Shown: piece by piece, positions 1 through 64,000 of the stretch | Layout: every line of letters starts with the position of its first letter | Numbering within the stretch: position 1 is the stretch's first letter | Source of the DNA: Fodinibius halophilus | GTDB lineage: Bacteria > Bacteroidota > Rhodothermia > Balneolales > Balneolaceae | Assembly (NCBI RefSeq): GCF_011059105.1 | Contig: NZ_JAALLS010000001.1 | Location: forward strand, 251,399 to 315,398 | Reading direction: 5' to 3' | Length of the DNA stretch: 64,000 nucleotides | The notes under the pieces: generated by a model | The model's input: only the letters and a program-made list of their open reading frames with translations | What the model was told of the DNA's origin: nothing | The model's database searches: none | Position numbers and translations under genes: made by a program

Positions 1-875
1 TAATAACGGTGTACCCTTCGGCGGAAGAATGACATGAGCGGACGAACATAAGATGCGTTGGTATTGAGTTCGATGGTATCAATTTTCATCCGCAAGAACC
101 GATCACGAAGCTTTTTTTTCTGTATTGTTCGCTTCTTTAAATACTCTTTTCGTATTTTTTCGCTCGAGGTATCTACTAATACTTCTTTCCCGGTTTCGGC
201 ATCTTTTAGAGGAACCAGCCCCAAGTCCGGGAGTTCATCCTCATATTCATCATTAATAAAGATATTTACCAAGTCGTGTTTTTGACTGGTGATTTTCATC
301 TGTTTGTCATAATTCTCATCCTGGAAATCACTGGCAAAAATTACAATAGCCCGGCGGTTGAGGAGTCTATTTACATAAGAGAGGGCTTCGCTGAGATCAG
401 TTCCTGTGCTTTTGGGTTCTGTAGTTAATAACTCTCGTATCAAACGGAGTACGTGTTTACGACCCTTTTTAGGGGGAATTACTTTCTCAATTTCATCTGT
501 AAAGAGAATAAGGCCAACTTTATCGCCATTTTTAATAGCACTAAACGCCAGTACAGCACAAATTTCTATAGAAAGCTCCATTTTACTTTGGCCTTTGCTT
601 CCAAACATGCCACTCGGAGAGATATCAACACACAGCATCAGCGTTTGTTCACGCTCTTCTTCAAACTGTTTTATAAAGGGATCGCCGGTGCGGGCCGTAA
701 CATTCCAATCAATTTGTCGAATGTCATCTCCGTAATTATATTCTCGAACTTCAGAGAATTCCATCCCCCGACCTTTAAAAGCCGATTGGTATTCGCCGCC
801 CAGGATATTATTAACCATTCCCTTTGTACGAATTTCAATTTTTCGAACTTTTTTTAGTATTTCTTTGGATATCAT
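1..875 (-). CDS. DUF58 domain protein (MoxR-associated type), reaches the left edge
   Basis: Reading leftward from an ATG at 875 gives 291 codons without a stop, and the two bases at the edge read TA, so a stop may fall exactly at the border. The protein has the DUF58 hallmarks: an N-terminal GRGMEFSEVREYNYGDDIR stretch (about residues 36-54) followed by IDWNVTARTG, and then a von Willebrand A-like fold with an LCVDISPSGMFGS segment near residue 80. No signal peptide or membrane segment is visible. DUF58 proteins usually work with MoxR-type AAA ATPases and VWA proteins, often in one operon; here no moxR lies upstream, so partners, if any, are beyond the left edge. The biochemical role of the family is poorly defined. 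A usual family length of about 290 residues suggests the gene is complete or nearly so. Confidence 0.88.
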   Translation of the reverse strand, partial: MISKEILKKVRKIEIRTKGMVNNILGGEYQSAFKGRGMEFSEVREYNYGDDIRQIDWNVTARTGDPFIKQFEEEREQTLMLCVDISPSGMFGSKGQSKMELSIEICAVLAFSAIKNGDKVGLILFTDEIEKVIPPKKGRKHVLRLIRELLTTEPKSTGTDLSEALSYVNRLLNRRAIVIFASDFQDENYDKQMKITSQKHDLVNIFINDEYEDELPDLGLVPLKDAETGKEVLVDTSSEKIRKEYLKKRTIQKKKLRDRFLRMKIDTIELNTNASYVRPLMSFFRRRVHRY

Positions 876-1357
876 GCTGTATAAATTGCGTTCTTTGAAT
901 AGCGTTTAAGGATAATGTAAATACAGAGCATTTAAAAGTATGTAATTATAATTAAACAACATTGATGTGAGAAATATTAAATAATCTCGCACAGCCAAAG
1001 TAGTGATGAACGTCATAATTTTGAAATGTTGAAGTTTAATCCTGATAAAGGCCGTCATATTGTGATTAGGAGGGGATAAAGGTATGATATGTCATTTTGA
1101 AAAAATGCTAAAAATCCCGATTTTGTGGGGCGCCCTGAAACGGGTGTCTCTCTTGATGAATAGTCAGGGCCTCACAACTGATACTTGTGAGGCCTTATTT
1201 TTTTACCCCTCTTTGTGTTACGCTCCCAATCTTTGTTGTTTTTAAACCGGATACAAAATATCTCTTAACAGTTTAATAATATTTAGGTAACGGTTTGTTC
1301 AGATCTAATGCTTGTATTTAGGTACGCAATACCTTCCAGATATAAGTATTTCAGCAC
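876..1357. other. Gene-free stretch between the DUF58 gene and the winged-helix gene
   Basis: This 482-base stretch separates the leftward DUF58 gene from the rightward winged-helix gene, so it must hold both promoters. It also contains a strong plus-strand hairpin terminator (1168-1204) that no plus-strand protein gene explains. Just before it, CCCTGA and TCAGGG (about 1132-1168) can pair into a second hairpin. No credible protein is encoded here: the one short reading frame from 1084 runs straight through the terminator hairpin. Confidence 0.6.
1168..1204 (+). terminator. Intrinsic terminator without an upstream protein gene
   Basis: GGCCTCACA (1168-1176) and TGTGAGGCC (1186-1194) form a perfect 9-bp stem with a 9-nt loop, followed by TTATTTTTTT. 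On the minus strand no T-run follows the stem, so it works rightward only. There is no plus-strand protein gene before it, which suggests that it ends a short untranslated RNA. Confidence 0.8.
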
Positions 1358-1633
1358 ATGATTATCGGCAGCGACTTCAGCAGAAAGTACCAAGACCTTT
1401 TAAAAGAGATTGCCACACTGGCCTCTGCACAAAAAGATTCTTCACATCCAATAGCTGTAAAAAAAATTAATGCCAGTTTAAATCTGGACCGTACGGAGAT
1501 AAAAAATGTTCTCGAATACTTAGAAGAGTTAGGATATATAGAGATCAAAACGATAGGCGGCCCCTTACTGTATGGGCATATTACGATTACGGAATTGGGA
1601 TTATCCAAATATCAAGAGCTTACCCAGCATTAA
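1358..1633 (+). CDS. Small winged-helix DNA-binding-like protein
   Basis: A 91-residue protein. Residues 11-65 read as a helix-turn-helix with a wing: a helix (KYQDLLKEIATLASAQ), a second helical part with KKINASLNLDRTEIKNVLEYL, and a wing around GYIEIKTIGG. The tail ITITELGLSKYQEL is typical of small winged-helix proteins, in which a strand leads into a last helix. It has no sensor domain, membrane segment or catalytic motif. It stands alone in front of ald with a gap of about 120 bases. A role as a small transcription factor is inferred from the fold only, and its target is unknown. Confidence 0.65.
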   Translation: MIIGSDFSRKYQDLLKEIATLASAQKDSSHPIAVKKINASLNLDRTEIKNVLEYLEELGYIEIKTIGGPLLYGHITITELGLSKYQELTQH

Positions 1634-1670
1634 GCACTATTCGAGTTTAAATATATTCTAAGCTATAGAG

Positions 1671-1702
1671 TTAAATTTTTTCGAAAAAATTACCTACCTT
1701 TC
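1671..1702 (+). promoter_or_regulatory. Candidate promoter of ald
   Basis: TACCTTTC (1695-1702) resembles the Bacteroidota -7 element TAnnTTTG and lies 50 bases before the ald start. The -33 position is only weakly like TTTG. The same TAccTTTy octamer stands before polA and atpD in this window. Confidence 0.35.
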
Positions 1703-1752
1703 GCACGGATTTTATTCCCGAAGCATTTTCTTATAACAAAACATTTGTATCC

Positions 1753-2865
1753 ATGATTATAGGTGTACCCAAAGAGATAAAAACACATGAAAACCGCGTC
1801 GCCCTGCTACCCGGAGGCGTATTAAAAATGAAGCGCAACGGTCATGATGTATTGATCGAGAAAGGGGCTGGAATTGGCAGTGGTTTTTCTGATGAAAAAT
1901 ATATTGAAGCCGGAGCTACGATCATCGATGATGTTGATGAGCTATGGGAGCAGGCTGAAATGATAATGAAGGTTAAAGAACCTATCGAGGTTGAATATGA
2001 CCGAATGCAGGAGGGGCAGATTATTTTTACTTATTTCCATTTTGCTGCCAGCCGTGAGCTTACCGAAGCTGTTATCGATTCCAACTGTATCGCTATTGCT
2101 TACGAGACGGTTGAAAAGGCTGACAGATCGCTTCCACTATTAGTGCCTATGAGCGAGGTTGCAGGACGAATGGCTTCACAAGAAGGAGCTAAATACCTGG
2201 AAAAAGCACAGGGAGGCCGAGGAGTGCTTCTTGGTGGTATTCCCGGCGTAAAACCCGCTAACGTTATGGTTATTGGCGGCGGTATTGTGGGTGTTAATGC
2301 TGCTAAGATAGCTGCCGGTATGGGGGCAAATACTACAATCATGGATATTGATATGCCTCGACTGCGATATCTGGATGATGTAATGCCTTCTAATATCGAT
2401 ACGATGTTTTCATCGGAAGCTAATATTAAAAAGCTTTTGCCCGATGTTGACATGGTTATAGGTGCTGTATTAAAGCCAGGAGCTAAGGCCCCGCACCTGA
2501 TAACACGCGAGATGCTTGGTACGATGAAAGAAGGTGCCGTATTAGTAGATGTTGCTATTGACCAGGGCGGTTGTTTCGAAACTTCTAAGCCTACTACGCA
2601 TGACAACCCCATTTATGATGTTGATGGCATTGTACATTACTGTGTGACAAATATGCCAGGTGCGGTACCGTTCACTTCTACGCTTGGCCTTACAAACGTA
2701 ACATTACCGTATGCTGTAGATATCGCCAACAAAGGATGGCAAACAGCCCTTGCTGAAGATGAAGAGCTAAAGAAAGGGCTCAATATTGTCAATGGTGATG
2801 TTGTGTATAAAGATGTTGCAGAGGCATTTGATATGGATTACACTGCTATTGATAGCGTGCTGTAA
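1753..2865 (+). CDS. ald: Alanine dehydrogenase
   Basis: The 370-residue length is exactly that of the family. The enzyme interconverts L-alanine and pyruvate plus ammonia with NAD(H) in the cytoplasm. The N-terminal GVPKEIKTHENRVALLPGG is the family signature, with substrate-binding Arg15 and Lys75. His96 and Asp270 fall at the known catalytic positions. The dinucleotide fold is seen at VIGGGIVGVNAAK (173-185), followed by an acidic strand end (MDID, 197-200) that selects NAD over NADP. It is transcribed alone, with a candidate promoter just upstream and a hairpin terminator just downstream. It probably links amino-acid breakdown to central carbon metabolism. Confidence 0.97.
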   Translation: MIIGVPKEIKTHENRVALLPGGVLKMKRNGHDVLIEKGAGIGSGFSDEKYIEAGATIIDDVDELWEQAEMIMKVKEPIEVEYDRMQEGQIIFTYFHFAASRELTEAVIDSNCIAIAYETVEKADRSLPLLVPMSEVAGRMASQEGAKYLEKAQGGRGVLLGGIPGVKPANVMVIGGGIVGVNAAKIAAGMGANTTIMDIDMPRLRYLDDVMPSNIDTMFSSEANIKKLLPDVDMVIGAVLKPGAKAPHLITREMLGTMKEGAVLVDVAIDQGGCFETSKPTTHDNPIYDVDGIVHYCVTNMPGAVPFTSTLGLTNVTLPYAVDIANKGWQTALAEDEELKKGLNIVNGDVVYKDVAEAFDMDYTAIDSVL

Positions 2866-2884
2866 TTTTTCTGATAATTCTGAA

Positions 2885-2919
2885 AAGCCGAATGCCAGGT
2901 CCGGTATTCGGCTTTTTTT
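2885..2919 (+). terminator. Intrinsic terminator of ald
   Basis: AAGCCGAAT (2885-2893) pairs with ATTCGGCTT (2906-2914), followed by a run of T to 2919. It lies 20 bases after the ald stop codon. Confidence 0.85.
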
Positions 2920-2964
2920 ATGAGTTGGTTTTGAATCTTTTTTTGCCAAACTTTAGAGCTAACA

Positions 2965-3011
2965 TGAAACATGCTGTGAAACATATAAAATATTTTCTGA
3001 ACTGATCAGTT
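2965..3011. promoter_or_regulatory. Repeat/palindrome group before parA (possible ParB-related sites)
   Basis: Two direct copies of TGAAACAT (2965-2972 and 2977-2984) are spaced 12 bases apart, and a perfect 12-bp palindrome AACTGATCAGTT lies at 3000-3011. TGAAACA is one arm of the canonical parS palindrome TGTTTCACGTGAAACA; here the arms are in tandem rather than inverted, so a true parS is not present. A role in autoregulation by ParA or ParB is only a guess. Confidence 0.3.
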
Positions 3012-3149
3012 ATAATACACTGGCATTCAGTGATATAAGAATGTTGATAAGTGGGTTGACAATTTGTTAATAAGTATTCTTGTTTAGCATAAGTCATCCC
3101 GTTATATTTTTGATTCGTTACATTACTAATAGTTCTATAATTATCGCAC

Positions 3150-3950
3150 ATGGGTAAGATTATTTCCATTGCCAATCAGAAAGGGGGCGTTGGTAAAACA
3201 ACTACGGCTATTAACCTGGCAGCGAGTTTAGCTGCAGTTGAGCATACCACTCTTATTATTGATATCGACCCTCAAAGTAACACTACAAGCGGTTTAGGTA
3301 TTGAATCCAAAACGGTAACCAATTCTGTCTATGAAGTGATGGTTGGCGGGGTGGATGCAAAAGATGCTATCCGTGAAACGGAATTGCCGTTTCTTGAGCT
3401 GTTGCCTTCTCATATCAACTTAGTGGGAGCTGAGATTGAGATGATCGATCGGGAAGAGCGGGAACATATCTTAGAGAAAGCAATGGAGGGGCTTAGTGAA
3501 GAGTATGACTTTATTATCATCGATTGCCCTCCTTCGCTCGGCCTTCTTACCATTAATGCTCTTACCGCTTCCGACTCTGTACTTATTCCGGTACAATGCG
3601 AATATTTTGCCCTGGAAGGGTTGGGTCAGCTTTTAAATACCATAAAAATCGTGCGGCAGCATCTCAATACAGAGCTCGAGATAGAAGGTGTGTTGCTGAC
3701 TATGTATGACACCAGAACTCGCCTTTCTGACCAGGTTGCCGATGAGGTTCGCAAGTATTTTGATGATCGTGTGTTTGAACAGATTATAAAGCGTAATGTT
3801 CGATTGGCAGAAGCTCCAAGCTTTGGAAAACCTGCTGTGCTTTATGATTCAACCAGTGTTGGAGCGAAGAACTATTTGGCTCTTGCGCGCGAAATTATTC
3901 GACGTAACAAAGATCTTTTTAAAGACAGCCCCGTTTTAGCAGAGGGCTAA
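3150..3950 (+). CDS. parA: Chromosome-partitioning ATPase ParA (Soj family)
   Basis: A 266-residue ParA. The deviant Walker A motif KGGVGKTTT with the signature lysine lies at 11-19, Walker A' at [12 protein letters not shown] (35-46) and Walker B at [11 protein letters not shown] (about 121-131). ParA dimers bind DNA non-specifically and release it when ParB stimulates ATP hydrolysis, so moving the ParB-parS complex of the replication origin. The length fits chromosomal Soj proteins, which lack the N-terminal DNA-binding domain of plasmid ParA. It is followed 14 bases later by parB, clearly as an operon. The origin is often near such loci, although no dnaA or oriC is visible in this window. 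Confidence 0.97.
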
Positions 3951-3964
3951 GGAGTATATAATTC

Positions 3965-4906
3965 ATGGCATCAAAAAAAGTCTTAGGACGAGGATTAGGC
4001 GCCTTTTTTCCCGAATATGATGAGGATTCTGAGGGGGCTAAAAAAGGTTCAGAAGAAGCCCAAAAAGGTGATGGAACCGAAGGTACAGCCTATATAGAAC
4101 CTAAGAAACGAGTTAATATCGTTTTAGAAGTTCCGGTTGAGAATATCCGCCCCAATCCTCATCAGCCTCGTAAAGAGTTTGATAAAGAGCGCTTAGAAGA
4201 GCTTGCCGATTCCATTGAGCAGCACGGGCTGATACAACCTATTACCGTTCGCTACATCGGGGAAAAGCGTTTCGAGCTTATTAGCGGTGAACGTCGTTTG
4301 CGAGCCTCGAAACTAGCAGGACTAACCGAGATACCGGCCTATATCCGGGAAGTTAATGACGAGGATATAATCTCGTTTGCACTTATTGAAAATATACAGC
4401 GCGAAGATCTGAATCCCATAGAAGTGGCCCTTGGATACCAGCGCCTTATTGACGAGGCCGGGTATACCCAGGCAGAGGTTGCAGAACGAGTTGGAAAAAA
4501 CCGAACCACGATAACAAATATGCTTCGGCTGCTTAATTTACCCGCCTTTATACAAGCTGGATTGCGTGATAGTAAGATATCGATGGGGCATGCCCGTGCG
4601 TTAATTCCGATTGAAGATGAAGAAGATCAAAAAAAGATCTTCAATAAAATTATCGATAAGGGATATTCTGTTAGAAAGACCGAAAAGCTTGTTCGGAATC
4701 TTAATAAGAAAGAAGATAAGAAATCGAAAGAGGAATCAAACGAAGAGAATAAAGCCCTCTATAAAGAAATATCCAATCGCCTGAGACGTAAACTAAGTAC
4801 TAAAGTAAATATCAAATCAAAAAAGAATGGTGGCGAAATACGTATCGAATATTATTCGGATGAAGAGCTGGATCGCCTGCTCGATCTATTTGACGCTATC
4901 TCTTAG
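3965..4906 (+). CDS. parB: Chromosome-partitioning protein ParB (Spo0J family)
   Basis: A 313-residue ParB. The N-terminal LGRGLGAFF (7-15) is the conserved chromosomal ParB start, which includes the ParA-stimulating segment. An acidic and glycine-rich linker (18-45) follows. The ParB/CTPase domain shows NPHQPRKEFD (64-73) and the GERRLRAS box (108-115). A helix-turn-helix lies at about 166-190, and the C-terminal half is charged and ends in a dimerisation-like segment (RIEYYSDEELDRLLDLF). It binds parS near the origin, spreads as a CTP-dependent clamp and loads SMC. The next gene starts inside its 3' end. Confidence 0.96.
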   Translation: MASKKVLGRGLGAFFPEYDEDSEGAKKGSEEAQKGDGTEGTAYIEPKKRVNIVLEVPVENIRPNPHQPRKEFDKERLEELADSIEQHGLIQPITVRYIGEKRFELISGERRLRASKLAGLTEIPAYIREVNDEDIISFALIENIQREDLNPIEVALGYQRLIDEAGYTQAEVAERVGKNRTTITNMLRLLNLPAFIQAGLRDSKISMGHARALIPIEDEEDQKKIFNKIIDKGYSVRKTEKLVRNLNKKEDKKSKEESNEENKALYKEISNRLRRKLSTKVNIKSKKNGGEIRIEYYSDEELDRLLDLFDAIS

Positions 4907-5537
4907 CTTTACCATTCTTGCTGGAGTTGTACCTGCTTTGGGGCAGGGGCATACCAATAACATATCTACCGATATCAGTTATTATTCCGAATACAGCTCT
5001 TTGCCATCCACCCCATTAGTTAGATCAAGCTATTCTGATTCTACAAAAAATACCATTACGCCTGGTTTGCCTAATCCCAAAAGCGTAATGTTTAAATCGA
5101 TGATCATACCCGGGTGGGGGCAGATTATTAACAAGCAGATCTGGAAAGTTCCTATTGTGTACGGTTTACTGGGGGGGCTCGGATATTATAGTGTGCATCT
5201 AACAAAGCAGTACCATGATTATCGTGCTGCTTATTATAATCTCAATCCAGACACTGACAACGATTTACGATTTGGGCCCACACCATCATATATACCTGGA
5301 GATGCTAACCTGCGTGAATTACGTAATATACGTAATAAATATCGAAACCGGCGCGACCTGGTATATGTTGGTATAGTATTAGCTTATGGCCTCAATATTG
5401 TAGATGCCTATGTGTTTGCTCATATGCGGTCGTTTGATGTTTCTAAAGACCTTAGTATGAGGCCCCGCATTCAACCGGCAATAACTGCACAGGCCACTCC
5501 GGGAATTTCTCTTTCAATAGATTTAATAACAAAATAG
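4860..5537 (+). CDS. DUF5683 domain protein, exported or membrane-bound
   Basis: I place the start at the ATG at 4860, which gives a clean signal sequence MKSWIACSIYLTLSLSFTIL ending near AGVVPALGQ; an ATG at 4827 would add 11 residues that spoil it. The body contains a PNPKSVMFKSMIIPGWGQIINK segment typical of DUF5683, followed by a hydrophobic stretch (VPIVYGLLGGLGYYSVHL), a region rich in Tyr, Asn and Arg, and a second hydrophobic stretch (LVYVGIVLAYGLNIVDAYVFAHM). The family is found next to parB in many Bacteroidota, but its function is not known. The 47-base overlap with parB implies translational coupling. Confidence 0.85.
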   Translation: MKSWIACSIYLTLSLSFTILAGVVPALGQGHTNNISTDISYYSEYSSLPSTPLVRSSYSDSTKNTITPGLPNPKSVMFKSMIIPGWGQIINKQIWKVPIVYGLLGGLGYYSVHLTKQYHDYRAAYYNLNPDTDNDLRFGPTPSYIPGDANLRELRNIRNKYRNRRDLVYVGIVLAYGLNIVDAYVFAHMRSFDVSKDLSMRPRIQPAITAQATPGISLSIDLITK

Positions 5538-5546
5538 TAGGCGCTT

Positions 5547-6251
5547 ATGGATAACAAGAATGAAAGTGAAGAACTCAAAGTCCCTGAACATTTTGATGAC
5601 AGCCACTCTAGCGATGTGTGGAGTATTTTTAAAATTATGGGTGAATTCGTTGATGGATTTGATAAGCTCTTTAAAATAGGACCGTGCGTTTCGTTTTTTG
5701 GTTCAGCACGTACTGTGGAAGGGGATGTATACTATGAGTTGGCTCGCTTAACAGCTGAAAAAGTTACTGATCAAGGGTTCGGTGTTATCACAGGAGGTGG
5801 ACCCGGGATTATGGAGGCAGCTAATAAGGGAGCCCAGGAAGGGGGTGGAAAATCTGTTGGATTGGGGGTTACCTTGCCTCATGAGCAGGGAGTAAATGCT
5901 TTTGTTGATAATGATTATATCATCAACTTTCATTATTTCTTTGCCCGAAAAGTTATGTTTGTAAAATATGCTCAGGGATTTATCGTATTTCCCGGAGGTT
6001 TTGGTACGCTGGACGAGTTTTTTGAGGCGATGACACTTATCCAGACAAAAAAGATAAATACTTTTCCAATCGTTTTAATCGGTGTTGATTATTGGGAAGG
6101 GTTAGTAGACTGGATAAAAGAACGTATGGTGGAAGAGGGGACAATAGCGGCAGATGATGTCAGGTTATTTCATTTAACCGATGATCCCGATGAGGCCGTT
6201 AACATTATATGTGAATTCTATCAAAAGCATACTTTAAGTCCCAATTTTTAA
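5547..6251 (+). CDS. LOG family protein (TIGR00730, Rossmann-like nucleotide hydrolase)
   Basis: A 234-residue protein with the two family motifs: GVITGGGPGIMEAANKGA (79-96) and PGGFGTLDEFFE (149-160), the PGGxGTxxE signature of lysine-decarboxylase-like/LOG proteins. Characterised members are nucleoside 5'-monophosphate phosphoribohydrolases that release a base from AMP or cytokinin nucleotides. Which nucleotide this one uses cannot be read from the sequence. The first 45 residues form an acidic N-terminal extension. It starts 9 bases after the DUF5683 gene and is probably the last gene of the parA operon. No enzyme of cytokinin synthesis is nearby, so a nucleotide-salvage role is more likely than a hormone one. 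Confidence 0.88.
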   Translation: MDNKNESEELKVPEHFDDSHSSDVWSIFKIMGEFVDGFDKLFKIGPCVSFFGSARTVEGDVYYELARLTAEKVTDQGFGVITGGGPGIMEAANKGAQEGGGKSVGLGVTLPHEQGVNAFVDNDYIINFHYFFARKVMFVKYAQGFIVFPGGFGTLDEFFEAMTLIQTKKINTFPIVLIGVDYWEGLVDWIKERMVEEGTIAADDVRLFHLTDDPDEAVNIICEFYQKHTLSPNF

Positions 6252-6419
6252 TCTGTTTTGTGATTCAAGGAAACAAATTACCATAAGAGCCCTATAAAAT
6301 ATGTACAAGTTGAAATTCTATTGCACAATAAAATAGACTGCTTTAAGTTTTACTTTTAAAATAGATGTTTAATTCATTACATTTATTGTTTTCAAAATTC
6401 AACAAAAAACGAAGGGATA

Positions 6420-7442
6420 ATGAAATTGTTTAAAAAATGCATAACAGCCGTTGTAGTTAGCCTTTTTCTAATAGGGGCGGTGTCTAATGTAGAGGCACAA
6501 GACAAACGAACGGCGATTAAAACATATAACAAAGCCTTAGAATCAGCTCAAAATGGGCAGTTAGAACAAGCAATTAATTTGTTCAACCAAGTAATGACCC
6601 AAGCTGAGAATTTGGGTGAAGAAGGGAAGGATATTTTAGAGCGGTCACAGAAAAAGTTGCCACAAGTCCATTATCAGTTGGCCTTGCAGAAATATAAAGC
6701 TTTTCAAAGCGACCAAAAGTTAGAAAAACTAGACGCAGCAATTAGTCAGTTTCGAAATACTAAAGACATGGCCGCAAAGTACAACGACCAACGTCGTGCT
6801 AAAAAGGCTGAAGGAATAGTGACAAAGCTAATGTATTCCAAAGCGCTAGTTTATTACAAGCAGCAGAATTATCAAGATGCTTTAGCCACTCTTGATAAAG
6901 TTATCGAACGCAATGCTAACTATGCCAAAGCCTACTATCAAAAGGGCATAGTTATGAAAAAGGTAGATAGCAAAAATATTGATGATGCTATCGCTCAGTT
7001 TGATAAAGCTATAGAAATTGCTGAGAAGCTAGGAGAAAATGGAACAGCTACCAGAGCTAAAGAATCTGCTCATGATCAGTTGGTATACCAGGGAGCTCAA
7101 GATATTAGTAATGAAAACTTTGAGAGGGCTACTAACCTGTTAAATCAAGCCTTAAAGTATGATTCAACGTCTCCTGATGCTTATTTCCGCCTTGCTGAGG
7201 CACATAATAATTTGCAAAACTGGCAGCAAGCAGCTAATAACGCTAAAAAAGGTTTGGACTACGAAAAAGGTGGTAAAACTGAGAAAGCGAAAATCTATTT
7301 TGAACTGGCAACTGCTTATAAAGGGTTAGGTCAAAAAGAAAATGCTTGTAGCGCCTTTAGCAATGCTGCTTACGGTTCATTTAAATCGCCGGCAGAACAC
7401 CAGATGGAATATGAGTTGAAGTGTGAAAGTGCTACTAATTAA
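6420..7442 (+). CDS. Secreted tetratricopeptide repeat (TPR) protein
   Basis: A 340-residue protein with a signal peptide MKLFKKCITAVVVSLFLIGA and cleavage probably after VEAQ (about residue 27). The mature part is almost entirely helical TPR units: clear repeats are around AIKTYNKALESAQNGQLEQ, ALVYYKQQNYQDALATLDK, AKAYYQKGIVMKKVDSKNI and SPDAYFRLAEAHNNLQNWQ, six or so in all. TPRs are protein-protein scaffolds; no enzyme domain is present. A periplasmic or outer-membrane-associated adaptor role is inferred from the signal peptide. It has its own gap upstream (168 bases) and a strong terminator downstream, so it is probably monocistronic. Confidence 0.87.
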   Translation: MKLFKKCITAVVVSLFLIGAVSNVEAQDKRTAIKTYNKALESAQNGQLEQAINLFNQVMTQAENLGEEGKDILERSQKKLPQVHYQLALQKYKAFQSDQKLEKLDAAISQFRNTKDMAAKYNDQRRAKKAEGIVTKLMYSKALVYYKQQNYQDALATLDKVIERNANYAKAYYQKGIVMKKVDSKNIDDAIAQFDKAIEIAEKLGENGTATRAKESAHDQLVYQGAQDISNENFERATNLLNQALKYDSTSPDAYFRLAEAHNNLQNWQQAANNAKKGLDYEKGGKTEKAKIYFELATAYKGLGQKENACSAFSNAAYGSFKSPAEHQMEYELKCESATN

Positions 7443-7467
7443 GTACTTTTTATTTTAGGTTTTTTAG

Positions 7468-7497
7468 GGCCTCCTTTCGGGGAGGCCTTTTTTATTT
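7468..7497 (+). terminator. Intrinsic terminator of the TPR gene
   Basis: GGCCTCC (7468-7474) pairs with GGAGGCC (7481-7487), with the loop tttcgg and then TTTTTTATTT. It lies 25 bases after the TPR stop codon. Confidence 0.88.
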
Positions 7498-7597
7498 GCT
7501 TACCTTTTCTTTCGTTTTTAAGTGAGCCTAGCAATGGCTATTTTCAGCTTCTAATTTATTTGATCTTAATTTCCTAAACCTTCTCTATATAATAATC

Positions 7598-9607
7598 ATG
7601 AATCACACCATTACCTCGCTTGATGAGCTGTGCGTAAATACGATCAGAACCCTATCGATGGATGCTGTGCAAGCAGCAGAATCCGGGCACCCGGGCATGC
7701 CTATGGGGATGGCCGATGCGGCATATGTACTCTGGACTAAATTTTTGAAGCATGATCCTGCTAATCCCGATTGGTACAATAGAGACCGTTTTATCCTCTC
7801 GGCAGGACATGGATCTATGTTATTATATAGTCTATTGCATCTTACCGGTTATGATCTGTCGTTAGAAGAATTAAAAAACTTTCGACAGTGGAATAGTCTT
7901 ACCCCCGGACATCCCGAATATGGGCACACACCGGGGGTAGAAACTACAACCGGGCCATTGGGGCAGGGTTTTGCTACTGGTGTTGGTATGGCGATGGCTG
8001 AAAAGCATCTGGCGGCCAAATATAATAAAGACGGATTGCCCATTACTGATCACTACACCTACGGTATTGTTAGTGATGGTGATCTTATGGAAGGAATCTC
8101 ACAAGAGGCGGCCTCACTTGCCGGTCATCTAAAGCTGGGGAAAATTATTTATCTCTATGATGATAATGAGATCTCTATCGATGGAAGTACCGACTTGTCA
8201 TTTACAGAAGATGTTTCTAAGCGATTTGAGTCCTGCGATTGGCATGTTATAGAAATTGACGGTCATGATCGTGATGCGGTTGAAAAAGCGATTCAAGAAG
8301 CTCAAAAAGAGACTGAAAAGCCATCGCTGATTCGTTGCAGAACGCATATCGGTTTTGGAAGTCCTAATAAGCAAGATAGTTCTTCCTCGCACGGAGCTCC
8401 TTTAGGTGAAGATGAGATCAAGAAAACAAAAGAAAATCTTGGATGGGATCCGGAAGCTACTTTTCATATTCCTGATGATGTGTTAGAACACTTTAGAGCG
8501 GCAAGGGAACAGGGGAGTGAAGTCCGTGATCAATGGCAGGCCCTGTTCGATCAGTACAAAGACTCATATACTGAGCAAGCTACTCAGTTCCAGGCAGCTA
8601 TAACACGAGAACTACCGACCAATTTTGAAGAATTTTTACCCACCTTCGAAACTGATGAAGATGGATTAGCTACCAGAGCTTCGTCGGGCAAAGTCATCCA
8701 GGCATTAGCACCTGAAATTCCTCATTTGATAGGGGGATCTGCAGATCTTACCGGCAGTAATAAAACCTGGATTGATGATTCCGGAATATTTAGTGCTTCG
8801 AACTATAGCGGACAGAATATTCACTTCGGAGTTCGCGAGCATGCTATGGGAGCAGCACTAAATGGTATGGCCTTACATACCGGAGTGATTCCATATGGCG
8901 GAACATTCTTAATCTTTTCGGATTATTGTCGTCCGGCTATTCGTCTTGCTGCACTTTCAAATATTCCTTCAATATTTGTCTTTACCCACGACAGTGTAGG
9001 ACTCGGTGAAGACGGCCCCACGCACCAGCCGATTGAGCATTTAGCTTCATTGCGTGCAATGCCTAATGCTTTGGTATTACGTCCTGCTGATGCGAATGAG
9101 GTAGCCTGGAGCTGGAAAGCTGCCATTAGCCATACAGAGGGACCATCACTGCTTGCACTTACACGACAAAGTGTGCCTACCTTTGAACGAACAGAGGAGA
9201 ATGCGGCATCAAATACGCTGAAAGGTGGATACATTTTGGCAGATTCTGAAAAAGATCAGCCAGATGTTATTCTTATGGGAAGCGGTTCTGAAGTACAGTA
9301 TGCTATGAAGGCTAAAGATACACTTGTTGGCGAAGGGATAGATGCCCGGGTCGTAAGTATGCCTTGCTGGAAATTGTTCCGTGAGCAAGACGAATCCTAT
9401 AAACAACAGGTACTGCCATCTGAAGTAACGGCCCGTATTTCTATTGAGGCCGCGGCCACCTTTGGCTGGCGCGAATGGATAGGATCCGAAGGGATGGCTA
9501 TTGGCTTAGATCACTTTGGAGCTTCGGCGCCATTTAAAGATATCTATGAAAACTTTGGTTTGACGGCAGATCATATCGTTGAAAAAGCACGTAACTTAGT
9601 GGGATAA
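7598..9607 (+). CDS. tkt: Transketolase
   Basis: At 669 residues it has the length of the full bacterial enzyme. It transfers two-carbon units between sugar phosphates in the non-oxidative pentose-phosphate pathway, using thiamine diphosphate and a divalent metal. The N-terminal [10 protein letters not shown] (30-39) is the family motif with His31. The cofactor-binding SDGDLMEG (159-166) and the downstream Asn of [10 protein letters not shown] are the metal and TPP ligands. The second half ([18 protein letters not shown]) is the pyrimidine-binding domain containing the catalytic Glu, and [19 protein letters not shown] is the second signature. It is a single gene that converges on the SpoIIE-type phosphatase with only 16 bases between the two stops. 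Confidence 0.97.
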
Positions 9608-9623
9608 AAGCCGCTAAGGTGTA

Positions 9624-10769
9624 CTATTCGTTATGATGTACACAGGTAAAGGTGATATCATCAGCGGGTTTCTCCTGGCCGATAAAGTTTTCTAAAGATG
9701 ACTGAATTTTATGGATGATCGTTTTGGCATGTAATGAGCCATACACACTAAGTATGGCGTCAAGACGATCTTCTCCATATTCTTCACCCAGTTCATTACG
9801 GGCTTCGGTAAGACCATCGGTATAGAATAAGATGCTGTCGCCGGATTTGAAATGAAAGACTTTTTCCTGGAGGTGGTGTTCCATGTTTTGTGATGATGTC
9901 ATACCGAGAGCGAAACCGTCGGAACGGAGATCAAAGGTGGCATCTCGTTCGTCACTAAAAAAGATGGGGGCATTATGTCCGGCTCGGGCATAGATAAGTT
10001 TGTCTTCTCCCTTGGGAAAGAAACCGGCACAAGCGGTGACAAACGTTTTGTCCTTGATATCCGATTTCACATAGTTATTGAGCTCCATAAAAAGTTCTTT
10101 GGGCGTGGGATTACTTTTTTCAATAATCAGGTGTACAAGTGCCTGCATGCGTACCATATACAAGGCAGCTGATAATCCCTTGCCGGAAACATCGGCAATA
10201 ACGATATATGTGCCTTTGTCGGTTTCAATAATATCAACATAGTCGCCGCCTACATCTTTGGCTGTATTAGCAAAAGATACGATTTCGAGATTTTCGGTTT
10301 CATGCTCAGTATTGGGTAATAAGCTGAGTTGAATTTCACGGGCAAGGTCAATTTCGCGCTTAACGTCCGATTTTTCTAGCAGCTCAACCAGTAGAAGCAT
10401 GAGCATAGAACCGAAAGCAAAAGGGACCAGTAGGTCATAAAAAATTACGAATCCGGTAATCTGCAGAAATCCGAATAGATAATATGCTACGAATGAAATC
10501 AAAGATAATCCGAATAATAACCTACGGGTGGGATTTAGCCGCTGAGTTAGGGAAGAAAAGAGTCGCAGGAATTTCATATGTCCCGGTATTTCGGAACTGC
10601 GCCTCTGTTCCATATCCTCATTAATCGCTTCTGAATAAAGCTGCTTGAGCCGGTCGGTATCGTTGTAAAATTCTTTACCGATCCGCTCCCGGGTCATCCC
10701 GGAAACATATTCTTTATAAAACGATTTTGTATTTTGGAAAGCAGATTTAGCTTCGTTTTTTAAGCCCAT
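9624..10769 (-). CDS. Membrane-bound SpoIIE-type (RsbU-like) serine phosphatase
   Basis: A 381-residue protein with a charged N-terminus, two membrane segments (about 83-103 and 107-131), a short coiled linker with the REIDLAREIQLSLLP signature that leads into PP2C phosphatases of the SpoIIE/RsbU family, and the catalytic domain. Metal-binding motifs GGDYVD (174-179) and ADVSGKG (192-198) are intact, as are YTDGLTEA and the terminal PADDITF. Such enzymes dephosphorylate anti-sigma-factor antagonists and so switch on stress or partner programmes. No anti-sigma/antagonist partner gene is next to it. It diverges from polA. Confidence 0.93.
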   Translation of the reverse strand: MGLKNEAKSAFQNTKSFYKEYVSGMTRERIGKEFYNDTDRLKQLYSEAINEDMEQRRSSEIPGHMKFLRLFSSLTQRLNPTRRLLFGLSLISFVAYYLFGFLQITGFVIFYDLLVPFAFGSMLMLLLVELLEKSDVKREIDLAREIQLSLLPNTEHETENLEIVSFANTAKDVGGDYVDIIETDKGTYIVIADVSGKGLSAALYMVRMQALVHLIIEKSNPTPKELFMELNNYVKSDIKDKTFVTACAGFFPKGEDKLIYARAGHNAPIFFSDERDATFDLRSDGFALGMTSSQNMEHHLQEKVFHFKSGDSILFYTDGLTEARNELGEEYGEDRLDAILSVYGSLHAKTIIHKIQSSLENFIGQEKPADDITFTCVHHNE

Positions 10770-10806
10770 GTAAAATTGTGATCAATATTGTAGAGTAAAG
10801 TACTTA

Positions 10807-10838
10807 TTCGAAAACGATGGCAAAAAGTTTTACCTTTC
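10807..10838 (+). promoter_or_regulatory. Candidate promoter of polA
   Basis: TTCG (10807-10810), 20 bases, then TACCTTTC (10831-10838), a fair match to the Bacteroidota TTTG-N19-21-TAnnTTTG pattern. It lies about 50 bases before the polA start. Confidence 0.45.
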
Positions 10839-10886
10839 CTTTTGCCAGTAGAAAAAAATAATTAACCAAGTAAAATAAAATCCAGA

Positions 10887-13667
10887 ATGTCTAAGAGTTT
10901 CTTGTTTTTAGTGGATGGTATGGCTTTGGCCTATCGTTCGCACTATGCTTTCATCCGCAGTAATTTAAAGAATTCCGAAGGGATTCCCACAGGTCCGATA
11001 TTAGGTTTTGCCAATACCTTAGAAAAACTGCTTCAAGAGCACGAACCAAGTCATATTGCAGTAGCATGGGATACCGATAAACCCACTTTTAGGCACGAAA
11101 TGGATGACGATTATAAGGCAAACCGTCCACCTCAACCCGAAGAGCTTACAATCGGAATTCCTCTTATTAAAGAGATGATTGAGGGCTATGGGATAAAAAA
11201 TATTGAACAAGATGGTTATGAGGCGGATGATATTATTGGCACTATCGCCGAAGGGGCAAATGCCGAAGATGTGGATGTATTCTTGGTAACCCCGGACAAA
11301 GATTTTATGCAGTTGGTGCACGATCATATCACCATGTACAAACCGGATAACCAGAATGGCGGTTTTAATAAGATCGATCGTGAAGGGGTGAAAGATTATT
11401 TTGGGGTGTATCCTGAAAAGGTGATTGACGTATTAGCCATTTTAGGTGATACCTCTGATAATATTCCCGGTGTTAAAGGGATCGGGAAAAAAGGTGCACC
11501 TAAGTTGATCAATGAGTATGGGTCGCTGGAGGCAGCTATCGAAGATGCTCCCAATATGAGTTCCAAACGTCACCGCGAAGGGTTGCAGGAGTATGAAGAG
11601 GAGGCGCTGCATGCCAAAGAGATGGTGACGATTAAAACGGATGTACCCAATACTGTTGAATGGGAGCAGCTGGAGTGGGGAGGAGCTCATGATGAAGAGT
11701 TAGGGACTTTCTTTAAGCGGATGGAGTTCCGTACGCTCACTAAAAAGTATCTTGGGGAAAAGGTTACACGCTCAGCTGATAAAAAGTCGGAGCCGGCAGA
11801 TAAAAACCAGGCAGACCTTTTTATTGCGGATGATGATACGGATGAAGAATCTCCACTTCAGAAGTACGATGAAGATATCGTCAGCTATGAGTTGGTTGAC
11901 ACTTCAAAAGCGATTAAAACACTGGTGGAGAAACTATCCGGGAAAGAACGGCTCTGTTTCGATACCGAAACCGATGGGGTTGATCCCATGGAGAATGAGC
12001 TGGTGGGAATTTCACTGGCCACAACGCCCGGTGTAGCCTATTATATCCCCGTTAATGTGGAAGGGGGAATTCCGGAAAAAGAAGCACTGGATATCTTGAC
12101 GCCGCTTTTTGAGGATGAAGACACCTTAAAAATAGCCCATCACTATAAGTTCGATTATATGATGTTGAACAGAGCTGGCCTGGAGGTGCAAGGTCCTGCC
12201 TTTGATACCATGATTGCAGCCTATCTTATTGATGCAGACCAAAAGCTGAAAATGGATACTCTTGCTGAAGAATATTTGGACTATGAGTGTATTCCCATTA
12301 CTGATTTAATTGGTGAAGGACGTAAGCAGAAGTCGATGGATGAAATTGATGCTGCCGATATCAAAATATATGCCTGTGAAGACGCAGATATTACCCTGCG
12401 ATTATATGAGCGGTTAAGTGATGCGTTGGAAGAGGATGATCTCGATGATATTGCTGAAACGCTCGAATTTCCGCTTATGGAGGTTCTTGCCGAAATGGAA
12501 ATGAATGGTATACTTTTGGACAAAGAGATGCTTGAGGAGTTCTCTACGGAGCTAAGAGAGGAGCTGCTGGAATTAGAAGATACTATTTATGAAAAGGCAG
12601 GTACTGAATTTAATATTAACTCTCCGAAACAGCTAGGCGAAGTGCTATTCGATAAAATGGGGCTACCGGCGGGCAAGAAGACCAAAACCGGACAATATTC
12701 TACGGCTGAATCGGTATTGAAAAAGCTGGCTTCTGATTATGAGATACCGGATCTTATTTTGGAATATCGGGCATTGAAAAAGCTAAAGTCGACGTATGTA
12801 GATGCGTTACCCAAACTTATTAATAATGAGACCGGGCGCATTCATACCAGCTTTAACCAGAGTATAGCTGCTACGGGTCGTCTGTCTTCTTCAAATCCGA
12901 ACTTGCAGAATATCCCTATCCGAACCAAAAGGGGGCGTGAAATTCGCAAAGCCTTTATTGCTGATGAAGGATATCAACTGCTGTCTGCGGATTACTCGCA
13001 GGTAGAACTACGGGTTATTGCCTCTATTGCTGAAGATGAGAATATGATGGAAGCCTTTAATAACGATGAGGATATTCACTCTCGTACTGCGAAAGAAATT
13101 TTTGAACTTGATGATATCGAAGATGTTACTTCGAATCATCGCCGCAAGGCTAAAGAGGTAAACTTTGGGATTCCCTATGGCGTAAGTGCCTATGGATTGG
13201 CCAATCGTCTGAATATCAGTAATGAGGAAGGGAAGGAGATGATTGAGCAGTATTTTGAGCGATTTCCGGGTATACAGGAGTACATCGATGAGACCAAGAA
13301 CTTTGTGAAGGAGAATGGGTATGTCAAAACTTTATTGGGACGCCGGCGATATATTCCCCAGATCAATTCTGGAAATTGGAATGTGCGCTCATTCGCTGAA
13401 CGTACAGCCATCAATATGCCCATACAGGGTACGGCAGCCGATATCATTAAGCAGGCCATGATCGACATACAGCAGTATCTGGAAGAGCATGAGCTGGATA
13501 CGAGTATGCTGCTGCAGGTGCATGACGAACTTATCTTTGAGGTTCCCGTCGATGAAGCCGATGACGTACCTGCAAAACTGCAAGAGCTTATGGAAGAAGC
13601 CTACGAACTGGCCTGTCCGCTAAAAGTTGATATGGGACTGGCCGATGATTGGCTTGAGGCACATTAA
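10887..13667 (+). CDS. polA: DNA polymerase I
   Basis: A 926-residue enzyme with all three domains. The 5'-3' flap exonuclease occupies residues 1-290 (VDGMALAYRSHYA, DGYEADDIIGT, DNIPGVKGIGKKGAPKL). The 3'-5' proofreading domain is present and keeps its carboxylates: DTETDG around residue 357, then AHHYKFDYMML and YACEDADITLRLYE. The polymerase domain has motif A DYSQVELRVIASI, the finger helix RRKAKEVNFGIPYG with the expected Lys and Tyr, and motif C VHDELIFEV. It fills gaps and removes RNA primers in replication and repair. Many Gram-positive homologues have lost proofreading; this one has not. It is monocistronic. Confidence 0.98.
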   Translation: MSKSFLFLVDGMALAYRSHYAFIRSNLKNSEGIPTGPILGFANTLEKLLQEHEPSHIAVAWDTDKPTFRHEMDDDYKANRPPQPEELTIGIPLIKEMIEGYGIKNIEQDGYEADDIIGTIAEGANAEDVDVFLVTPDKDFMQLVHDHITMYKPDNQNGGFNKIDREGVKDYFGVYPEKVIDVLAILGDTSDNIPGVKGIGKKGAPKLINEYGSLEAAIEDAPNMSSKRHREGLQEYEEEALHAKEMVTIKTDVPNTVEWEQLEWGGAHDEELGTFFKRMEFRTLTKKYLGEKVTRSADKKSEPADKNQADLFIADDDTDEESPLQKYDEDIVSYELVDTSKAIKTLVEKLSGKERLCFDTETDGVDPMENELVGISLATTPGVAYYIPVNVEGGIPEKEALDILTPLFEDEDTLKIAHHYKFDYMMLNRAGLEVQGPAFDTMIAAYLIDADQKLKMDTLAEEYLDYECIPITDLIGEGRKQKSMDEIDAADIKIYACEDADITLRLYERLSDALEEDDLDDIAETLEFPLMEVLAEMEMNGILLDKEMLEEFSTELREELLELEDTIYEKAGTEFNINSPKQLGEVLFDKMGLPAGKKTKTGQYSTAESVLKKLASDYEIPDLILEYRALKKLKSTYVDALPKLINNETGRIHTSFNQSIAATGRLSSSNPNLQNIPIRTKRGREIRKAFIADEGYQLLSADYSQVELRVIASIAEDENMMEAFNNDEDIHSRTAKEIFELDDIEDVTSNHRRKAKEVNFGIPYGVSAYGLANRLNISNEEGKEMIEQYFERFPGIQEYIDETKNFVKENGYVKTLLGRRRYIPQINSGNWNVRSFAERTAINMPIQGTAADIIKQAMIDIQQYLEEHELDTSMLLQVHDELIFEVPVDEADDVPAKLQELMEEAYELACPLKVDMGLADDWLEAH

Positions 13668-13673
13668 TAGTCA

Positions 13674-13716
13674 TAAAAAAATAACCCCAAATCTATATTC
13701 TGTTTAACTTGGGGTT
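13674..13716 (-). terminator. Intrinsic terminator of the 13.8-kb lipoprotein gene
   Basis: AACCCCAA (13683-13690) and TTGGGGTT (13709-13716) pair. Reading leftward, the stem is followed by ATTTTTTTAT, so it works on the minus strand, ending the lipoprotein transcript about 55 bases after its stop. It may also slow polA transcripts coming the other way. Confidence 0.75.
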
Positions 13717-13771
13717 GCACAATAATTTGTTATAAGGTTATTAATTAAAATTGTATAACCCTTTTACACTA

Positions 13772-14254
13772 TCAGCAATCTTGATACGTGTATTTTATTT
13801 CAACCTTAAACATTTTACGGTCATATTCAATATTAACATCCCTGTCTCCATCCCCAATTATATCTTTAAGTGCTTTTTTAACACATTTTTCAGATCTACA
13901 GGTTTTTTTCTTAGGCTTACAGGGCTCTGCTAAAAAATAACTTTGGGATTTAACATTCGGTGAATTTTTAATGGGATAGTTGATTAATAATTTTTTATTC
14001 TCCGTTCTTATTCTAAAGGTATTAATCCTTTCATCTGAATTCACTTTGTTATCATAAATATAATCCGCCAGTTCTTTTACCAACTGATCAGTACCCTTGT
14101 TGAGAGGATGCTTATGTTTGGAAAAATCAATATTGAGATCATATTCAACGTCCGACAAATCTAAATTATCTTTCGTCTTTTTATCGGTTACATTGCAACT
14201 AAAAAATATTAATGAGAATAGGAGTATAACTACTGTTCTTAATGAATGTTTCAT
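13772..14254 (-). CDS. Hypothetical lipoprotein, Cys-containing, AT-rich
   Basis: A 160-residue protein of unknown function. The N-terminus MKHSLRTVVILLFSLIFFSC is a lipoprotein signal with the lipid-acceptor Cys at 20. The mature part is rich in Lys, Asp and Asn and contains further cysteines in CKPKKKTCRSEKC and at the very C-terminus (QDC), which in the periplasm could form disulphides. No known domain is recognised. The gene and its flanks are clearly more AT-rich than the neighbouring polA and tkt, and AT-biased codons (AAA, AAT, ATA) dominate, which may mean recent gain. It has its own terminator. Confidence 0.75.
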   Translation of the reverse strand: MKHSLRTVVILLFSLIFFSCNVTDKKTKDNLDLSDVEYDLNIDFSKHKHPLNKGTDQLVKELADYIYDNKVNSDERINTFRIRTENKKLLINYPIKNSPNVKSQSYFLAEPCKPKKKTCRSEKCVKKALKDIIGDGDRDVNIEYDRKMFKVEIKYTYQDC

Positions 14255-14340
14255 AAAAATATATCTTGACTTAAGGTTAATTAGTAATCTTAATCTAAGA
14301 AAAAAAAGAAAAAATCCTAAATTGAATGTTTTTGAGTAAT

Positions 14341-14733
14341 TTATTCGCTTATAGAAAATGATTTCTTAGCAATCACATTTCCGTTGCTGTCTTCAACTTC
14401 TACGCGCCAGGGCCCTGTCCAGCTGGGCAGTATTGATTTGGAGCTCCAGGTGCGCCATTTTTGAGATGCTACTGTTAGTGGGATATGGGCTTTTTCTTCA
14501 TCCTTATAATGCCATACGTGGTATACTTCTGTGGAATCACTGGCGCCCTCAATAACGGTATAACAATAAACATTGCCTACATTCGAAGAAAAGGAGGTAT
14601 CGGGCTTGATGGGTTTACGATCTTGTATCTCTTGGGCAATGGTTATTTGTGGGACTCTCAAGTGGTGAGCTCGGATTATGCCAGCGCTTCCCGAAAATAA
14701 TAGCAGTAATAAGATCACTTTTAGAGGTCTCAT
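14341..14733 (-). CDS. DUF2914 domain protein with signal peptide
   Basis: A 130-residue protein with a signal peptide (MRPLKVILLLLLFSGSAGII, then RAHH). The rest is a DUF2914-type beta fold: VYCYTVIEGASDSTEVYHVW, then HIPLTVASQKWRTWSSKSI and a closing WTGPWRVEVEDSNGNVIAKK. The Trp-Arg-Thr-Trp-Ser-Ser-Lys and Gly-Pro-Trp-Arg-Val-Glu stretches are the conserved core of this family. DUF2914 proteins are periplasmic or tethered to membrane proteins, and their function is not known. The two Trp-rich stretches suggest a carbohydrate- or lipid-facing surface, which is inference only. It is preceded 78 bases upstream by the TRIC channel gene on the same strand. Confidence 0.85.
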   Translation of the reverse strand: MRPLKVILLLLLFSGSAGIIRAHHLRVPQITIAQEIQDRKPIKPDTSFSSNVGNVYCYTVIEGASDSTEVYHVWHYKDEEKAHIPLTVASQKWRTWSSKSILPSWTGPWRVEVEDSNGNVIAKKSFSISE

Positions 14734-14811
14734 AGTATCTATCTTTTTTAAGGATGTTTCTTCTAATATGAGAAAAAATGCTTAAAAAATTCTTTGCTCG
14801 CAGTAATATTA

Positions 14812-15435
14812 TCACTCTTCCAGTCTAAAGCGGGGCAGGTGTAGCTCCCATTGAATAGCCGCCAAGCGCAGGCCAATGACCACTCCCATACCGATAATGA
14901 TGTTCGTTACCGAAGATAAACCGGTAAACTGTAATAAAAGGTAAACGGTAGCACCAGCCAGGGCTGCGGTGGCATAGATATCACGGCGCATAATCATGGG
15001 AATATCATTGGATAACACATCACGAATTAATCCGCCGACAGTACCGGTAATAGCAGCCATAATAACAATAATTACCCCATTGGAAATAACTTCTTGCGTT
15101 ATTTGTGCACCCGTAATGGTAAAAACAGCAAGCCCCAAGGCATCAGCCAATAGTAGGGCTTTCTCTGGAGGTGCTTTATGTCGGGTATACCAGATGGTGG
15201 CTAAGGCTGATACAATTATCACCGAGAGATACGTGGGATCAGCAATCCAAAAGATAGGGTGCCGGTCGAGAAGCAGGTCGCGGGTAGTGCCTCCTCCAAT
15301 AGCTGTGACAACTGCAATAATGACAACGCCTAACAAATCAAGGCTTTTACGTCCTGCTGCTAACGCCCCGGAGATAGCAAAAACAGAGACGCCAAAAAGA
15401 TCTAGAAGATAAAGCAGTCGTATTTCGTCCAACAT
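14812..15435 (-). CDS. TRIC-type (UPF0126/YadS) membrane channel
   Basis: A 207-residue, seven-helix protein with the internal duplication of the bacterial TRIC/UPF0126 family. Repeat one carries LFGVSVFAISGALAAGRKS followed by AIGGGTTRDLLLDRHP; repeat two carries DALGLAVFTITGAQIT followed by GTVGGLIRDVLSNDIP. The GG..RD motifs in both halves are the family signature and line the pore in solved TRIC homologues, which are trimeric cation channels. Substrate in this organism is unknown; some relatives are linked to glycine uptake. It sits in the inner membrane. The gap of 78 bases to the DUF2914 gene allows, but does not prove, co-transcription. Confidence 0.92.
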   Translation of the reverse strand: MLDEIRLLYLLDLFGVSVFAISGALAAGRKSLDLLGVVIIAVVTAIGGGTTRDLLLDRHPIFWIADPTYLSVIIVSALATIWYTRHKAPPEKALLLADALGLAVFTITGAQITQEVISNGVIIVIMAAITGTVGGLIRDVLSNDIPMIMRRDIYATAALAGATVYLLLQFTGLSSVTNIIIGMGVVIGLRLAAIQWELHLPRFRLEE

Positions 15436-15487
15436 AGCAATGGAATAGTAATCAATATTTGCACCTTGTATTTACGCCGAAGGGTAC

Positions 15488-15523
15488 AATAAAAAAAGGG
15501 AGTTCACAAAATGAACTCCCTTT
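15488..15523 (-). terminator. Intrinsic terminator of the DUF6588 gene
   Basis: AAAGGGAGTTCA (15495-15506) pairs perfectly over 12 bp with TGAACTCCCTTT (15512-15523), loop caaaa. Reading leftward the stem is followed by TTTTATTG, so it acts on the minus strand, 26 bases after the DUF6588 stop. Confidence 0.85.
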
Positions 15524-15548
15524 AAAAAAGTAATTCTTATTTTGTCCT

Positions 15549-16673
15549 TTAACGGAAGCTTATCCCAAATCCTACATTGTAACTGGAGTAATTGGACAGG
15601 GTATAGGAGCCCGAGATGTGGAAAATAGCAAAACGGAATCGGAATCCTGCAAGTGCGCGAAATCCATTATCACCTTCAATAGAAATATCAAGTGGTTCTT
15701 CAACGGCTTTAATAATAAATTTTTTATTATTATTTGGATCATTAATATAATCAGGATTTCCTTCAACGGTAGGATAAGAACCAGGGGTTTTGGCATTAAA
15801 TGTAGAAGCCTCATATCCTATTCCACCATAAATTGATATCATGGGTAATGTTTTACCAACTAGTGCATTTATTGACCATGCGTCTGTGTTCATCGTGATC
15901 TTTTGACCATCCCAGGTCGAAGTTGGATACGTGTTTTTTATATCTTGGCGACCTTCAATAAGATCTTCAGCCGTTACGTCAAATCCTGAACCCACTTCCA
16001 TGTTTGTATATCCAAACATAAGAGAGAGGTTAACAGGTAACATACCTCCACCCGGTAACCACTGGTTAAGGCCATGTTTAGCGCCCACACCAAATAGGTT
16101 AAAAGATCCGAAATCTCCTATTTTTGTTTCAGGCATATATCGGAACATTAGTTCAGTATCCTTAATAAGTCCAACACCGGCCTTTATCATTGGTGACGGA
16201 ACATATCCGAAGTCTGTCCCTTTAGGCATGTTGAAATCAAATACTTTTTGCTCACTAACCCCACCAGGGCCATCAGGATCAGCATAAACATCAAGGGTAG
16301 GACCTGTTATATCCTTTCCATTTATGGTCTGAGCAATATCGCCACCACTTGCAACTTTTACTTGTTGAAGATTTAGGTTTTGTATATCAAAAGATTTGTC
16401 TCCGCCAGGTACTATCGCAAGTCCGGAACTTATAGTAAGGTCAAACCCAAGCTTTTTATGTGGTTTAGCCGTATTTGTCCAGCCGGTATTCAAAGCAGCA
16501 CCAAATCCGGTACCAAACGGTTGTAGGTATGCTTTGGCTAATGCATTAGCATCGTCTGTACTTGACTGTAAAATTTGACCAACGTCGCCGAGTTGGGCTT
16601 TAGCCGGTATTGTTGCAAAGCCAATCATCCCGATGAACAGTCCGATAAATAAAATTCTGAATCTTAATTTCAT
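15549..16673 (-). CDS. DUF6588 family outer-membrane protein
   Basis: A 374-residue protein with signal peptide MKLRFRILFIGLFIGMIGFA and cleavage near AKAQ (about 27). After a helical LGDVGQILQSSTDDANALAKAYLQPFG stretch, the body is a run of amphipathic strands with many Gly and aromatic residues, and it ends in an aromatic strand (YNVGFGISFR). The stretch FGAALNTGWTNTAKPHKKLGF-DLT (in pieces) is characteristic of DUF6588 proteins, which are widespread in Bacteroidota and predicted to be beta-barrels. Function is unknown. It has its own terminator and a clear upstream gap, so it is likely a single gene. Confidence 0.82.
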   Translation of the reverse strand: MKLRFRILFIGLFIGMIGFATIPAKAQLGDVGQILQSSTDDANALAKAYLQPFGTGFGAALNTGWTNTAKPHKKLGFDLTISSGLAIVPGGDKSFDIQNLNLQQVKVASGGDIAQTINGKDITGPTLDVYADPDGPGGVSEQKVFDFNMPKGTDFGYVPSPMIKAGVGLIKDTELMFRYMPETKIGDFGSFNLFGVGAKHGLNQWLPGGGMLPVNLSLMFGYTNMEVGSGFDVTAEDLIEGRQDIKNTYPTSTWDGQKITMNTDAWSINALVGKTLPMISIYGGIGYEASTFNAKTPGSYPTVEGNPDYINDPNNNKKFIIKAVEEPLDISIEGDNGFRALAGFRFRFAIFHISGSYTLSNYSSYNVGFGISFR

Positions 16674-16762
16674 AGCTTATAGATATTTTATTCTTATTTA
16701 ATTGTAAACCCTTTTTATTTGTACAACGAATACTACATAATATCCTATTAACTCTCTAGTGC

Positions 16763-17692
16763 TTAATCGTCTTTTAGAGAATCAAGAATGTTAAGGTATG
16801 AATCGTATCGACCGGGGTCAATGTGCCCCTCCTCAAATGCCCCAATAACGCCACAACCGGGCTCATGGCTATGTGTACAGTTATTAAATTTACATCGCTG
16901 ACGTGGTTCAAGCATCTCGGGGAAAAAGAGTGAGAGTTCCCAGGGATCTATATTGACCAGCCCAAATTCGCGAATTCCCGGCGTATCAACGAGGTATCCC
17001 TCATTGACAAGCGGTAATATTTTAGCAAAAGTAGTGGTGTGTTTCCCTTTTTCATTATACGTTGATACGTTGCCGACTTTACGGTCAATACCGGGATTAA
17101 TACGATTGAGTAAACTCGTTTTTCCTACTCCAGAGGGGCCAACAAATACCGAGGTAATGCCTTTCAAGCTTTCTTTAAGATTTTCAAGCGTGTCTTCCCA
17201 CTCAATGCTGGTGGTAAGTACTTCGTAGCCGAGTGATTCATAGAGTTCCGTCAAATAAGAGATCGAGCGTTTGTCTTCTTCATCAGCCAAATCCATCTTG
17301 TTTATTACGATACGAGCGGGAATTTGATAGGCCTCACAGGTAACAAGAAATCGATCCAGGAATTGCGGCTTTAGTTTTGGCAATTTTACGGCTACAACGA
17401 CATAAGCGGCATCGATATTGGCAGCCAAAATTTGATTCCCCTTCTGGTGATGAGTAGACTCCCGTATTAAATAGTTCTCTCGATCCTCAATCTTTTCAAT
17501 ACTGCCGCTGCCATCATCATTAATAGTAAAATGCACATAGTCGCCTACAGCAATAGGATTAGTCAGAGCGTGATCTTCAAGCCGAAACCGCCCGGGAAGC
17601 CGACAATTGATGTGGGTCGTTTCGTCATCCTTTTTATAGGATACCTCGTACCAGCGACCTGTTGATTCTACGACTCGTCCTCGATATTCCAA
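16763..17692 (-). CDS. rsgA: Ribosome small-subunit-dependent GTPase A (RsgA/YjeQ)
   Basis: A 309-residue circularly permuted GTPase that acts late in 30S subunit maturation. An N-terminal OB fold (1-75) precedes the G domain, in which the motifs come in permuted order: G4 NKMD (131-134), G1 GPSGVGKTS (185-193), G3 DTPG (236-239). The C-terminal zinc finger has Cys267, Cys272, His274 and Cys280, the family's usual spacing. All of this is seen directly. It lies 97 bases from the lon stop on the same strand, with the lon terminator in between, so it has its own transcript. Confidence 0.97.
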   Translation of the reverse strand: MEYRGRVVESTGRWYEVSYKKDDETTHINCRLPGRFRLEDHALTNPIAVGDYVHFTINDDGSGSIEKIEDRENYLIRESTHHQKGNQILAANIDAAYVVVAVKLPKLKPQFLDRFLVTCEAYQIPARIVINKMDLADEEDKRSISYLTELYESLGYEVLTTSIEWEDTLENLKESLKGITSVFVGPSGVGKTSLLNRINPGIDRKVGNVSTYNEKGKHTTTFAKILPLVNEGYLVDTPGIREFGLVNIDPWELSLFFPEMLEPRQRCKFNNCTHSHEPGCGVIGAFEEGHIDPGRYDSYLNILDSLKDD

Positions 17693-17730
17693 ACGTTACC
17701 TTTTGTTGATTCAAAGTTTAACTAGCCTAA

Positions 17731-17766
17731 AATAAAGAAGTCACCCCGATAAATCGAGGTGACTTC
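17731..17766 (-). terminator. Intrinsic terminator of lon
   Basis: GAAGTCACCCCGAT (17737-17750) pairs with ATCGAGGTGACTTC (17753-17766) with one mismatch. Leftward, the stem is followed by TTTATTTTA. It is 24 bases after the lon stop on the minus strand. Confidence 0.82.
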
Positions 17767-17789
17767 AAAAACAGTCTGTGGTACGGATG

Positions 17790-20324
17790 CTAATCCATAA
17801 CTATTGTCTCTTGGGAAGCATCCTTAGATTTTGCTCCTTTTTTACTTTGTGATTTATAGGTATCACTTACCTTAAAGCGTTCTGCGGGTTCAACTACTGT
17901 CTCCTCTTCGAGGACAATATCTAACAACGGATCCATCCGCTCGAGATACTGCACCTCAAGGTCACCGAGCACGTCTTCTTCGATTTCGGCTACATCCTTT
18001 TCGTTCTTCTGAGGAAGTAATACTTTCTGGATACCGGCTCGTTTGGCAGCCAGTACTTTTTCTTTGATACCGCCTACAGGCAGTACTAATCCGCGAAGTG
18101 TAATTTCTCCGGTCATGGCCAAGGTTCCTTTGACCTTACGCTGGGTAAATATGGATGCTACTGCCGAGAAGATAGAAACTCCGGCAGAGGGGCCATCTTT
18201 GGGGACTGCTCCCTTAGGAACGTGAATATGGAGGTCCCAATATTTGAAAGCCTCGTCGGGAATATTCAGCTCCTCAGAGTTAGCCTTCAGATAAGACATG
18301 GCCAGCATGGCCGATTCTTTCATGACATCACCCAGTTGGCCGGTGATATGTAATTTCCCGCTTCCTTTTGAGACGCTTGCCTCAATAAAGAGAATATCAC
18401 CGCCGTAAGGAGTCCAGGCTAAGCCTGTTGCAACGCCCGGAACTTTGGTGCGTTCGGCCACTTCGTTGAAGTACTTTCGTTTACCGAGGTAATCGTCAAG
18501 TTCTTCCGGAGTTACTTTATGCGGACCTTCTTCACCGGTAGCTATTTTTGCGGCAACACCCCGGCAGACCGATCCTATTTTTCGTTCGAGCGAACGAACA
18601 CCTGATTCTCGGGTGTGTTCCTCAATAATCTTTTTGATCGTTTCTTCTGTAATGTCAATTTGTTCTTCTTTGAGGCCATTTTCCTTGATCTGCTTAGGCA
18701 TCAGGTGCTCTTTAGCAATCTCGGTTTTTTCTTGCAGCGTATAACCGCTGATGTTGATGATCTCCATCCGGTCGCGCAGTGGGGCCGGGATGGTATCTAA
18801 TGAGTTTGCCGTAGCAATAAAGAGTACCTTGGATAGATCGTAGTCCAACTCAAGATAGTTGTCAGCAAAGCTGTCGTTTTGTTCAGGATCAAGAACCTCG
18901 AGCAGGGCAGAGGTGGGGTCACCGCGATAATCGGAGCCTACCTTGTCAATCTCATCCAACATCATTACCGGATTGCTGGTTTCCGCCTTTTTCATTGCAC
19001 GAATAATACGTCCGGGCAGAGCCCCAATATAGGTACGGCGGTGTCCTCGAATTTCGGCCTCGTCGTGGATTCCTCCCAGGCTAAAGCGTTCAAATTTACG
19101 GTTCAAGGCACGGGCAATCGATTTACCGAGCGAGGTTTTACCAACTCCGGGAGGGCCGTAGAAACAGAGGATAGGCGCCTTCATATCGTCTTTTAGCTTC
19201 AATACGGCTAGGTACTCAATAATACGTTTCTTTACCTTGTCTAAGCCGTAGTGGTCATCATCAAGAACCTCTTGGGCGTTATCGAGATCAAGATTATCAT
19301 CAGAGTATTTTTCCCAGGGCAGATCCAGAATCCATTCAATATAATTATGGATGACTCCATAATTGGGAGATGAATTTGGGGTACGGTCGAGTCGTGTTAA
19401 TTCTTTCTCCACCGTTTCCTGGGCCTCTTCGGGAAGCTCTTTTTCTTTTGCCTGTTTACGCAGCTTTTCTACCTCTTGGTGTTGCCCGTCTTCGCCAAGG
19501 GCTTCTTGTATGGCCTTCATCTGCTGGCGCAGATAAAAATCACGTTGCTGTTCATCAATATCCGACTTTACTTTGGTACGAATCTCTTCGCTGAGGTTCA
19601 ATACCTGGAGTTCCTTGTTGAGGTACTCCATTACAAGCTCAATACGATCAGAAAATTGTTGGGTCTCTAAAACCTCCTGTTTTTCTGCAGTAGATACGTT
19701 GAGATTTGAAGAGATAAAATTAAGCAAAAAGGTAGGGCTGCTGATATTGTTAATGGCAACCGAAGCCTCCGATGGAATATTGGGAGAGAGGTTTACAATT
19801 TTGCTGGCGGTCTCTTTAACGGATCGAATAGAGGCATCAAGTTCAACGCCCTCAAGATCCATCTGTTGTCGAAAGGGGTCAACACTAGCCTTGAAATAGG
19901 GGTCTTTCTGTAAAAATTCATCAACCTTGAATGTCGTTTTCCCCTGGATGACGATACTCTTACTGCCATCGGGCATTTTTATGAGCTTAAGAATTTGTGC
20001 TACGGTACCGATCTCGTAGAGATCTTCCCCGTCAGGGTCTTCATCCTCTTCTTTTCTCTGGCTTACTACACCAATGGTTTTATCAGATTCATAAGCATCT
20101 TTAACCAGTTTGAGAGAGCGATCTCGTCCTACCGTAATAGGGACAACGACACCGGGAAATAATACTGTATTCTTGAGGGGAAGAATGGGCAGTTCATCCG
20201 GAATTTCGGACTGCGTTAATTCCTTTTCTTCCTCCTCAGACATTAGTGGTATCGCCTGTTCGAAATCATCGAACTGGTCTTCTAAATCTTCGAAATCAGC
20301 AACATTATTGAAGATATTCTTCAT
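17790..20324 (-). CDS. lon: ATP-dependent protease Lon
   Basis: An 844-residue Lon (the common length is about 780-850). An acidic leader (1-40) precedes the LON substrate-binding domain (about 44-250, PILPLKNTVLFPGVVVPIT). Next come a coiled coil and the AAA+ module with Walker A GPPGVGKT (390-397) and Walker B VMMLDEIDK (453-461). The protease domain has the Ser-Lys dyad: Ser713 in PKDGPSAGVS and Lys756 in GGIKEK, 43 residues apart as in E. coli Lon. It degrades damaged and regulatory proteins in the cytoplasm. The C-terminal tail (about 800-844) is Lys/Ser-rich and probably disordered. TTTG-N19-TATAAAAA upstream of the start is a possible promoter. Confidence 0.97.
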   Translation of the reverse strand: MKNIFNNVADFEDLEDQFDDFEQAIPLMSEEEEKELTQSEIPDELPILPLKNTVLFPGVVVPITVGRDRSLKLVKDAYESDKTIGVVSQRKEEDEDPDGEDLYEIGTVAQILKLIKMPDGSKSIVIQGKTTFKVDEFLQKDPYFKASVDPFRQQMDLEGVELDASIRSVKETASKIVNLSPNIPSEASVAINNISSPTFLLNFISSNLNVSTAEKQEVLETQQFSDRIELVMEYLNKELQVLNLSEEIRTKVKSDIDEQQRDFYLRQQMKAIQEALGEDGQHQEVEKLRKQAKEKELPEEAQETVEKELTRLDRTPNSSPNYGVIHNYIEWILDLPWEKYSDDNLDLDNAQEVLDDDHYGLDKVKKRIIEYLAVLKLKDDMKAPILCFYGPPGVGKTSLGKSIARALNRKFERFSLGGIHDEAEIRGHRRTYIGALPGRIIRAMKKAETSNPVMMLDEIDKVGSDYRGDPTSALLEVLDPEQNDSFADNYLELDYDLSKVLFIATANSLDTIPAPLRDRMEIINISGYTLQEKTEIAKEHLMPKQIKENGLKEEQIDITEETIKKIIEEHTRESGVRSLERKIGSVCRGVAAKIATGEEGPHKVTPEELDDYLGKRKYFNEVAERTKVPGVATGLAWTPYGGDILFIEASVSKGSGKLHITGQLGDVMKESAMLAMSYLKANSEELNIPDEAFKYWDLHIHVPKGAVPKDGPSAGVSIFSAVASIFTQRKVKGTLAMTGEITLRGLVLPVGGIKEKVLAAKRAGIQKVLLPQKNEKDVAEIEEDVLGDLEVQYLERMDPLLDIVLEEETVVEPAERFKVSDTYKSQSKKGAKSKDASQETIVMD

Positions 20325-20491
20325 GAAAAAGCAATAATTTAATCAAAGTTTTTATATTCTTGACTTTATATGATGCAAATAAAGAGCCAATCCTTAAGCA
20401 TCTACCAATTAGTCATAGTTACTGGCAAAATAACAAAATGTTAGGTCTATTGGTTTATAGGTTGACAGGTTGGCAGGAAATTGTCGGTATA

Positions 20492-22045
20492 TTAAAAATG
20501 AAATTTCAAACCTGCGAAGGCTCCACCTATAAATTCGGAGGTTAATGTTCGAGCTCGGATTAGTACCTGGGTACCCACATTAAAGGACCAGTTGCGCAAT
20601 TCAATTCCCGTTCCCAATCCAACCTGCGTAGGCAACCCAGAGGCAAGCCGTGTGCCCACACGTAATGGTACCCGTTTCAGTGGGTAGGCTTCAAGTCCTA
20701 AATGAACAGCTAGTTTTGTATTAGTAAAAGCATTGTTTTTAAGCCCTAAGGTGAGATCACCCATTAGGGTAAGCCGAGAATATTCAATCATAATACCGGC
20801 ATTTATTGAGGTCGGCAACAGGGTATTAAACTCTTGTTGATTATTTTCTTTGCTATTTAAAATAGGATTGCTCAGGTCGGTTGCTTGCTCAAAATAGGAG
20901 AGATACTGCCCATTGGATCCAATAAACATGGAGTTGGCAATAGCTTGTTGAGAAGCAGAGACCGTATCTTTTGGTGTTTCTAGTTGTACTGGATTGTTGC
21001 GGTGTCGAATAATCCCGACATCATTGAGAGAGAGGGCTATACGAATAGATTTTGAGGTTACTGATTCTTTTCCGCTGGCGTTTATAGTTGAAAAATCATT
21101 GCCCAGTGGAATAATGTATGTCAGACCAAAATCAACTCCCACTCCATAGCCGGTATTTTCAATTACCAGTTGTCGGTCAAAATTTCGATTAATGCTTGCC
21201 AGTGCAGAGCTGCCATTTCTATATGCTTGTGTAGCGTTGGAGTAGTTACCGGTTGACTGGTAAAAGAATGAGCTTACAAAAGAGGGGATTGACCCGTCTT
21301 CCGGTCGAATATAGCGCGCATCGTACTTCATATTCATGCCGGGACCGGCAAGTACCAGTTTGGGAGCTATGCCAATATGGATTTTGTTAATTTGGGGGGA
21401 TAGTCCATTGAAAAAGGTAAATTCCCGGGCATAGCCAAAGGAAATCTCATAAAGATGATTTCTATGCTGTTCGAGAGTAAAATCACGAACTTGTTCACCT
21501 TCAGACTCAATAAATTTATCTGAGTACCACCCGCGCCCCACTACAATGCGAGAAGCAAAGCGGGCACGAGCTACAATAGAAAAAGCTTCCTTTTCTCTTT
21601 GCCAAAGGGCGCCGCCTAAAATAACATCTGCCCGTGTCTGGTACTGCGAAGTTAGGCGATCAGAGGGGTAGTTATTGTCTAATATGGTTTCTCTTTGCCG
21701 ATCTGTTATTGTAACGGCACTTAGTTGGAAAGGGTAGTAGGCATCGGTAAAATTGTAATACTGGTTGTCTGCAGCCTCTGTCGATAGTACCGACTCGTGT
21801 AGTATTCCAGCATGGCCCAGACCGATATGCCACTGTCCCGAGCGGTCATGAACCATCAAGTTAGCTGGGTTCCAAAACGTAGCTTCATACCCGGTTAGGT
21901 AGGCAGTGCCCCCTCCTCCTAAAGCGGTGTTTCGAGCTCCCAAAACAGGTTGAGCTTTAGCGATATAGGGTATAGCCCCCCCGAGAATCATCAAGATGAT
22001 GACTGCTAAATAAATAAAGCTCGTTGAATATCTGTTTTTAGTCAT
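20492..22045 (-). CDS. Outer-membrane beta-barrel protein (PorV/DUF5723-like), unknown function
   Basis: A 517-residue protein. The first 32 residues are a signal peptide (YLAVIILMILGGAIPYIAKA). The mature start VLGARNTALGGGGTAYLTGYEATFWNPANL is typical of long barrel proteins related to PorV/FadL-like or DUF5723 families, where a plug is followed by an NPA motif. The rest alternates polar and hydrophobic residues with many Tyr, Gly and Asn, and the last residues end in an aromatic (AGLKFHF), as outer-membrane barrels do for BAM recognition. No substrate can be named. It lies directly downstream of uvrD (23 bases) and could be co-transcribed with it. Confidence 0.75.
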   Translation of the reverse strand: MTKNRYSTSFIYLAVIILMILGGAIPYIAKAQPVLGARNTALGGGGTAYLTGYEATFWNPANLMVHDRSGQWHIGLGHAGILHESVLSTEAADNQYYNFTDAYYPFQLSAVTITDRQRETILDNNYPSDRLTSQYQTRADVILGGALWQREKEAFSIVARARFASRIVVGRGWYSDKFIESEGEQVRDFTLEQHRNHLYEISFGYAREFTFFNGLSPQINKIHIGIAPKLVLAGPGMNMKYDARYIRPEDGSIPSFVSSFFYQSTGNYSNATQAYRNGSSALASINRNFDRQLVIENTGYGVGVDFGLTYIIPLGNDFSTINASGKESVTSKSIRIALSLNDVGIIRHRNNPVQLETPKDTVSASQQAIANSMFIGSNGQYLSYFEQATDLSNPILNSKENNQQEFNTLLPTSINAGIMIEYSRLTLMGDLTLGLKNNAFTNTKLAVHLGLEAYPLKRVPLRVGTRLASGLPTQVGLGTGIELRNWSFNVGTQVLIRARTLTSEFIGGAFAGLKFHF

Positions 22046-22068
22046 GTACTAAAGGTGATAGGTATGTT

Positions 22069-24345
22069 TTAACCGATGACCTGGAGTTTTGCTACTCTCA
22101 GCATCAAGGTTTTACGACCCCGGCCTTTAAAGAAGACTACAACTTTTGTGCGTTCTCCTTTACCACTTCGACTGATAATCTTTCCGGGCCCAAATACATC
22201 ATGCTCTACTTTGGCACCTACCTGGAAAGGGTCTTCATCTGGGTTATCGTAGTGTATCTGGGTATTATTAGATGATCGATTATTTTTATTGTAGAGTGGT
22301 TTTTTCCAGTCGTATTCTACCTTTGTATTACCGTTGTTGGAGCTGCTTTTGTCCTTATTATTTTTTTTGCCTAAAAAGCGTTCTTTATCCTGTTTTATTG
22401 AGGATCCGGTTTCAGTTCGCACAACATCAGAACTGACCTCATCAAGGAACCGGGAGCGTAATTTACGCTGCTCTTCGCCGTACTTATATCGGCTGCGACA
22501 GTGACTAAAGAATAACTGTTCTTCGGCCCGGGTTATTGCCACATAAAACAGGCGACGCTCTTCTTCAATATTAACCTCTTCGTTGTTGCGGCTGCCTACC
22601 GGGAAAAGTTCTTCTTCAAGTCCTACAACGAAGACAACTGGAAATTCGAGTCCCTTTGCAGCATGTACAGTCATCATGGTAACGGCCGGCTTTTCCTCAT
22701 CATATTTATCAGTATCGGTGATAAGGCTGATTTCCTGAAGGAAAGCACTTAGCGTTGGATTGTTATTATTCTTTTCGAAATAGGAGATCGCATTTTCCAG
22801 TTCCAGGATATTTTCACGACGGGTCATCGCCTTGGGCGTATTTTCCTCAACCAATGCTTTCATATATCCCGATCGCTCCAATAGTTTCTTTGTCACGTTA
22901 ATAAGCTTCTTGCCACTGGCAAGATCCTGTTTAAGCTCATTAATCATCGCAACAAACTCTTTAACACTGTTTTCTGCCGGCTTATAAACATCGGCCTCTT
23001 CAACATTTTCAAGGATACGCCACAGCGATTGGTTCGATTCACGCGCTTTGGCCATCAGGTCAGAAAGAGATTTATTGCCAATACCGCGCGAGGGTTCATT
23101 GATAATCCGCATCAAGTTGGTGTCATCGTCGGGATTTATCAATAGCGTTAAGTAGGCCAGTACATCTTTAACTTCTTTACGCTGGTAGAATGAAAGTCCG
23201 CCCACCAGCTGATAGGTAATACCTTTACGCCTGAAGGTCTCTTCAAACACGCGACTTTGGTAGTTCGTACGATAGAGTATCGCAAAGTCACTGTAATCAT
23301 ATCCTTTGCGGGCCTTCAGATCCCGAATATAATCAGCTACACGATTTGCTTCATCACGTTCGTCATAATTATCGAGCACGGTAATGGTTTCGCCCATCCC
23401 GTTATCGGTCCACAGTGTTTTATCAAGCTGCTGTGAGTTATTTTTGATAATCGAATCGGCGGCCTTTAAAATAGCTTTGGTAGAGCGGTAGTTCTGTTCA
23501 AGGGGAATCTTTACCGCTTCTTCGTAGTCATTTTTGAAGTCGAGAATATTACGAATATCGGCACCGCGGAAAGAGTAAATGCTTTGGGCATCGTCACCGA
23601 CTACACAGAGGTTTTTATACTTGTTGGCCAGCATATTCGTAACCTTATACTGGGCGTGGTTGGTATCCTGGTATTCATCAATAAGGATATACTTGAAGCG
23701 ATCCTGGTACTTTTCAAGAACATCTTCATGCTCATCGAACAATTCAATCGGTTTGATGAGCAGATCATCAAAGTCCATAGCATTATTCTGCTTTAGCCGC
23801 TCTACATAAATGCCATAAATTTTTGCTGTAATATCGTCCAGCGTACTGTGGACAAACTTCTGATTATAGTGGTCCGGTTTAATAAGCTCATTTTTGGCAT
23901 CGCTGATGCGCCGCTGGATAATGCGGGGTTTTACCTCTTTGGGATCGTATCCCTGCTCTTTAAGAATCTGTTTAATCGCATTCTTCGCATCATCCATATC
24001 GTAGATGGAATAGTCGGAGGTAAATCCAATTCTTTCTGCTTCATAGCGAAGTATCTTAGAAAACACAGAGTGGAATGTTCCCATCCACAGCTTTTTAGCT
24101 TGGTCGCCGATCAACTGCTGAATACGCTGCTTCATCTCTCGTGCGGCCTTATTGGTAAAGGTGAGAGCAAGGATCTCATTAGGAGCAGCTTTCTGTTGCT
24201 GAATGAGATAAGCAATACGGTAGGTGAGTACCCGCGTTTTACCACTGCCGGCCCCGGCAACGATAAGGAGGGGACCTTCGCTGTGGCGAACAGCACGTTT
24301 TTGCTGCTTGTTTAAATCATGAATAAAATCCGGTTCCTTGGGCAT
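22069..24345 (-). CDS. uvrD: UvrD/PcrA-type DNA helicase
   Basis: A 758-residue superfamily 1A helicase. Motifs in order: the Q-motif LNKQQKRAVRH (11-21), Walker A GAGSGKT (31-37), Ia TFTNKAAREMKQRI, II LIDEYQDTN (about 224-232), III VGDDAQSIYSFRGAD, IV LEQNYRST, V VHAAKGLEFPVVFV, and VI EERRLFYVAITRAEEQ. The tail has a Ser/Asn/Lys-rich linker followed by a Tudor-like end, VGAKVEHDVFGPGKIIS, as in PcrA/UvrD, which binds RNA polymerase in other bacteria. It unwinds DNA 3'-5' in nucleotide-excision and mismatch repair and removes recombination intermediates. The outer-membrane barrel gene follows closely. Confidence 0.96.
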   Translation of the reverse strand: MPKEPDFIHDLNKQQKRAVRHSEGPLLIVAGAGSGKTRVLTYRIAYLIQQQKAAPNEILALTFTNKAAREMKQRIQQLIGDQAKKLWMGTFHSVFSKILRYEAERIGFTSDYSIYDMDDAKNAIKQILKEQGYDPKEVKPRIIQRRISDAKNELIKPDHYNQKFVHSTLDDITAKIYGIYVERLKQNNAMDFDDLLIKPIELFDEHEDVLEKYQDRFKYILIDEYQDTNHAQYKVTNMLANKYKNLCVVGDDAQSIYSFRGADIRNILDFKNDYEEAVKIPLEQNYRSTKAILKAADSIIKNNSQQLDKTLWTDNGMGETITVLDNYDERDEANRVADYIRDLKARKGYDYSDFAILYRTNYQSRVFEETFRRKGITYQLVGGLSFYQRKEVKDVLAYLTLLINPDDDTNLMRIINEPSRGIGNKSLSDLMAKARESNQSLWRILENVEEADVYKPAENSVKEFVAMINELKQDLASGKKLINVTKKLLERSGYMKALVEENTPKAMTRRENILELENAISYFEKNNNNPTLSAFLQEISLITDTDKYDEEKPAVTMMTVHAAKGLEFPVVFVVGLEEELFPVGSRNNEEVNIEEERRLFYVAITRAEEQLFFSHCRSRYKYGEEQRKLRSRFLDEVSSDVVRTETGSSIKQDKERFLGKKNNKDKSSSNNGNTKVEYDWKKPLYNKNNRSSNNTQIHYDNPDEDPFQVGAKVEHDVFGPGKIISRSGKGERTKVVVFFKGRGRKTLMLRVAKLQVIG

Positions 24346-24394
24346 AGGTATTTCTGAAATATTTTTATAGAACGTGAATTAAGTATATGAAGCC

Positions 24395-24433
24395 AGCACA
24401 TACATCATTTGATTCAACTGAATAGTATGTGCT
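24395..24433. repeat. Inverted repeat between valS and uvrD
   Basis: AGCACATAC (24395-24403) and GTATGTGCT (24425-24433) are a perfect 9-bp inverted repeat with a 21-base loop that itself holds ATTC/GAAT. No T-run follows on either strand, so it is not a standard intrinsic terminator. Confidence 0.5.
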
Positions 24434-24454
24434 CGCTTGTCAGACTGTGCTGTT

Positions 24455-27160
24455 CTATTGGTCTAATTCTTCTAAATTGGCACGAAGTTTCTCGAGATTG
24501 GTCTCGGTATCTTCTTTCTTTTGTCGTTCGCGCTGCACTACTTCTTCGGGAGCATTGTTGACGAATCCGTCGTTGTTGAGTTTGCCTTCTACAGACTTAA
24601 GAAATCCTTCCAGACGGTCAATCTCTTTTTGGATTCGTTCTCGTTCTTTATCAAGATCAATAAGTCCTTCCAGAGGTACAAATAATTCTGTGCCCTCGAT
24701 AACGGCAGAGGCAGATTTTCCCGGTTTTTCAAGCTCTGCTTCTGCTTTAAAGGTTGCGATAGCCTGTAACTTATGGAAGATCCATTCGTTCTCATGAAGG
24801 GCTTTAGCTGTTTTTTGATCTCTGGCCTTAATGATCAGATTGATATCATCTTTCGGGCTTAATTTAAACTCAGCCCGTATATTTCGTATTGCTGATATCA
24901 TTTTCTGGATAAGGGTAAACAGAGCTTGGTCCGAATCTGACACAGCCTGTTTATCAAATGCGGGCCACGAAGAAACGATGATTGCGTCCTCATTATTACG
25001 GCGCTCTCGAATGTGATGCCAGATCTCTTCGGTAATAAATGGCATAAAAGGATGCAGAAGCTTCATCAGCTTTTCAAAGAAGTTGAAGCCGCGGCTCAGG
25101 CGTTCTTCCGGAATATTAGCACCCGGTTCGTCAGCTTTAATCAGCTCAATGTACCAGTCACAGAAATCATCCCAGATGAGCGAGTAGATCTTATGCAGGG
25201 CCTCGTTGATACGGAACGATTCCATGTCTTTATTGATGGCATAAATCGTTTCATGGACACGGGAAAGCATCCAGCGATCCACGAGGTTATCTTCATCAAT
25301 CTCAAGGGTTTCAGAAATTGTTGTCTCTTCACTACGGTTCATAGAGAGGAACCGGAAAGCATTCCAGATCTTGTTGGCAAAGTTTCGGCCTTGCTCACAG
25401 AGCTGTTCTTCGAAAAGCAGGTCGTTTCCTGCGGGGGAGGAGAACAACATTCCCACCCGAACACCGTCGGTGCCGTACTGCTCCATCAACTTGATGGGAT
25501 CAGGAGAGTTACCCAGTGATTTCGACATCTTTCGACGCTGGCTGTCGCGGACAATGCCGGTATAGTAGACGTTGCTAAAAGGTTTTTCGCCTTCAAATTC
25601 ATAGCCGGCAATGATCATACGAGCCACCCAGAAAAACATAATCTCGGGTGCTGTTACTAAGTCTTGCGTGGGGTAGTAATACTCCAGCTCTTCATTGGCT
25701 TCGCCGGTGCGAATAAATTCTGGGTCAAAAACGGTGATGGGCCACAGCCATGACGAAAACCATGTGTCTAATACATCTTCATCCTGGTGGATATCATCTT
25801 TGCTGAGATCTGCATTGCCGGACTTCTCACGGGCTTTTTCAATTGCTTCATCTTCCGTTTTCGCAACTACGTAATCCTTCTTGCCATCCCCGTAATACCA
25901 TGCCGGGATGCGTTGGCCCCACCAGAGCTGTCTGGAGATACACCAGTCGCGGATATTCTCCATCCAGTGATTATAGGAGTTCTTAAATTTCGAAGGATGA
26001 AACTGGATATTGTCGTTCATTACATTTTCTTGGGCGGGCTTAGCAAGCTCATCCATCTTGCAGAACCACTGCAGCGAAAGGCGGGGTTCAATGATGGCAT
26101 CGGTACGTTCAGAATATCCAACCTTGTTGGTCATCTCTTCAACATCAACAAGCTGTCCCGATTCTTCCAGGTCTTGAATGACAAGATCACGGGCTTCAAA
26201 ACGATCTGTTCCGATAAAATACTCGGCCTCTTCACTGAGCGTTCCGTCAGCATTGAGCATATCAATGATATCAAGATTGTGCTTTTGCCCAATTTCATAG
26301 TCGTTTTCATCGTGGGCAGGCGTAATTTTCAGGCAGCCGGTACCGTACTCCATATCCACATAATCATCGGCGATAATAGGTACTTCTCGTTCAACCATCG
26401 GGATGATAGCCGTTTTGCCAATGAGGTCTTCGTAACGTTCATCTTCGGGATTAACACATACGGCGGTATCGGCAAGAATGGTTTCGGGACGAGTGGTAGC
26501 AATGGTGACCCATTCGTCGCTGTCTTTAATCTTATAACGGACGTGATAAAGCTTGGACTGCTCTTCGCGGTGGATGACTTCTTCATCTGAGAGTGCCGTT
26601 TGGGCTTCGGGGTCCCAGTTAATCATGCGCTTACCGCGGTAGATATAGCCCCGATCGTAGAGTTCAATAAAGCAATCAATAACGGCTTCATAAAGATCAT
26701 CTTCCAGGGTAAAGCGCGTGCGCTCCCAATCACAAGAGGCCCCAAGCTTACGCAGCTGTTGCAGGATGATGCCGCCGTGTTCGTCGGTCCAGTCCCAGGC
26801 GTGTTCTAAAAACTCTTCGCGTGTTAAGTCTGCCTTGGTGATGCCTTCTTTTCGCAGCTTTTGAACCACTTTGGCTTCGGTAGCAATAGAGGCGTGGTCG
26901 GTACCGGGAACCCAGCAGGCATTTTTCCCCTGCATACGGGCACGGCGTACCAGTACATCCTGAATGGTATTGTTGAGCATGTGCCCCATATGCAGTACGC
27001 CTGTGACGTTAGGAGGCGGTATAACGACTGTATATGATTCTCGATCATCGGGTTCAGAGTGGAAAAAACCGTTATCCTCCCAGAAGCTGTACCATTTGTC
27101 TTCAATGCTGCCGGGGTTAAAATGTTTTGGGATGTCTTGAGAAGCCGTGGATTTATCCAA
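24455..27160 (-). CDS. valS: Valyl-tRNA synthetase
   Basis: A 901-residue class I synthetase that charges tRNA-Val. The HIGH motif is HMGH (57-60) in PPPNVTGVLHMGHMLNN. The editing domain (CP1) follows, and the second signature KMSKS lies near residue 543. The anticodon-binding helical domain and a C-terminal coiled coil (PLEGLIDLDKERERIQKEID and following) complete the protein. The length and the C-terminal tail are typical for the full-length bacterial enzyme. It lies on the minus strand between rsmB and uvrD, with a 133-base gap upstream that contains the rsmB terminator, so it has its own promoter there. Confidence 0.98.
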   Translation of the reverse strand: MDKSTASQDIPKHFNPGSIEDKWYSFWEDNGFFHSEPDDRESYTVVIPPPNVTGVLHMGHMLNNTIQDVLVRRARMQGKNACWVPGTDHASIATEAKVVQKLRKEGITKADLTREEFLEHAWDWTDEHGGIILQQLRKLGASCDWERTRFTLEDDLYEAVIDCFIELYDRGYIYRGKRMINWDPEAQTALSDEEVIHREEQSKLYHVRYKIKDSDEWVTIATTRPETILADTAVCVNPEDERYEDLIGKTAIIPMVEREVPIIADDYVDMEYGTGCLKITPAHDENDYEIGQKHNLDIIDMLNADGTLSEEAEYFIGTDRFEARDLVIQDLEESGQLVDVEEMTNKVGYSERTDAIIEPRLSLQWFCKMDELAKPAQENVMNDNIQFHPSKFKNSYNHWMENIRDWCISRQLWWGQRIPAWYYGDGKKDYVVAKTEDEAIEKAREKSGNADLSKDDIHQDEDVLDTWFSSWLWPITVFDPEFIRTGEANEELEYYYPTQDLVTAPEIMFFWVARMIIAGYEFEGEKPFSNVYYTGIVRDSQRRKMSKSLGNSPDPIKLMEQYGTDGVRVGMLFSSPAGNDLLFEEQLCEQGRNFANKIWNAFRFLSMNRSEETTISETLEIDEDNLVDRWMLSRVHETIYAINKDMESFRINEALHKIYSLIWDDFCDWYIELIKADEPGANIPEERLSRGFNFFEKLMKLLHPFMPFITEEIWHHIRERRNNEDAIIVSSWPAFDKQAVSDSDQALFTLIQKMISAIRNIRAEFKLSPKDDINLIIKARDQKTAKALHENEWIFHKLQAIATFKAEAELEKPGKSASAVIEGTELFVPLEGLIDLDKERERIQKEIDRLEGFLKSVEGKLNNDGFVNNAPEEVVQRERQKKEDTETNLEKLRANLEELDQ

Positions 27161-27221
27161 AATTAAAGAAACCTTTTTACGAGTTTATGTTAACAGTATT
27201 TAAGATCGGGAAGATACGAAA

Positions 27222-27264
27222 AAGGAAAGAAGATGTAGAGTGATCCTTAGAAATCACTCTACAT
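27222..27264 (-). terminator. Intrinsic terminator of rsmB
   Basis: ATGTAGAGTGAT (27233-27244) and ATCACTCTACAT (27253-27264) form a perfect 12-bp stem. Reading leftward it is followed by the pyrimidine tract CTTCTTTCCTTTTTC. It lies 30 bases after the rsmB stop. Confidence 0.75.
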
Positions 27265-27293
27265 TATGTGAAGTAAAATATTTAAGCTGTTTG

Positions 27294-28616
27294 TTATTTC
27301 ACACGCTTCAGCAATACACCAAAGTGACCGTCACAGTTGTGCTTGTGAGGCAGCGTTTGGTAAGCAAGCCCGCCGTGTGCCATAATCTCTTCGGGTACGT
27401 AACCTTCTACCGATTGCATTTCAAAATTATCGTGGCGATCCAGAAAGTTCATGACCTGTTCCATATTTTCTTCCTCTTCGAGCGAACAGGTACTGTAAAC
27501 GAGACGTCCGTCTTTTTTAACCATCTTGGCAGCGGAATCTAAGAGCTTGGCCTGAAGTTCAATAGCATTTTCAAGACCCTCTTTGTCACGACGCCAACGC
27601 AGGTCGGCACGCTTGCTGAGGACACCGGTTCCGGTACAGGGTGCATCAAGGAGTACGCCGTCTGCTTCATCATCGAGTTCCAGTTCGGTCACATCAGCTC
27701 GGCGCACCCGGATATTTTCAGCGTGATAGGAAAGCGCACTTTGTGCCAGGTTATCCAGACGTTCAGAAGAAATATCTACAGCTAGAATATCACCTTCACC
27801 GTTCATCAGGTCAGACATGAGAACACTTTTTGTTCCCGGTGCAGCACAGAGATCGTAAATTGATTCTTCGGGCTGCGGGTCCAACAAGTATGGTGCAAAG
27901 CCTGCAGCAATATCTTGAACCTGACAAAATCCTTTGTTGAGCCATCCATTAGAAATAAAAGGTGCTACGCTTTCAACCTGGAAGTAGCCGGGCAGCCAGT
28001 CGCTCTCCTGGAATTCTATATTATTCTTCTCCATCCGCAGCTTAAAGTTCTTGGTCTTGGTGCGGAGGTTGTTGGCCCGGATATAATAGACCGGCCGTTG
28101 GTTGTTGGCCTGCATCAACTTAAAGGCCTCACGTTCACCAAAGCGATTGGTCCAACGTTCTACTAACCATTCGGGGTGCGAAAAGGTAGTGGCAACCAGT
28201 TTGGTACGATCTTCAAAATCAGGCTTTGGAAGGTTGTCAATATCGCGCTGGAGGTTGCGTAAGATAGCATTGGTAAGGTCACCTGTACGTGATCCCAATT
28301 CGTACTTTGCAATCTCAACAGATTCATTAATAGCCGCATAGTCGGGGGTACTGTCCATAAAAAGCATATCGTAGACGCCCAGTCGTAAAATGTTCTTAAG
28401 GCTGGACTTCATCTCATCTATCTTGACGTTGGAGAATTGGTCAATCAAAAAGTCGAGATAACTGCGACGCCTTAAAATATTTTGAACATATTCGCGTACT
28501 TCGGCACGTCCACGCGATTCAAGTCGATCCGCTTTTGCGTAATTGAGAACATTGTTCTCATCAAATTCTATTAATATTTCTACGCTGACAGTACGAGCAG
28601 ATGCTTCAGTATCCAA
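27294..28616 (-). CDS. rsmB: 16S rRNA m5C967 methyltransferase RsmB
   Basis: A 440-residue protein with an N-terminal NusB-like RNA-binding domain (about 1-140, including LRRRSYLDFLIDQF and ILRLGVYDMLFMDSTPDYAAINESV in pieces) and a C-terminal NOL1/NOP2/Sun methyltransferase domain. The SAM motif is DLCAAPGTKSVLMSDLM. The two catalytic cysteines are in DAPCTGTGVLSKRADLRW and STCSLEEEENMEQV, the second being the nucleophile. The fusion of both domains separates RsmB from RsmF and YebU. It methylates C967 of 16S rRNA near the P site. It is a single gene with its own terminator. Confidence 0.94.
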   Translation of the reverse strand: MDTEASARTVSVEILIEFDENNVLNYAKADRLESRGRAEVREYVQNILRRRSYLDFLIDQFSNVKIDEMKSSLKNILRLGVYDMLFMDSTPDYAAINESVEIAKYELGSRTGDLTNAILRNLQRDIDNLPKPDFEDRTKLVATTFSHPEWLVERWTNRFGEREAFKLMQANNQRPVYYIRANNLRTKTKNFKLRMEKNNIEFQESDWLPGYFQVESVAPFISNGWLNKGFCQVQDIAAGFAPYLLDPQPEESIYDLCAAPGTKSVLMSDLMNGEGDILAVDISSERLDNLAQSALSYHAENIRVRRADVTELELDDEADGVLLDAPCTGTGVLSKRADLRWRRDKEGLENAIELQAKLLDSAAKMVKKDGRLVYSTCSLEEEENMEQVMNFLDRHDNFEMQSVEGYVPEEIMAHGGLAYQTLPHKHNCDGHFGVLLKRVK

Positions 28617-28813
28617 TGCGATATCCTTTTTAGGGTTAAACTTTGAGTATTACAATAAGGTTTTCGGGCCTTCATCATTCTGAGTATTTAGCCCAATGCT
28701 GCTGATGTAAAATAATAATGTTTGCAGGTCGAACAGGTTGCAAAAAATACGGGATTAGGAGGGGAGTTGCTAATGGATAATTGCCAAATTTTTGATCTGG
28801 CTAGTATATGTTG

Positions 28814-30136
28814 TTATTCTGATGATGAATAGCGTTGTGAAAAAAAGTAAAATGGAGATCCAAGCAGTAATATCCCTATGCCCAGCAGGGCACCCCAGCC
28901 GGTGAAGACAATACTTGAATACAGTAGATAGGCACAGACTATTATAAAGATAATGGGAGTAAGAGGATACAGTGGTACACTGTAGTAACGGTCACGAGAG
29001 TTTGGTTGCCTCCTGAAAATAAATAGGGAGGCGGTAGTGAGTAAAAAGAAGAACCAGAATACGGGCGCGGTGTAGTCGACCATTGTAGAAACAGCTTCTT
29101 GGGTAAAGCTACCAAGAATAACGAGCCCGATTGTGATTATACCTTGAACGATAAGGGCATTGACAGGAGCATTGCTGGTATCTGTCCATCGCCCGATAAT
29201 TTTAAAGATGGGGAAGTCACGCCCCAGGGCATAGTTTGTCCGAGCCCCGGTTATAATAGTAGCATTGGCTGTAGAGAGGGCCGAAAGTATTACTAGTATA
29301 GCTATGGCATATGATCCGTGCCCACCGGTAATCTGGTTAATTAAGGATACTCCAATGGTATCGGAGTTTCGCAGGCTTTCAAGCCCCAATACGTGCAGAT
29401 ATGCGCTGTTAACAAGCAGGTAAATTATTGTTATGGTTCCCAGCGCAATTATTAGTACACGGGATATATTTTTTCGGACGTCTTTGAGTTCTGCCGAAAG
29501 ATATACGCCCTCATTCCATCCGCCGTAGGTGAGCAGTACAAAAATCATAGCTGTGCCTACAGAAGTGGAGGCAGGGGTTTCTGGTACCTCAGCAGATGCG
29601 GGAGCTGACAAAAGGCCCGTAAAACCGGCAACTAGCAGTAATCCTATGATGAGGGTCGTTGCTATCGTTTGCATATTTTTTGAGGGGCGGGTACCTAAAA
29701 TATTGATAACTGTGAGTCCAATAACGGTACAGCCTGCATAAATCGCTTCGCTGTTGGGGCCAAGGTCATAGATGACCGTAGCATAGTCTCCCAATATGAA
29801 GGCGGCCAGTGCAATAGACCCGGTTTGGATGACCGTCATACGTCCCCAAGAGAATAGAAATCCTATACCGGGACCGAATGCTTCACTTAAAAAGTGATAT
29901 TCGCCTCCGGCATCCGGATGGTTTGCTGCCAGTTCTGCGTAACATAAGGCGCCGAGAATAGAGATAAGTCCCCCGGCTAACCAAAAGCTAAGATACTCGA
30001 TGCCTGAAGCTGAATTTTGGGCAACCATTGTTGGGAGGCGAAAAATACCAATTCCTACTACTATGCCTACGATTACTGCAATAGCACCAATATTGCCGAA
30101 AATGGGTAGGGGGCGGCCCGAGTTATTTTTTTCCAT
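28814..30136 (-). CDS. APC-superfamily amino-acid permease
   Basis: A 440-residue protein with 12 predicted membrane helices. The first, IVVGIVVGIGIFRLPTMVAQ (about 21-40), contains the Gly-Ile-Gly-Ile-Phe motif that breaks helix 1 and binds the substrate backbone in APC transporters. Helix 2 is followed by ALCYAELAANHPDAGGEYHFL, the usual signature. YGGWNEGVYLSAELKDVRKN around residue 205 matches helix 6 and its loop in the LAT/AAE subfamily. The likely job is uptake or exchange of an amino acid in the inner membrane; the substrate is not readable. It is flanked by the methyltransferase-like gene 42 bases upstream, so co-transcription with it is possible. Confidence 0.9.
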   Translation of the reverse strand: MEKNNSGRPLPIFGNIGAIAVIVGIVVGIGIFRLPTMVAQNSASGIEYLSFWLAGGLISILGALCYAELAANHPDAGGEYHFLSEAFGPGIGFLFSWGRMTVIQTGSIALAAFILGDYATVIYDLGPNSEAIYAGCTVIGLTVINILGTRPSKNMQTIATTLIIGLLLVAGFTGLLSAPASAEVPETPASTSVGTAMIFVLLTYGGWNEGVYLSAELKDVRKNISRVLIIALGTITIIYLLVNSAYLHVLGLESLRNSDTIGVSLINQITGGHGSYAIAILVILSALSTANATIITGARTNYALGRDFPIFKIIGRWTDTSNAPVNALIVQGIITIGLVILGSFTQEAVSTMVDYTAPVFWFFFLLTTASLFIFRRQPNSRDRYYSVPLYPLTPIIFIIVCAYLLYSSIVFTGWGALLGIGILLLGSPFYFFSQRYSSSE

Positions 30137-30178
30137 CAGTTACATACTGTGATTAATTTGGAGTAGGTATCGAGCTGT

Positions 30179-31042
30179 TTATTTTTGCCTGTTGGGTTTC
30201 CAATCAGATAGGCTTGTCTTACTATTAGTGTGAACCTGCATGATGCCGTTAATATTATTGCCTTCTACTCTTCCGCTAAAGATAAAATATTTACTACTAT
30301 CAGTAGCCCGTATTGAAATTCTGCGACCGTTTATATGAGCACTTTTAATCTCGTAGGAATAGCCACTATTGTCTTTTAGCTGTACATTAATTTTTTGAAA
30401 CTGTTGAGATATCTTCATTGAAAATTCTTTTTCAGCGACAGACCATTGCCAGTTTCCTTCAACCTGGGCCGGTACCACCCAAAAAAAGATATTATGCGTG
30501 TGACTGCTCCCTTCAATCTTAAAAGCTTCTTGTTTATCCGGCTTCCAGCTGCCCATATCAAAACTGTGCGATACTACTTTGGTGCCGGCCTCGAGTGTTT
30601 GTAGCAGTTTAGGGCGTAATTTTTTGTTCAGCGACGGTAACAGGTACATCGTTATGACGGAGGCGTTGCTGAAATCTGTTTTGAAGATATCCTCTTCTAC
30701 AAACATTATTTGCTTATCTACGCCTTTTTCCCGGGCATTGGTACGTGCTTCTTTTATACGTTTGGGATCAAGCTCAACGCCATGACCGCTGGCCCCGCGT
30801 AACGCAGCGGCAATAACGATGCGACCGTCGCCGGAGCCCAAGTCTATTACATAATCGCCGGGTTGTACATCGGCAACTTCCAGCATCCTGCTTACAACCT
30901 TTTTGGGCGTAGAGACATATGGCACGTCCAGGTCTTGAGCTTCTGCCATGGTGTTAAAAAACAGAAATATAAACAGTAAGAATAGCCTTCGTGAGCAGGA
31001 AGATGAAATATTGTTGACAGGTTTGTAAAGATATAATTTCAT
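30179..31042 (-). CDS. Exported class I methyltransferase-fold protein
   Basis: A 287-residue protein. After a positively charged start (SRRL, 17-20) comes FLLFIFLFF (21-29) and AEA-QDL at 33-38, a good signal peptide. The mature part starts LDVPYVSTPKKVVSRML and has a SAM-binding motif VIDLGSGDGRI (65-75) with acidic Glu90 (GVELD). The YLLPSLNKKLRPKLL and VVSHSFDMG stretches are conserved in a known family with the same N-terminus. The last 100 residues add a strand-rich domain (EFSMKISQQFQKINVQL and so on). A methyltransferase without SAM in the periplasm is a puzzle. A start at Met32 would remove the signal, but the hydrophobic run directly before it speaks for the longer form. Confidence 0.82.
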   Translation of the reverse strand: MKLYLYKPVNNISSSCSRRLFLLFIFLFFNTMAEAQDLDVPYVSTPKKVVSRMLEVADVQPGDYVIDLGSGDGRIVIAAALRGASGHGVELDPKRIKEARTNAREKGVDKQIMFVEEDIFKTDFSNASVITMYLLPSLNKKLRPKLLQTLEAGTKVVSHSFDMGSWKPDKQEAFKIEGSSHTHNIFFWVVPAQVEGNWQWSVAEKEFSMKISQQFQKINVQLKDNSGYSYEIKSAHINGRRISIRATDSSKYFIFSGRVEGNNINGIMQVHTNSKTSLSDWKPNRQK

Positions 31043-32907
<1,865 letters not shown>

Positions 32908-32916
32908 AGGTAATCC

Positions 32917-33336
32917 ATGACTAGCTTTAAAGCACAAATACTTACTCCGGAAGGTTCTTTGTTTGATGAAGAAGTGACCGGAGTTCGCGTGCCCGGAGAA
33001 ATGGGCAGTTTTGAGATTAAAACGCTTCACGCTAACATTATTTCTTCACTTGAAGTGGGAGAAATTCTTGTTCGCAAAGCAACCGGTGAAGAGCAGCAAT
33101 TTGCTGTCACCGGCGGCTTCGTTGAAGTGGTTGATAACAAACTAACATTACTTGCTGAAGCTGCAGAACTGGTAGAGGAGATCGATGTAGAGCGAGCTAA
33201 GGACGCCAAGGAGCGTGCCAAGGAACGCCTCGAAGCCGACGACTCTGATATCGATAAGGAGCGAGCAAGAAAGGCACTCAAACGTGCTGAGAACCGGCTT
33301 AAGTTAGCTGCTGATTTTAGCGTAAGCACGCAATAG
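32917..33336 (+). CDS. atpC: F1Fo ATP synthase subunit epsilon
   Basis: A 139-residue subunit. The N-terminal beta sandwich is seen from FKAQILTPEGSLFDEEVTGV to FAVTGGFVEVVDNKLTLLAE (about 4-86), and the C-terminal helical hairpin (EEIDVERAKDAKERAKERLE, then the RARKALKRAENRLKLA stretch) is intact. It sits on the central stalk of F1 and regulates rotation. The gene lies 9 bases behind atpD and ends in a strong terminator, so the two form a complete transcription unit apart from the rest of the atp operon. Confidence 0.96.
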   Translation: MTSFKAQILTPEGSLFDEEVTGVRVPGEMGSFEIKTLHANIISSLEVGEILVRKATGEEQQFAVTGGFVEVVDNKLTLLAEAAELVEEIDVERAKDAKERAKERLEADDSDIDKERARKALKRAENRLKLAADFSVSTQ

Positions 33337-33364
33337 TAGTTAATACTGTTTTGATAATTTCTGA

Positions 33365-33396
33365 AAGGCAATCTCGAGAGAGGTTGCCTTTTTTAT
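33365..33396 (+). terminator. Intrinsic terminator of atpD-atpC
   Basis: AAGGCAA (33365-33371) pairs with TTGCCTT (33384-33390), with further weak pairs inside, followed by TTTTTATTT. It lies 29 bases after the atpC stop. Confidence 0.85.
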
Positions 33397-33683
33397 TTAT
33401 GAGCCTAAATAGCAGGAGTAATCGTTTGGTGTACGGGCAAGACCGTCGCTGTCGGTTGGGCTGGCTAAGGGAGCAATCCTGACGGCTAAAAGACCACGGG
33501 CATAAGAGAAGAGTAAGCAAGCTTGAGGATGAAATCTGATGGATAAGAAGGGAATCAGATTCAAGATACCGGATAAGGGAGAGAAGAGGCAACAGAATTA
33601 ACAACCACCACAAATCTCACCTCTCATAGCCTCACATCTCATAGTCTCACATCTCATATCTCACAATCTCAATACTCAATCAA
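33397..33683. other. Gene-free stretch with a short inverted repeat, between atpC and the PBP gene
   Basis: The left 200 bases are more GC-rich and purine-rich than usual gaps here and hold AATCTGAT/ATCAGATT (33533-33540 and 33554-33561). The right 70 bases are the TCTCA-type tandem repeat described separately. A leftward reading frame of about 98 codons crosses it, but its composition is Leu/Ser/Arg-rich without any domain and it overlaps the atpC terminator, so I do not call it. It could be the remains of an older insertion. Confidence 0.5.
33613..33683. repeat. TCTCA-based degenerate tandem repeat
   Basis: The 15-base unit TCTCATAGYCTCACA occurs twice in a row (33622-33636 and 33637-33651), followed by degenerate TCTCATA, TCTCACAA, TCTCAATAC and TCAATCAA copies up to the PBP stop. 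It looks like a small minisatellite grown by slippage. Confidence 0.7.
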
Positions 33684-36038
33684 TCACCATCCAATACGAC
33701 CGGTTCCGGTGTCTTTATTTCCTGTGCTGTCGGGATCTTTAGGCATCACAAAGCCCGGCGGTTGCTCAAAAGAATCGTAACTCCATGGAGCTTTAGGATC
33801 GTCAGAAGCCAAATTTATAAACTTACCAACAATAGGCAGTGCCGAACGCGCTCCTTGTCCAATATGGGTATTTTCGGGAAATCGAATCATCCGGTTTGCA
33901 CCGCCTACCCAAGACCCCATTACCATATGGGGCATCATGCCGACAAACCAGTTATCAGCACTGTTTTGAGTCGTACCCGTTTTCCCGGCAACATCTTGGC
34001 GTACGTTATAGACATTACGTAGTCGAACACCTGTTCCATAGTAACCATCTCCGCCTTTAATAACACCGCGCATCATATCAACCATCATATAGGCCGTTTC
34101 CGAACTTATGACTTCATCTCTGTATTCCGGGCGATACTTTTTGATGACGTTACCTTCCTTGTCTTCAATGCGCGTAATAGCAATAGGATCGATATGAACT
34201 CCTTGGTTGGCAAAAGTCGTATAGGCACTTACCAGCTCCAGCAGGGAAACCTCTGCCGTACCGAGTGCGATAGAAGGGTAAGCTTGAGTATCAGAAAGAT
34301 CAATCCCCATATTTGTCGCCATTTGCTTTATTTTGCGTGCTGCAGGTATGAGATCCTCATATTTATTGGTATTGGGATTTCCCGCAAGTTCTGGTAATAA
34401 CCGAATTGTTACGTTATTTAAGCTACGGGCCAGGCCTTGCCTCAATGGAATCATTTTTGGTCCTGAGGGGATATGAGGATCTGTGGGTTTCCAAGCCTTG
34501 CCGCTGCGATCATAAAATACACTCGGGTATTTAGAAAATTTGTGGTAGGGTTTGTAGCCGTTATCAATGGCTACAGAATACACAAACGGTTTAAAAGTAG
34601 AACCGGCTTGACGTTTCGACTGATACACATGATCAAACTGCACATCACCGTAGTTGGATCCACCTACCCAGGCAAGGACATTTCCGTTATTGGGATCAAT
34701 GCCCACAAAACCCGCTTCCAGACGAGTTTTAGCACGCTTTACCGAGTCGAGGTAAGCACTGTCGGCCATTAAAGAATCAAAAACGACCGATTCCTGGTCG
34801 GTATCATATTTCGAAAAGGAATTTTTATAACGATCGGTATCGCGAATAAATTCGCGCAAAAATCGTGGATGTTTTTCCCAGAATCGTTGCATGTATTTAC
34901 CATTTTTAATAGCTCTTTTACAGGTAGATATTGGAGCATTACCTGTGGTCCATTCACATTCATATTTTGTCTGGATAGAATCGAGTTTGGTGCGCAGGGC
35001 CTGTTCGGCATAACGCTGCAGTCGGGAGTCAATAGTGGTGTAAATACGAAGACCATCGGTATACAGGTCATAACCATTTTTCTTTGTCCATTTATCAACC
35101 TTCTTGCGAATATACTCTCCAAAGTAGCGACTTTCCTGTCCTGCTTTTGAAGGGGGATGATAATCTAATGCTATAGGTTCTTCGCGGAGCTTGCTGTATA
35201 CCGCATCACTGATAAAGCCTCTTTTGTTAAGCAAATAAAGTACCGTATTCCGGCGATTCTTGGAGTTTTTGGGATTTATTCGTGGGTTGTATAGGTAAAC
35301 CCCTTTTAAAGAGCCTATAAGCGTGGCTGCTTGTGATATAGTAAGATCTTTGGCCTGTTTCCCGTAATGGGTTTGTGCGGCAGACTCAATGCCATAAGCG
35401 CTATTGGGAAACTGCACGGTATTGAGGTACATCTCAATGATTTCTCGTTTGGTATAGTTTTGTTCCAGCTGTATAGCGGTAAGCATCTCCCGGAGTTTTC
35501 GGATGATGGAAAACTCTCGTCCAATTTTTTTGTATAGGTTTCGGGCCAGCTGCTGGGTGATGGTAGATCCGCCTTGTATGCGGCCATTGATTAAGTGCCA
35601 GGGCACAGCAAGTGTACGAATCATATCAATGCCCCAGTGATTGTAAAATCGATGATCCTCGGTTGCTACCAGTGCATCAACAATATGGGGAGACATCTCT
35701 TCGATAGGGGCATAGGTGCGGTTTTCGGTATAATATCGATCAAGTACTACCCCATCGCGACTTAACAGTTCAGAGGCGATGGCAGTTTTGGGATTTTCAA
35801 GCTGTTGTATGGAAGGGAGTCCCTGCATCAGGTAAAGGGTAAAGCCCGTAAAGCCAATAATAAAGACGCCAACAACGATGCCCGTCCATTTTAAAATGTT
35901 ATTTTTTGTTTGACCCCATATCCAAGAAGCTTCTTCTTTTTTAGAGTCATCATTGCCTTTTTGGCTTTTTTTACGACGATATTCCGGATCGTTGAAATAC
36001 CGATCCATTTCATTTTCGTAATCTGAGTTACTCATCAA
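33684..36038 (-). CDS. Class A penicillin-binding protein (PBP1A-like)
   Basis: A 784-residue two-domain enzyme that polymerises and cross-links peptidoglycan. After a charged cytoplasmic leader comes one membrane anchor (TGIVVGVFIIGFTGFTLYLM, about 52-71). The glycosyltransferase GT51 domain has the catalytic Glu in VATEDHRFYNHWG (about residue 126) and GGSTITQQLARNLY. The transpeptidase domain has SxxK in GSTFKPF (about residue 488), SLNNV and KTGTT (about residue 690). Its first ATG overlaps the end of the LpxH-like gene by 4 bases, so the two are translationally coupled. An envelope operon with the polyprenyl synthase gene is likely. Confidence 0.95.
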   Translation of the reverse strand: MMSNSDYENEMDRYFNDPEYRRKKSQKGNDDSKKEEASWIWGQTKNNILKWTGIVVGVFIIGFTGFTLYLMQGLPSIQQLENPKTAIASELLSRDGVVLDRYYTENRTYAPIEEMSPHIVDALVATEDHRFYNHWGIDMIRTLAVPWHLINGRIQGGSTITQQLARNLYKKIGREFSIIRKLREMLTAIQLEQNYTKREIIEMYLNTVQFPNSAYGIESAAQTHYGKQAKDLTISQAATLIGSLKGVYLYNPRINPKNSKNRRNTVLYLLNKRGFISDAVYSKLREEPIALDYHPPSKAGQESRYFGEYIRKKVDKWTKKNGYDLYTDGLRIYTTIDSRLQRYAEQALRTKLDSIQTKYECEWTTGNAPISTCKRAIKNGKYMQRFWEKHPRFLREFIRDTDRYKNSFSKYDTDQESVVFDSLMADSAYLDSVKRAKTRLEAGFVGIDPNNGNVLAWVGGSNYGDVQFDHVYQSKRQAGSTFKPFVYSVAIDNGYKPYHKFSKYPSVFYDRSGKAWKPTDPHIPSGPKMIPLRQGLARSLNNVTIRLLPELAGNPNTNKYEDLIPAARKIKQMATNMGIDLSDTQAYPSIALGTAEVSLLELVSAYTTFANQGVHIDPIAITRIEDKEGNVIKKYRPEYRDEVISSETAYMMVDMMRGVIKGGDGYYGTGVRLRNVYNVRQDVAGKTGTTQNSADNWFVGMMPHMVMGSWVGGANRMIRFPENTHIGQGARSALPIVGKFINLASDDPKAPWSYDSFEQPPGFVMPKDPDSTGNKDTGTGRIGW

Positions 36039-36817
36039 TTGTGTTGTTCAAATGGTTGTAGAGACTGCAGTTGCGGCACCCAAGAAACGAGAGACATAGA
36101 ACTATTATTATAATAGACCATTGTTCGATGCCGGTAAAAGGTACCCAAATTTATATAGGTTCCGAAGTCAAATTCTTTTCGTCGAGGTATATGGTCATGC
36201 CCACACAAAATGATATCAATTTCGGTGCTCTCTAGTGTGTTGCGTGCCCACTTGTTTAACTTTAATTCTTTCTCTGGGTTCCATTCCAATAAACGGGTAA
36301 GTCGGGAAAAATATTTCATAATTGCGATACCCAAGCGAGGAGGAAGCAAGTTTTGAAACAGGGAAATAAATCTATCAGAGCGTAACAGCCGGTGCAGAGA
36401 GGGGCGGGGGAGTTGCAGCATACCATCAGCAAGGCCGTCCCCATGAAGGGTCATCACGAGGTTGTCATTAATTTGGATCATTTTATGTTCATGCTCGAGC
36501 TGGAATCCCAGGTCACACAAATAATCGCGTGTCCAGTTATCATGGTTACCTGTAATAAGTAGAGTAGGTCCCATATCGTTATTAAAAGCAGAAAATCGCT
36601 CTAGTACTCTTTTTCCTACATTAGGTACGGTATCGGGATACTCCATCCAGTAATCAAAAAGGTCGCCCAGTATGGCAATACCAATCTGGTTGCGCTGACA
36701 GTAATTAATAAGCTGGATTAGCTCCGATTCAATACGATCATTGGTGGAGTCCGAAAATCCCCCAAGATGTGCATCAGAGAGAAAGATCATCGGCTGTTCA
36801 ACGGTATAAGTATCCAT
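36035..36817 (-). CDS. lpxH: UDP-2,3-diacylglucosamine diphosphatase-like metallophosphoesterase (LpxH-like)
   Basis: I start at the ATG at 36817 (MDTYTVEQPMIFLSDAHLGG); an upstream ATG at 36937 would lie inside the neighbouring gene and adds 40 residues without homology. The 260-residue product has the metallophosphoesterase metal motifs: SDAHLGG (14-20), GDLFDYW (51-57), GNHDNW and GHDH near the C-terminus. HGDGLADG is the LpxH-like loop. LpxH removes UMP from UDP-2,3-diacylglucosamine in lipid A synthesis at the inner face of the inner membrane, which fits the envelope context. The ends overlap the PBP gene by 4 bases and leave 13 bases to the polyprenyl synthase. A different phosphodiesterase substrate is possible. 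Confidence 0.8.
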   Translation of the reverse strand: MDTYTVEQPMIFLSDAHLGGFSDSTNDRIESELIQLINYCQRNQIGIAILGDLFDYWMEYPDTVPNVGKRVLERFSAFNNDMGPTLLITGNHDNWTRDYLCDLGFQLEHEHKMIQINDNLVMTLHGDGLADGMLQLPRPSLHRLLRSDRFISLFQNLLPPRLGIAIMKYFSRLTRLLEWNPEKELKLNKWARNTLESTEIDIILCGHDHIPRRKEFDFGTYINLGTFYRHRTMVYYNNSSMSLVSWVPQLQSLQPFEQHN

Positions 36818-36830
36818 GTGCCGGGAGGCG

Positions 36831-37850
36831 TTATTTTTTACGCTCAATAATAAACTTGATAAGATCTTCAAAAGATGCCCGGTCCTCGGATGCAGGAAGG
36901 TCGGAGAGCGCTTCAAGAGCACGGTTCGCATAATCATTCATGATAGACCGAGCATATTTTACGCCTCCTTTATCGTGTACAAAAGAAACAATTTTATCAA
37001 TATCAGATTTCTTTTTCCGACGTTTACGCATCAGGTATCGCGCCCTTACTTTTTCCAGGGTAGAAGCATTGTCGAGAGCCTTAATAAAAGGAAGAGTTAC
37101 CTTGCGTTCCTGAATGTCATTTCGTTTGGGTTTGCCAATATCGTTGACACCATAATCAAAAATATCATCTCGGATCTGGAATGCAATGCCGGTCCATTTG
37201 CCGATATTGCGCATTTTTTCATGCATTTGGGGATCGTCCGTCGTGGAGATAGCACCGCATTCACAGCAGGAAGCGATGAGACTGGCAGTTTTTTCAGAAA
37301 TTACTTTAAAATAGTATTCTTCATCCATATTAAAGAGGCGAGCGGCTTTGAACTGGCGCAGTTCCCCTTCGCTCATTTGCCGTACAGCCTCGGAAAGAAC
37401 TTTCAACAGTTTATATTCTTCATGATCCAGTGCAGTAAGCAAGCCCTTGGAAAGCAAGAAATCTCCCAGTAAAACCCCCGCTTTATTGTTCCAGACTTTA
37501 TTAATGCTCAGGAATCCGCGTCGTACTTCCGCCTCATCCACAACATCGTCATGGATAAGCGTAGCAGTGTGCAGTAACTCAATCATCGTAGCCGCCACAT
37601 AACTCCGCTTGTTGACCTCGCCAAATAGGCGAGCCGACATAAATACAAGGGTAGGGCGGATCTCTTTACCTTTCTGCCGAAGTAGATATTGAACAACTTT
37701 ATCTAAGACCCACACATCAGTACGCAGTGCTTTCTTATAGAAAGTACGGAATTCAGATAAATTACCTTTGACGGGAGCGGTAATATTCCGAAGCGTTTTC
37801 TTCTGCTTGCGTTTAAACTTAGTTGCTTTTTCTAGCTGTGTGTCAATCAT
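36831..37850 (-). CDS. Long-chain polyprenyl diphosphate synthase (IspB-like)
   Basis: A 339-residue trans-prenyltransferase. The first aspartate-rich motif DDVVD lies at 101-105 in LIHDDVVDEAEVRRG, and the second, RDDIFDY, near residue 217. GKEIRPTLVFMSARLFG (61-77) is the substrate-binding segment. It condenses IPP units onto a prenyl primer to make the side chain of a quinone; menaquinone or ubiquinone is not decidable here. It is the first gene of the leftward synthase, LpxH-like, PBP group, diverging from pgi. Confidence 0.93.
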   Translation of the reverse strand: MIDTQLEKATKFKRKQKKTLRNITAPVKGNLSEFRTFYKKALRTDVWVLDKVVQYLLRQKGKEIRPTLVFMSARLFGEVNKRSYVAATMIELLHTATLIHDDVVDEAEVRRGFLSINKVWNNKAGVLLGDFLLSKGLLTALDHEEYKLLKVLSEAVRQMSEGELRQFKAARLFNMDEEYYFKVISEKTASLIASCCECGAISTTDDPQMHEKMRNIGKWTGIAFQIRDDIFDYGVNDIGKPKRNDIQERKVTLPFIKALDNASTLEKVRARYLMRKRRKKKSDIDKIVSFVHDKGGVKYARSIMNDYANRALEALSDLPASEDRASFEDLIKFIIERKK

Positions 37851-37999
37851 GAAGCATTTTGGATCACTTAGGTATTGGGGCCGAAAATAAAAGTTGAAAT
37901 TTAGTAATTATTCAGGTTTTATACCCCATCAATTCTGAAAGCTGATAACAGCTACTAATATAGAGTTTGAATAGTAATTTCTAAATAGTGTAATCGATA

Positions 38000-39286
38000 A
38001 TGATTGAGCTTGATATAAGTAGAGCTAAAGCGTTTTTAAGCAATGCTGAGTTCGACGGAGGTCGAAAAAAAGCATCTGAGGCACTTAAAACGGTAGAAAA
38101 GCGAGATGGCGAAGGTGCGGAATGGTTAGGGTGGAGAGATCTGCTAAGTGATCCGAATGATGCAATTCTTGAGCAACTTCATAGTTTGGCTACAGCAATA
38201 CGAGAAGAAGCTGATATTTTTATCGTTTGTGGAATCGGTGGTTCATACCTCGGTGCGCGCGCAGTTATCGATGCACTGTCATCATTTTTCGGAAATAAAG
38301 GTCCGGAAATTATTTATGCCGGTCATCATATGAGCGGACAGTATCTCGAAGAATTATTAGAGTACCTGGCAGAGCCCAAGGCAGATGGCAAGCCTAAGAG
38401 TGTGTATTGTAATGTGATATCGAAGTCCGGAACTACGCTTGAGACGGCACTCTCTTTTCGATTTATCAGAAGCTGGATGAGTGATCAGTATCCGGATTCG
38501 TTGCAAGATCGAATAATCTGTACTACAAGTGCCGAAGGCGGTGCTCTCAATAAGCTGGTTGATGAATACGGCTTTCAGAAATTTGTTATCCCCGACAATG
38601 TAGGAGGGCGTTTTTCGGTACTCACACCGGTAGGGTTGTTACCCATTGCTGTGGCAGGTATCGATATTCGTAGCCTGTTTTATGGGGCAGTCTCAAAATT
38701 TGAAGAATTAGAAGAAGATCCGCAATCTCTGCTTAACTACGTTGCGGTGAAGCATGCGCTATACCAAAAGGGGAAAACGGTAGATGTGCTTACCTCTTTT
38801 GAGCCACAGCTTGAATCGTTGGGCGGATGGCTCCAGCAATTGCTGGGTGAAAGTGAAGGTAAAGACGGAAATGGCATGTTCCCAACCGTTGCCACTTATT
38901 CAACGGATCTGCATAGCTTGGGGCAGTTTATGCAAGATGGCGCCCGAACGGTAATGGAAACATTTATTACAGTAGAAGAAACCACGGGTACCTTAATAGT
39001 AGATGAGGCAGATCAAAATAATGACGGGCTCAACTATCTTGCCGGTATGAGATTGCACGAAATTAACAGAGGCGCATTTGAGGGCACAATTCAAGCCCAC
39101 GTCAAAGGGGGAGTCCCCTCTGTGGTCGTTAATTTAGAGAAATTAAATGCTCAACATCTCGGTGAGTTTATTTATCTTTATGAGCTTTTCACGGCCGTCT
39201 ATTGCTATAGTTTGGATGTCAATCCATTTAACCAGCCGGGCGTCGAAGATTATAAAAGTGAAATGTATCAACTATTGGGAAAATAA
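38000..39286 (+). CDS. pgi: Glucose-6-phosphate isomerase
   Basis: A 428-residue PGI. It interconverts glucose-6-phosphate and fructose-6-phosphate in glycolysis. The phosphate-binding GIGGSYLGARAV (78-89) is the family motif, followed by SKSGTTLETALSFRF, which holds the second sugar-phosphate loop. NVGGRFSVLTPVGLLPIAVAG is the PROSITE-type PGI signature. The C-terminal HEINRGAFEGTIQAHVKGG carries the catalytic His. The length matches the shorter bacterial enzymes. It is followed 6 bases later by the deoxynucleoside kinase gene, so it leads an operon that may run on into the fatty-acid cluster. Confidence 0.96.
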   Translation: MIELDISRAKAFLSNAEFDGGRKKASEALKTVEKRDGEGAEWLGWRDLLSDPNDAILEQLHSLATAIREEADIFIVCGIGGSYLGARAVIDALSSFFGNKGPEIIYAGHHMSGQYLEELLEYLAEPKADGKPKSVYCNVISKSGTTLETALSFRFIRSWMSDQYPDSLQDRIICTTSAEGGALNKLVDEYGFQKFVIPDNVGGRFSVLTPVGLLPIAVAGIDIRSLFYGAVSKFEELEEDPQSLLNYVAVKHALYQKGKTVDVLTSFEPQLESLGGWLQQLLGESEGKDGNGMFPTVATYSTDLHSLGQFMQDGARTVMETFITVEETTGTLIVDEADQNNDGLNYLAGMRLHEINRGAFEGTIQAHVKGGVPSVVVNLEKLNAQHLGEFIYLYELFTAVYCYSLDVNPFNQPGVEDYKSEMYQLLGK

Positions 39287-39292
39287 CAGGGT

Positions 39293-39961
39293 ATGTCAAT
39301 AGACAAGAAAATAAAGCAGCCAGGAACCAGTCCTTCAGAAGACCTACAGTTTATTGCCGTTGCAGGTAATATAGGGGCGGGAAAATCATCGCTAACCGGC
39401 TTGCTGGCCAAGCACTTTGGATGGAAAGCATTTTATGAATCGGTAGATGATAATCCGTATTTATCCGATTTTTACGAGGATATGCGTCGCTGGAGCTTTA
39501 ATTTGCAGATCTACTTTTTGTCCAGTCGTTTTCGTCATCAAAAACAGATGTTGGAACAGGAGGGGCGTTTTGTACAAGATCGAACGATTTATGAAGATGT
39601 TGAGATTTTTGCAAAGAACCTGCACAACATGGGATTAATGAGCGATCGGGACTTTGCAAACTATGAAGCCCTCTTTGAAGAGATGACAGACTACCTGGAA
39701 CCGCCGGGCCTTTTAATCTATATTCGCGCGCAGGTTTCAACTCTGGTTGATCAAATTCAACAGCGGGGCAGGGACTATGAAAACACAATTCGGATCGAAT
39801 ACCTGGAACGACTCAATCAGTTATATGAGGATTGGATCGACCGTTATCCACATGAAAAGCTTATTATTGATACTGATGACCTCGATTTTGTAAATAATAA
39901 AGAAGATCTGGGACAGATTATTGGCCTGGTAGAGCAGCGACTATTTGGGTTGTTTAATTGA
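39293..39961 (+). CDS. Deoxynucleoside kinase
   Basis: A 222-residue kinase with the P-loop GNIGAGKSS (25-33), the FYESVDDNPYLSDFYEDM region that binds the nucleoside base, and the DRT motif VQDRTIYEDVEIFA with the catalytic DR pair. The lid region includes RGRDYENTIRIEYLERLNQLYE. It phosphorylates deoxynucleosides in the salvage pathway; whether deoxyadenosine, deoxyguanosine or deoxycytidine is preferred is unknown. The fold is of the dNK/dCK type rather than the tetrameric thymidine kinase. It follows pgi with a 6-base gap. Confidence 0.92.
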   Translation: MSIDKKIKQPGTSPSEDLQFIAVAGNIGAGKSSLTGLLAKHFGWKAFYESVDDNPYLSDFYEDMRRWSFNLQIYFLSSRFRHQKQMLEQEGRFVQDRTIYEDVEIFAKNLHNMGLMSDRDFANYEALFEEMTDYLEPPGLLIYIRAQVSTLVDQIQQRGRDYENTIRIEYLERLNQLYEDWIDRYPHEKLIIDTDDLDFVNNKEDLGQIIGLVEQRLFGLFN

Positions 39962-40007
39962 TTGCAGGTAAACCCAATTATTCATATTTTTGCTAGCTAT
40001 TACGGAT

Positions 40008-40523
40008 ATGTCAAAACTTGAATTTAACATAGTAGAAATACCTGAAGGAGAAAGTCGACGAACAGTCGCACTCTCCGATGAAGATCTTGACTTATCTCCG
40101 CATACTTTTGTCGGGGGTCAGGTAGAGATCCTATTTTACCGTACGCTTCATTTTATTCGGGTTAACTTCCACGTTAGTTCTGATATTGAGCTAACATGTG
40201 ATCGTTCGTTAGAACCATATATTCAACCCATAGAATCTGACTATGAAGTTGTATTCAAGGTTGATGTGAAAGAGGAAAAGGAAGATGAAAATGGGGCGGT
40301 AAGGCGCTTTAATTTCTCTTCGAACTCTCTGAGTATTGAAGACGAAGTCCGTGATACTATTTTTCTGAATGTTCCTGTTAAAAAATTGCATCCCAAGTTT
40401 ATTGACGACGAAGGGAAGCCAAAAGATTTTGAGACAAAATCTTTTGGGGATACAGAAGAAGATGATGACGATTCCGAGATTGTAGATCCTCGGTGGAAAA
40501 AGTTGAAAGAATTAAAGAATTAA
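40008..40523 (+). CDS. DUF177 (YceD-like) protein
   Basis: I use the ATG at 40008, giving MSKLEFNIVEIPEGESRRTV and 171 residues; a TTG 18 bases upstream is not needed. The fold shows SSDIELTCDRSLEPYIQPIESDYEVVF in pieces, the DUF177 core, including the Cys of the CxRSLE motif, and an acidic end (DTEEDDDDSEIVDPRWKKLKEL) with the family's closing DPRWxxL. It has a conserved place directly before rpmF. YceD-type proteins are linked to 23S rRNA or ribosome assembly in some bacteria, but the exact role is not settled. The next gene is rpmF, 24 bases on. Confidence 0.9.
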   Translation: MSKLEFNIVEIPEGESRRTVALSDEDLDLSPHTFVGGQVEILFYRTLHFIRVNFHVSSDIELTCDRSLEPYIQPIESDYEVVFKVDVKEEKEDENGAVRRFNFSSNSLSIEDEVRDTIFLNVPVKKLHPKFIDDEGKPKDFETKSFGDTEEDDDDSEIVDPRWKKLKELKN

Positions 40524-40547
40524 CAGCAATATTACCACTATTTCATA

Positions 40548-40727
40548 ATGGCACATCCTAAACGACAACATTCTAAATCCCGACAAGGGAAGCGTCGCTC
40601 TCACCATAAGATTGGAGAGCCTACATTAGCTGAATGCGAAAACTGTGGTGCCCTGCATCGCTATCACCATATCTGTAAAGAGTGCGGTTTCTATCGCGGC
40701 CGCCAGGTTCTTGATGTGAACAAATAA
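40548..40727 (+). CDS. rpmF: 50S ribosomal protein L32
   Basis: A 59-residue protein: MAHPKRQHSKSRQGKRRSHH at the N-terminus, then two zinc-type Cys pairs, CENC (30-33) and CKEC (43-46), and the terminal GFYRGRQVLDVNK. This is the standard L32 layout, a small basic protein of the large subunit, with the zinc-binding form of the four cysteines kept. It lies between the DUF177 gene and plsX (21 bases on), the classic order linking ribosome and lipid synthesis genes. Confidence 0.96.
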   Translation: MAHPKRQHSKSRQGKRRSHHKIGEPTLAECENCGALHRYHHICKECGFYRGRQVLDVNK

Positions 40728-40748
40728 CTTTAGCTAAATTCCTATTTC

Positions 40749-41732
40749 ATGATCATTGCTGTAGATGCCGCAGGGGGCGACTACTATCCCGAAAATCCGG
40801 TTAAAGGTTCTATTCAAGCTCTTGACGAGATGGCTGAGTTAACAGTTGTTTTATTAGGGCCTGAAGATATAATTGAACAGGAGCTATCAAAGCATGAATA
40901 CGATGAGCAGCGCCTCTTGGTGCAGCATGCTCCTGATATAATTGAGATGGATGAGTCCCCGGCTCAAGCTGTAAAGAGCAAACAAAACTCTTCTATAGTA
41001 TCTGGAATAGGGATGCATAAGGCCGGCAAATGTAAGGCATTTGTAAGCGCCGGAAATACCGGTGCTTTACTTGCAGCTTCAACTTTTCTGCTTGGAAAGC
41101 TTGAAGGCGTAAGTCGACCTACCATTGCAGCAATGTACCCTACGGTAAAAGGTCTGCGTCTGCTACTCGATGTAGGGGCAAACCTTGAAGTGCGTCCTGA
41201 AATGTTAGTACAGTTTGCCCAGATGGGCAAAATATTTGTCAGCGAAATAATGGATATCGAAGATCCCCAAGTAGGCCTTCTGAATGTCGGTGAAGAAGAA
41301 GAAAAAGGAACCGGCGTGTTAAAAGAAGCCTATAAAGAGCTTCAGGCTCTTCCTGATTTTGTGGGAAATGTAGAAGGGCGCGATATCTTTTCCGCTGAAG
41401 CCGATATCTTTCTTTGTGATGGCTTAGTAGGTAATATTTTACTCAAGTTCGGTGAATCAATACCGGATGCACTCAATACTTTTGTTAAGAAAGGAATACA
41501 ACAATTGGAGCTTGGTGCTGAAGAAGCCCAGCTCGTTGGAAAAGTATTGAAGGCTTCGCTGGCCGAATTTGACTCTGATCGCATCGGGGGCGTACCATTC
41601 CTTGGCGTTGACGGTGTAAGTATGGTAGGGCACGGCAGCAGTTCACCTCTGGCGATAAAAAATATGATATTGAATGCCGCGAAATGCGTGGATCACAATA
41701 TCAATGAAAAAATTGTAGCATCTCTTAAATAA
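40749..41732 (+). CDS. plsX: Phosphate acyltransferase PlsX
   Basis: A 327-residue enzyme that makes acyl-phosphate from acyl-ACP, the first step of phospholipid synthesis in the PlsX/PlsY route. The N-terminus MIIAVDAAGGDYYPENPVKG is the family start, where DAMGGD is more usual. Conserved downstream stretches include AFVSAGNTGALLAAS, LLDVGANLEVRPEML, GNVEGRDIFSAEADIFLCDG and the C-terminal GVDGVSMVGHGSSSPLAIKN. It lies in the rpmF-plsX-fabH-fabD-fabG order found in many bacteria. The gap to fabH is 13 bases, so it is clearly in the same transcript. Confidence 0.97.
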   Translation: MIIAVDAAGGDYYPENPVKGSIQALDEMAELTVVLLGPEDIIEQELSKHEYDEQRLLVQHAPDIIEMDESPAQAVKSKQNSSIVSGIGMHKAGKCKAFVSAGNTGALLAASTFLLGKLEGVSRPTIAAMYPTVKGLRLLLDVGANLEVRPEMLVQFAQMGKIFVSEIMDIEDPQVGLLNVGEEEEKGTGVLKEAYKELQALPDFVGNVEGRDIFSAEADIFLCDGLVGNILLKFGESIPDALNTFVKKGIQQLELGAEEAQLVGKVLKASLAEFDSDRIGGVPFLGVDGVSMVGHGSSSPLAIKNMILNAAKCVDHNINEKIVASLK

Positions 41733-41745
41733 ATAACCCCTTTAC

Positions 41746-42738
41746 ATGGCTGAAGTAAAACGAGCAGCGATTACAGAAGTAGGCCACTATTTGCCTGAAG
41801 ACAAGTTGACTAATCATGACTTGGAGCAGATGGTGGATACCAATGATGAATGGATTCAAACAAGAACTGGTATTAAAGAACGTCGGATTTTAAAGGATGA
41901 CGACAAGGCCACTGCTTTTATGGGAGCAGAGGCCGCTAAAGAAGTACTTGATGAACGCGGAATCTCGGCTGATGAGATCGATGTCATTATTTGTGCTACC
42001 GTTACCCCGGACTATCTTTTCCCGGCAACAGCTTGCTTGATACAAAGCGAAATTGGAGCAACTAATGCCTATGCATTTGATCTTTCTGCAGCTTGTTCCG
42101 GTTTTCTTTTTGCACTGTCTACCGGTGGGAGTTTCATTGAGTCAGGAAGAGCCGAAAAAGTATTGGTTATCGGCGCCGATAAAATGAGTTCTATCGTCGA
42201 TTATACCGATCGCTCTACTTGTATCCTTTTTGGGGATGGAGCCGGTGCGGTATTACTTGAAGCATCAGAAGATGGAAATGGTATTGTAGATTATATTAAC
42301 CATTCTGAAGGTGATACCGGGCTTGCATTATATCAGCCGGCGGGAGGAAGTTTAAACCCTGCTACCGAAGAAACAGTTGCCGATCGATTGCATTACGCCA
42401 AACAAGACGGACGTACGGTCTTTAAGAAGGCCACAGTTGGAATGGCGGATGTTTCTACTGAGATTTTGAAGAAAAACAATCTTACTGCCGATGATGTTGA
42501 TTATTTGGTGCCTCATCAGGCAAATCGCAGAATTATTGATGCCACTGCTAATCGCATGAACTTAGACAGCGAGAAAGTGATGGTCAATATTGATAAGTAC
42601 GGTAATACTACGGCAGCTACTATTCCGCTTTGCCTGTATGATTGGAAGTCAAAACTAGAAAAAGGAGATAATTTAATTTTAGCTGCCTTCGGGGGTGGAT
42701 ACACCTGGGGCGCAATTTATCTAAAGTGGGGAATGTAA
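41746..42738 (+). CDS. fabH: 3-oxoacyl-ACP synthase III
   Basis: A 330-residue KAS III that starts fatty-acid synthesis by condensing acetyl-CoA (or a branched acyl-CoA) with malonyl-ACP. The catalytic triad is present: Cys117 in DLSAACSGF, His in VPHQANRR (about 254) and Asn in KYGNTTAA (about 284). The GFLFAL segment after the Cys and [13 protein letters not shown] at the end are family-typical. Primer preference (straight or branched) cannot be read from the sequence. It starts 13 bases after plsX and stops 4 bases before fabD. Confidence 0.97.
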
Positions 42739-42742
42739 TAAT

Positions 42743-43630
42743 ATGAGTTCAGCTTATCTTTTTCCGGGACAAGGAGCACAATCTGTTGGTATGGGCAAGA
42801 CCCATTACGAACAGGACGAAACATTTGCATCTTATGTAGATCGGGCCAATGAGATACTCGGTTTTGATCTCAAAGAGATTATGTTTGAAGGGCCTAAAGA
42901 GAAATTGAAGCAGACCGAATATACGCAACCTGCTATTTTCCTGCATTCAGTAGCTCTCTATAAAAAGCTGGATGCCAATCCCGATATGGTTGCCGGCCAC
43001 AGTCTGGGTGAATTCTCAGCACTGGTGGCATGTGGGGCTGTAGACTTTGAAGATGCCCTTAAGATCGTTCGCCGACGCGGTGAGCTGATGCAGCAAGCCG
43101 GTGAAGAAAATCCGGGAACAATGGCGGCCGTTATCGGTATGGATGATGATATTGTAGAACGTATCTGTGAGCAGGCAACCGAAGAAACCGGTAAAGAGGT
43201 TGTTGCTGCTAATTATAACTGTCCCGGGCAGCTGGTTATTTCCGGTGATGCTGATGCTATACAAAAAGCAGTTGACTTGCTTAAAGAGGAGGGATGCCGC
43301 TTGGCGAAAATACTTGAAGTAAGCGGTGCATTCCACTCATCATTGATGCAGCCGGCCTATGATGGGCTTAAAGAGAGTCTGGAAGCCTTGGATATTTCAG
43401 AGCCCGACTGTCCCATTTATAGCAATTATACGGCAGAACCGACTACCGATCCTGAAGAGATTCGTTCTAATTTGTTGAATCAATTATTGAATCCGGTACG
43501 CTGGACACAGACACTTAAAAATATGCACAAAAACGATGCAGAGTCTTTTATTGAAGTTGGACCGGGCAAGGTGCTGCAGGGACTGGTAAAACGTACCCTT
43601 GATGATGTAAAAATAAGTGGCCTTCAATAA
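42743..43630 (+). CDS. fabD: Malonyl-CoA:ACP transacylase
   Basis: A 295-residue transacylase that loads malonate onto ACP. The N-terminus LFPGQGAQSVGMG (6-18), the nucleophile Ser87 in AGHSLGE, and the catalytic His in SGAFHSSLM are seen. QTEYTQPAIFLHS holds the Gln of the active site. The C-terminal EVGPGKVLQGLVKRT is the usual end. The gap to fabH is 4 bases, and to fabG 60 bases. Confidence 0.96.
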   Translation: MSSAYLFPGQGAQSVGMGKTHYEQDETFASYVDRANEILGFDLKEIMFEGPKEKLKQTEYTQPAIFLHSVALYKKLDANPDMVAGHSLGEFSALVACGAVDFEDALKIVRRRGELMQQAGEENPGTMAAVIGMDDDIVERICEQATEETGKEVVAANYNCPGQLVISGDADAIQKAVDLLKEEGCRLAKILEVSGAFHSSLMQPAYDGLKESLEALDISEPDCPIYSNYTAEPTTDPEEIRSNLLNQLLNPVRWTQTLKNMHKNDAESFIEVGPGKVLQGLVKRTLDDVKISGLQ

Positions 43631-43690
43631 ATAAAATTATTATTGTAGAATTCTTTTGTACTCTGCTGTAGAATCTTAACATTTATTATT

Positions 43691-44440
43691 ATGAATTTAT
43701 CACTTGAAGGAAAGACAGTATTAGTAACCGGCGGGAGCCGTGGTATTGGACGCGCAATTGCATTGATGTTAGCTGATAATGGCGCTGATGTAGCTATTAC
43801 ATTCCGAAGTTCTGTAGATGCTGCTGATGAGGTAAAAAAGCTGATCGAAGAGAAAGGCCAAAGAGCCAAAGCAATTCAGGCCGATGCAGTAAACTTTGAC
43901 AGTGCCCAAGAAGTTATTACTGAAATCACCGAAGACTGGGAAAAGTTGGATGTTCTGGTCAATAATGCCGGTATTACAAGAGATAATCTAATCCTGAGGA
44001 TGAGCGAAGAACAGTGGGATCAAGTTATCGATACTAATTTGAAAAGTATTTTTAACTACAGTAAAGCCGTAGCCAAGCCGATGATGCGAAATCGGGGAGG
44101 CTCAATAATTAATATCAGTTCTGTTGTTGGGATTTCAGGAAATGCAGGACAAAGCAATTATGCGGCTTCAAAAGCAGGCCTTATTGGATTTACGAAATCA
44201 TATGCAAAAGAATTAGCTTCTCGGAATATTAGAGCTAATGTTGTGGCACCCGGTTATATTACCACCGAAATGACGGATGAACTGGATGAAAAAGTATTAG
44301 AGTCTATTAAAGAAGAGACTCCACTGGGCAGGGCAGGTGATGCTGATGAAGTAGCATCGACAGTTTTATTTTTAGCCTCTGACTTAAGTGAGTACATTAC
44401 TGGCGAGACCATTCGCGTAGATGGTGGTATGGCCATGTAA
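43691..44440 (+). CDS. fabG: 3-oxoacyl-ACP reductase
   Basis: A 249-residue short-chain reductase, NADPH-dependent. The dinucleotide motif TGGSRGIG lies at 13-20, NNAG at 91-94, and the catalytic triad is Ser144, Tyr157 and Lys161 (NYAASKAG). The C-terminal ITGETIRVDGGMAM is the FabG end. It reduces 3-oxoacyl-ACP in each elongation round. It follows fabD with a 60-base gap. Its stop codon runs straight into a palindrome (44440-44460) that may end part of the transcripts before acpP. Confidence 0.96.
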   Translation: MNLSLEGKTVLVTGGSRGIGRAIALMLADNGADVAITFRSSVDAADEVKKLIEEKGQRAKAIQADAVNFDSAQEVITEITEDWEKLDVLVNNAGITRDNLILRMSEEQWDQVIDTNLKSIFNYSKAVAKPMMRNRGGSIINISSVVGISGNAGQSNYAASKAGLIGFTKSYAKELASRNIRANVVAPGYITTEMTDELDEKVLESIKEETPLGRAGDADEVASTVLFLASDLSEYITGETIRVDGGMAM

Positions 44441-44460
44441 AAAGAGTAAGTTACTCTTTT
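44440..44460 (+). terminator. Short palindrome behind fabG, possible weak terminator
   Basis: AAAAGAGTAAGTTACTCTTTT is a 21-base perfect palindrome starting at the last base of the fabG stop codon. It can fold as an 8-bp stem with the loop AAGTT, with its 3' arm ending in TTTT. It could stop or slow transcription between fabG and acpP. Confidence 0.5.
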
Positions 44461-44506
44461 ACGAATAAGAAATTGAGAAGTGTATTTTTATCTATTTAAA
44501 TTGTAT

Positions 44507-44548
44507 TTTCTGCCCATGCTTTACGAAAGTAGGCAGAAACAATTTTTT
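44507..44548 (+). terminator. Hairpin plus T-run in front of acpP (terminator or attenuator)
   Basis: TTTCTGCC (44507-44514) pairs with GGCAGAAA (44532-44539), with CTTT/AAAG inside, followed by CAATTTTTT. This has the form of an intrinsic terminator but stands only 32 bases before acpP, so it either ends the fabG transcript or acts as an attenuator or stabilising leader for acpP. Confidence 0.6.
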
Positions 44549-44579
44549 AATTAACTCGAAAACAAGTTAAATACAAATT

Positions 44580-44816
44580 ATGTCACAAGACGTCGAAGCA
44601 AAAGTAAAATCAATTATCGTTGACAAATTAGGTGTTGATGAATCAGAAGTTACTCATGAAGCTAACTTCACAAATGATTTAGGTGCTGATTCACTTGACA
44701 CTGTTGAGCTGATCATGGAATTTGAGAAAGATTTCGATATCAGCATTCCAGACGAAGATGCAGAAAATATTGCAACAGTGGGTAATGCTGTTGAATATCT
44801 ACAAGACAAAGTATAA
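44580..44816 (+). CDS. acpP: Acyl carrier protein
   Basis: A 78-residue, highly acidic four-helix protein. Ser38 in [12 protein letters not shown] is the 4'-phosphopantetheine attachment site. It carries growing acyl chains between the Fab enzymes encoded around it. It is separated from fabG by 139 bases with three inverted repeats (44440-44460, 44507-44539, and TTAACT/AGTTAA at 44551-44570), while fabF follows after 23 bases. ACP is needed in far larger amounts than the enzymes, so separate control here makes sense. Confidence 0.97.
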
Positions 44817-44839
44817 AATTTACACGCTAAATAATTAGC

Positions 44840-46084
44840 ATGTCGAAACGTAGAGTAGTCATTACCGGAATTGGTGCCCTTACCCCTGTAGGTAAGACGG
44901 CACCAGATTTCTGGAATGGATTAATTTCAGGAAAGAGTGGCGCTCAACCTATTGAGCACTTTGACACATCAGACTTCCCAACCAAGTTTGCGGCCCAGAT
45001 CGAAGGGTATGATCCAGAGGATTACTTCGATCGTAAAGAGGCACGCCGACTGGATAAGGTTTGTCAGTATGCATTAATTGCTGCTGAAGAAGCTATCCAG
45101 GATACGGGGTTAGATCTTGATGGTATCAATAAGGATGATGTTGCCGTAATCGTGGGAACCGGAATTGGAGGTATGATTACCTTCTATGAACAATCCGTAT
45201 CTTTCCATGAACACGGACCGCGTGGGGTATCGCCATTCTTTATTCCTAAACTCATTCCAGATATGGTAGCGGGGCAGATTTCAATTAAGTATGGTTTTAA
45301 AGGACCAAACTTTTGTGCTGTTTCTGCTTGTGCTACAGGTTCTCATAATATCGCCCTGGCTTACGATTCAATTCGTAACGGGCAGTGCGATATGGCAGTT
45401 TCAGGCGGTTCCGAAGCCCCTGTTTCCAGAATCGGGGTAGCCGGCTTTAACGCCATGCGCGCAATGTCTACTCGTAACGATGATCCTAAAACAGCATCGC
45501 GACCTTTTGATAAAAACCGAGACGGATTCGTTCTTGGTGAAGGGTCTGCAATTTTGTTTTTAGAGGAATATGAGCATGCTAAAGAGCGTGGTGCTCAAAT
45601 TTATGGCGAAATAGTAGGATACGGCTTTTCAGCTGATGCTCACCATATTACTGCTCCTGATCCCGACGGAGAGGGCGTGATATTGGCACTTAATCGAGCA
45701 CTTGATTCTGCTGGTATCAAACCAGAAGAGGTTGATCACATTAATATGCATGGTACATCAACACCTTTAGGTGATATCGCCGAGACCAATTCCATTAAGA
45801 AAGTATTTGGTGACCATGCCTATGAGATCAATCATAATTCTACAAAGTCGATGACAGGACATGCCTTGGGTGCTGCAGGTGCAATGGAGGCATTAGCAAC
45901 CATACTTAGTACCTATCATGGTATGATTCCACCAACTATAAATTTTGAGACTCCTGATCCTGATTGCGATCTCGATTATACATTTAATGAATCAGAAGTT
46001 CGGGATGTAAAATATGGCTTGAACAATGCGTTCGGCTTTGGTGGTCATAATACTACACTCGTGTTCAAAAAATTTGAAGAATAA
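44840..46084 (+). CDS. fabF: 3-oxoacyl-ACP synthase II
   Basis: A 414-residue KAS II, the elongating condensing enzyme. The Cys-His-His triad is Cys164 in VSACATGSHN, His in NMHGTSTPLGD (about 304) and His in KSMTGHALGAAG (about 341). The start VVITGIGALTPVG and the end NNAFGFGGHNTTLVFKKF are the family's. It follows acpP by 23 bases and precedes rnc by 3 bases, so the three probably share a transcript. Confidence 0.97.
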   Translation: MSKRRVVITGIGALTPVGKTAPDFWNGLISGKSGAQPIEHFDTSDFPTKFAAQIEGYDPEDYFDRKEARRLDKVCQYALIAAEEAIQDTGLDLDGINKDDVAVIVGTGIGGMITFYEQSVSFHEHGPRGVSPFFIPKLIPDMVAGQISIKYGFKGPNFCAVSACATGSHNIALAYDSIRNGQCDMAVSGGSEAPVSRIGVAGFNAMRAMSTRNDDPKTASRPFDKNRDGFVLGEGSAILFLEEYEHAKERGAQIYGEIVGYGFSADAHHITAPDPDGEGVILALNRALDSAGIKPEEVDHINMHGTSTPLGDIAETNSIKKVFGDHAYEINHNSTKSMTGHALGAAGAMEALATILSTYHGMIPPTINFETPDPDCDLDYTFNESEVRDVKYGLNNAFGFGGHNTTLVFKKFEE

Positions 46085-46087
46085 TTA

Positions 46088-46831
46088 ATGTTCGACAGAC
46101 TCAAATCATATTTTAAGAATGATATAGAGTTAACACCTGAACACGAGCAAAGAATTGAAGATTTAGAGGGGATTATCGATAACACTATCGATAACCCCTC
46201 TATTTATATTAGAGCACTTCGGCATCGTTCTACTTTAGAGGATGATAATTTCACGAGCACCGATTCTTATGAACGATTAGAGTTTTTAGGAGATGCTGTT
46301 CTGGACCTTATCGTAACGGAGATCATTTTTGATCTTTTCCCTGAAAAGAATGAAGGTTTTCTTACTAAACTGCGGGCCAAACTTGTGAAAGGAGATAGCT
46401 TGGCTATGTACGCACAAAACCTGGAGCTCAACAACTTAATGCTTCTGGGAGAACGAGTGAAAGGGCAGGGAGTTGAACAGTCAAAAAGTGTGCTGGCCGA
46501 TGTTTTTGAAGCTCTTACTGGGGCTATTTACCTAGACTTGGGCTATAAACCTACTTCCGATTTTGTTCGAAGGGTTATTGAGGGATATGTGGATTTTAAG
46601 ACCATCATTAACTCGCTGGACAATTATAAGAGTTTACTTTTAGAGTTTGCCCAGGCAGAACGAATGGAAATTCCTACCTATACTGTAATTTCTGAAGAAG
46701 GTCCCGGCCATGACAAGACATTTGGCGTAGAAGTTCTTGTAGATAATAAGCCGATTGCCCGTGGAAAGGGTAAAAGTAAAAAAGAGGCTGAACAGAAAGC
46801 AGCCCGAAAGGCACTCGAGAAACTGCAGTAA
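46088..46831 (+). CDS. rnc: Ribonuclease III
   Basis: A 247-residue double-strand-specific RNase. The signature ERLEFLGDAVLDL is at 62-74, with the catalytic Glu and Asp, and the second acidic motif is DVFEALTGAIYLD (138-150). The C-terminal dsRNA-binding domain has PTYTVISEEGPGHDKTFGVE and the Lys-rich GKGKSKKEAEQKAARKALE (in pieces). It matures rRNA and processes structured transcripts. It starts 3 bases after fabF and ends the cluster; rnc next to acpP/fabF is a frequent arrangement. Confidence 0.97.
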   Translation: MFDRLKSYFKNDIELTPEHEQRIEDLEGIIDNTIDNPSIYIRALRHRSTLEDDNFTSTDSYERLEFLGDAVLDLIVTEIIFDLFPEKNEGFLTKLRAKLVKGDSLAMYAQNLELNNLMLLGERVKGQGVEQSKSVLADVFEALTGAIYLDLGYKPTSDFVRRVIEGYVDFKTIINSLDNYKSLLLEFAQAERMEIPTYTVISEEGPGHDKTFGVEVLVDNKPIARGKGKSKKEAEQKAARKALEKLQ

Positions 46832-46851
46832 ATTCACACTTCCTTTTTTAA

Positions 46852-46922
46852 AAGATATACTATATTGTACCTCCTCAATAAATTGGATCTTTTCTACCAA
46901 GATATTGCAATAAGATATACTA
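46852..46922. repeat. Direct repeat behind rnc
   Basis: AAGATATACTA occurs at 46852-46862 and again at 46912-46922, exactly 60 bases apart. The stretch between them is AT-rich and carries no gene. Nothing further is known. Confidence 0.4.
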
Positions 46923-47062
46923 AAAAGAGGATTTCTGGCGGATAATTAATCCTCAGAACAGTACCACAAGTATTTATAGCAAACCCATTTAAAAAGTAAG
47001 CAAAGAGGTTGTTCCACGCTATTGCAGTAATAGTTGGTGTTACAGCAGTTTCAACAAATTAA

Positions 47063-48586
47063 TTAGAAAGGTGCTTCGCCACCACCGGGATCATGTCCCA
47101 TAGGGGGAGGACCACCACCATCATCGTCGGAACTACCGTTGCTCCCATTATTATCATTATTGGGCTCACCAAAAGGACCAGTATCAGCAGTAGTCAGGTT
47201 TTCAAAGCGGGCATAATCTTTAACGAAGTAAAGTGGTACACTTCCTACCGGACCATTACGTTGCTTTCCAATAATAAGTTCGGCGAGGCCTGCTGTAGAC
47301 TGTCCCTCCGGAGTTGTCTTAATGCCATAGTATTCAGGGCGATAGAGGAAACAAACAACATCGGCATCCTGCTCAATAGAACCGGACTCACGCAGGTCAC
47401 TTAGCTGAGGTCGTTTATCACCGCCTCTTTGTTCCACCGCACGACTCAGCTGAGATAATGCAACAACAGGCACATCAAGCTCTTTGGCCAGTGCTTTTAA
47501 ACCACGAGAGATAGCGGCTATTTCTTGTTCGCGAGTACCAAAATCTCCGGTAGCGGTCATCAGCTGCAGATAATCAACTACAATCATTCCGATATCGTGC
47601 TCACTTTTAAGACGCCGTGCCTTAGTTCGCAGCTCCATAATACTGAGACCGGGCGTATCATCAACAAAAATATCCGCAGTAAACAGACGTCCTGCAGCAT
47701 CAATAAGTCTTTTGAACTCTTCATCATCGAGCTGACCAGACCGTGCAGATTGAGCATTAATTCTGCCTTCCATCGTAAGCAAACGCTGTACCAGCGATTG
47801 GTTTGACATCTCAAGACTAAAGATCGCTACCTTCGTTTGTAGCTTTTCATCCTGGTGCATTGCAGCATTTCGGGCGGTAGTAAGTACATAAGCCGTTTTA
47901 CCCATCGAAGGTCTCGCCGCAATAATGATCATATCTCCCTTTTGCCATCCGGCCGTCATTTTATCGACATCCGTACCCGTAGGAACACCGGTAATACCGG
48001 CTTCTTTTCCCCGGATATCTTCTAAGTAGGAGAGGGTATCTTTAAGTACATCACCAATTGCTTGTGCCTGGGAACGCTGCTTGGAGTTTGCGAGGTCAAA
48101 AATACGTTGTTCTGCCTTATCTAATACATCGTAAGGATCTGTAGCACTATCATAAGCATCTTTAATGATTTCGGTACAGCCACGTATTAAATTTCGTTTT
48201 GTGGCCTTCTCAGCAATAATTTGGGCGTGATAATCGATGTTTGCAGCAGAACTCACCGAGCGAGTCAATTCTGATAAATATCCTGCGCCGCCACAGGTAT
48301 CCAGCAATTCTTTATCCCGAAGCTCGTTTTCAACCGTGAGCAAGTCGAGCGGGTTGTCGCGCTCGTAAAGGTCATGTAAGACTTCGAAAATGTGTTGGTG
48401 GGCGGGTTTATAAAAATCTTCTTTGGAAAGCATCTGCAGAGCTACCGTTGCCGCCTCATGTTCAATAAGCATAGAACCCAAGACCGCTTCTTCTACTTCT
48501 ACGGCCTGTGGCGGAACGCGCCCTTCCTGTTGTATAATACCTGAATCAGAATTGTTACTATAGTTTGATCCTTGTTGTGCTGCCAT
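47063..48586 (-). CDS. dnaB: Replicative DNA helicase DnaB
   Basis: A 507-residue hexameric 5'-3' helicase. The N-terminal domain has VEEAVLGSMLIEHEAATVAL (31-50). The RecA-like domain has Walker A GARPSMGKTA (about 225-234), Walker B IGMIVVDYLQLMTA and the DnaB signature ESGSIEQDADVVCFLYRPEYY (in pieces). The last about 40 residues are a low-complexity tail rich in Asp, Asn, Gly and Pro that ends in GGGEAPF; this acidic tail with a final Pro-Phe resembles the SSB C-terminal tip. It unwinds the chromosome ahead of the polymerase. It is a single gene, and no strong terminator is seen after it. Confidence 0.96.
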   Translation of the reverse strand: MAAQQGSNYSNNSDSGIIQQEGRVPPQAVEVEEAVLGSMLIEHEAATVALQMLSKEDFYKPAHQHIFEVLHDLYERDNPLDLLTVENELRDKELLDTCGGAGYLSELTRSVSSAANIDYHAQIIAEKATKRNLIRGCTEIIKDAYDSATDPYDVLDKAEQRIFDLANSKQRSQAQAIGDVLKDTLSYLEDIRGKEAGITGVPTGTDVDKMTAGWQKGDMIIIAARPSMGKTAYVLTTARNAAMHQDEKLQTKVAIFSLEMSNQSLVQRLLTMEGRINAQSARSGQLDDEEFKRLIDAAGRLFTADIFVDDTPGLSIMELRTKARRLKSEHDIGMIVVDYLQLMTATGDFGTREQEIAAISRGLKALAKELDVPVVALSQLSRAVEQRGGDKRPQLSDLRESGSIEQDADVVCFLYRPEYYGIKTTPEGQSTAGLAELIIGKQRNGPVGSVPLYFVKDYARFENLTTADTGPFGEPNNDNNGSNGSSDDDGGGPPPMGHDPGGGEAPF

Positions 48587-48696
48587 CCTAAATTATATCA
48601 CCAATGAATATTACGATGAGAAGAGGAATTTCCAAGTTACAAAGTAAGAAATGAGTCTGTTAGAATGAAGAAAAAACCGCGATCAAATTGTAAAAA

Positions 48697-49563
48697 TTAC
48701 GGTTGGCCTCCGAGTTCGTCATATCGCTTCCGCAGAAGTTTAACATCTTCCCAGGTAGGGCGTTTCCACTTGGCATGTCGCAGTAACGCTGCGGGGTGAT
48801 AGGTAGCTAACAGTTCGTAGTTTTCGCGGAAATTATGAAATCGACCTCGCATACTGGAAAGCGAAGAGTTTTTGTCAAGCAATGTTTGTGCGGAAACCTT
48901 ACCGAGTGACAAAATGAGTTTAGGTTCAATAAGGTCGATCTGTTTTAGTAGAAAGGGGAGGCTACGCTGCCGTTCTTCAGGCTTGGGATTCCTATTATTA
49001 GGCGGCCGGTGTTTTAGAATATTAGCGATATATACATCTTCGCGTTCGAAATCTATGGCAGCTAATATTTTATTTAATAACTGTCCTGCTTTACCAACAA
49101 ACGGTTCTCCCAGTCGATCCTCTTCAGCCCCGGGCGCTTCACCAATTAACATCAGGTCGGCATTGGGGTTACCCACTCCAAATACGAGCTGGGTGCCTTC
49201 AAGATCTGTGCGAAGTATATCAGCTTTTTTACAAAGGGCTTCTAGTTCTTGTAAAGAATCACAAGCGTCTATGTAGTCTTGTACTGTCTTGGGTTTATCA
49301 TCCTCAGCAGGTTCTTGTGTTGACTCCTTTGGCTCTGCTGATGAGGAAGGCTGTGTTGTTGATCCGGTATTACTAGCTTCAGGCTCTTCTGCCGTATTTT
49401 GTTTCTTCTCTTGTTCGTAAGTCGTATCAGCCGGCTGTTTGGTATCAATATTCTTATCGGCTGAGGAGTCCATACCCAGCGAGAATTCTCCATATACCTC
49501 GCGCTCCCGTTCTATAAAGGATATGATATTCTCGATAAGTTCTTCTGGAGTTGAGTCAGCCAT
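48697..49563 (-). CDS. Uracil-DNA glycosylase, family 4-like, without the Fe-S cysteines
   Basis: A 288-residue protein. Residues 30-95 are an acidic, Ser/Thr/Pro/Gln-rich linker. The glycosylase domain (about 105-285) has [20 protein letters not shown] (141-160) and HPAALLR (256-262), the two active-site motifs of family 4 UDG, plus [21 protein letters not shown]. In the family the four cysteines of a [4Fe-4S] cluster stand in CxxC, KCRPP and a later C. Here there are only two Cys in the whole protein (101 and 111); position 185 is His and 201 is Ser. It removes uracil from DNA if active. It lies 3 bases after mtaB on the minus strand. Confidence 0.88.
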
Positions 49564-49566
49564 AGA

Positions 49567-50901
49567 TTACCCGACGAGTTCTGCAATTACGTTTTGTTCT
49601 TCTTTTGCTTCCGGGGTTAGCTCACCGATAAGGTACCCATCTTTGGAGCGAGCTCCCAAGCGCACGGGTAAAATCCGGTTTTCATATTGGGGATTATAAG
49701 GGATGCCAACCCGAACATAATTATCAGTCCAGCCCAACATAGCCCCATTGTGGTCAGCTCCTTCAAAAAGGACCGGGCGCACTTCATCTTTGAAAGAGGT
49801 ATCAAAATCAAAACGTTTCTTTTCAGACAGGCGTCGCAATTTATGGGTACGTTCTTTCCGGACGCTGTTTTGGACATTAGGTTCAATATCCAGGGCATGG
49901 GTATTTGGACGTTCGGAATAGGTAAACACATGCAGATAGGAAACCGGCAGATCCGCGATAAAGTCAAAAGATTCTTGAAACAGTTCCTCGGTTTCCCCGG
50001 GGTGCCCGGTTATAACATCGACGCCAATGGCAGCATCGGGCATCAGGTCTTTTATTAGTTCCACACGTTCACGATAAAGCCCTGACTGGTAACGACGGCG
50101 CATCAACGCCAGCATTTTATCACTCCCGCTCTGAAGCGGCATATGGAAGTGAGGCTGAATTTTATCGGATTCTGCAGTGAAATGTATAATATCTTCATGC
50201 ATCAAGTTGGGTTCAACAGAAGAAAAACGGATACGTTCAAGCCCGTCAACCTGATCTAGTTCTTGTAACAGCATAAAGAAGTTTTCATCAGTTCCACGCC
50301 CGTAGTCACCTGCATTTACACCGGTTACTACTACTTCTTTGAATCCTTCTTCAACAAGAAGTTCAGCATTTTTGATAACCGATGAGATTTCGGGACTTCT
50401 GCTTTCGCCCCGGGCCATTGGGATGGTACAAAAGGAACAGTTATAGCTGCAACCATCCTGTACTTTCAGAAAAGCGCGTGTGCGGTCATCAGCAGAAAAA
50501 GCATTATGAAAATCTACTGCTTCATTAACGTCAGAGTTATAGACTATTGGATCGGTACGCTTTTCAAAATCATCAAAAAGTTCCAGGAGCTTAAATTTGT
50601 TTTTAGCTCCTAATATGGCATCCACCCCGTCGATATCAGCAATTTCATCGGGTTCGAGCTGCGCATAGCAACCAATGACGGCAACAAAAGCGTCGTTGTT
50701 ACGACGCAGGGCTCGTCGAACGGTGCTTCGGCAGGTTGCATTCGCACTCTGTGTTACTGAGCAGGTATTTATGACGTAGATATCGGCTTCATTTTCAAAT
50801 TTCGTAATATCATAGCCTTCTTCTTCGAAATCACGCTGAATAGCCATGGTTTCGGAGTAGTTAAGCTTGCAGCCGAGTGTTTTAAAAGCAACTTTTTTCA
50901 T
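49567..50901 (-). CDS. mtaB: tRNA t6A37 C2-methylthiotransferase MtaB
   Basis: A 444-residue radical-SAM enzyme that adds a methylthio group to N6-threonylcarbamoyladenosine at position 37 of tRNA. The N-terminal UPF0004 domain has cysteines in TLGCKLNYSE, INTCSV and GCYAQLEP, which hold the auxiliary cluster. The radical-SAM motif CSYNCSFC lies near 146-153. A TRAM-like end with GADHNGAMLGWTDNYVRVGI closes the protein. The MtaB subgroup rather than MiaB or RimO is called from KTLGCKLNYSET. It leads the mtaB-UDG operon; a candidate promoter lies at 50967-50998. Confidence 0.93.
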   Translation of the reverse strand: MKKVAFKTLGCKLNYSETMAIQRDFEEEGYDITKFENEADIYVINTCSVTQSANATCRSTVRRALRRNNDAFVAVIGCYAQLEPDEIADIDGVDAILGAKNKFKLLELFDDFEKRTDPIVYNSDVNEAVDFHNAFSADDRTRAFLKVQDGCSYNCSFCTIPMARGESRSPEISSVIKNAELLVEEGFKEVVVTGVNAGDYGRGTDENFFMLLQELDQVDGLERIRFSSVEPNLMHEDIIHFTAESDKIQPHFHMPLQSGSDKMLALMRRRYQSGLYRERVELIKDLMPDAAIGVDVITGHPGETEELFQESFDFIADLPVSYLHVFTYSERPNTHALDIEPNVQNSVRKERTHKLRRLSEKKRFDFDTSFKDEVRPVLFEGADHNGAMLGWTDNYVRVGIPYNPQYENRILPVRLGARSKDGYLIGELTPEAKEEQNVIAELVG

Positions 50902-50966
50902 CGATCAGTAATTAGCTCGAAATTGATGTGGATTATAATAGTACCGAGCAGTGGTATCAGAACAGC

Positions 50967-50998
50967 AAAAGATACAAAATAGCAGTAAAAATATCGAC
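50967..50998 (-). promoter_or_regulatory. Candidate promoter of mtaB
   Basis: On the minus strand GTCG, 20 bases and TATCTTTT followed by G resemble the -33/-7 promoter pattern. The -7 end is about 66 bases before the mtaB start. The -33 box is weak. Confidence 0.35.
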
Positions 50999-51030
50999 GT
51001 TATCAGGCTGTCCGTCTAGTACCGTTTAGT

Positions 51031-51071
51031 ATAAAAATAAAAAGGCCGGTAGACATTAATGCCTCCAGCCT
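51031..51071 (-). terminator. Intrinsic terminator of the nuo operon
   Basis: On the minus strand AGGCTGGAGG and CTACCGGCCT pair with one mismatch and two G-T pairs, followed by TTTTTATTTTTA. It lies about 20 bases after the nuoH stop, ending the operon at nuoH. Confidence 0.8.
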
Positions 51072-51092
51072 CTTTTAAAGTCTTTATGGATA

Positions 51093-52112
51093 TTATCCGA
51101 AGTAGTGATGGCAGGCGAAAATGATAATAGCGAGTCCCAAGAAGTTAAAGATGCTTATTGGGAGCATTCGTTTCCATCCCAGCTTCATCACCTGGTTATA
51201 CTTGAATCGTGGAATTGTCCACCGTACCCAGATGTAGATAAAGCCCCAAATTAGGGTTTTAAGCGTGAAGACCGAGACATCTAAAATCATTTTTGCTACT
51301 GAGCCGGCCTCAGGAAGTAATGACTCATAATATCCGGCAAAGGGCAGGTGGTATCCGCCAAAGAAGAAAGTGGTAATAAGCATACTGCCGATCATCACGT
51401 GCATATATTCGGCAAGGAAGAACATCCCAAACTTCATTCCGCTGTATTCAGTGTGAAAACCACCAACAAGTTCCTGTTCGGCTTCAACAAGGTCGAAAGG
51501 AGTACGGTTGGCCTCAGCGAAAGCCGCTACAATAAAGATAACGGCTCCAATAGGATTGCGGATGATATTCCACCATGTTTCTTGGGAATTTACAACATCG
51601 ATCATGCTAAGAGATCCCGCAAAAAGGATACAGGAAGCGACGGCCATTCCCATTGGCAGTTCGTAACTGATCATCTGGGCGGCGGCACGCAATCCACCAA
51701 GCAAGGAATATTTACTGTTAGAGGCCCATCCTCCAAGGGTAACTCCATAAACTCCTAGGGAGTTAACAGCCAGCAGATAGAGCACTGCTGCGTTAATATC
51801 AGTGGCATACAGCCCATCCCCAAACGGGATCACCGCGACTGTCATCAGGGCTGTAATAACGGGGATCATCGGGGCAATGGCATGTACCGTCTTAAACCCT
51901 TTGGCAGGAGTGACATCCTCTTTAAGAAGAAGCTTAACCACGTCGGCTATAGGCTGGAGTAATCCAGCAGGACCAACACGATTAGGACCGTAGCGATTTT
52001 GGATAAAAGCAGAAACACGCCGTTCGGCATAAACAGCAAGTGCTGCAGAGTTAAGTAGCATAAAAAGTGCTACTCCTAAAACTATATATGATGTAGTAGT
52101 TACAGGCTCCAT
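51093..52112 (-). CDS. nuoH: NADH-quinone oxidoreductase subunit H
   Basis: A 339-residue membrane subunit with about eight helices. AERRVSAFIQNRYGPNRVGP (29-48) is the conserved quinone-channel signature. The acidic membrane residues of NRTPFDLVEAEQELVGGFHTE and the EYSGMKFGMFFLAEY stretch that follows are kept. It forms the quinone chamber at the junction of the peripheral and membrane arms. It is the last gene of this nuo unit: a terminator follows within 25 bases, and nuoI to nuoN are absent from the window. Confidence 0.97.
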   Translation of the reverse strand: MEPVTTTSYIVLGVALFMLLNSAALAVYAERRVSAFIQNRYGPNRVGPAGLLQPIADVVKLLLKEDVTPAKGFKTVHAIAPMIPVITALMTVAVIPFGDGLYATDINAAVLYLLAVNSLGVYGVTLGGWASNSKYSLLGGLRAAAQMISYELPMGMAVASCILFAGSLSMIDVVNSQETWWNIIRNPIGAVIFIVAAFAEANRTPFDLVEAEQELVGGFHTEYSGMKFGMFFLAEYMHVMIGSMLITTFFFGGYHLPFAGYYESLLPEAGSVAKMILDVSVFTLKTLIWGFIYIWVRWTIPRFKYNQVMKLGWKRMLPISIFNFLGLAIIIFACHHYFG

Positions 52113-52125
52113 TGAAATATTTTAT

Positions 52126-53862
52126 TTACGCTTGTTTTACTTCTTCTTGTTTGATCGGGAGCTGAACGCCATTTTCTTCGTCCATCCGTTCGTATGAAAT
52201 ATCACTGAGCATATCGAACTGCTCGCTGATATCAGCAAAAACATCTCGAGAATGATTATAGCTAAAGTCAAGATTGATACGCTCTGCCAGTTTATTCAGG
52301 AATTGCCACACGGGTAGGCAGTCTACTTTATTCTCTTCGCTAACCCAGTTGTCAAAATTGGTTCCGTAACGATCGAGACGTCCTTCAGACATCTCAAGGT
52401 TGAGACGTCGATTGGTATACTTGGTCTCTTTAGCAGGGTAGGAGCGTTGAATACGACCATCTACATTTACGTAACTGGCAGCATGTTCGGCTATACAGGT
52501 AATAGGAATAACCAAGTCTGATACATTAGTGGTATCGTTTTCGTTGGTTGCAAAAGAGATGGTATATGAATCATTTAAATCTGCCGCAGAAAGAACTTCT
52601 CTGCCAACGAGATCATCAGAAAGAATTATAACAACCTTTGCCCCTGATACTGCTGATTGTAAGCTATTGCTGTCGGCTTCGTCTAAGTTTATTGCCCGAC
52701 AACCATTTGTATTCGGTGCCTGGTCATCGGTTATCAAAAAGTCATCACCGGCACCGGGAATTACATCTGGAGTAAACTTGGCATTAGAAGAACCCAGCAG
52801 GTTGAAAAACTTATTGAAAGCAAAGTTTTCTTCAACAGAAGCATGGGGGCTGCCCACTGTTAATATATCATCGGCTTCATGAGCATCCAGCACTTCGGCA
52901 AATGTCTCAATGGCATTATTCCATGAAGTATTGGACTGATTGTCACCGTCGAGCTTAATAGAAGGTCTATCAGCGCGGTTTTCATTAAACAGCTTATAGG
53001 CTTCACGTCCGGCATCGGGCATCCAGTAATCGTTCACTTCATCATTTTCCCGAGGTGTAATACGCAATACTTCATTATCGCGAGTCCAAAGATCAACATT
53101 GCATCCTTTTCCGTTGGTAATATCGATACTTGGGGTTTGATTCATCTCCCAAACACGTGCTTTAAAACGGAAATCGGTGGATGTGAGTGCACCGACAGGG
53201 CAGATGTCTACCGTATTCATGGAGTAGGGATCATCAAACTCTTCTCCGGCTGCGGTCTGTGGATAATTATCGTCACCACGCTGGACAATAGTAAGCTGAT
53301 TGGTTTCACTAATTTCTTCAGTAAATCGAACACAGCGGGTACAGTTGATGCATCGCTCCGCGTCCATAGTCACACGGGGACCAAGCTCAACACGCTTGGG
53401 CTTATGTACCTTTTTAACTTCAAATCGGCTGCCTTCAGGTCCATACTTATACGTTTGAATCTGTAATGGACATTCACCGGCCTGATCACAAATAGGGCAG
53501 TCAAGCGGGTGATTAACAAGAATAAACTCTAGATTATCCTTTTGAGCCCGGGCCACTTCTTCCGAAGTTTCCTGGGTGTGCACCACCATGCCATCCTGTA
53601 AAGGAGTAGAGCAGGAGGTTTGTGGATTGGGAAACCATCGAATTTTGCGGTCCCCGTTTTCATCGTGTTCAAATTCACCTGTTTCACGATCTTTAACAGG
53701 CGTACCTACCTTAACCATGCATTGACGACAGTTAGCCGGTATCGACATGGCTGGGTGGTAACAAAAGAAGGGAACTTCCAATCCCTGATCCAGGATAAAC
53801 TGGAGCAACATTGGCTTTCCTTCAAATTCGTAACGTTTACCGTCTATAAATACTTCAGGCAT
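52126..53862 (-). CDS. nuoG: NADH-quinone oxidoreductase subunit G (short form)
   Basis: A 578-residue subunit. The [2Fe-2S] motif FFCYHPAMSIPANCRQC is at 32-48. Further clusters are bound by HPLDCPICDQAGECPLQ (with His) and by CINCTRC followed by CPVGAL. The C-terminal molybdopterin-like half is much shorter than in E. coli NuoG (about 900 residues), and the stretch GKGCNVDLWTRDNEVLRI has one Cys only, so the extra N7 cluster of E. coli is not expected. It passes electrons from NuoF/E towards NuoB. It lies 13 bases before nuoH and is separated by 81 bases from nuoF. Confidence 0.95.
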   Translation of the reverse strand: MPEVFIDGKRYEFEGKPMLLQFILDQGLEVPFFCYHPAMSIPANCRQCMVKVGTPVKDRETGEFEHDENGDRKIRWFPNPQTSCSTPLQDGMVVHTQETSEEVARAQKDNLEFILVNHPLDCPICDQAGECPLQIQTYKYGPEGSRFEVKKVHKPKRVELGPRVTMDAERCINCTRCVRFTEEISETNQLTIVQRGDDNYPQTAAGEEFDDPYSMNTVDICPVGALTSTDFRFKARVWEMNQTPSIDITNGKGCNVDLWTRDNEVLRITPRENDEVNDYWMPDAGREAYKLFNENRADRPSIKLDGDNQSNTSWNNAIETFAEVLDAHEADDILTVGSPHASVEENFAFNKFFNLLGSSNAKFTPDVIPGAGDDFLITDDQAPNTNGCRAINLDEADSNSLQSAVSGAKVVIILSDDLVGREVLSAADLNDSYTISFATNENDTTNVSDLVIPITCIAEHAASYVNVDGRIQRSYPAKETKYTNRRLNLEMSEGRLDRYGTNFDNWVSEENKVDCLPVWQFLNKLAERINLDFSYNHSRDVFADISEQFDMLSDISYERMDEENGVQLPIKQEEVKQA

Positions 53863-53943
53863 CGATTTATCTATTTATTTTTTGGACGCTTTTACAAGCG
53901 ACTGTAATATCAAAATTTCAATAACCAAAATGTAAGAACAGGA

Positions 53944-55233
53944 TCACGCTACAGCGTGAGTAGATTTCTTACACCGTGCTTCAAATTCGTCTCTAAATCG
54001 GTTAATCGTATGGCGTACTGGCCATACAGCAGCATCAGCGAGGGCACAAATTGTACGCCCTTCCATCTGATTACCGACATCAAGAAGCAGGTCAAGATCC
54101 TTCATTTCCCCTTCCCCGTTCTTGATCTTAAGTAATACTTTTTCAAGCCAACCGGTACCTTCACGGCATGGGGTACACTGTCCGCAAGATTCATGGTGAT
54201 AGAAATGGGCAATTCGCCATAATACATCAACCATATCGGTATCTTCATCCATCACAACCATACCTGCCGTTCCCATCATGGAACCGGCATCTTTAAGAGA
54301 GTCAGAATTCATGGTAACTCCTTCAAGTTGGTCGGCACGAAGTACCGGGGTTGAAGATCCTCCGGGAATAAGTGCTTTCAAATCTTTTCCGCCGCGAATA
54401 CCGCCGGCCACATCATTAATAAGTTCCAAGACCGGAACGCCTGTGGGATATTCATACACCCCGGGCTGGTTTACATGTCCCGAGATACCGTATAGTACCG
54501 GTCCGGGATGTTCTTCTGCGCCGAGATCACTGTACCATTGAGCCCCGTTATTGATTACAAGCGGGACATTGGCAAGCGTTTCGATATTATTAATAGTAGT
54601 GGGGCGTCCCCAAAGTCCTTTTTGAGCAGGGAAGGGGGGCTTAACACGCGGATAGCCTCGCTTTCCTTCAAGAGATTCGAGCATCGAGGTTTCTTCGCCG
54701 CAGATATAGGCGCCGGCACCGTAGGTTACCTCTAAGTCGATGGATATATCCGTACCCATAATGTTTTCACCGAGATATCCTTTTTCATAGGCATCATCCA
54801 CGGCTTTTTGGAATTTTTCTACCCAAGAGATGTATTCGCCACGAATATAGACGTAGATCGTGTCGATCGTCATGGCATAAGCCGCAATTAATGCCCCTTC
54901 AATAAAGAGGTGCGGGTTGAATTCAAATATTTTTCGATCCTTGAATGTACCCGGCTCAGACTCATCGCCGTTACAGGCCAGATAGCGCGGACCGCCATCG
55001 GGATCGGGCATAAAGCTCCATTTTAAACCGGCATTGAAACCGGCACCGCCGCGACCACGAATATTTGCCTGTTTTACTTCATTGACGACATTATCTCGCG
55101 ACCATTCATTTTGGTCATTTAAAATCTTTTTCAGAGCGTCGTATCCGCCATTTCCCTCATATACCTCAATCTGTTGCAGATTGGGAATGTCAGGAATAAG
55201 AAGCGGTTCGAATGATTTCCAGTCTTGAGCCAT
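53944..55233 (-). CDS. nuoF: NADH-quinone oxidoreductase subunit F
   Basis: A 429-residue subunit that binds NADH and FMN. GRGGAGFNAGLKW (55-67) is the FMN loop, and CNGDESEPGTFKDR and YGAGAYICGEETSMLESLEG are the following family signatures. The [4Fe-4S] cluster N3 is held by SCGQCTPCREGTGW and a later Cys. It takes electrons from NADH into complex I on the cytoplasmic side. Its ATG overlaps the last base of the nuoE stop, so translation is coupled. Confidence 0.97.
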   Translation of the reverse strand: MAQDWKSFEPLLIPDIPNLQQIEVYEGNGGYDALKKILNDQNEWSRDNVVNEVKQANIRGRGGAGFNAGLKWSFMPDPDGGPRYLACNGDESEPGTFKDRKIFEFNPHLFIEGALIAAYAMTIDTIYVYIRGEYISWVEKFQKAVDDAYEKGYLGENIMGTDISIDLEVTYGAGAYICGEETSMLESLEGKRGYPRVKPPFPAQKGLWGRPTTINNIETLANVPLVINNGAQWYSDLGAEEHPGPVLYGISGHVNQPGVYEYPTGVPVLELINDVAGGIRGGKDLKALIPGGSSTPVLRADQLEGVTMNSDSLKDAGSMMGTAGMVVMDEDTDMVDVLWRIAHFYHHESCGQCTPCREGTGWLEKVLLKIKNGEGEMKDLDLLLDVGNQMEGRTICALADAAVWPVRHTINRFRDEFEARCKKSTHAVA

Positions 55234-55784
55234 TATTCAGAAGCAGCTTGATTTCGTTTTTCTAATTCCGGCATTGCCATCGATTCAAATTCGGGCATCT
55301 TACCGTTTTTCAGATTGTCAATAAGAGTGTCAACCTTTTCTTTGGTGAGGTTATTAACATATACTCCATTCGTCACTTGTAGCATTGGAGCATATCCGCA
55401 GGCACCCAGGCATTCTACTGATTGAATGCTGAACATGCCGTCATCGGTAGTTTCACCGGCCTCTATACCAAGTTTCTCTTCCAGATGGTGCAATATATCG
55501 TACCCACCACAAAGCTGGCAGCTAAGACAGGTACATACATCGAGAACAAATTTTCCTTTCTCCTCTTTATAGTACTGTGTGTAAAAGCTGGCGACGCCGT
55601 GGACGTGCGACTTGGGAACATCAAGTGTTTCAGCAACCAGATTTTGCACCTCAGGTTCCACGTGCCCATATTTGCGTTGCGCTACCCACAATACTTGCAG
55701 TGTAGCTGCCTTGGCCGTAGGAAACTTGGCCTTAAGTTGTTCTATTTCTTTAAGTTCTTCTTCTGTGAATGACAGTTCAGCCAT
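55233..55784 (-). CDS. nuoE: NADH-quinone oxidoreductase subunit E
   Basis: A 183-residue thioredoxin-like subunit. The [2Fe-2S] cluster N1a is bound by cysteines in VCTCLSCQLCGG and ECLGACGYAPM. LQVLWVAQRKYGHVEPE (in the first 45 residues) and VHGVASFYTQY are conserved in NuoE. It pairs with NuoF. It lies 72 bases downstream of nuoD. Confidence 0.96.
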   Translation of the reverse strand: MAELSFTEEELKEIEQLKAKFPTAKAATLQVLWVAQRKYGHVEPEVQNLVAETLDVPKSHVHGVASFYTQYYKEEKGKFVLDVCTCLSCQLCGGYDILHHLEEKLGIEAGETTDDGMFSIQSVECLGACGYAPMLQVTNGVYVNNLTKEKVDTLIDNLKNGKMPEFESMAMPELEKRNQAASE

Positions 55785-55855
55785 TAATCTATCTTATCTT
55801 AAGTTTTGAAATTGGACATTGGCTTGAGCCGGTGTCCAGCTTGCAATCGTAATTT

Positions 55856-57148
55856 CTACTTATCTGCCTCACCCATTACCGGATCAACACCACCAATAAT
55901 TACAACGGTGTCGGCAACCATCTCGCCATCCAGCAGATCTTCAAGTGCTTGTAAGTTCTTAAAGGATGGGGAGTTGATCTTTAGTCTCCAAGGGTGACCG
56001 GTTCCGTCACTTTGAATATAGTATCCGAGCTCACCTTTGGGGCCTTCAACAGCATGGTAGGCTTCTTCGCCTTCCGGAGGACAAATACCGGTATCGGTCA
56101 TCATAAAATCATGAATCATTCCCTCCATAGAATAATATACCTCATCTTTAGAAGGATAGGCCTGCTTGGCATTATCCGTTCGTACGGGCCCTTTAGGTAA
56201 TTTATCAAGGCATTGACGAATGATGCGAATACTTTCGTGCATCTCTTCCATCCGCACGTAGTAACGTGCCAGGTTATCGCCTTCCAGACGGGTGGGTACT
56301 TCAAAGTCTACTTCGTCATAGCGAGCATAGGGTTCAAAATCGCGAAGGTCATATGCATAGCCTGAGGCTCTGAGCGTAGGTCCGGTAGCACCAATCTCAA
56401 GGGCTCGTTCCGGAGACAAAACGCCAACTTCGCGATTACGATCAAAGAAGATACGGTTTCGATCCAGCAGCCCGTGAAAGTCCTTTAGTTCTTGAGGGAA
56501 CTCATTGACAAAATCTTTAATCATGGCCATTGCATCATCCGTAAGATCATTGGCCACACCACCTATGCGGGCATGCGAAATCGTGAATCGGTGTCCTCCG
56601 ATATTATCAAAAATGTCGTATAGTTTTTCACGTTCTCGGAAGGTCCATATAAAGAATGATACGGCTCCCGCATCCATTACCATGGTACCTAACCAGAGTA
56701 GATGCGAGGAGATACGTGCCAGTTCACATCCAATCATTCGGATATAATGAGCACGTTCCGGTACTTCAACATTGGCAATTTTTTCAACAGCCGTACACAA
56801 TGCTACATTGTTGCTGTAAGGGGATAGGTAATCCATGCGATCGGTATAAGGCATGAATTCCTGATACGTTTTATTTTCGGCAATTTTTTCAACTCCGCGG
56901 TGAAGATAGCCGATATCGAGCTTGGCTTTTTCAATAAGCTCACCGTTAAGTTGAAGGATTAAACGCAGTACCCCGTGCGTTGCAGGGTGCTGCGGACCCA
57001 TGTTAAGTATCATTTTGGTACCCAGAGGATCTTCGTCATCCATCTTTTCGATGGTGGTATGCTTATCCTCAAGAGCTTGGTAAAGCTTTTCCTGATGCTC
57101 TTTAAAAAATTTGGGATCTACTTGATCCTTAATGTGTTTGGTGTCCAT
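55856..57148 (-). CDS. nuoD: NADH-quinone oxidoreductase subunit D
   Basis: A 430-residue subunit of the quinone module, homologous to the large subunit of NiFe hydrogenase. LNMGPQHPATHGVLRLILQL (49-68) and LDIGYLHRGVEKIAENK with the His of the quinone site are seen. The DRMDYLSPYSNNVALCTAVE stretch and the terminal VIIGGVDPVMGEADK are conserved. It lies 8 bases after nuoC. The separate nuoC and nuoD genes exclude the fused nuoCD of enterobacteria. Confidence 0.97.
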   Translation of the reverse strand: MDTKHIKDQVDPKFFKEHQEKLYQALEDKHTTIEKMDDEDPLGTKMILNMGPQHPATHGVLRLILQLNGELIEKAKLDIGYLHRGVEKIAENKTYQEFMPYTDRMDYLSPYSNNVALCTAVEKIANVEVPERAHYIRMIGCELARISSHLLWLGTMVMDAGAVSFFIWTFREREKLYDIFDNIGGHRFTISHARIGGVANDLTDDAMAMIKDFVNEFPQELKDFHGLLDRNRIFFDRNREVGVLSPERALEIGATGPTLRASGYAYDLRDFEPYARYDEVDFEVPTRLEGDNLARYYVRMEEMHESIRIIRQCLDKLPKGPVRTDNAKQAYPSKDEVYYSMEGMIHDFMMTDTGICPPEGEEAYHAVEGPKGELGYYIQSDGTGHPWRLKINSPSFKNLQALEDLLDGEMVADTVVIIGGVDPVMGEADK

Positions 57149-57156
57149 AAAAAAGG

Positions 57157-57669
57157 CTACTCAGTGTCAGGCGTTGTACTTGGTAATTCAATAGAGCCGG
57201 GAATACCCAGAAGAGGAAATTCTTTGCGCATTGGAAAGTAATCGAAGTCTTCGGGCATAAAGATACGGCGGAAGTCGGGGTGTTCAGTAAAAGTAACACC
57301 GAACATGTCATAGACTTCGCGTTCAAGCCAGCTTGCAGCTCTCCAGATATCAGCAACCGAGGCGATTTCTGGATTTTCTTCCGGCAAGCGTGTTTTTAAG
57401 AAAAAGCGTTCCCGGTCGCGCAACGAAATAAGGTTGTAAGCAATTTCAAAGCGGTCGTTTGATGTGAAACGATCGATGCCGAAAAGATCTGTTAAATAGA
57501 TAAAGTGTTGTTCTTCTTTCAGATACGTACAGATCTCAACAATAGCATCGGACTTTACCTGAATAAAGGTATCGCCGCTTGATTGGTATACTTCGATGAA
57601 GGAGTCCGAGAACTGCTCGGAAAGTCCATCGACTACGTTTTGAAGTTTTTCTGATAGTTCTAAATCCAT
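57157..57669 (-). CDS. nuoC: NADH-quinone oxidoreductase subunit C
   Basis: A 170-residue peripheral subunit. The signature is RAASWLEREVYDMFGVTFTE, followed by HPDFRRIFMPEDF, and the end is FPMRKEFPLLG. It links NuoD and NuoB in the quinone module. It starts 1 base after the nuoB stop region and runs into nuoD with 8 bases between. Confidence 0.96.
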   Translation of the reverse strand: MDLELSEKLQNVVDGLSEQFSDSFIEVYQSSGDTFIQVKSDAIVEICTYLKEEQHFIYLTDLFGIDRFTSNDRFEIAYNLISLRDRERFFLKTRLPEENPEIASVADIWRAASWLEREVYDMFGVTFTEHPDFRRIFMPEDFDYFPMRKEFPLLGIPGSIELPSTTPDTE

Positions 57670-57670
57670 A

Positions 57671-58153
57671 TTAGGTATCGAGCATTACAGAGTGTTCGGT
57701 ACGAATTTTATCCTGAATCTTCATAAGGGCATGCAAGAGGGCATCAGGTCGGGGAGGGCAGCCAGAAATATAGGCATCAACAGGTAAGAAGTTGTCGCAA
57801 CCTTGCACAACACCATAGCAACGGTGCATCCCGCCGGTAGAAGCACAGGCTCCCATAGCGATACACCATTTAGGGTCGGGCATCTGGTCCCATATTCTGC
57901 GGATAGCATGAGACATTTTATAGTTGACCCATCCGGCAACGATCATAACATCACTTTGGCGAGGAGAGAAACGCATTACCTCCGAGCCAAATCGAGCCGC
58001 ATCATATTTAGGGCCGGCAAAAGCCATCATCTCAATAGCACAGCAGGCCAATCCCATCGGCATAGGCCATGCGGCATTAGATCGTGCCCAATTCGTTAAT
58101 GTATCAATTTTTGTGGTGAAGTAACCGTCACCAAGAGAGCTTTCAATACCCAT
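57671..58153 (-). CDS. nuoB: NADH-quinone oxidoreductase subunit B
   Basis: A 160-residue subunit carrying cluster N2, the last Fe-S cluster before the quinone. Its four cysteines are the adjacent pair in [12 protein letters not shown], one in GACASTGG and one in [11 protein letters not shown]. It is a short-type NuoB without long tails. It lies 21 bases after nuoA, in the normal ABCD order. Confidence 0.97.
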
Positions 58154-58174
58154 ATAAGTATAGGCTTAAATTAA

Positions 58175-58552
58175 TCAGTTAAACATTCCTTTTTTCATAT
58201 CCCAGTCGAGCGTTCCTTTTTTGATCAGATAAATAAGACCAACATAGAGCTCTAAGATAAATATAATCATCGATACGAGCGTTCCCAGTCCGTAATCTAA
58301 AAAGTTAACTGCCCAGGGATAAATAAATACAACTTCGAGATCAAAAACGATAAAGGCGATTGCCACCAGGTAAAAGCTGATCGAGTAACGGTCGGCTGCT
58401 TCGCCCACGGGATCCATGCCGCTTTCATACGGATCCAACTTATTTTTGTTGGGTCGGAAAGGACCAAGAATTTTTGATAATGTCATTAGTAGAACCGCTA
58501 AAACAATAGCGACTCCGGCAAGAATTACGATTGGTAAATAGTTAGAAAACAT
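58175..58552 (-). CDS. nuoA: NADH-quinone oxidoreductase subunit A
   Basis: A 125-residue membrane subunit with three helices (VILAGVAIVLAVLLMTL, FYLVAIAFIVFDLEVVFIYP and LVSMIIFILELYVGLIYLI). The first loop has NKLDPYESGMDP, where YESG is the family signature (often YECG), and the second helix has FDLEVVF. It starts the nuoABCDEFGH operon. Upstream is an inverted repeat, AAGGTGGGG/CCCCACCTT at 58620-58674. Confidence 0.96.
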   Translation of the reverse strand: MFSNYLPIVILAGVAIVLAVLLMTLSKILGPFRPNKNKLDPYESGMDPVGEAADRYSISFYLVAIAFIVFDLEVVFIYPWAVNFLDYGLGTLVSMIIFILELYVGLIYLIKKGTLDWDMKKGMFN

Positions 58553-58619
58553 CAGTCAATTTCAGTTTATTTGGATCAGTCGGAAATTAGGGGCAATCGC
58601 TCGTAATGTCAATGAAATC

Positions 58620-58674
58620 AAGGTGGGGAATATAGGATTTCTGATACTCAAAACATATAAATTTACCCCACCTT
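58620..58674. repeat. Inverted repeat upstream of nuoA
   Basis: AAGGTGGGG (58620-58628) and CCCCACCTT (58666-58674), a perfect 9-bp inverted repeat with 37 bases between the arms. It lies in the 194-base gap between the Mth938-like gene and nuoA. It could be an operator, a long hairpin in the leader, or an end signal for the upstream gene, although no good T-run follows on the minus strand. Confidence 0.5.
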
Positions 58675-58746
58675 TCTTATTTAAAATGAGTTTAAACACG
58701 CAGGTTTAGTACCGTGTTCTGCTGCCTGAACAAGGTAAGGTGCGTT

Positions 58747-59121
58747 TTAGCATGTGGAATGAATAAGTGCTCCAACAGGAAGGTTCGTTCTGAGGTCATT
58801 ATATTTTTGTTTGGCCTGTTCGGTTTCCAGAATATGGAAGTCAATATTGCGTTCGTTGAGATACTTTTTAGTTTCTTGGCAAACTTGCAGGCGTTCATGA
58901 AAGCCCTGCGATAATATAACGATTTCTGAACCACGCTCTAGCAGTTCCTCGACATCAGCAGGCTGGATACCGGGCACATGATGGGTGCCGGTTTCGTTCC
59001 AATCCCACTCTCGGGAACCACTCGGAAATAGCTTGGCATCTTTATGTGTTCTGCGGTTGCTTAGGGTGACTTTTCCCCACTCAATGGAATGAATTTTAGG
59101 AGATTTTTTTTTAGGTGCCAT
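58747..59121 (-). CDS. Mth938-like domain protein (AAMDC/DUF498 family)
   Basis: A 124-residue single-domain protein. PKIHSIEWGKVTL (8-20) starts the fold, followed by KDAKLFPSGSREWDWNETG and HVPGIQPADVEELLE with ERGSEIVILSQGF. The end, LPVGALIHSTC, is the usual strand with a Thr or Ser near the terminus. Members include NDUFAF3-like factors for complex I assembly in mitochondria, so a gene next to nuoA is suggestive. The direct role in bacteria is not established. It is leftward, upstream of nuoA, and may be co-transcribed. Confidence 0.85.
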   Translation of the reverse strand: MAPKKKSPKIHSIEWGKVTLSNRRTHKDAKLFPSGSREWDWNETGTHHVPGIQPADVEELLERGSEIVILSQGFHERLQVCQETKKYLNERNIDFHILETEQAKQKYNDLRTNLPVGALIHSTC

Positions 59122-59197
59122 GATACGGGTGATTTTGGTTTACTTTTTAGTAAACATTTAGGTCAAAAAATCCGTTTATTATAAGGTACTATCAAAG

Positions 59198-59228
59198 TTT
59201 ACGGGTACCATAAAAATCAGTAAATTTG
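59198..59228 (+). promoter_or_regulatory. Promoter of the bifunctional-nuclease-family gene
   Basis: TTTA (59198-59201), a 19-base spacer and TAAATTTG (59221-59228), an exact match to the Bacteroidota -7 element TAnnTTTG. The start codon follows 41 bases later. Confidence 0.62.
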
Positions 59229-59269
59229 TTTCTAAATAAAATTATTATTCAAAAGTAATATTCTGACCA

Positions 59270-59842
59270 TTGGATAAAATTAAGATGGATATATTAGGGC
59301 TTTCAACAAGCCCAAGTAGTGGTGGAGCCTATGCATTGATTTTAAATGAAGTAGAAGGCAATCGTCGCCTTCCTATTATTATAGGTACGTTTGAGGCACA
59401 AGCGATTGCTCTTGAGCTAGAACATATTCGACCTCCGCGCCCGATGACGCACGACCTTCTAAAAAATATGATTCAAAATTTTGGATCAGATGTGGAGCAG
59501 GTATTTATAAATGATCTCAGTGAAGGGACCTTTTTTGCTAAGATAATTTATGAGGAAAATGGGCAGGAGATGGAACAAGATGCTCGTCCCAGTGATGCTA
59601 TTGCGCTCGCTGTTCGCTTCGATGCATCTATCTATGTTGCTCCCGAAATCCTTGACGAGGCCGGTATTGTGTCTGAGGGGGAGGAAGGCGAGGAGTTAAC
59701 AGCCACGGCCGAAGGGAAAGACCAACCGCGCGAGATGAGTAAGCTGGAACGCCTTGAAAATGAGCTTCAGACCGCAATAGATACCGAAAATTATGAAAAA
59801 GCGGCTCGACTTCGGGATGAAATTCAAAAGCTAAAAGGCTAG
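59270..59842 (+). CDS. Bifunctional nuclease family protein with a UVR motif
   Basis: A 190-residue protein. The start is a TTG at 59270 (DKIKMDILGLSTSPSSGG); an ATG at 59285 would give five residues fewer, but homologues usually begin with this extra strand. The DUF151/bifunctional nuclease domain (1-130) includes LPIIIGTFEAQAIALELE, PRPMTHDLLKNMI and QDARPSDAIALAVRF. The last 30 residues (RLENELQTAIDTENYEKAAR and on) form a UvrB/UvrC-type UVR motif that mediates protein contact. The nuclease activity of the family was reported for plant relatives; the bacterial role is open. It begins a rightward group with bshC. Confidence 0.87.
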   Translation: MDKIKMDILGLSTSPSSGGAYALILNEVEGNRRLPIIIGTFEAQAIALELEHIRPPRPMTHDLLKNMIQNFGSDVEQVFINDLSEGTFFAKIIYEENGQEMEQDARPSDAIALAVRFDASIYVAPEILDEAGIVSEGEEGEELTATAEGKDQPREMSKLERLENELQTAIDTENYEKAARLRDEIQKLKG

Positions 59843-59847
59843 CAGTA

Positions 59848-61464
59848 TTGCAACTCACAAATTACTCCTTCGAAGCACTACCGTTTTCAGATCTTTTTAA
59901 AACTTATATTACCGACTATCATGAGTTAAGTGATTTCTACGGAACCAATCCGTTTGATGAGGAAGCTATAGCCCAAAGGGCAGATCAGTTTAACTACTCG
60001 GGTGATCGCGAGAGAACCTCAAAAATACTTTCTGGTTTTAATAAGTGTTTTAATATCGCTGAGGCTGCTCAGGAGAATATAAAGCGTTTGGCCGATGAAC
60101 AATCACTAGCCGTTGTTACGGGCCAGCAGTTGGGTATATATGGCGGTCCCCTCTATACCGTTCTCAAGACAATTACTACTATTCATCTTGCTAAGCAGAT
60201 GGAGGAGGCCTTAGATCGACCGGTTATTCCGATCTTTTGGCTGGCTGATGAAGATCATGATTATGAAGAGGTGCGATCACTTTCGGTTCTGGAAGGGAAT
60301 AATGTGCAGAGCTATGGGTTACCTTCCCAAAGTGAGCCATTGCCTGCGGTTGCAGATATTGAGATCCCAGACGATATTGAGCAATTGAAAGCAGATTTAA
60401 AAGATTCTCTGTATGATACCGATTTTTCAGATGAGCTCTGGGAGCTATTAGATAGCTCGTTTAAAGCTGGTAATACCTTTTTCGAGGCCTTTGGCCAGTG
60501 GATAAGTTCATTATTTTCTAAACATGGCTTGGTATTAGCCGGCAGTAAAGATATTAAGGTAAAGGAGGCTACCGGTAGCTTTCTTAAAAAATCTATTTTA
60601 AAGGCGGATGATATCCGGAATAAACTTGAAAGTCGGTCAGGGCAAATCAGCGAACAATTCCACAGCCAGGTTACACTATATGATTCCAACCTGTTTTATT
60701 TGAATGGACAATCGGGTCGAACAAAGATTGCACGTAACGGAGAGGGTTGGAAAACAGATTCAGGACAGGAATGGGAAACTGACCAGCTGATTGAGGAGAT
60801 TGAAGAAAATCCTGAGAACTTCTCTCCGAATGTTTTTCTGCGTCCCATTTTACAAGATGCGTTACTTCCTACTTTGGGATATGTAGCAGGCCCCGGAGAA
60901 ACAGCCTATTATGGACAGATGAAAGAGATGTATGGCTGTTTTGATATGGAGATGCCTGTAATATTTCCTCGACTTAGTGCAACAATTGTTGAGCCGGCTA
61001 TTGACCGCATCATTAATGAACTCCCTTTTGATTTTCATGAATATGGAAATCGTATTGAAGACCTGGAGTCTGATTACGTAGATCGCACTGAACAGCATGA
61101 TATTGAGGCCATTTTTAACGATTGGCACAATGATGTTGAGGCACTGGCAGAAGATAGAACCAAAAAGATTGCTGATATCGACCCAACGCTTGAAGGGGCC
61201 TCTGAAAAAGCAACTGCTACCTATTTAAATGAGCTTAACAAACTGAAAGGGAAGGTTTACAGGTCTGTCAAAAAACAGGACAAGATACAGTTAAAACGTA
61301 TTCGAAGAATCAAGGCGAATACATTTCCGGGGGATGGGCTGCAAGAGCGCGTTATAGCAGGTATATATTTTATGAACAAATACGGAATTGATATTTGGGA
61401 TAAACTTCTCGAGAACCTCGACGAAAAGGAACAATTCGACCATCACAAACTGATTTACCTGTAA
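59848..61464 (+). CDS. bshC: Bacillithiol biosynthesis cysteine-adding enzyme BshC
   Basis: A 538-residue enzyme that adds cysteine to glucosaminyl-malate, the last step of bacillithiol synthesis. The start is a TTG at 59848 (MQLTNYSFEALPFSDLF as translated), as no ATG is near. The nucleotide-like fold shows AVVTGQQLGIYGGPLYTVLK (93-112 approximately), then VIPIFWLADEDHDYEEV and LLPTLGYVAGPGETAYYGQM. The end has a coiled coil (LNELNKLKGKVYRSVKKQDK). It points to bacillithiol as the low-molecular-weight thiol of this organism; bshA and bshB are not in the window. The 1-base overlap with the next gene implies coupling. Confidence 0.94.
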   Translation: MQLTNYSFEALPFSDLFKTYITDYHELSDFYGTNPFDEEAIAQRADQFNYSGDRERTSKILSGFNKCFNIAEAAQENIKRLADEQSLAVVTGQQLGIYGGPLYTVLKTITTIHLAKQMEEALDRPVIPIFWLADEDHDYEEVRSLSVLEGNNVQSYGLPSQSEPLPAVADIEIPDDIEQLKADLKDSLYDTDFSDELWELLDSSFKAGNTFFEAFGQWISSLFSKHGLVLAGSKDIKVKEATGSFLKKSILKADDIRNKLESRSGQISEQFHSQVTLYDSNLFYLNGQSGRTKIARNGEGWKTDSGQEWETDQLIEEIEENPENFSPNVFLRPILQDALLPTLGYVAGPGETAYYGQMKEMYGCFDMEMPVIFPRLSATIVEPAIDRIINELPFDFHEYGNRIEDLESDYVDRTEQHDIEAIFNDWHNDVEALAEDRTKKIADIDPTLEGASEKATATYLNELNKLKGKVYRSVKKQDKIQLKRIRRIKANTFPGDGLQERVIAGIYFMNKYGIDIWDKLLENLDEKEQFDHHKLIYL

Positions 61465-62042
61465 TGGATGATACCCAATCTAAAAAGGAAAAATTGCGCA
61501 GCACGCTTTTAGAGGCCAGAGAATCAATAAGTGATGAAGATTTTTTGGGTGGATCAACAGAAATTGTTGAGAAGTTGCGAAGTCATTCTGTTTTCTTGGA
61601 AGCTGATGTTATTCACTGCTATGTTTCAATGAACAGCCGGGGAGAGGTTGACACCCAAAGGCTGATAAAAAAAATGCTTAAAGGTGATAAGGATGTGGTT
61701 GTTCCTGTTACGAACTTCAAAGACCATACGTTGTCGCACATTCGCTTACATTCTTTTAGTCAGCTAAAGAAAAATAAATGGGGCGTACTGGAACCTGAAG
61801 AAGGCAAAAAAGTATCTGTTGATGCAATTGAACTGGTGGTTGTACCGATGGTCGGAGGTGATGAGTCTGCCAATCGTATTGGGTATGGCGAAGGGTTTTA
61901 TGATCGTTTCCTGAATGCAGTGAGCTGTCCCAAGGTAGGACTTTGCTTTGAGCAAAATATTGTTCCCGAAATACCAGTTGAGGAGTTTGATATACCCTTA
62001 GACCACATAATTACTGAAGAGCGGATTATTAGTCGAGATTAA
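61464..62042 (+). CDS. 5-formyltetrahydrofolate cyclo-ligase
   Basis: A 192-residue enzyme that turns 5-formyl-THF into 5,10-methenyl-THF with ATP. The start KEKLRSTLLEARESISDEDF matches the family's N-terminal helix, VHCYVSMNSRGEVDT is recognisable as the following strand region (written IHCYVSMNSRGEVDT here), and NRIGYGEGFYDRFL is the ATP/substrate motif (GYGxGxYDR). LCFEQNIVPEIPVEEFDIPL and the closing HIITEERI are conserved. It overlaps bshC by 1 base. Confidence 0.93.
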   Translation: MDDTQSKKEKLRSTLLEARESISDEDFLGGSTEIVEKLRSHSVFLEADVIHCYVSMNSRGEVDTQRLIKKMLKGDKDVVVPVTNFKDHTLSHIRLHSFSQLKKNKWGVLEPEEGKKVSVDAIELVVVPMVGGDESANRIGYGEGFYDRFLNAVSCPKVGLCFEQNIVPEIPVEEFDIPLDHIITEERIISRD

Positions 62043-62124
62043 TTTGCTATATTATTGTAACAAAGTATTACTTTTGACGTAATACATATTGTTCGCAAAA
62101 ACTTATGGGCACGGGAGTAATATT

Positions 62125-62826
62125 ATGGCACAAAGAACAAAACAGTCTACACATCATAACCTCGATTCATTGATGGATTTTGAAGACCATGAACTTCAAA
62201 ATACCATGCAAGAGTTTTTAGAGGAAGAGAAAAAAGCGAATACCAATATCTGGAACTTTGCTACAATTGCAGGTATTGCCATGTTTTTTGTAGGGGTCAT
62301 GTTCATTCTAAACATGCTTATCGGTATAGGACCAGATCTTGGTGGACTTATGGAAGCATTACCTTTAATTGGAGGGGCCTTGGTAACACTGGTAGGATTT
62401 GGCTTTCTGGTTGGCGATCGCAAAAAAGAAAAGCAGGCCAAGAAAAAGAAAAAACGTACTTCCAAAAAGTATGATTTTGATTACGATTTTGGGAGCAGTA
62501 CCGAAGAAGAGGACTTTACGTTGAATAATGATTTGGGCTCCGGCCAAAAGACTAAAAGTAAATCAAGCTCTTCTGCCAATACTTTTGATTTCGATTCCTA
62601 TGCCTTTAGTGAGTCAAAAAAGCTATACAAATCCCGGACAGATAAAAAACTCTCGGGTGTTTGTGGGGGATTAGCAAAATACTTTGGTATCAGTTCTACC
62701 GTTATTCGTCTATTATTTATTATAACACTCTTTGCAGCGGGCGGAGCATCCTTTTTTGTATACGTGGCCTTGGCTTTGGCTCTGGATAAGGAGCCGCCTG
62801 AAATGATGGATGACTTCAAGTTCTAA
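62125..62826 (+). CDS. Membrane protein with C-terminal PspC domain
   Basis: I start at the ATG at 62125 (MAQRTKQSTHHNL), giving 233 residues; a TTG at 62089 adds a poor leader. Two membrane helices come first (NFATIAGIAMFFVGVMFILN and ALPLIGGALVTLVGFGFLVG). A Lys-rich stretch and an acidic, Ser-rich linker follow. The PspC domain is at the end: KKLYKSRTDKKLSGVCGGLA, KYFGISSTVIRLLFII and FVYVALALALDKEP. PspC domains are usually at the N-terminus; this order is less common. The family is tied to the envelope-stress response, but no other psp gene is near. It has its own terminator. Confidence 0.83.
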   Translation: MAQRTKQSTHHNLDSLMDFEDHELQNTMQEFLEEEKKANTNIWNFATIAGIAMFFVGVMFILNMLIGIGPDLGGLMEALPLIGGALVTLVGFGFLVGDRKKEKQAKKKKKRTSKKYDFDYDFGSSTEEEDFTLNNDLGSGQKTKSKSSSSANTFDFDSYAFSESKKLYKSRTDKKLSGVCGGLAKYFGISSTVIRLLFIITLFAAGGASFFVYVALALALDKEPPEMMDDFKF

Positions 62827-62865
62827 ATGTTATTTATTAAATGAACGATATTTTAAAGATGAATT

Positions 62866-62900
62866 GCCCTCGTTGAATCAACAGACGGGGGCTTTTTTTA
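62866..62900 (+). terminator. Intrinsic terminator of the PspC-domain gene
   Basis: GCCCTCGT (62866-62873) pairs with ACGGGGGC (62885-62892), including one G-T pair, followed by TTTTTTTA. It lies 40 bases after the stop codon. Confidence 0.85.
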
Positions 62901-62995
62901 TTAAGTTTGATGAGTAGAATTAATATAGTAATTCATTGAGACGCAGATGATTGTTATATTCAGACCGTTAACTGAGCTTAAAATAATAGAATAAA

Positions 62996-63595
62996 GTGTT
63001 TATAACGTTTGAAGGGATTGATGGAAGTGGTAAGTCAACACAAATTCAAAAACTACGACAACATCTGGAGCAGAAGGGGATTCAGGTAAAGGTTTTTCGA
63101 GATCCGGGTGGACCGGTTGTTTCAGAGAAGGTGCGAGAGCTTTTGCTAAGTCCAAACTATGAGATAGATCCGGTTACCGAATTATTACTTTTTTCGGCCG
63201 CCCGTTCTCAATTAATGGCAGAAAAGGTATTACCAAGTTTAGAAGAGGGGGCAGTAGTAATATTGGACCGATTTTATGATTCTACCGTTGCCTATCAAGG
63301 GTATGGTCGGCAATCGGTACCTTTGCCGGAGATTCATAAGATGAACAGCATTGCCAGCCATAAGTGTGAACCCGACCTTACTATTTATATGAAATTATCT
63401 CTTGAAGCGGCTAAAAAGAGGATGTCACAAAAACGAGATCGTATGGAACAGGCAGGAGACTTTTTTTATACCCACGTCATCCGGGGGTTTGATAAACTGG
63501 CAGAGCAAGAAGAACGTATATTTACCCTGGATGCTACGTTACCTGCCGAGAGGGTGCATGAGCAGATCTGGGCGATCGTAGACAATTCTTTTTAA
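62996..63595 (+). CDS. tmk: Thymidylate kinase
   Basis: A 199-residue dTMP kinase with a GTG start at 62996 (FITFEGIDGSGKST directly follows, so the start is fixed by the P-loop at about 8-14). The DRY-like motif is LDRFYDSTVAYQGYGR, and the lid is MSQKRDRMEQAGDFFYTHVI. The usual EPGGTxxGExIR stretch reads DPGGPVVSEKVR here, with Pro and Ser for the common Thr and Gly. It phosphorylates dTMP to dTDP for DNA synthesis. It is preceded by a 169-base gap and followed by almost 300 bases without a gene. Confidence 0.94.
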   Translation: MFITFEGIDGSGKSTQIQKLRQHLEQKGIQVKVFRDPGGPVVSEKVRELLLSPNYEIDPVTELLLFSAARSQLMAEKVLPSLEEGAVVILDRFYDSTVAYQGYGRQSVPLPEIHKMNSIASHKCEPDLTIYMKLSLEAAKKRMSQKRDRMEQAGDFFYTHVIRGFDKLAEQEERIFTLDATLPAERVHEQIWAIVDNSF

Positions 63596-63889
63596 GGATT
63601 ATTGATTCCAAACATCCCCCTGTAACAGAAAAAGTTCTCTAATCGTTTGATGGTTATGCTCTGAATGGAGGATTAAAATAGTCTTATTTTGTTTAAATCG
63701 CCTATAAATCGGCCTTTAATTTATACTAAGGCAGAAATTGAAGCTCAAATCGAGAGCAAAATTAATTGCTGCTTAGCGAAATAATGATTAATTTTATTGC
63801 ATTGTGGGTAAAACCTAATTGGAAACTGAAAAATCTCCTTTTTCATCGTTTCAACTACTAATTTTAACCAACTCTGAAGTATATAAATT
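63596..63889. other. Gap between tmk and the SRPBCC gene
   Basis: A 294-base AT-rich stretch. It must contain the promoter of the last gene: TAATTTTA near 63859 is loosely like the -7 element. I see no hairpin terminator behind tmk and no gene. Confidence 0.45.
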
Positions 63890-64000
63890 ATGGCGCACGA
63901 AAGAATTGATGTTGATCTGCCCCTAGCCAAAGTCTATGAATACTTAAGTGATCCAACCTATTTCCCTCACTTCTTTGAGCGAATTGAGCGAGTTAATAAG
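63890..64000 (+). CDS. SRPBCC (START-like) family protein, cut by the right edge
   Basis: The first 37 residues from ATG 63890 read MAHERIDVDLPLAKVYEYLS and then DPTYFPHFFERIERVNK. This is the usual start of polyketide cyclase/dehydrase-type SRPBCC proteins: strand 1 (ERIDVDLPL) and the Val-Tyr-Glu-Tyr-Leu plus Asp-Pro-x-x-(Tyr/Phe) segment of helix 1. The fold binds hydrophobic ligands, with many possible roles. The rest lies outside the window, so nothing further can be said. Confidence 0.7.
   Translation, partial: MAHERIDVDLPLAKVYEYLSDPTYFPHFFERIERVNK

Follow-up and report, generated by a model that had tools for sequence, protein, structure and literature searches.

Why DNA-repair enzymes carry Fe-S clusters is an open question, the cluster being viewed either as a structural staple or as a redox element; redox sensing of DNA damage at a distance is a hypothesis that counts family 4 uracil-DNA glycosylase (UDG) among its examples (extract of PMC9266487). 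The udg gene in the window, as we call the whole 64,000-nucleotide stretch of Fodinibius halophilus DNA analysed here, raises this question, as its product combines the motifs of family 4 with the absence of all four cluster cysteines. Is the protein a family 4 enzyme that has lost its cluster, does it still work, and what would hold it together in place of the iron? Full-text searches of the open-access literature, judged by titles and abstracts, brought up no paper recognised as describing a family 4 UDG without its cluster. The features discussed below are collected in Table 1.

Table 1. Positions in the window of udg, of the residues discussed in the text and of the two neighbouring genes.
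Feature	Position	Strand	Basis and remarks
udg gene, iron-free (inferred) family-4-type uracil-DNA glycosylase	48697..49563	-	ORF, ATG start, 288 aa
N-terminal helix, residues 6-24	49492..49548	-	predicted (structure model)
Linker, residues 25-92, probably disordered	49288..49491	-	largely low confidence; pLDDT <50 at 31-60 and 66-71
UDG catalytic domain, residues 93-286	48706..49287	-	extent of PDB matches; model
Ala114, column of cluster ligand 1 (TTUDGA Cys13)	49222..49224	-	multiple alignment
Leu117, column of cluster ligand 2 (TTUDGA Cys16)	49213..49215	-	multiple alignment
Asp120	49204..49206	-	in 80/80 distinct iron-free vs 0/70 Fe-S homologues
His185, column of cluster ligand 3	49009..49011	-	alignment; Rhodothermales: Ser or Thr
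Ser201, column of cluster ligand 4	48961..48963	-	alignment; Rhodothermales: His
Motif A GEAPG, residues 141-145 (TTUDGA E41, G42)	49129..49143	-	alignment; longer string GEAPGAEED
Asn181, uracil-binding Asn (TTUDGA N80)	49021..49023	-	alignment; role from extract of PMC5387724
Asn190, motif 3 Asn (TTUDGA N89), within former cluster-anchored loop	48994..48996	-	alignment; role from extract of PMC5387724
Motif B HPAALLR, residues 256-262 (TTUDGA H155)	48778..48798	-	alignment
mtaB, immediately upstream of udg	49567..50901	-	TIGR01579, 412.6 bits; 3 bases between mtaB stop and udg start
dnaB replicative helicase, downstream of udg	47063..48586	-	TIGR00665, 534.4 bits; adjacency conserved in class

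The window protein matches PF03167 (120.6 bits, residues 128-274) and scores 187.5 bits against the family 4 UDG profile TIGR00758, for which the curated cut-off is 125.3 bits. It remains under the cut-off of the UdgX profile TIGR03914 (130.3 and 189.95 bits, respectively) and, in the NCBIfam search, under that of the archaeal UDG profile; it is not among the matches of the family 1 UNG profile TIGR00628 up to E 1, and that profile has no match in the genome of the window (G000). In phmmer, the T. thermophilus family 4 enzyme is the top-scoring solved relative, and the predicted fold is closest to the family 4 structure 1ui1 (Z 29.1, rmsd 1.2 over 181 residues), as compared with Z 20.6 for family 5 (2d3y) and Z 15.1 for MUG. 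The core of the model is confident, with pLDDT block means mostly of 90-98; its least confident block, residues 111-120, which holds Asp120, has means of 81 and 88 in two models. The family 4 motifs GE(A/G)PG and HPA, as defined in an extract of PMC10359453, are both present, and the four cysteines that belong to the [4Fe-4S] definition of the family are absent, for which reason we place the protein among iron-free derivatives of this lineage and not among the [4Fe-4S] members of family 4. The existence of an iron-free branch inside family 4, proposed in an earlier note on this DNA, is supported by the TIGR00758 score, the fold Z-score and the nesting of the clade among Fe-S family 4 proteins (see below). 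Derivation from a different, originally cluster-free UDG family, the outcome that the note had named as its refutation, is not supported by profile, fold or tree.

Comparison with characterised groups leads to the same placement. The fold, GE(A/G)PG, Asn181, Asn190, the His-Pro of motif B and the loop sequence RPPxNRxPxxxE are common to the window protein and family 4 UDGa (TTUDGA 1ui0/1ui1, T. maritima TM0511 and S. tokodaii 4zbx), whereas the four cluster cysteines of family 4 UDGa are all missing in the window protein, which has a new Asp120 and a His/Ser pair. UdgX (M. smegmatis), the next nearest PDB group in both sequence and fold, likewise has a His at the third ligand column, with Cys at the other three (the aligned chain is a mutant). 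Family 5 UDGb, likewise an Fe-S family, shares the superfamily fold (T. thermophilus 2d3y). The window protein has neither the UdgX signature, GEQPG plus the KRRIH loop with its cross-linking His, nor the family 5 motifs GLAPA/HPSPLN (all from the extract of PMC10359453); it reads GEAPG and [10 protein letters not shown] where UdgX has the former, and GEAPG and HPAALLR where family 5 has the latter. Clusterless MutY is a similar case, in that an Fe-S DNA glycosylase family has cysteine-free branches (extract of PMC11078426, citing a 2016 FEBS J paper), but MutY is a helix-hairpin-helix glycosylase (extract of PMC9266487), whereas the window protein has the alpha/beta UDG fold.

In both the phmmer alignment and the multiple alignment, the four TTUDGA cysteines fall on Ala114, Leu117, His185 and Ser201. 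The earlier note had counted three replaced cysteines: its placement of His185 and Ser201 on ligand columns 3 and 4 stands, and the number replaced is four. Its reading of CKKA as the CxxC is out of register, the CxxC cysteines of TTUDGA aligning with Ala114 and Leu117 and not with C111-KK-A114. Cys111 lies three residues before the true ligand 1 column, at a position that is Ile in 54 of the 64 four-cysteine homologues; together with Cys101 it makes up the complement of two cysteines that the note had correctly given for the whole protein. A long N-terminal arm had also been thought to mark the iron-free branch. The two iron-free groups have medians of 89 and 92 residues ahead of the core and the 64 four-cysteine relatives a median of 68, the ranges overlap, and the N-terminal regions compared show similar helix-like starts in the Fe-S relatives; these observations rule out the arm as a hallmark of the branch.

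Within the linker, a DLFG motif (e.g. L046, L053 and L076) is found in 17/37 Rhodothermales, 1/44 Balneolales and 6/64 CCCC rows. The motif presumably resembles a clamp-binding peptide.

The loss of the cysteines extends across the lineage. Of 58 genomes drawn as relatives, 55 have a homologue of the window protein, as do 140 of 145 genomes drawn from the class, the window's own genome being part of both draws; the 140 include four with decayed copies (G063, G065, G073 and G071). Matches were absent from five class genomes, of which G015 and G033 contain a relic, G008 has an mtaB cut off at the end of the contig stretch analysed, and G121 and G149 yielded only a distant mtaB paralogue. Among the 84 aligned class loci (window included), 79 have no cysteine at the four ligand columns and an intact active site, three are CCCC and two are decayed (L065 and L084), so that the loss is lineage-wide, the point for which the earlier note had proposed a tree. 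The three four-cysteine loci (L079, L080 and L161) all belong to family f6; L079 and L080 are placed outside the iron-free clade in the quick tree, and L161 is a distant paralogue, family-5-like by its GLAPG in our reading. Apart from family f6, no other cysteine state at the ligand columns was found among the class loci. The iron-free loci read x-x-His-Ser in 43 Balneolales (window included) and x-x-Ser/Thr-His in the 36 remaining. This lineage-wide conservation rules out chance or sequencing error as the cause of the missing cysteines.

The names of the two groups derive from two named records, L086 for Balneolaceae (identical in protein to L022) and L087 for Rhodothermales; the scan of named genomes with single-sequence patterns gave 3 loci, and that the whole second iron-free group is Rhodothermales is our reading of the tree. 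The counts given below refer to 80 distinct iron-free proteins, namely the 79 class loci and the named Ser-His record L087, picked by their letters at sites 3 and 4, and to 70 Fe-S homologues; L065, L084, L161, three PDB stretches, L086 and the window-gene copies L001 and L003 are outside both sets. The count over the 84 class loci is independent of this choice by letters. The loci in which ligand residues were read come from a single phylum, with L088 in addition, and from two scans of viral sequences.

Across the phylum, 300 of 394 genomes match TIGR00758, 281 of them above the cut-off. The 68 homologues read outside the class comprise 62 with four cysteines and six with Ser at the third site. 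The KSRPP relatives (L140-L142, L148, L149 and L155), which have Ser at the third ligand and keep the other three cysteines, possibly have altered clusters.

A wholesale loss of Fe-S repair enzymes was considered and rejected: in the window genome, MutY (L245) keeps C-x6-C-x2-C-x5-C, and Nth keeps four cysteines with another spacing. The usual cysteine spacing of endonuclease III is C-x6-C-x2-C-x5-C, and the C-terminal cysteines of Balneolales endonuclease III (Nth; L244 and L255-L283) read C-x12-C-x6-C-x-C in 29/29 copies.

When the ligand columns are left out, the iron-free proteins group into a single clade in both the careful tree (101 rows, 99/87) and the quick tree (131 rows, SH-aLRT 89), the former being the latter minus 30 rows, and the clade is nested among Fe-S family 4 proteins. 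Within it, Balneolales (100/99) and Rhodothermales (100/97) are separated in the 101-row tree. The simplest reading of the single clade is one cluster loss, and the common Asp120 agrees with this. Relatives with Ser at site 3 occupy two other places in the quick tree, a scatter that suggests parallel cases rather than direct intermediates. Horizontal gene replacement is unlikely, because the gene occupies the same slot before dnaB as its Fe-S orthologues. Among loci with a udg hit, udg lies directly before dnaB at 38/38 same-class loci (outside the order) and at 44/67 same-phylum loci, counts in which misses are not absences because the flanks are short; the adjacency would fit a link to replication. 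On these comparisons, the window protein is quite probably the chromosomal UDG of the Balneolales and Rhodothermales, derived from a [4Fe-4S] family 4 ancestor and no longer binding the cluster.

The former ligand sites have been refilled in a regular manner. None of the 80 distinct iron-free proteins has Cys at site 1 or 2, and 78 of them have Leu, Ile or Val at the latter. Sites 3 and 4 read His-Ser in 43, Ser-His in 34 and Thr-His in 3, such that a His is always paired with Ser or Thr, the two residues trading places between the two bacterial orders. In addition, Asp120 is present in 44/44 Balneolales rows (the duplicate L086 included) and 37/37 Rhodothermales rows, as against 0/64 CCCC and 0/6 CCSC rows. 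The side chains at sites 3 and 4 should be close to each other, because both sites ligate one cluster in the Fe-S homologues; the His/Ser exchange represents one switch between two clades and is no statistical proof of contact. These residues suggest that a protein-only hydrogen-bond clamp, composed of Asp120 and the His/Ser at sites 3 and 4, could stand in for the cluster.

The same residues might instead bind a single metal ion (e.g. zinc), through Asp120, the His of site 3 or 4 and, in Balneolales, Cys111, in which case the enzyme would be Fe-S-free and not metal-free. The invariance of Asp120, the one His at site 3 or 4 in 80/80 proteins and the presence of Cys111 in 44/44 Balneolales rows would all suit such a site, but the Cys111 column is Val, Leu, Ala or Phe in 37/37 Rhodothermales rows, and eight iron-free proteins have no core cysteine at all, so that no common further ligand is evident; we regard a bound metal as unlikely.

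The active-site motifs, which the earlier note had described as intact, are confirmed in the ORF as GEAPGAEED and HPAALLR. TTUDGA E41, G42, E47, F54, N80, N89 and H155, whose catalytic and pocket roles are described in the extract of PMC5387724, correspond to E142, A143, E148, F155, N181, N190 and H256 of the window protein, respectively. A143, E148, F155, N181, N190 and H256 are invariant in 80/80 distinct iron-free proteins, and E142 is kept in 79/80; in the 70 Fe-S homologues, the only one of these seven positions to vary is 143, with Ala in 62 and Gly in 8. In the loop, R186, R191, P193 and E197 are likewise kept in 80/80 distinct iron-free proteins. The dN/dS values of five intact pairs range from 0.075 to 0.221, a sixth pair being saturated, and the sequences thereby show purifying selection on the intact iron-free gene copies.

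Full-length family 1 UNG (TIGR00628 above cut-off) is present in only 3 of the 145 class genomes, all from family f8 (G063, G065 and G073). In these three the udg copy is decayed: motif A is lost, as is the His of motif B in one and its Pro in two. The TIGR00628 search of the 145 class genomes found no full-length UNG beside an intact udg copy. The presence of UNG together with a decayed udg in f8 is what a swap of one working UDG for another would look like, and because full-length UNG occurs only in genomes with a decayed copy, the iron-free udg probably encodes the working uracil-repair enzyme, though a dispensable one. The exchange holds one way only, as udg is decayed without any UNG in G071, G015 and G033. 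The G071 copy reads GGAPG and KFRPS; G015 and G033 retain, in the slot from mtaB to dnaB, a relic that lacks motif A, and neither genome has any PF03167 match, which indicates that the uracil glycosylase function is dispensable.

The decayed copies (L249:780-1496 (-), L250:2828-3433 (+), L285, L286, L290 and L065) come from genus g5, family f8 and genome G071, and those in g5 and G071 still lie between mtaB and dnaB. Their dN/dS is 0.302 for G015/G033, 0.136, 0.144 and 0.245 for the f8 pairs (the first two with dS >2.5) and 0.319 for G071 versus an intact relative. These copies may be fading, or may have kept another role.

Two further observations concern the glycosylase content of single genomes. 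The window's genome encodes a second, divergent PF03167 protein (L002, contig C17 of G000, a 238 aa frame), and given L002 the iron-free udg may not be its sole uracil glycosylase. In G096 (contig C69), only UNG fragments were found (L092 and L093, one with a stop codon), and a match to the iron-free enzyme is also present.

A protein that binds uracil-DNA or acts as a scaffold beside DnaB without cutting, its catalytic motifs being inherited and unused, would account for the three lineages in which motifs are altered or lost and the frame stays open (dN/dS 0.14-0.32), a pattern that hints at a second role other than catalysis. Outside the decayed copies, however, the catalytic residues are kept in 80/80 proteins, one Glu142 change aside, and full-length UNG is found only where catalytic residues are lost; we consider a purely non-catalytic function improbable.

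Among viral homologues, the best 80 loci of the first scan comprise 74 with four cysteines and 6 with His at site 3, and 0/80 are cluster-free. In the second, seeded with iron-free proteins, the best 80 loci comprise 64 CCCC, 2 CCHC and 14 others, 33 of the 80 proteins being also in the first scan. The 14 others resolve into six CCHC misaligned at the CxxC, L361 with a CxxC on inspection, and seven cluster-free proteins (L316, L318, L329, L344, L347, L348 and L367), which have no cluster set and an intact GEAPG, with other cysteines in some frames. In these seven, the Asp120 column has no Asp in the alignment; L367 would have one by ungapped counting. The cluster thus seems to have been lost more than once, with different substitutes. 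By eye, L344, L348 and L367 are each part of a longer frame, in which the glycosylase may be fused to a polymerase or exonuclease-like part.

That the cluster is still bound in the iron-free proteins via non-cysteine ligands (His, Ser or Asp) is very improbable, for although site 3 His occurs with three Cys in 6 of the best 80 viral proteins of the first scan and also in UdgX, and Ser with three Cys in six relatives, all four cysteines are here gone at once and the Leu, Ile or Val of site 2 (78/80) cannot bind iron.

The iron-free enzyme would flip uracil out of the DNA and cut the glycosidic bond as in family 4, whose members excise uracil from single- and double-stranded DNA, with His256 stabilising the leaving uracil, Asn181 reading the uracil, Phe155 stacking on it and Asn190 positioning the water. 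In Fe-S enzymes the cluster clamps the loop [18 protein letters not shown] via two cysteines; here the loop keeps its conserved sequence and would probably be held by protein contacts of Asp120 with the His/Ser pair that now fills ligand sites 3 and 4, situated over a mostly small residue at site 1 and a mostly hydrophobic one at site 2. We infer the absence of iron, the enzymatic activity and the Asp-His-Ser clamp of the iron-free enzymes from comparative sequence evidence. A fuller history, which we put forward tentatively as plausible rather than probable, would consist of one loss in an ancestor of Balneolales and Rhodothermales, a protein-only Asp-His-Ser clamp on the same DNA-facing loop, a later His-Ser/Ser-His swap, and independent losses in phages with other replacements.

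Mutational work on related enzymes is described in an extract of PMC5295032. In a family 5 enzyme from Sulfolobus, mutating the cluster or removing the N-terminus makes the protein less active and less thermostable, and activity is not abolished; in the authors' view the cluster has a stabilising role, above all for the loop that two of the cysteines anchor. The same extract says that cysteine mutants of family 4 lose activity only partly.

Overall, the window protein appears to belong to an iron-free, apparently functional, lineage-wide derivative of family 4 with a candidate protein-only replacement of the cluster, and a family 4 annotation by TIGR00758 does not imply iron. A lineage that apparently runs uracil repair on an orthologous, catalytically intact, cluster-free enzyme would be a natural control experiment on the role of the cluster. 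If the history of a single loss followed by a protein clamp is true, the cluster would be an exchangeable structural staple, rather than a device for redox chemistry or charge transport on which the search for uracil depends.
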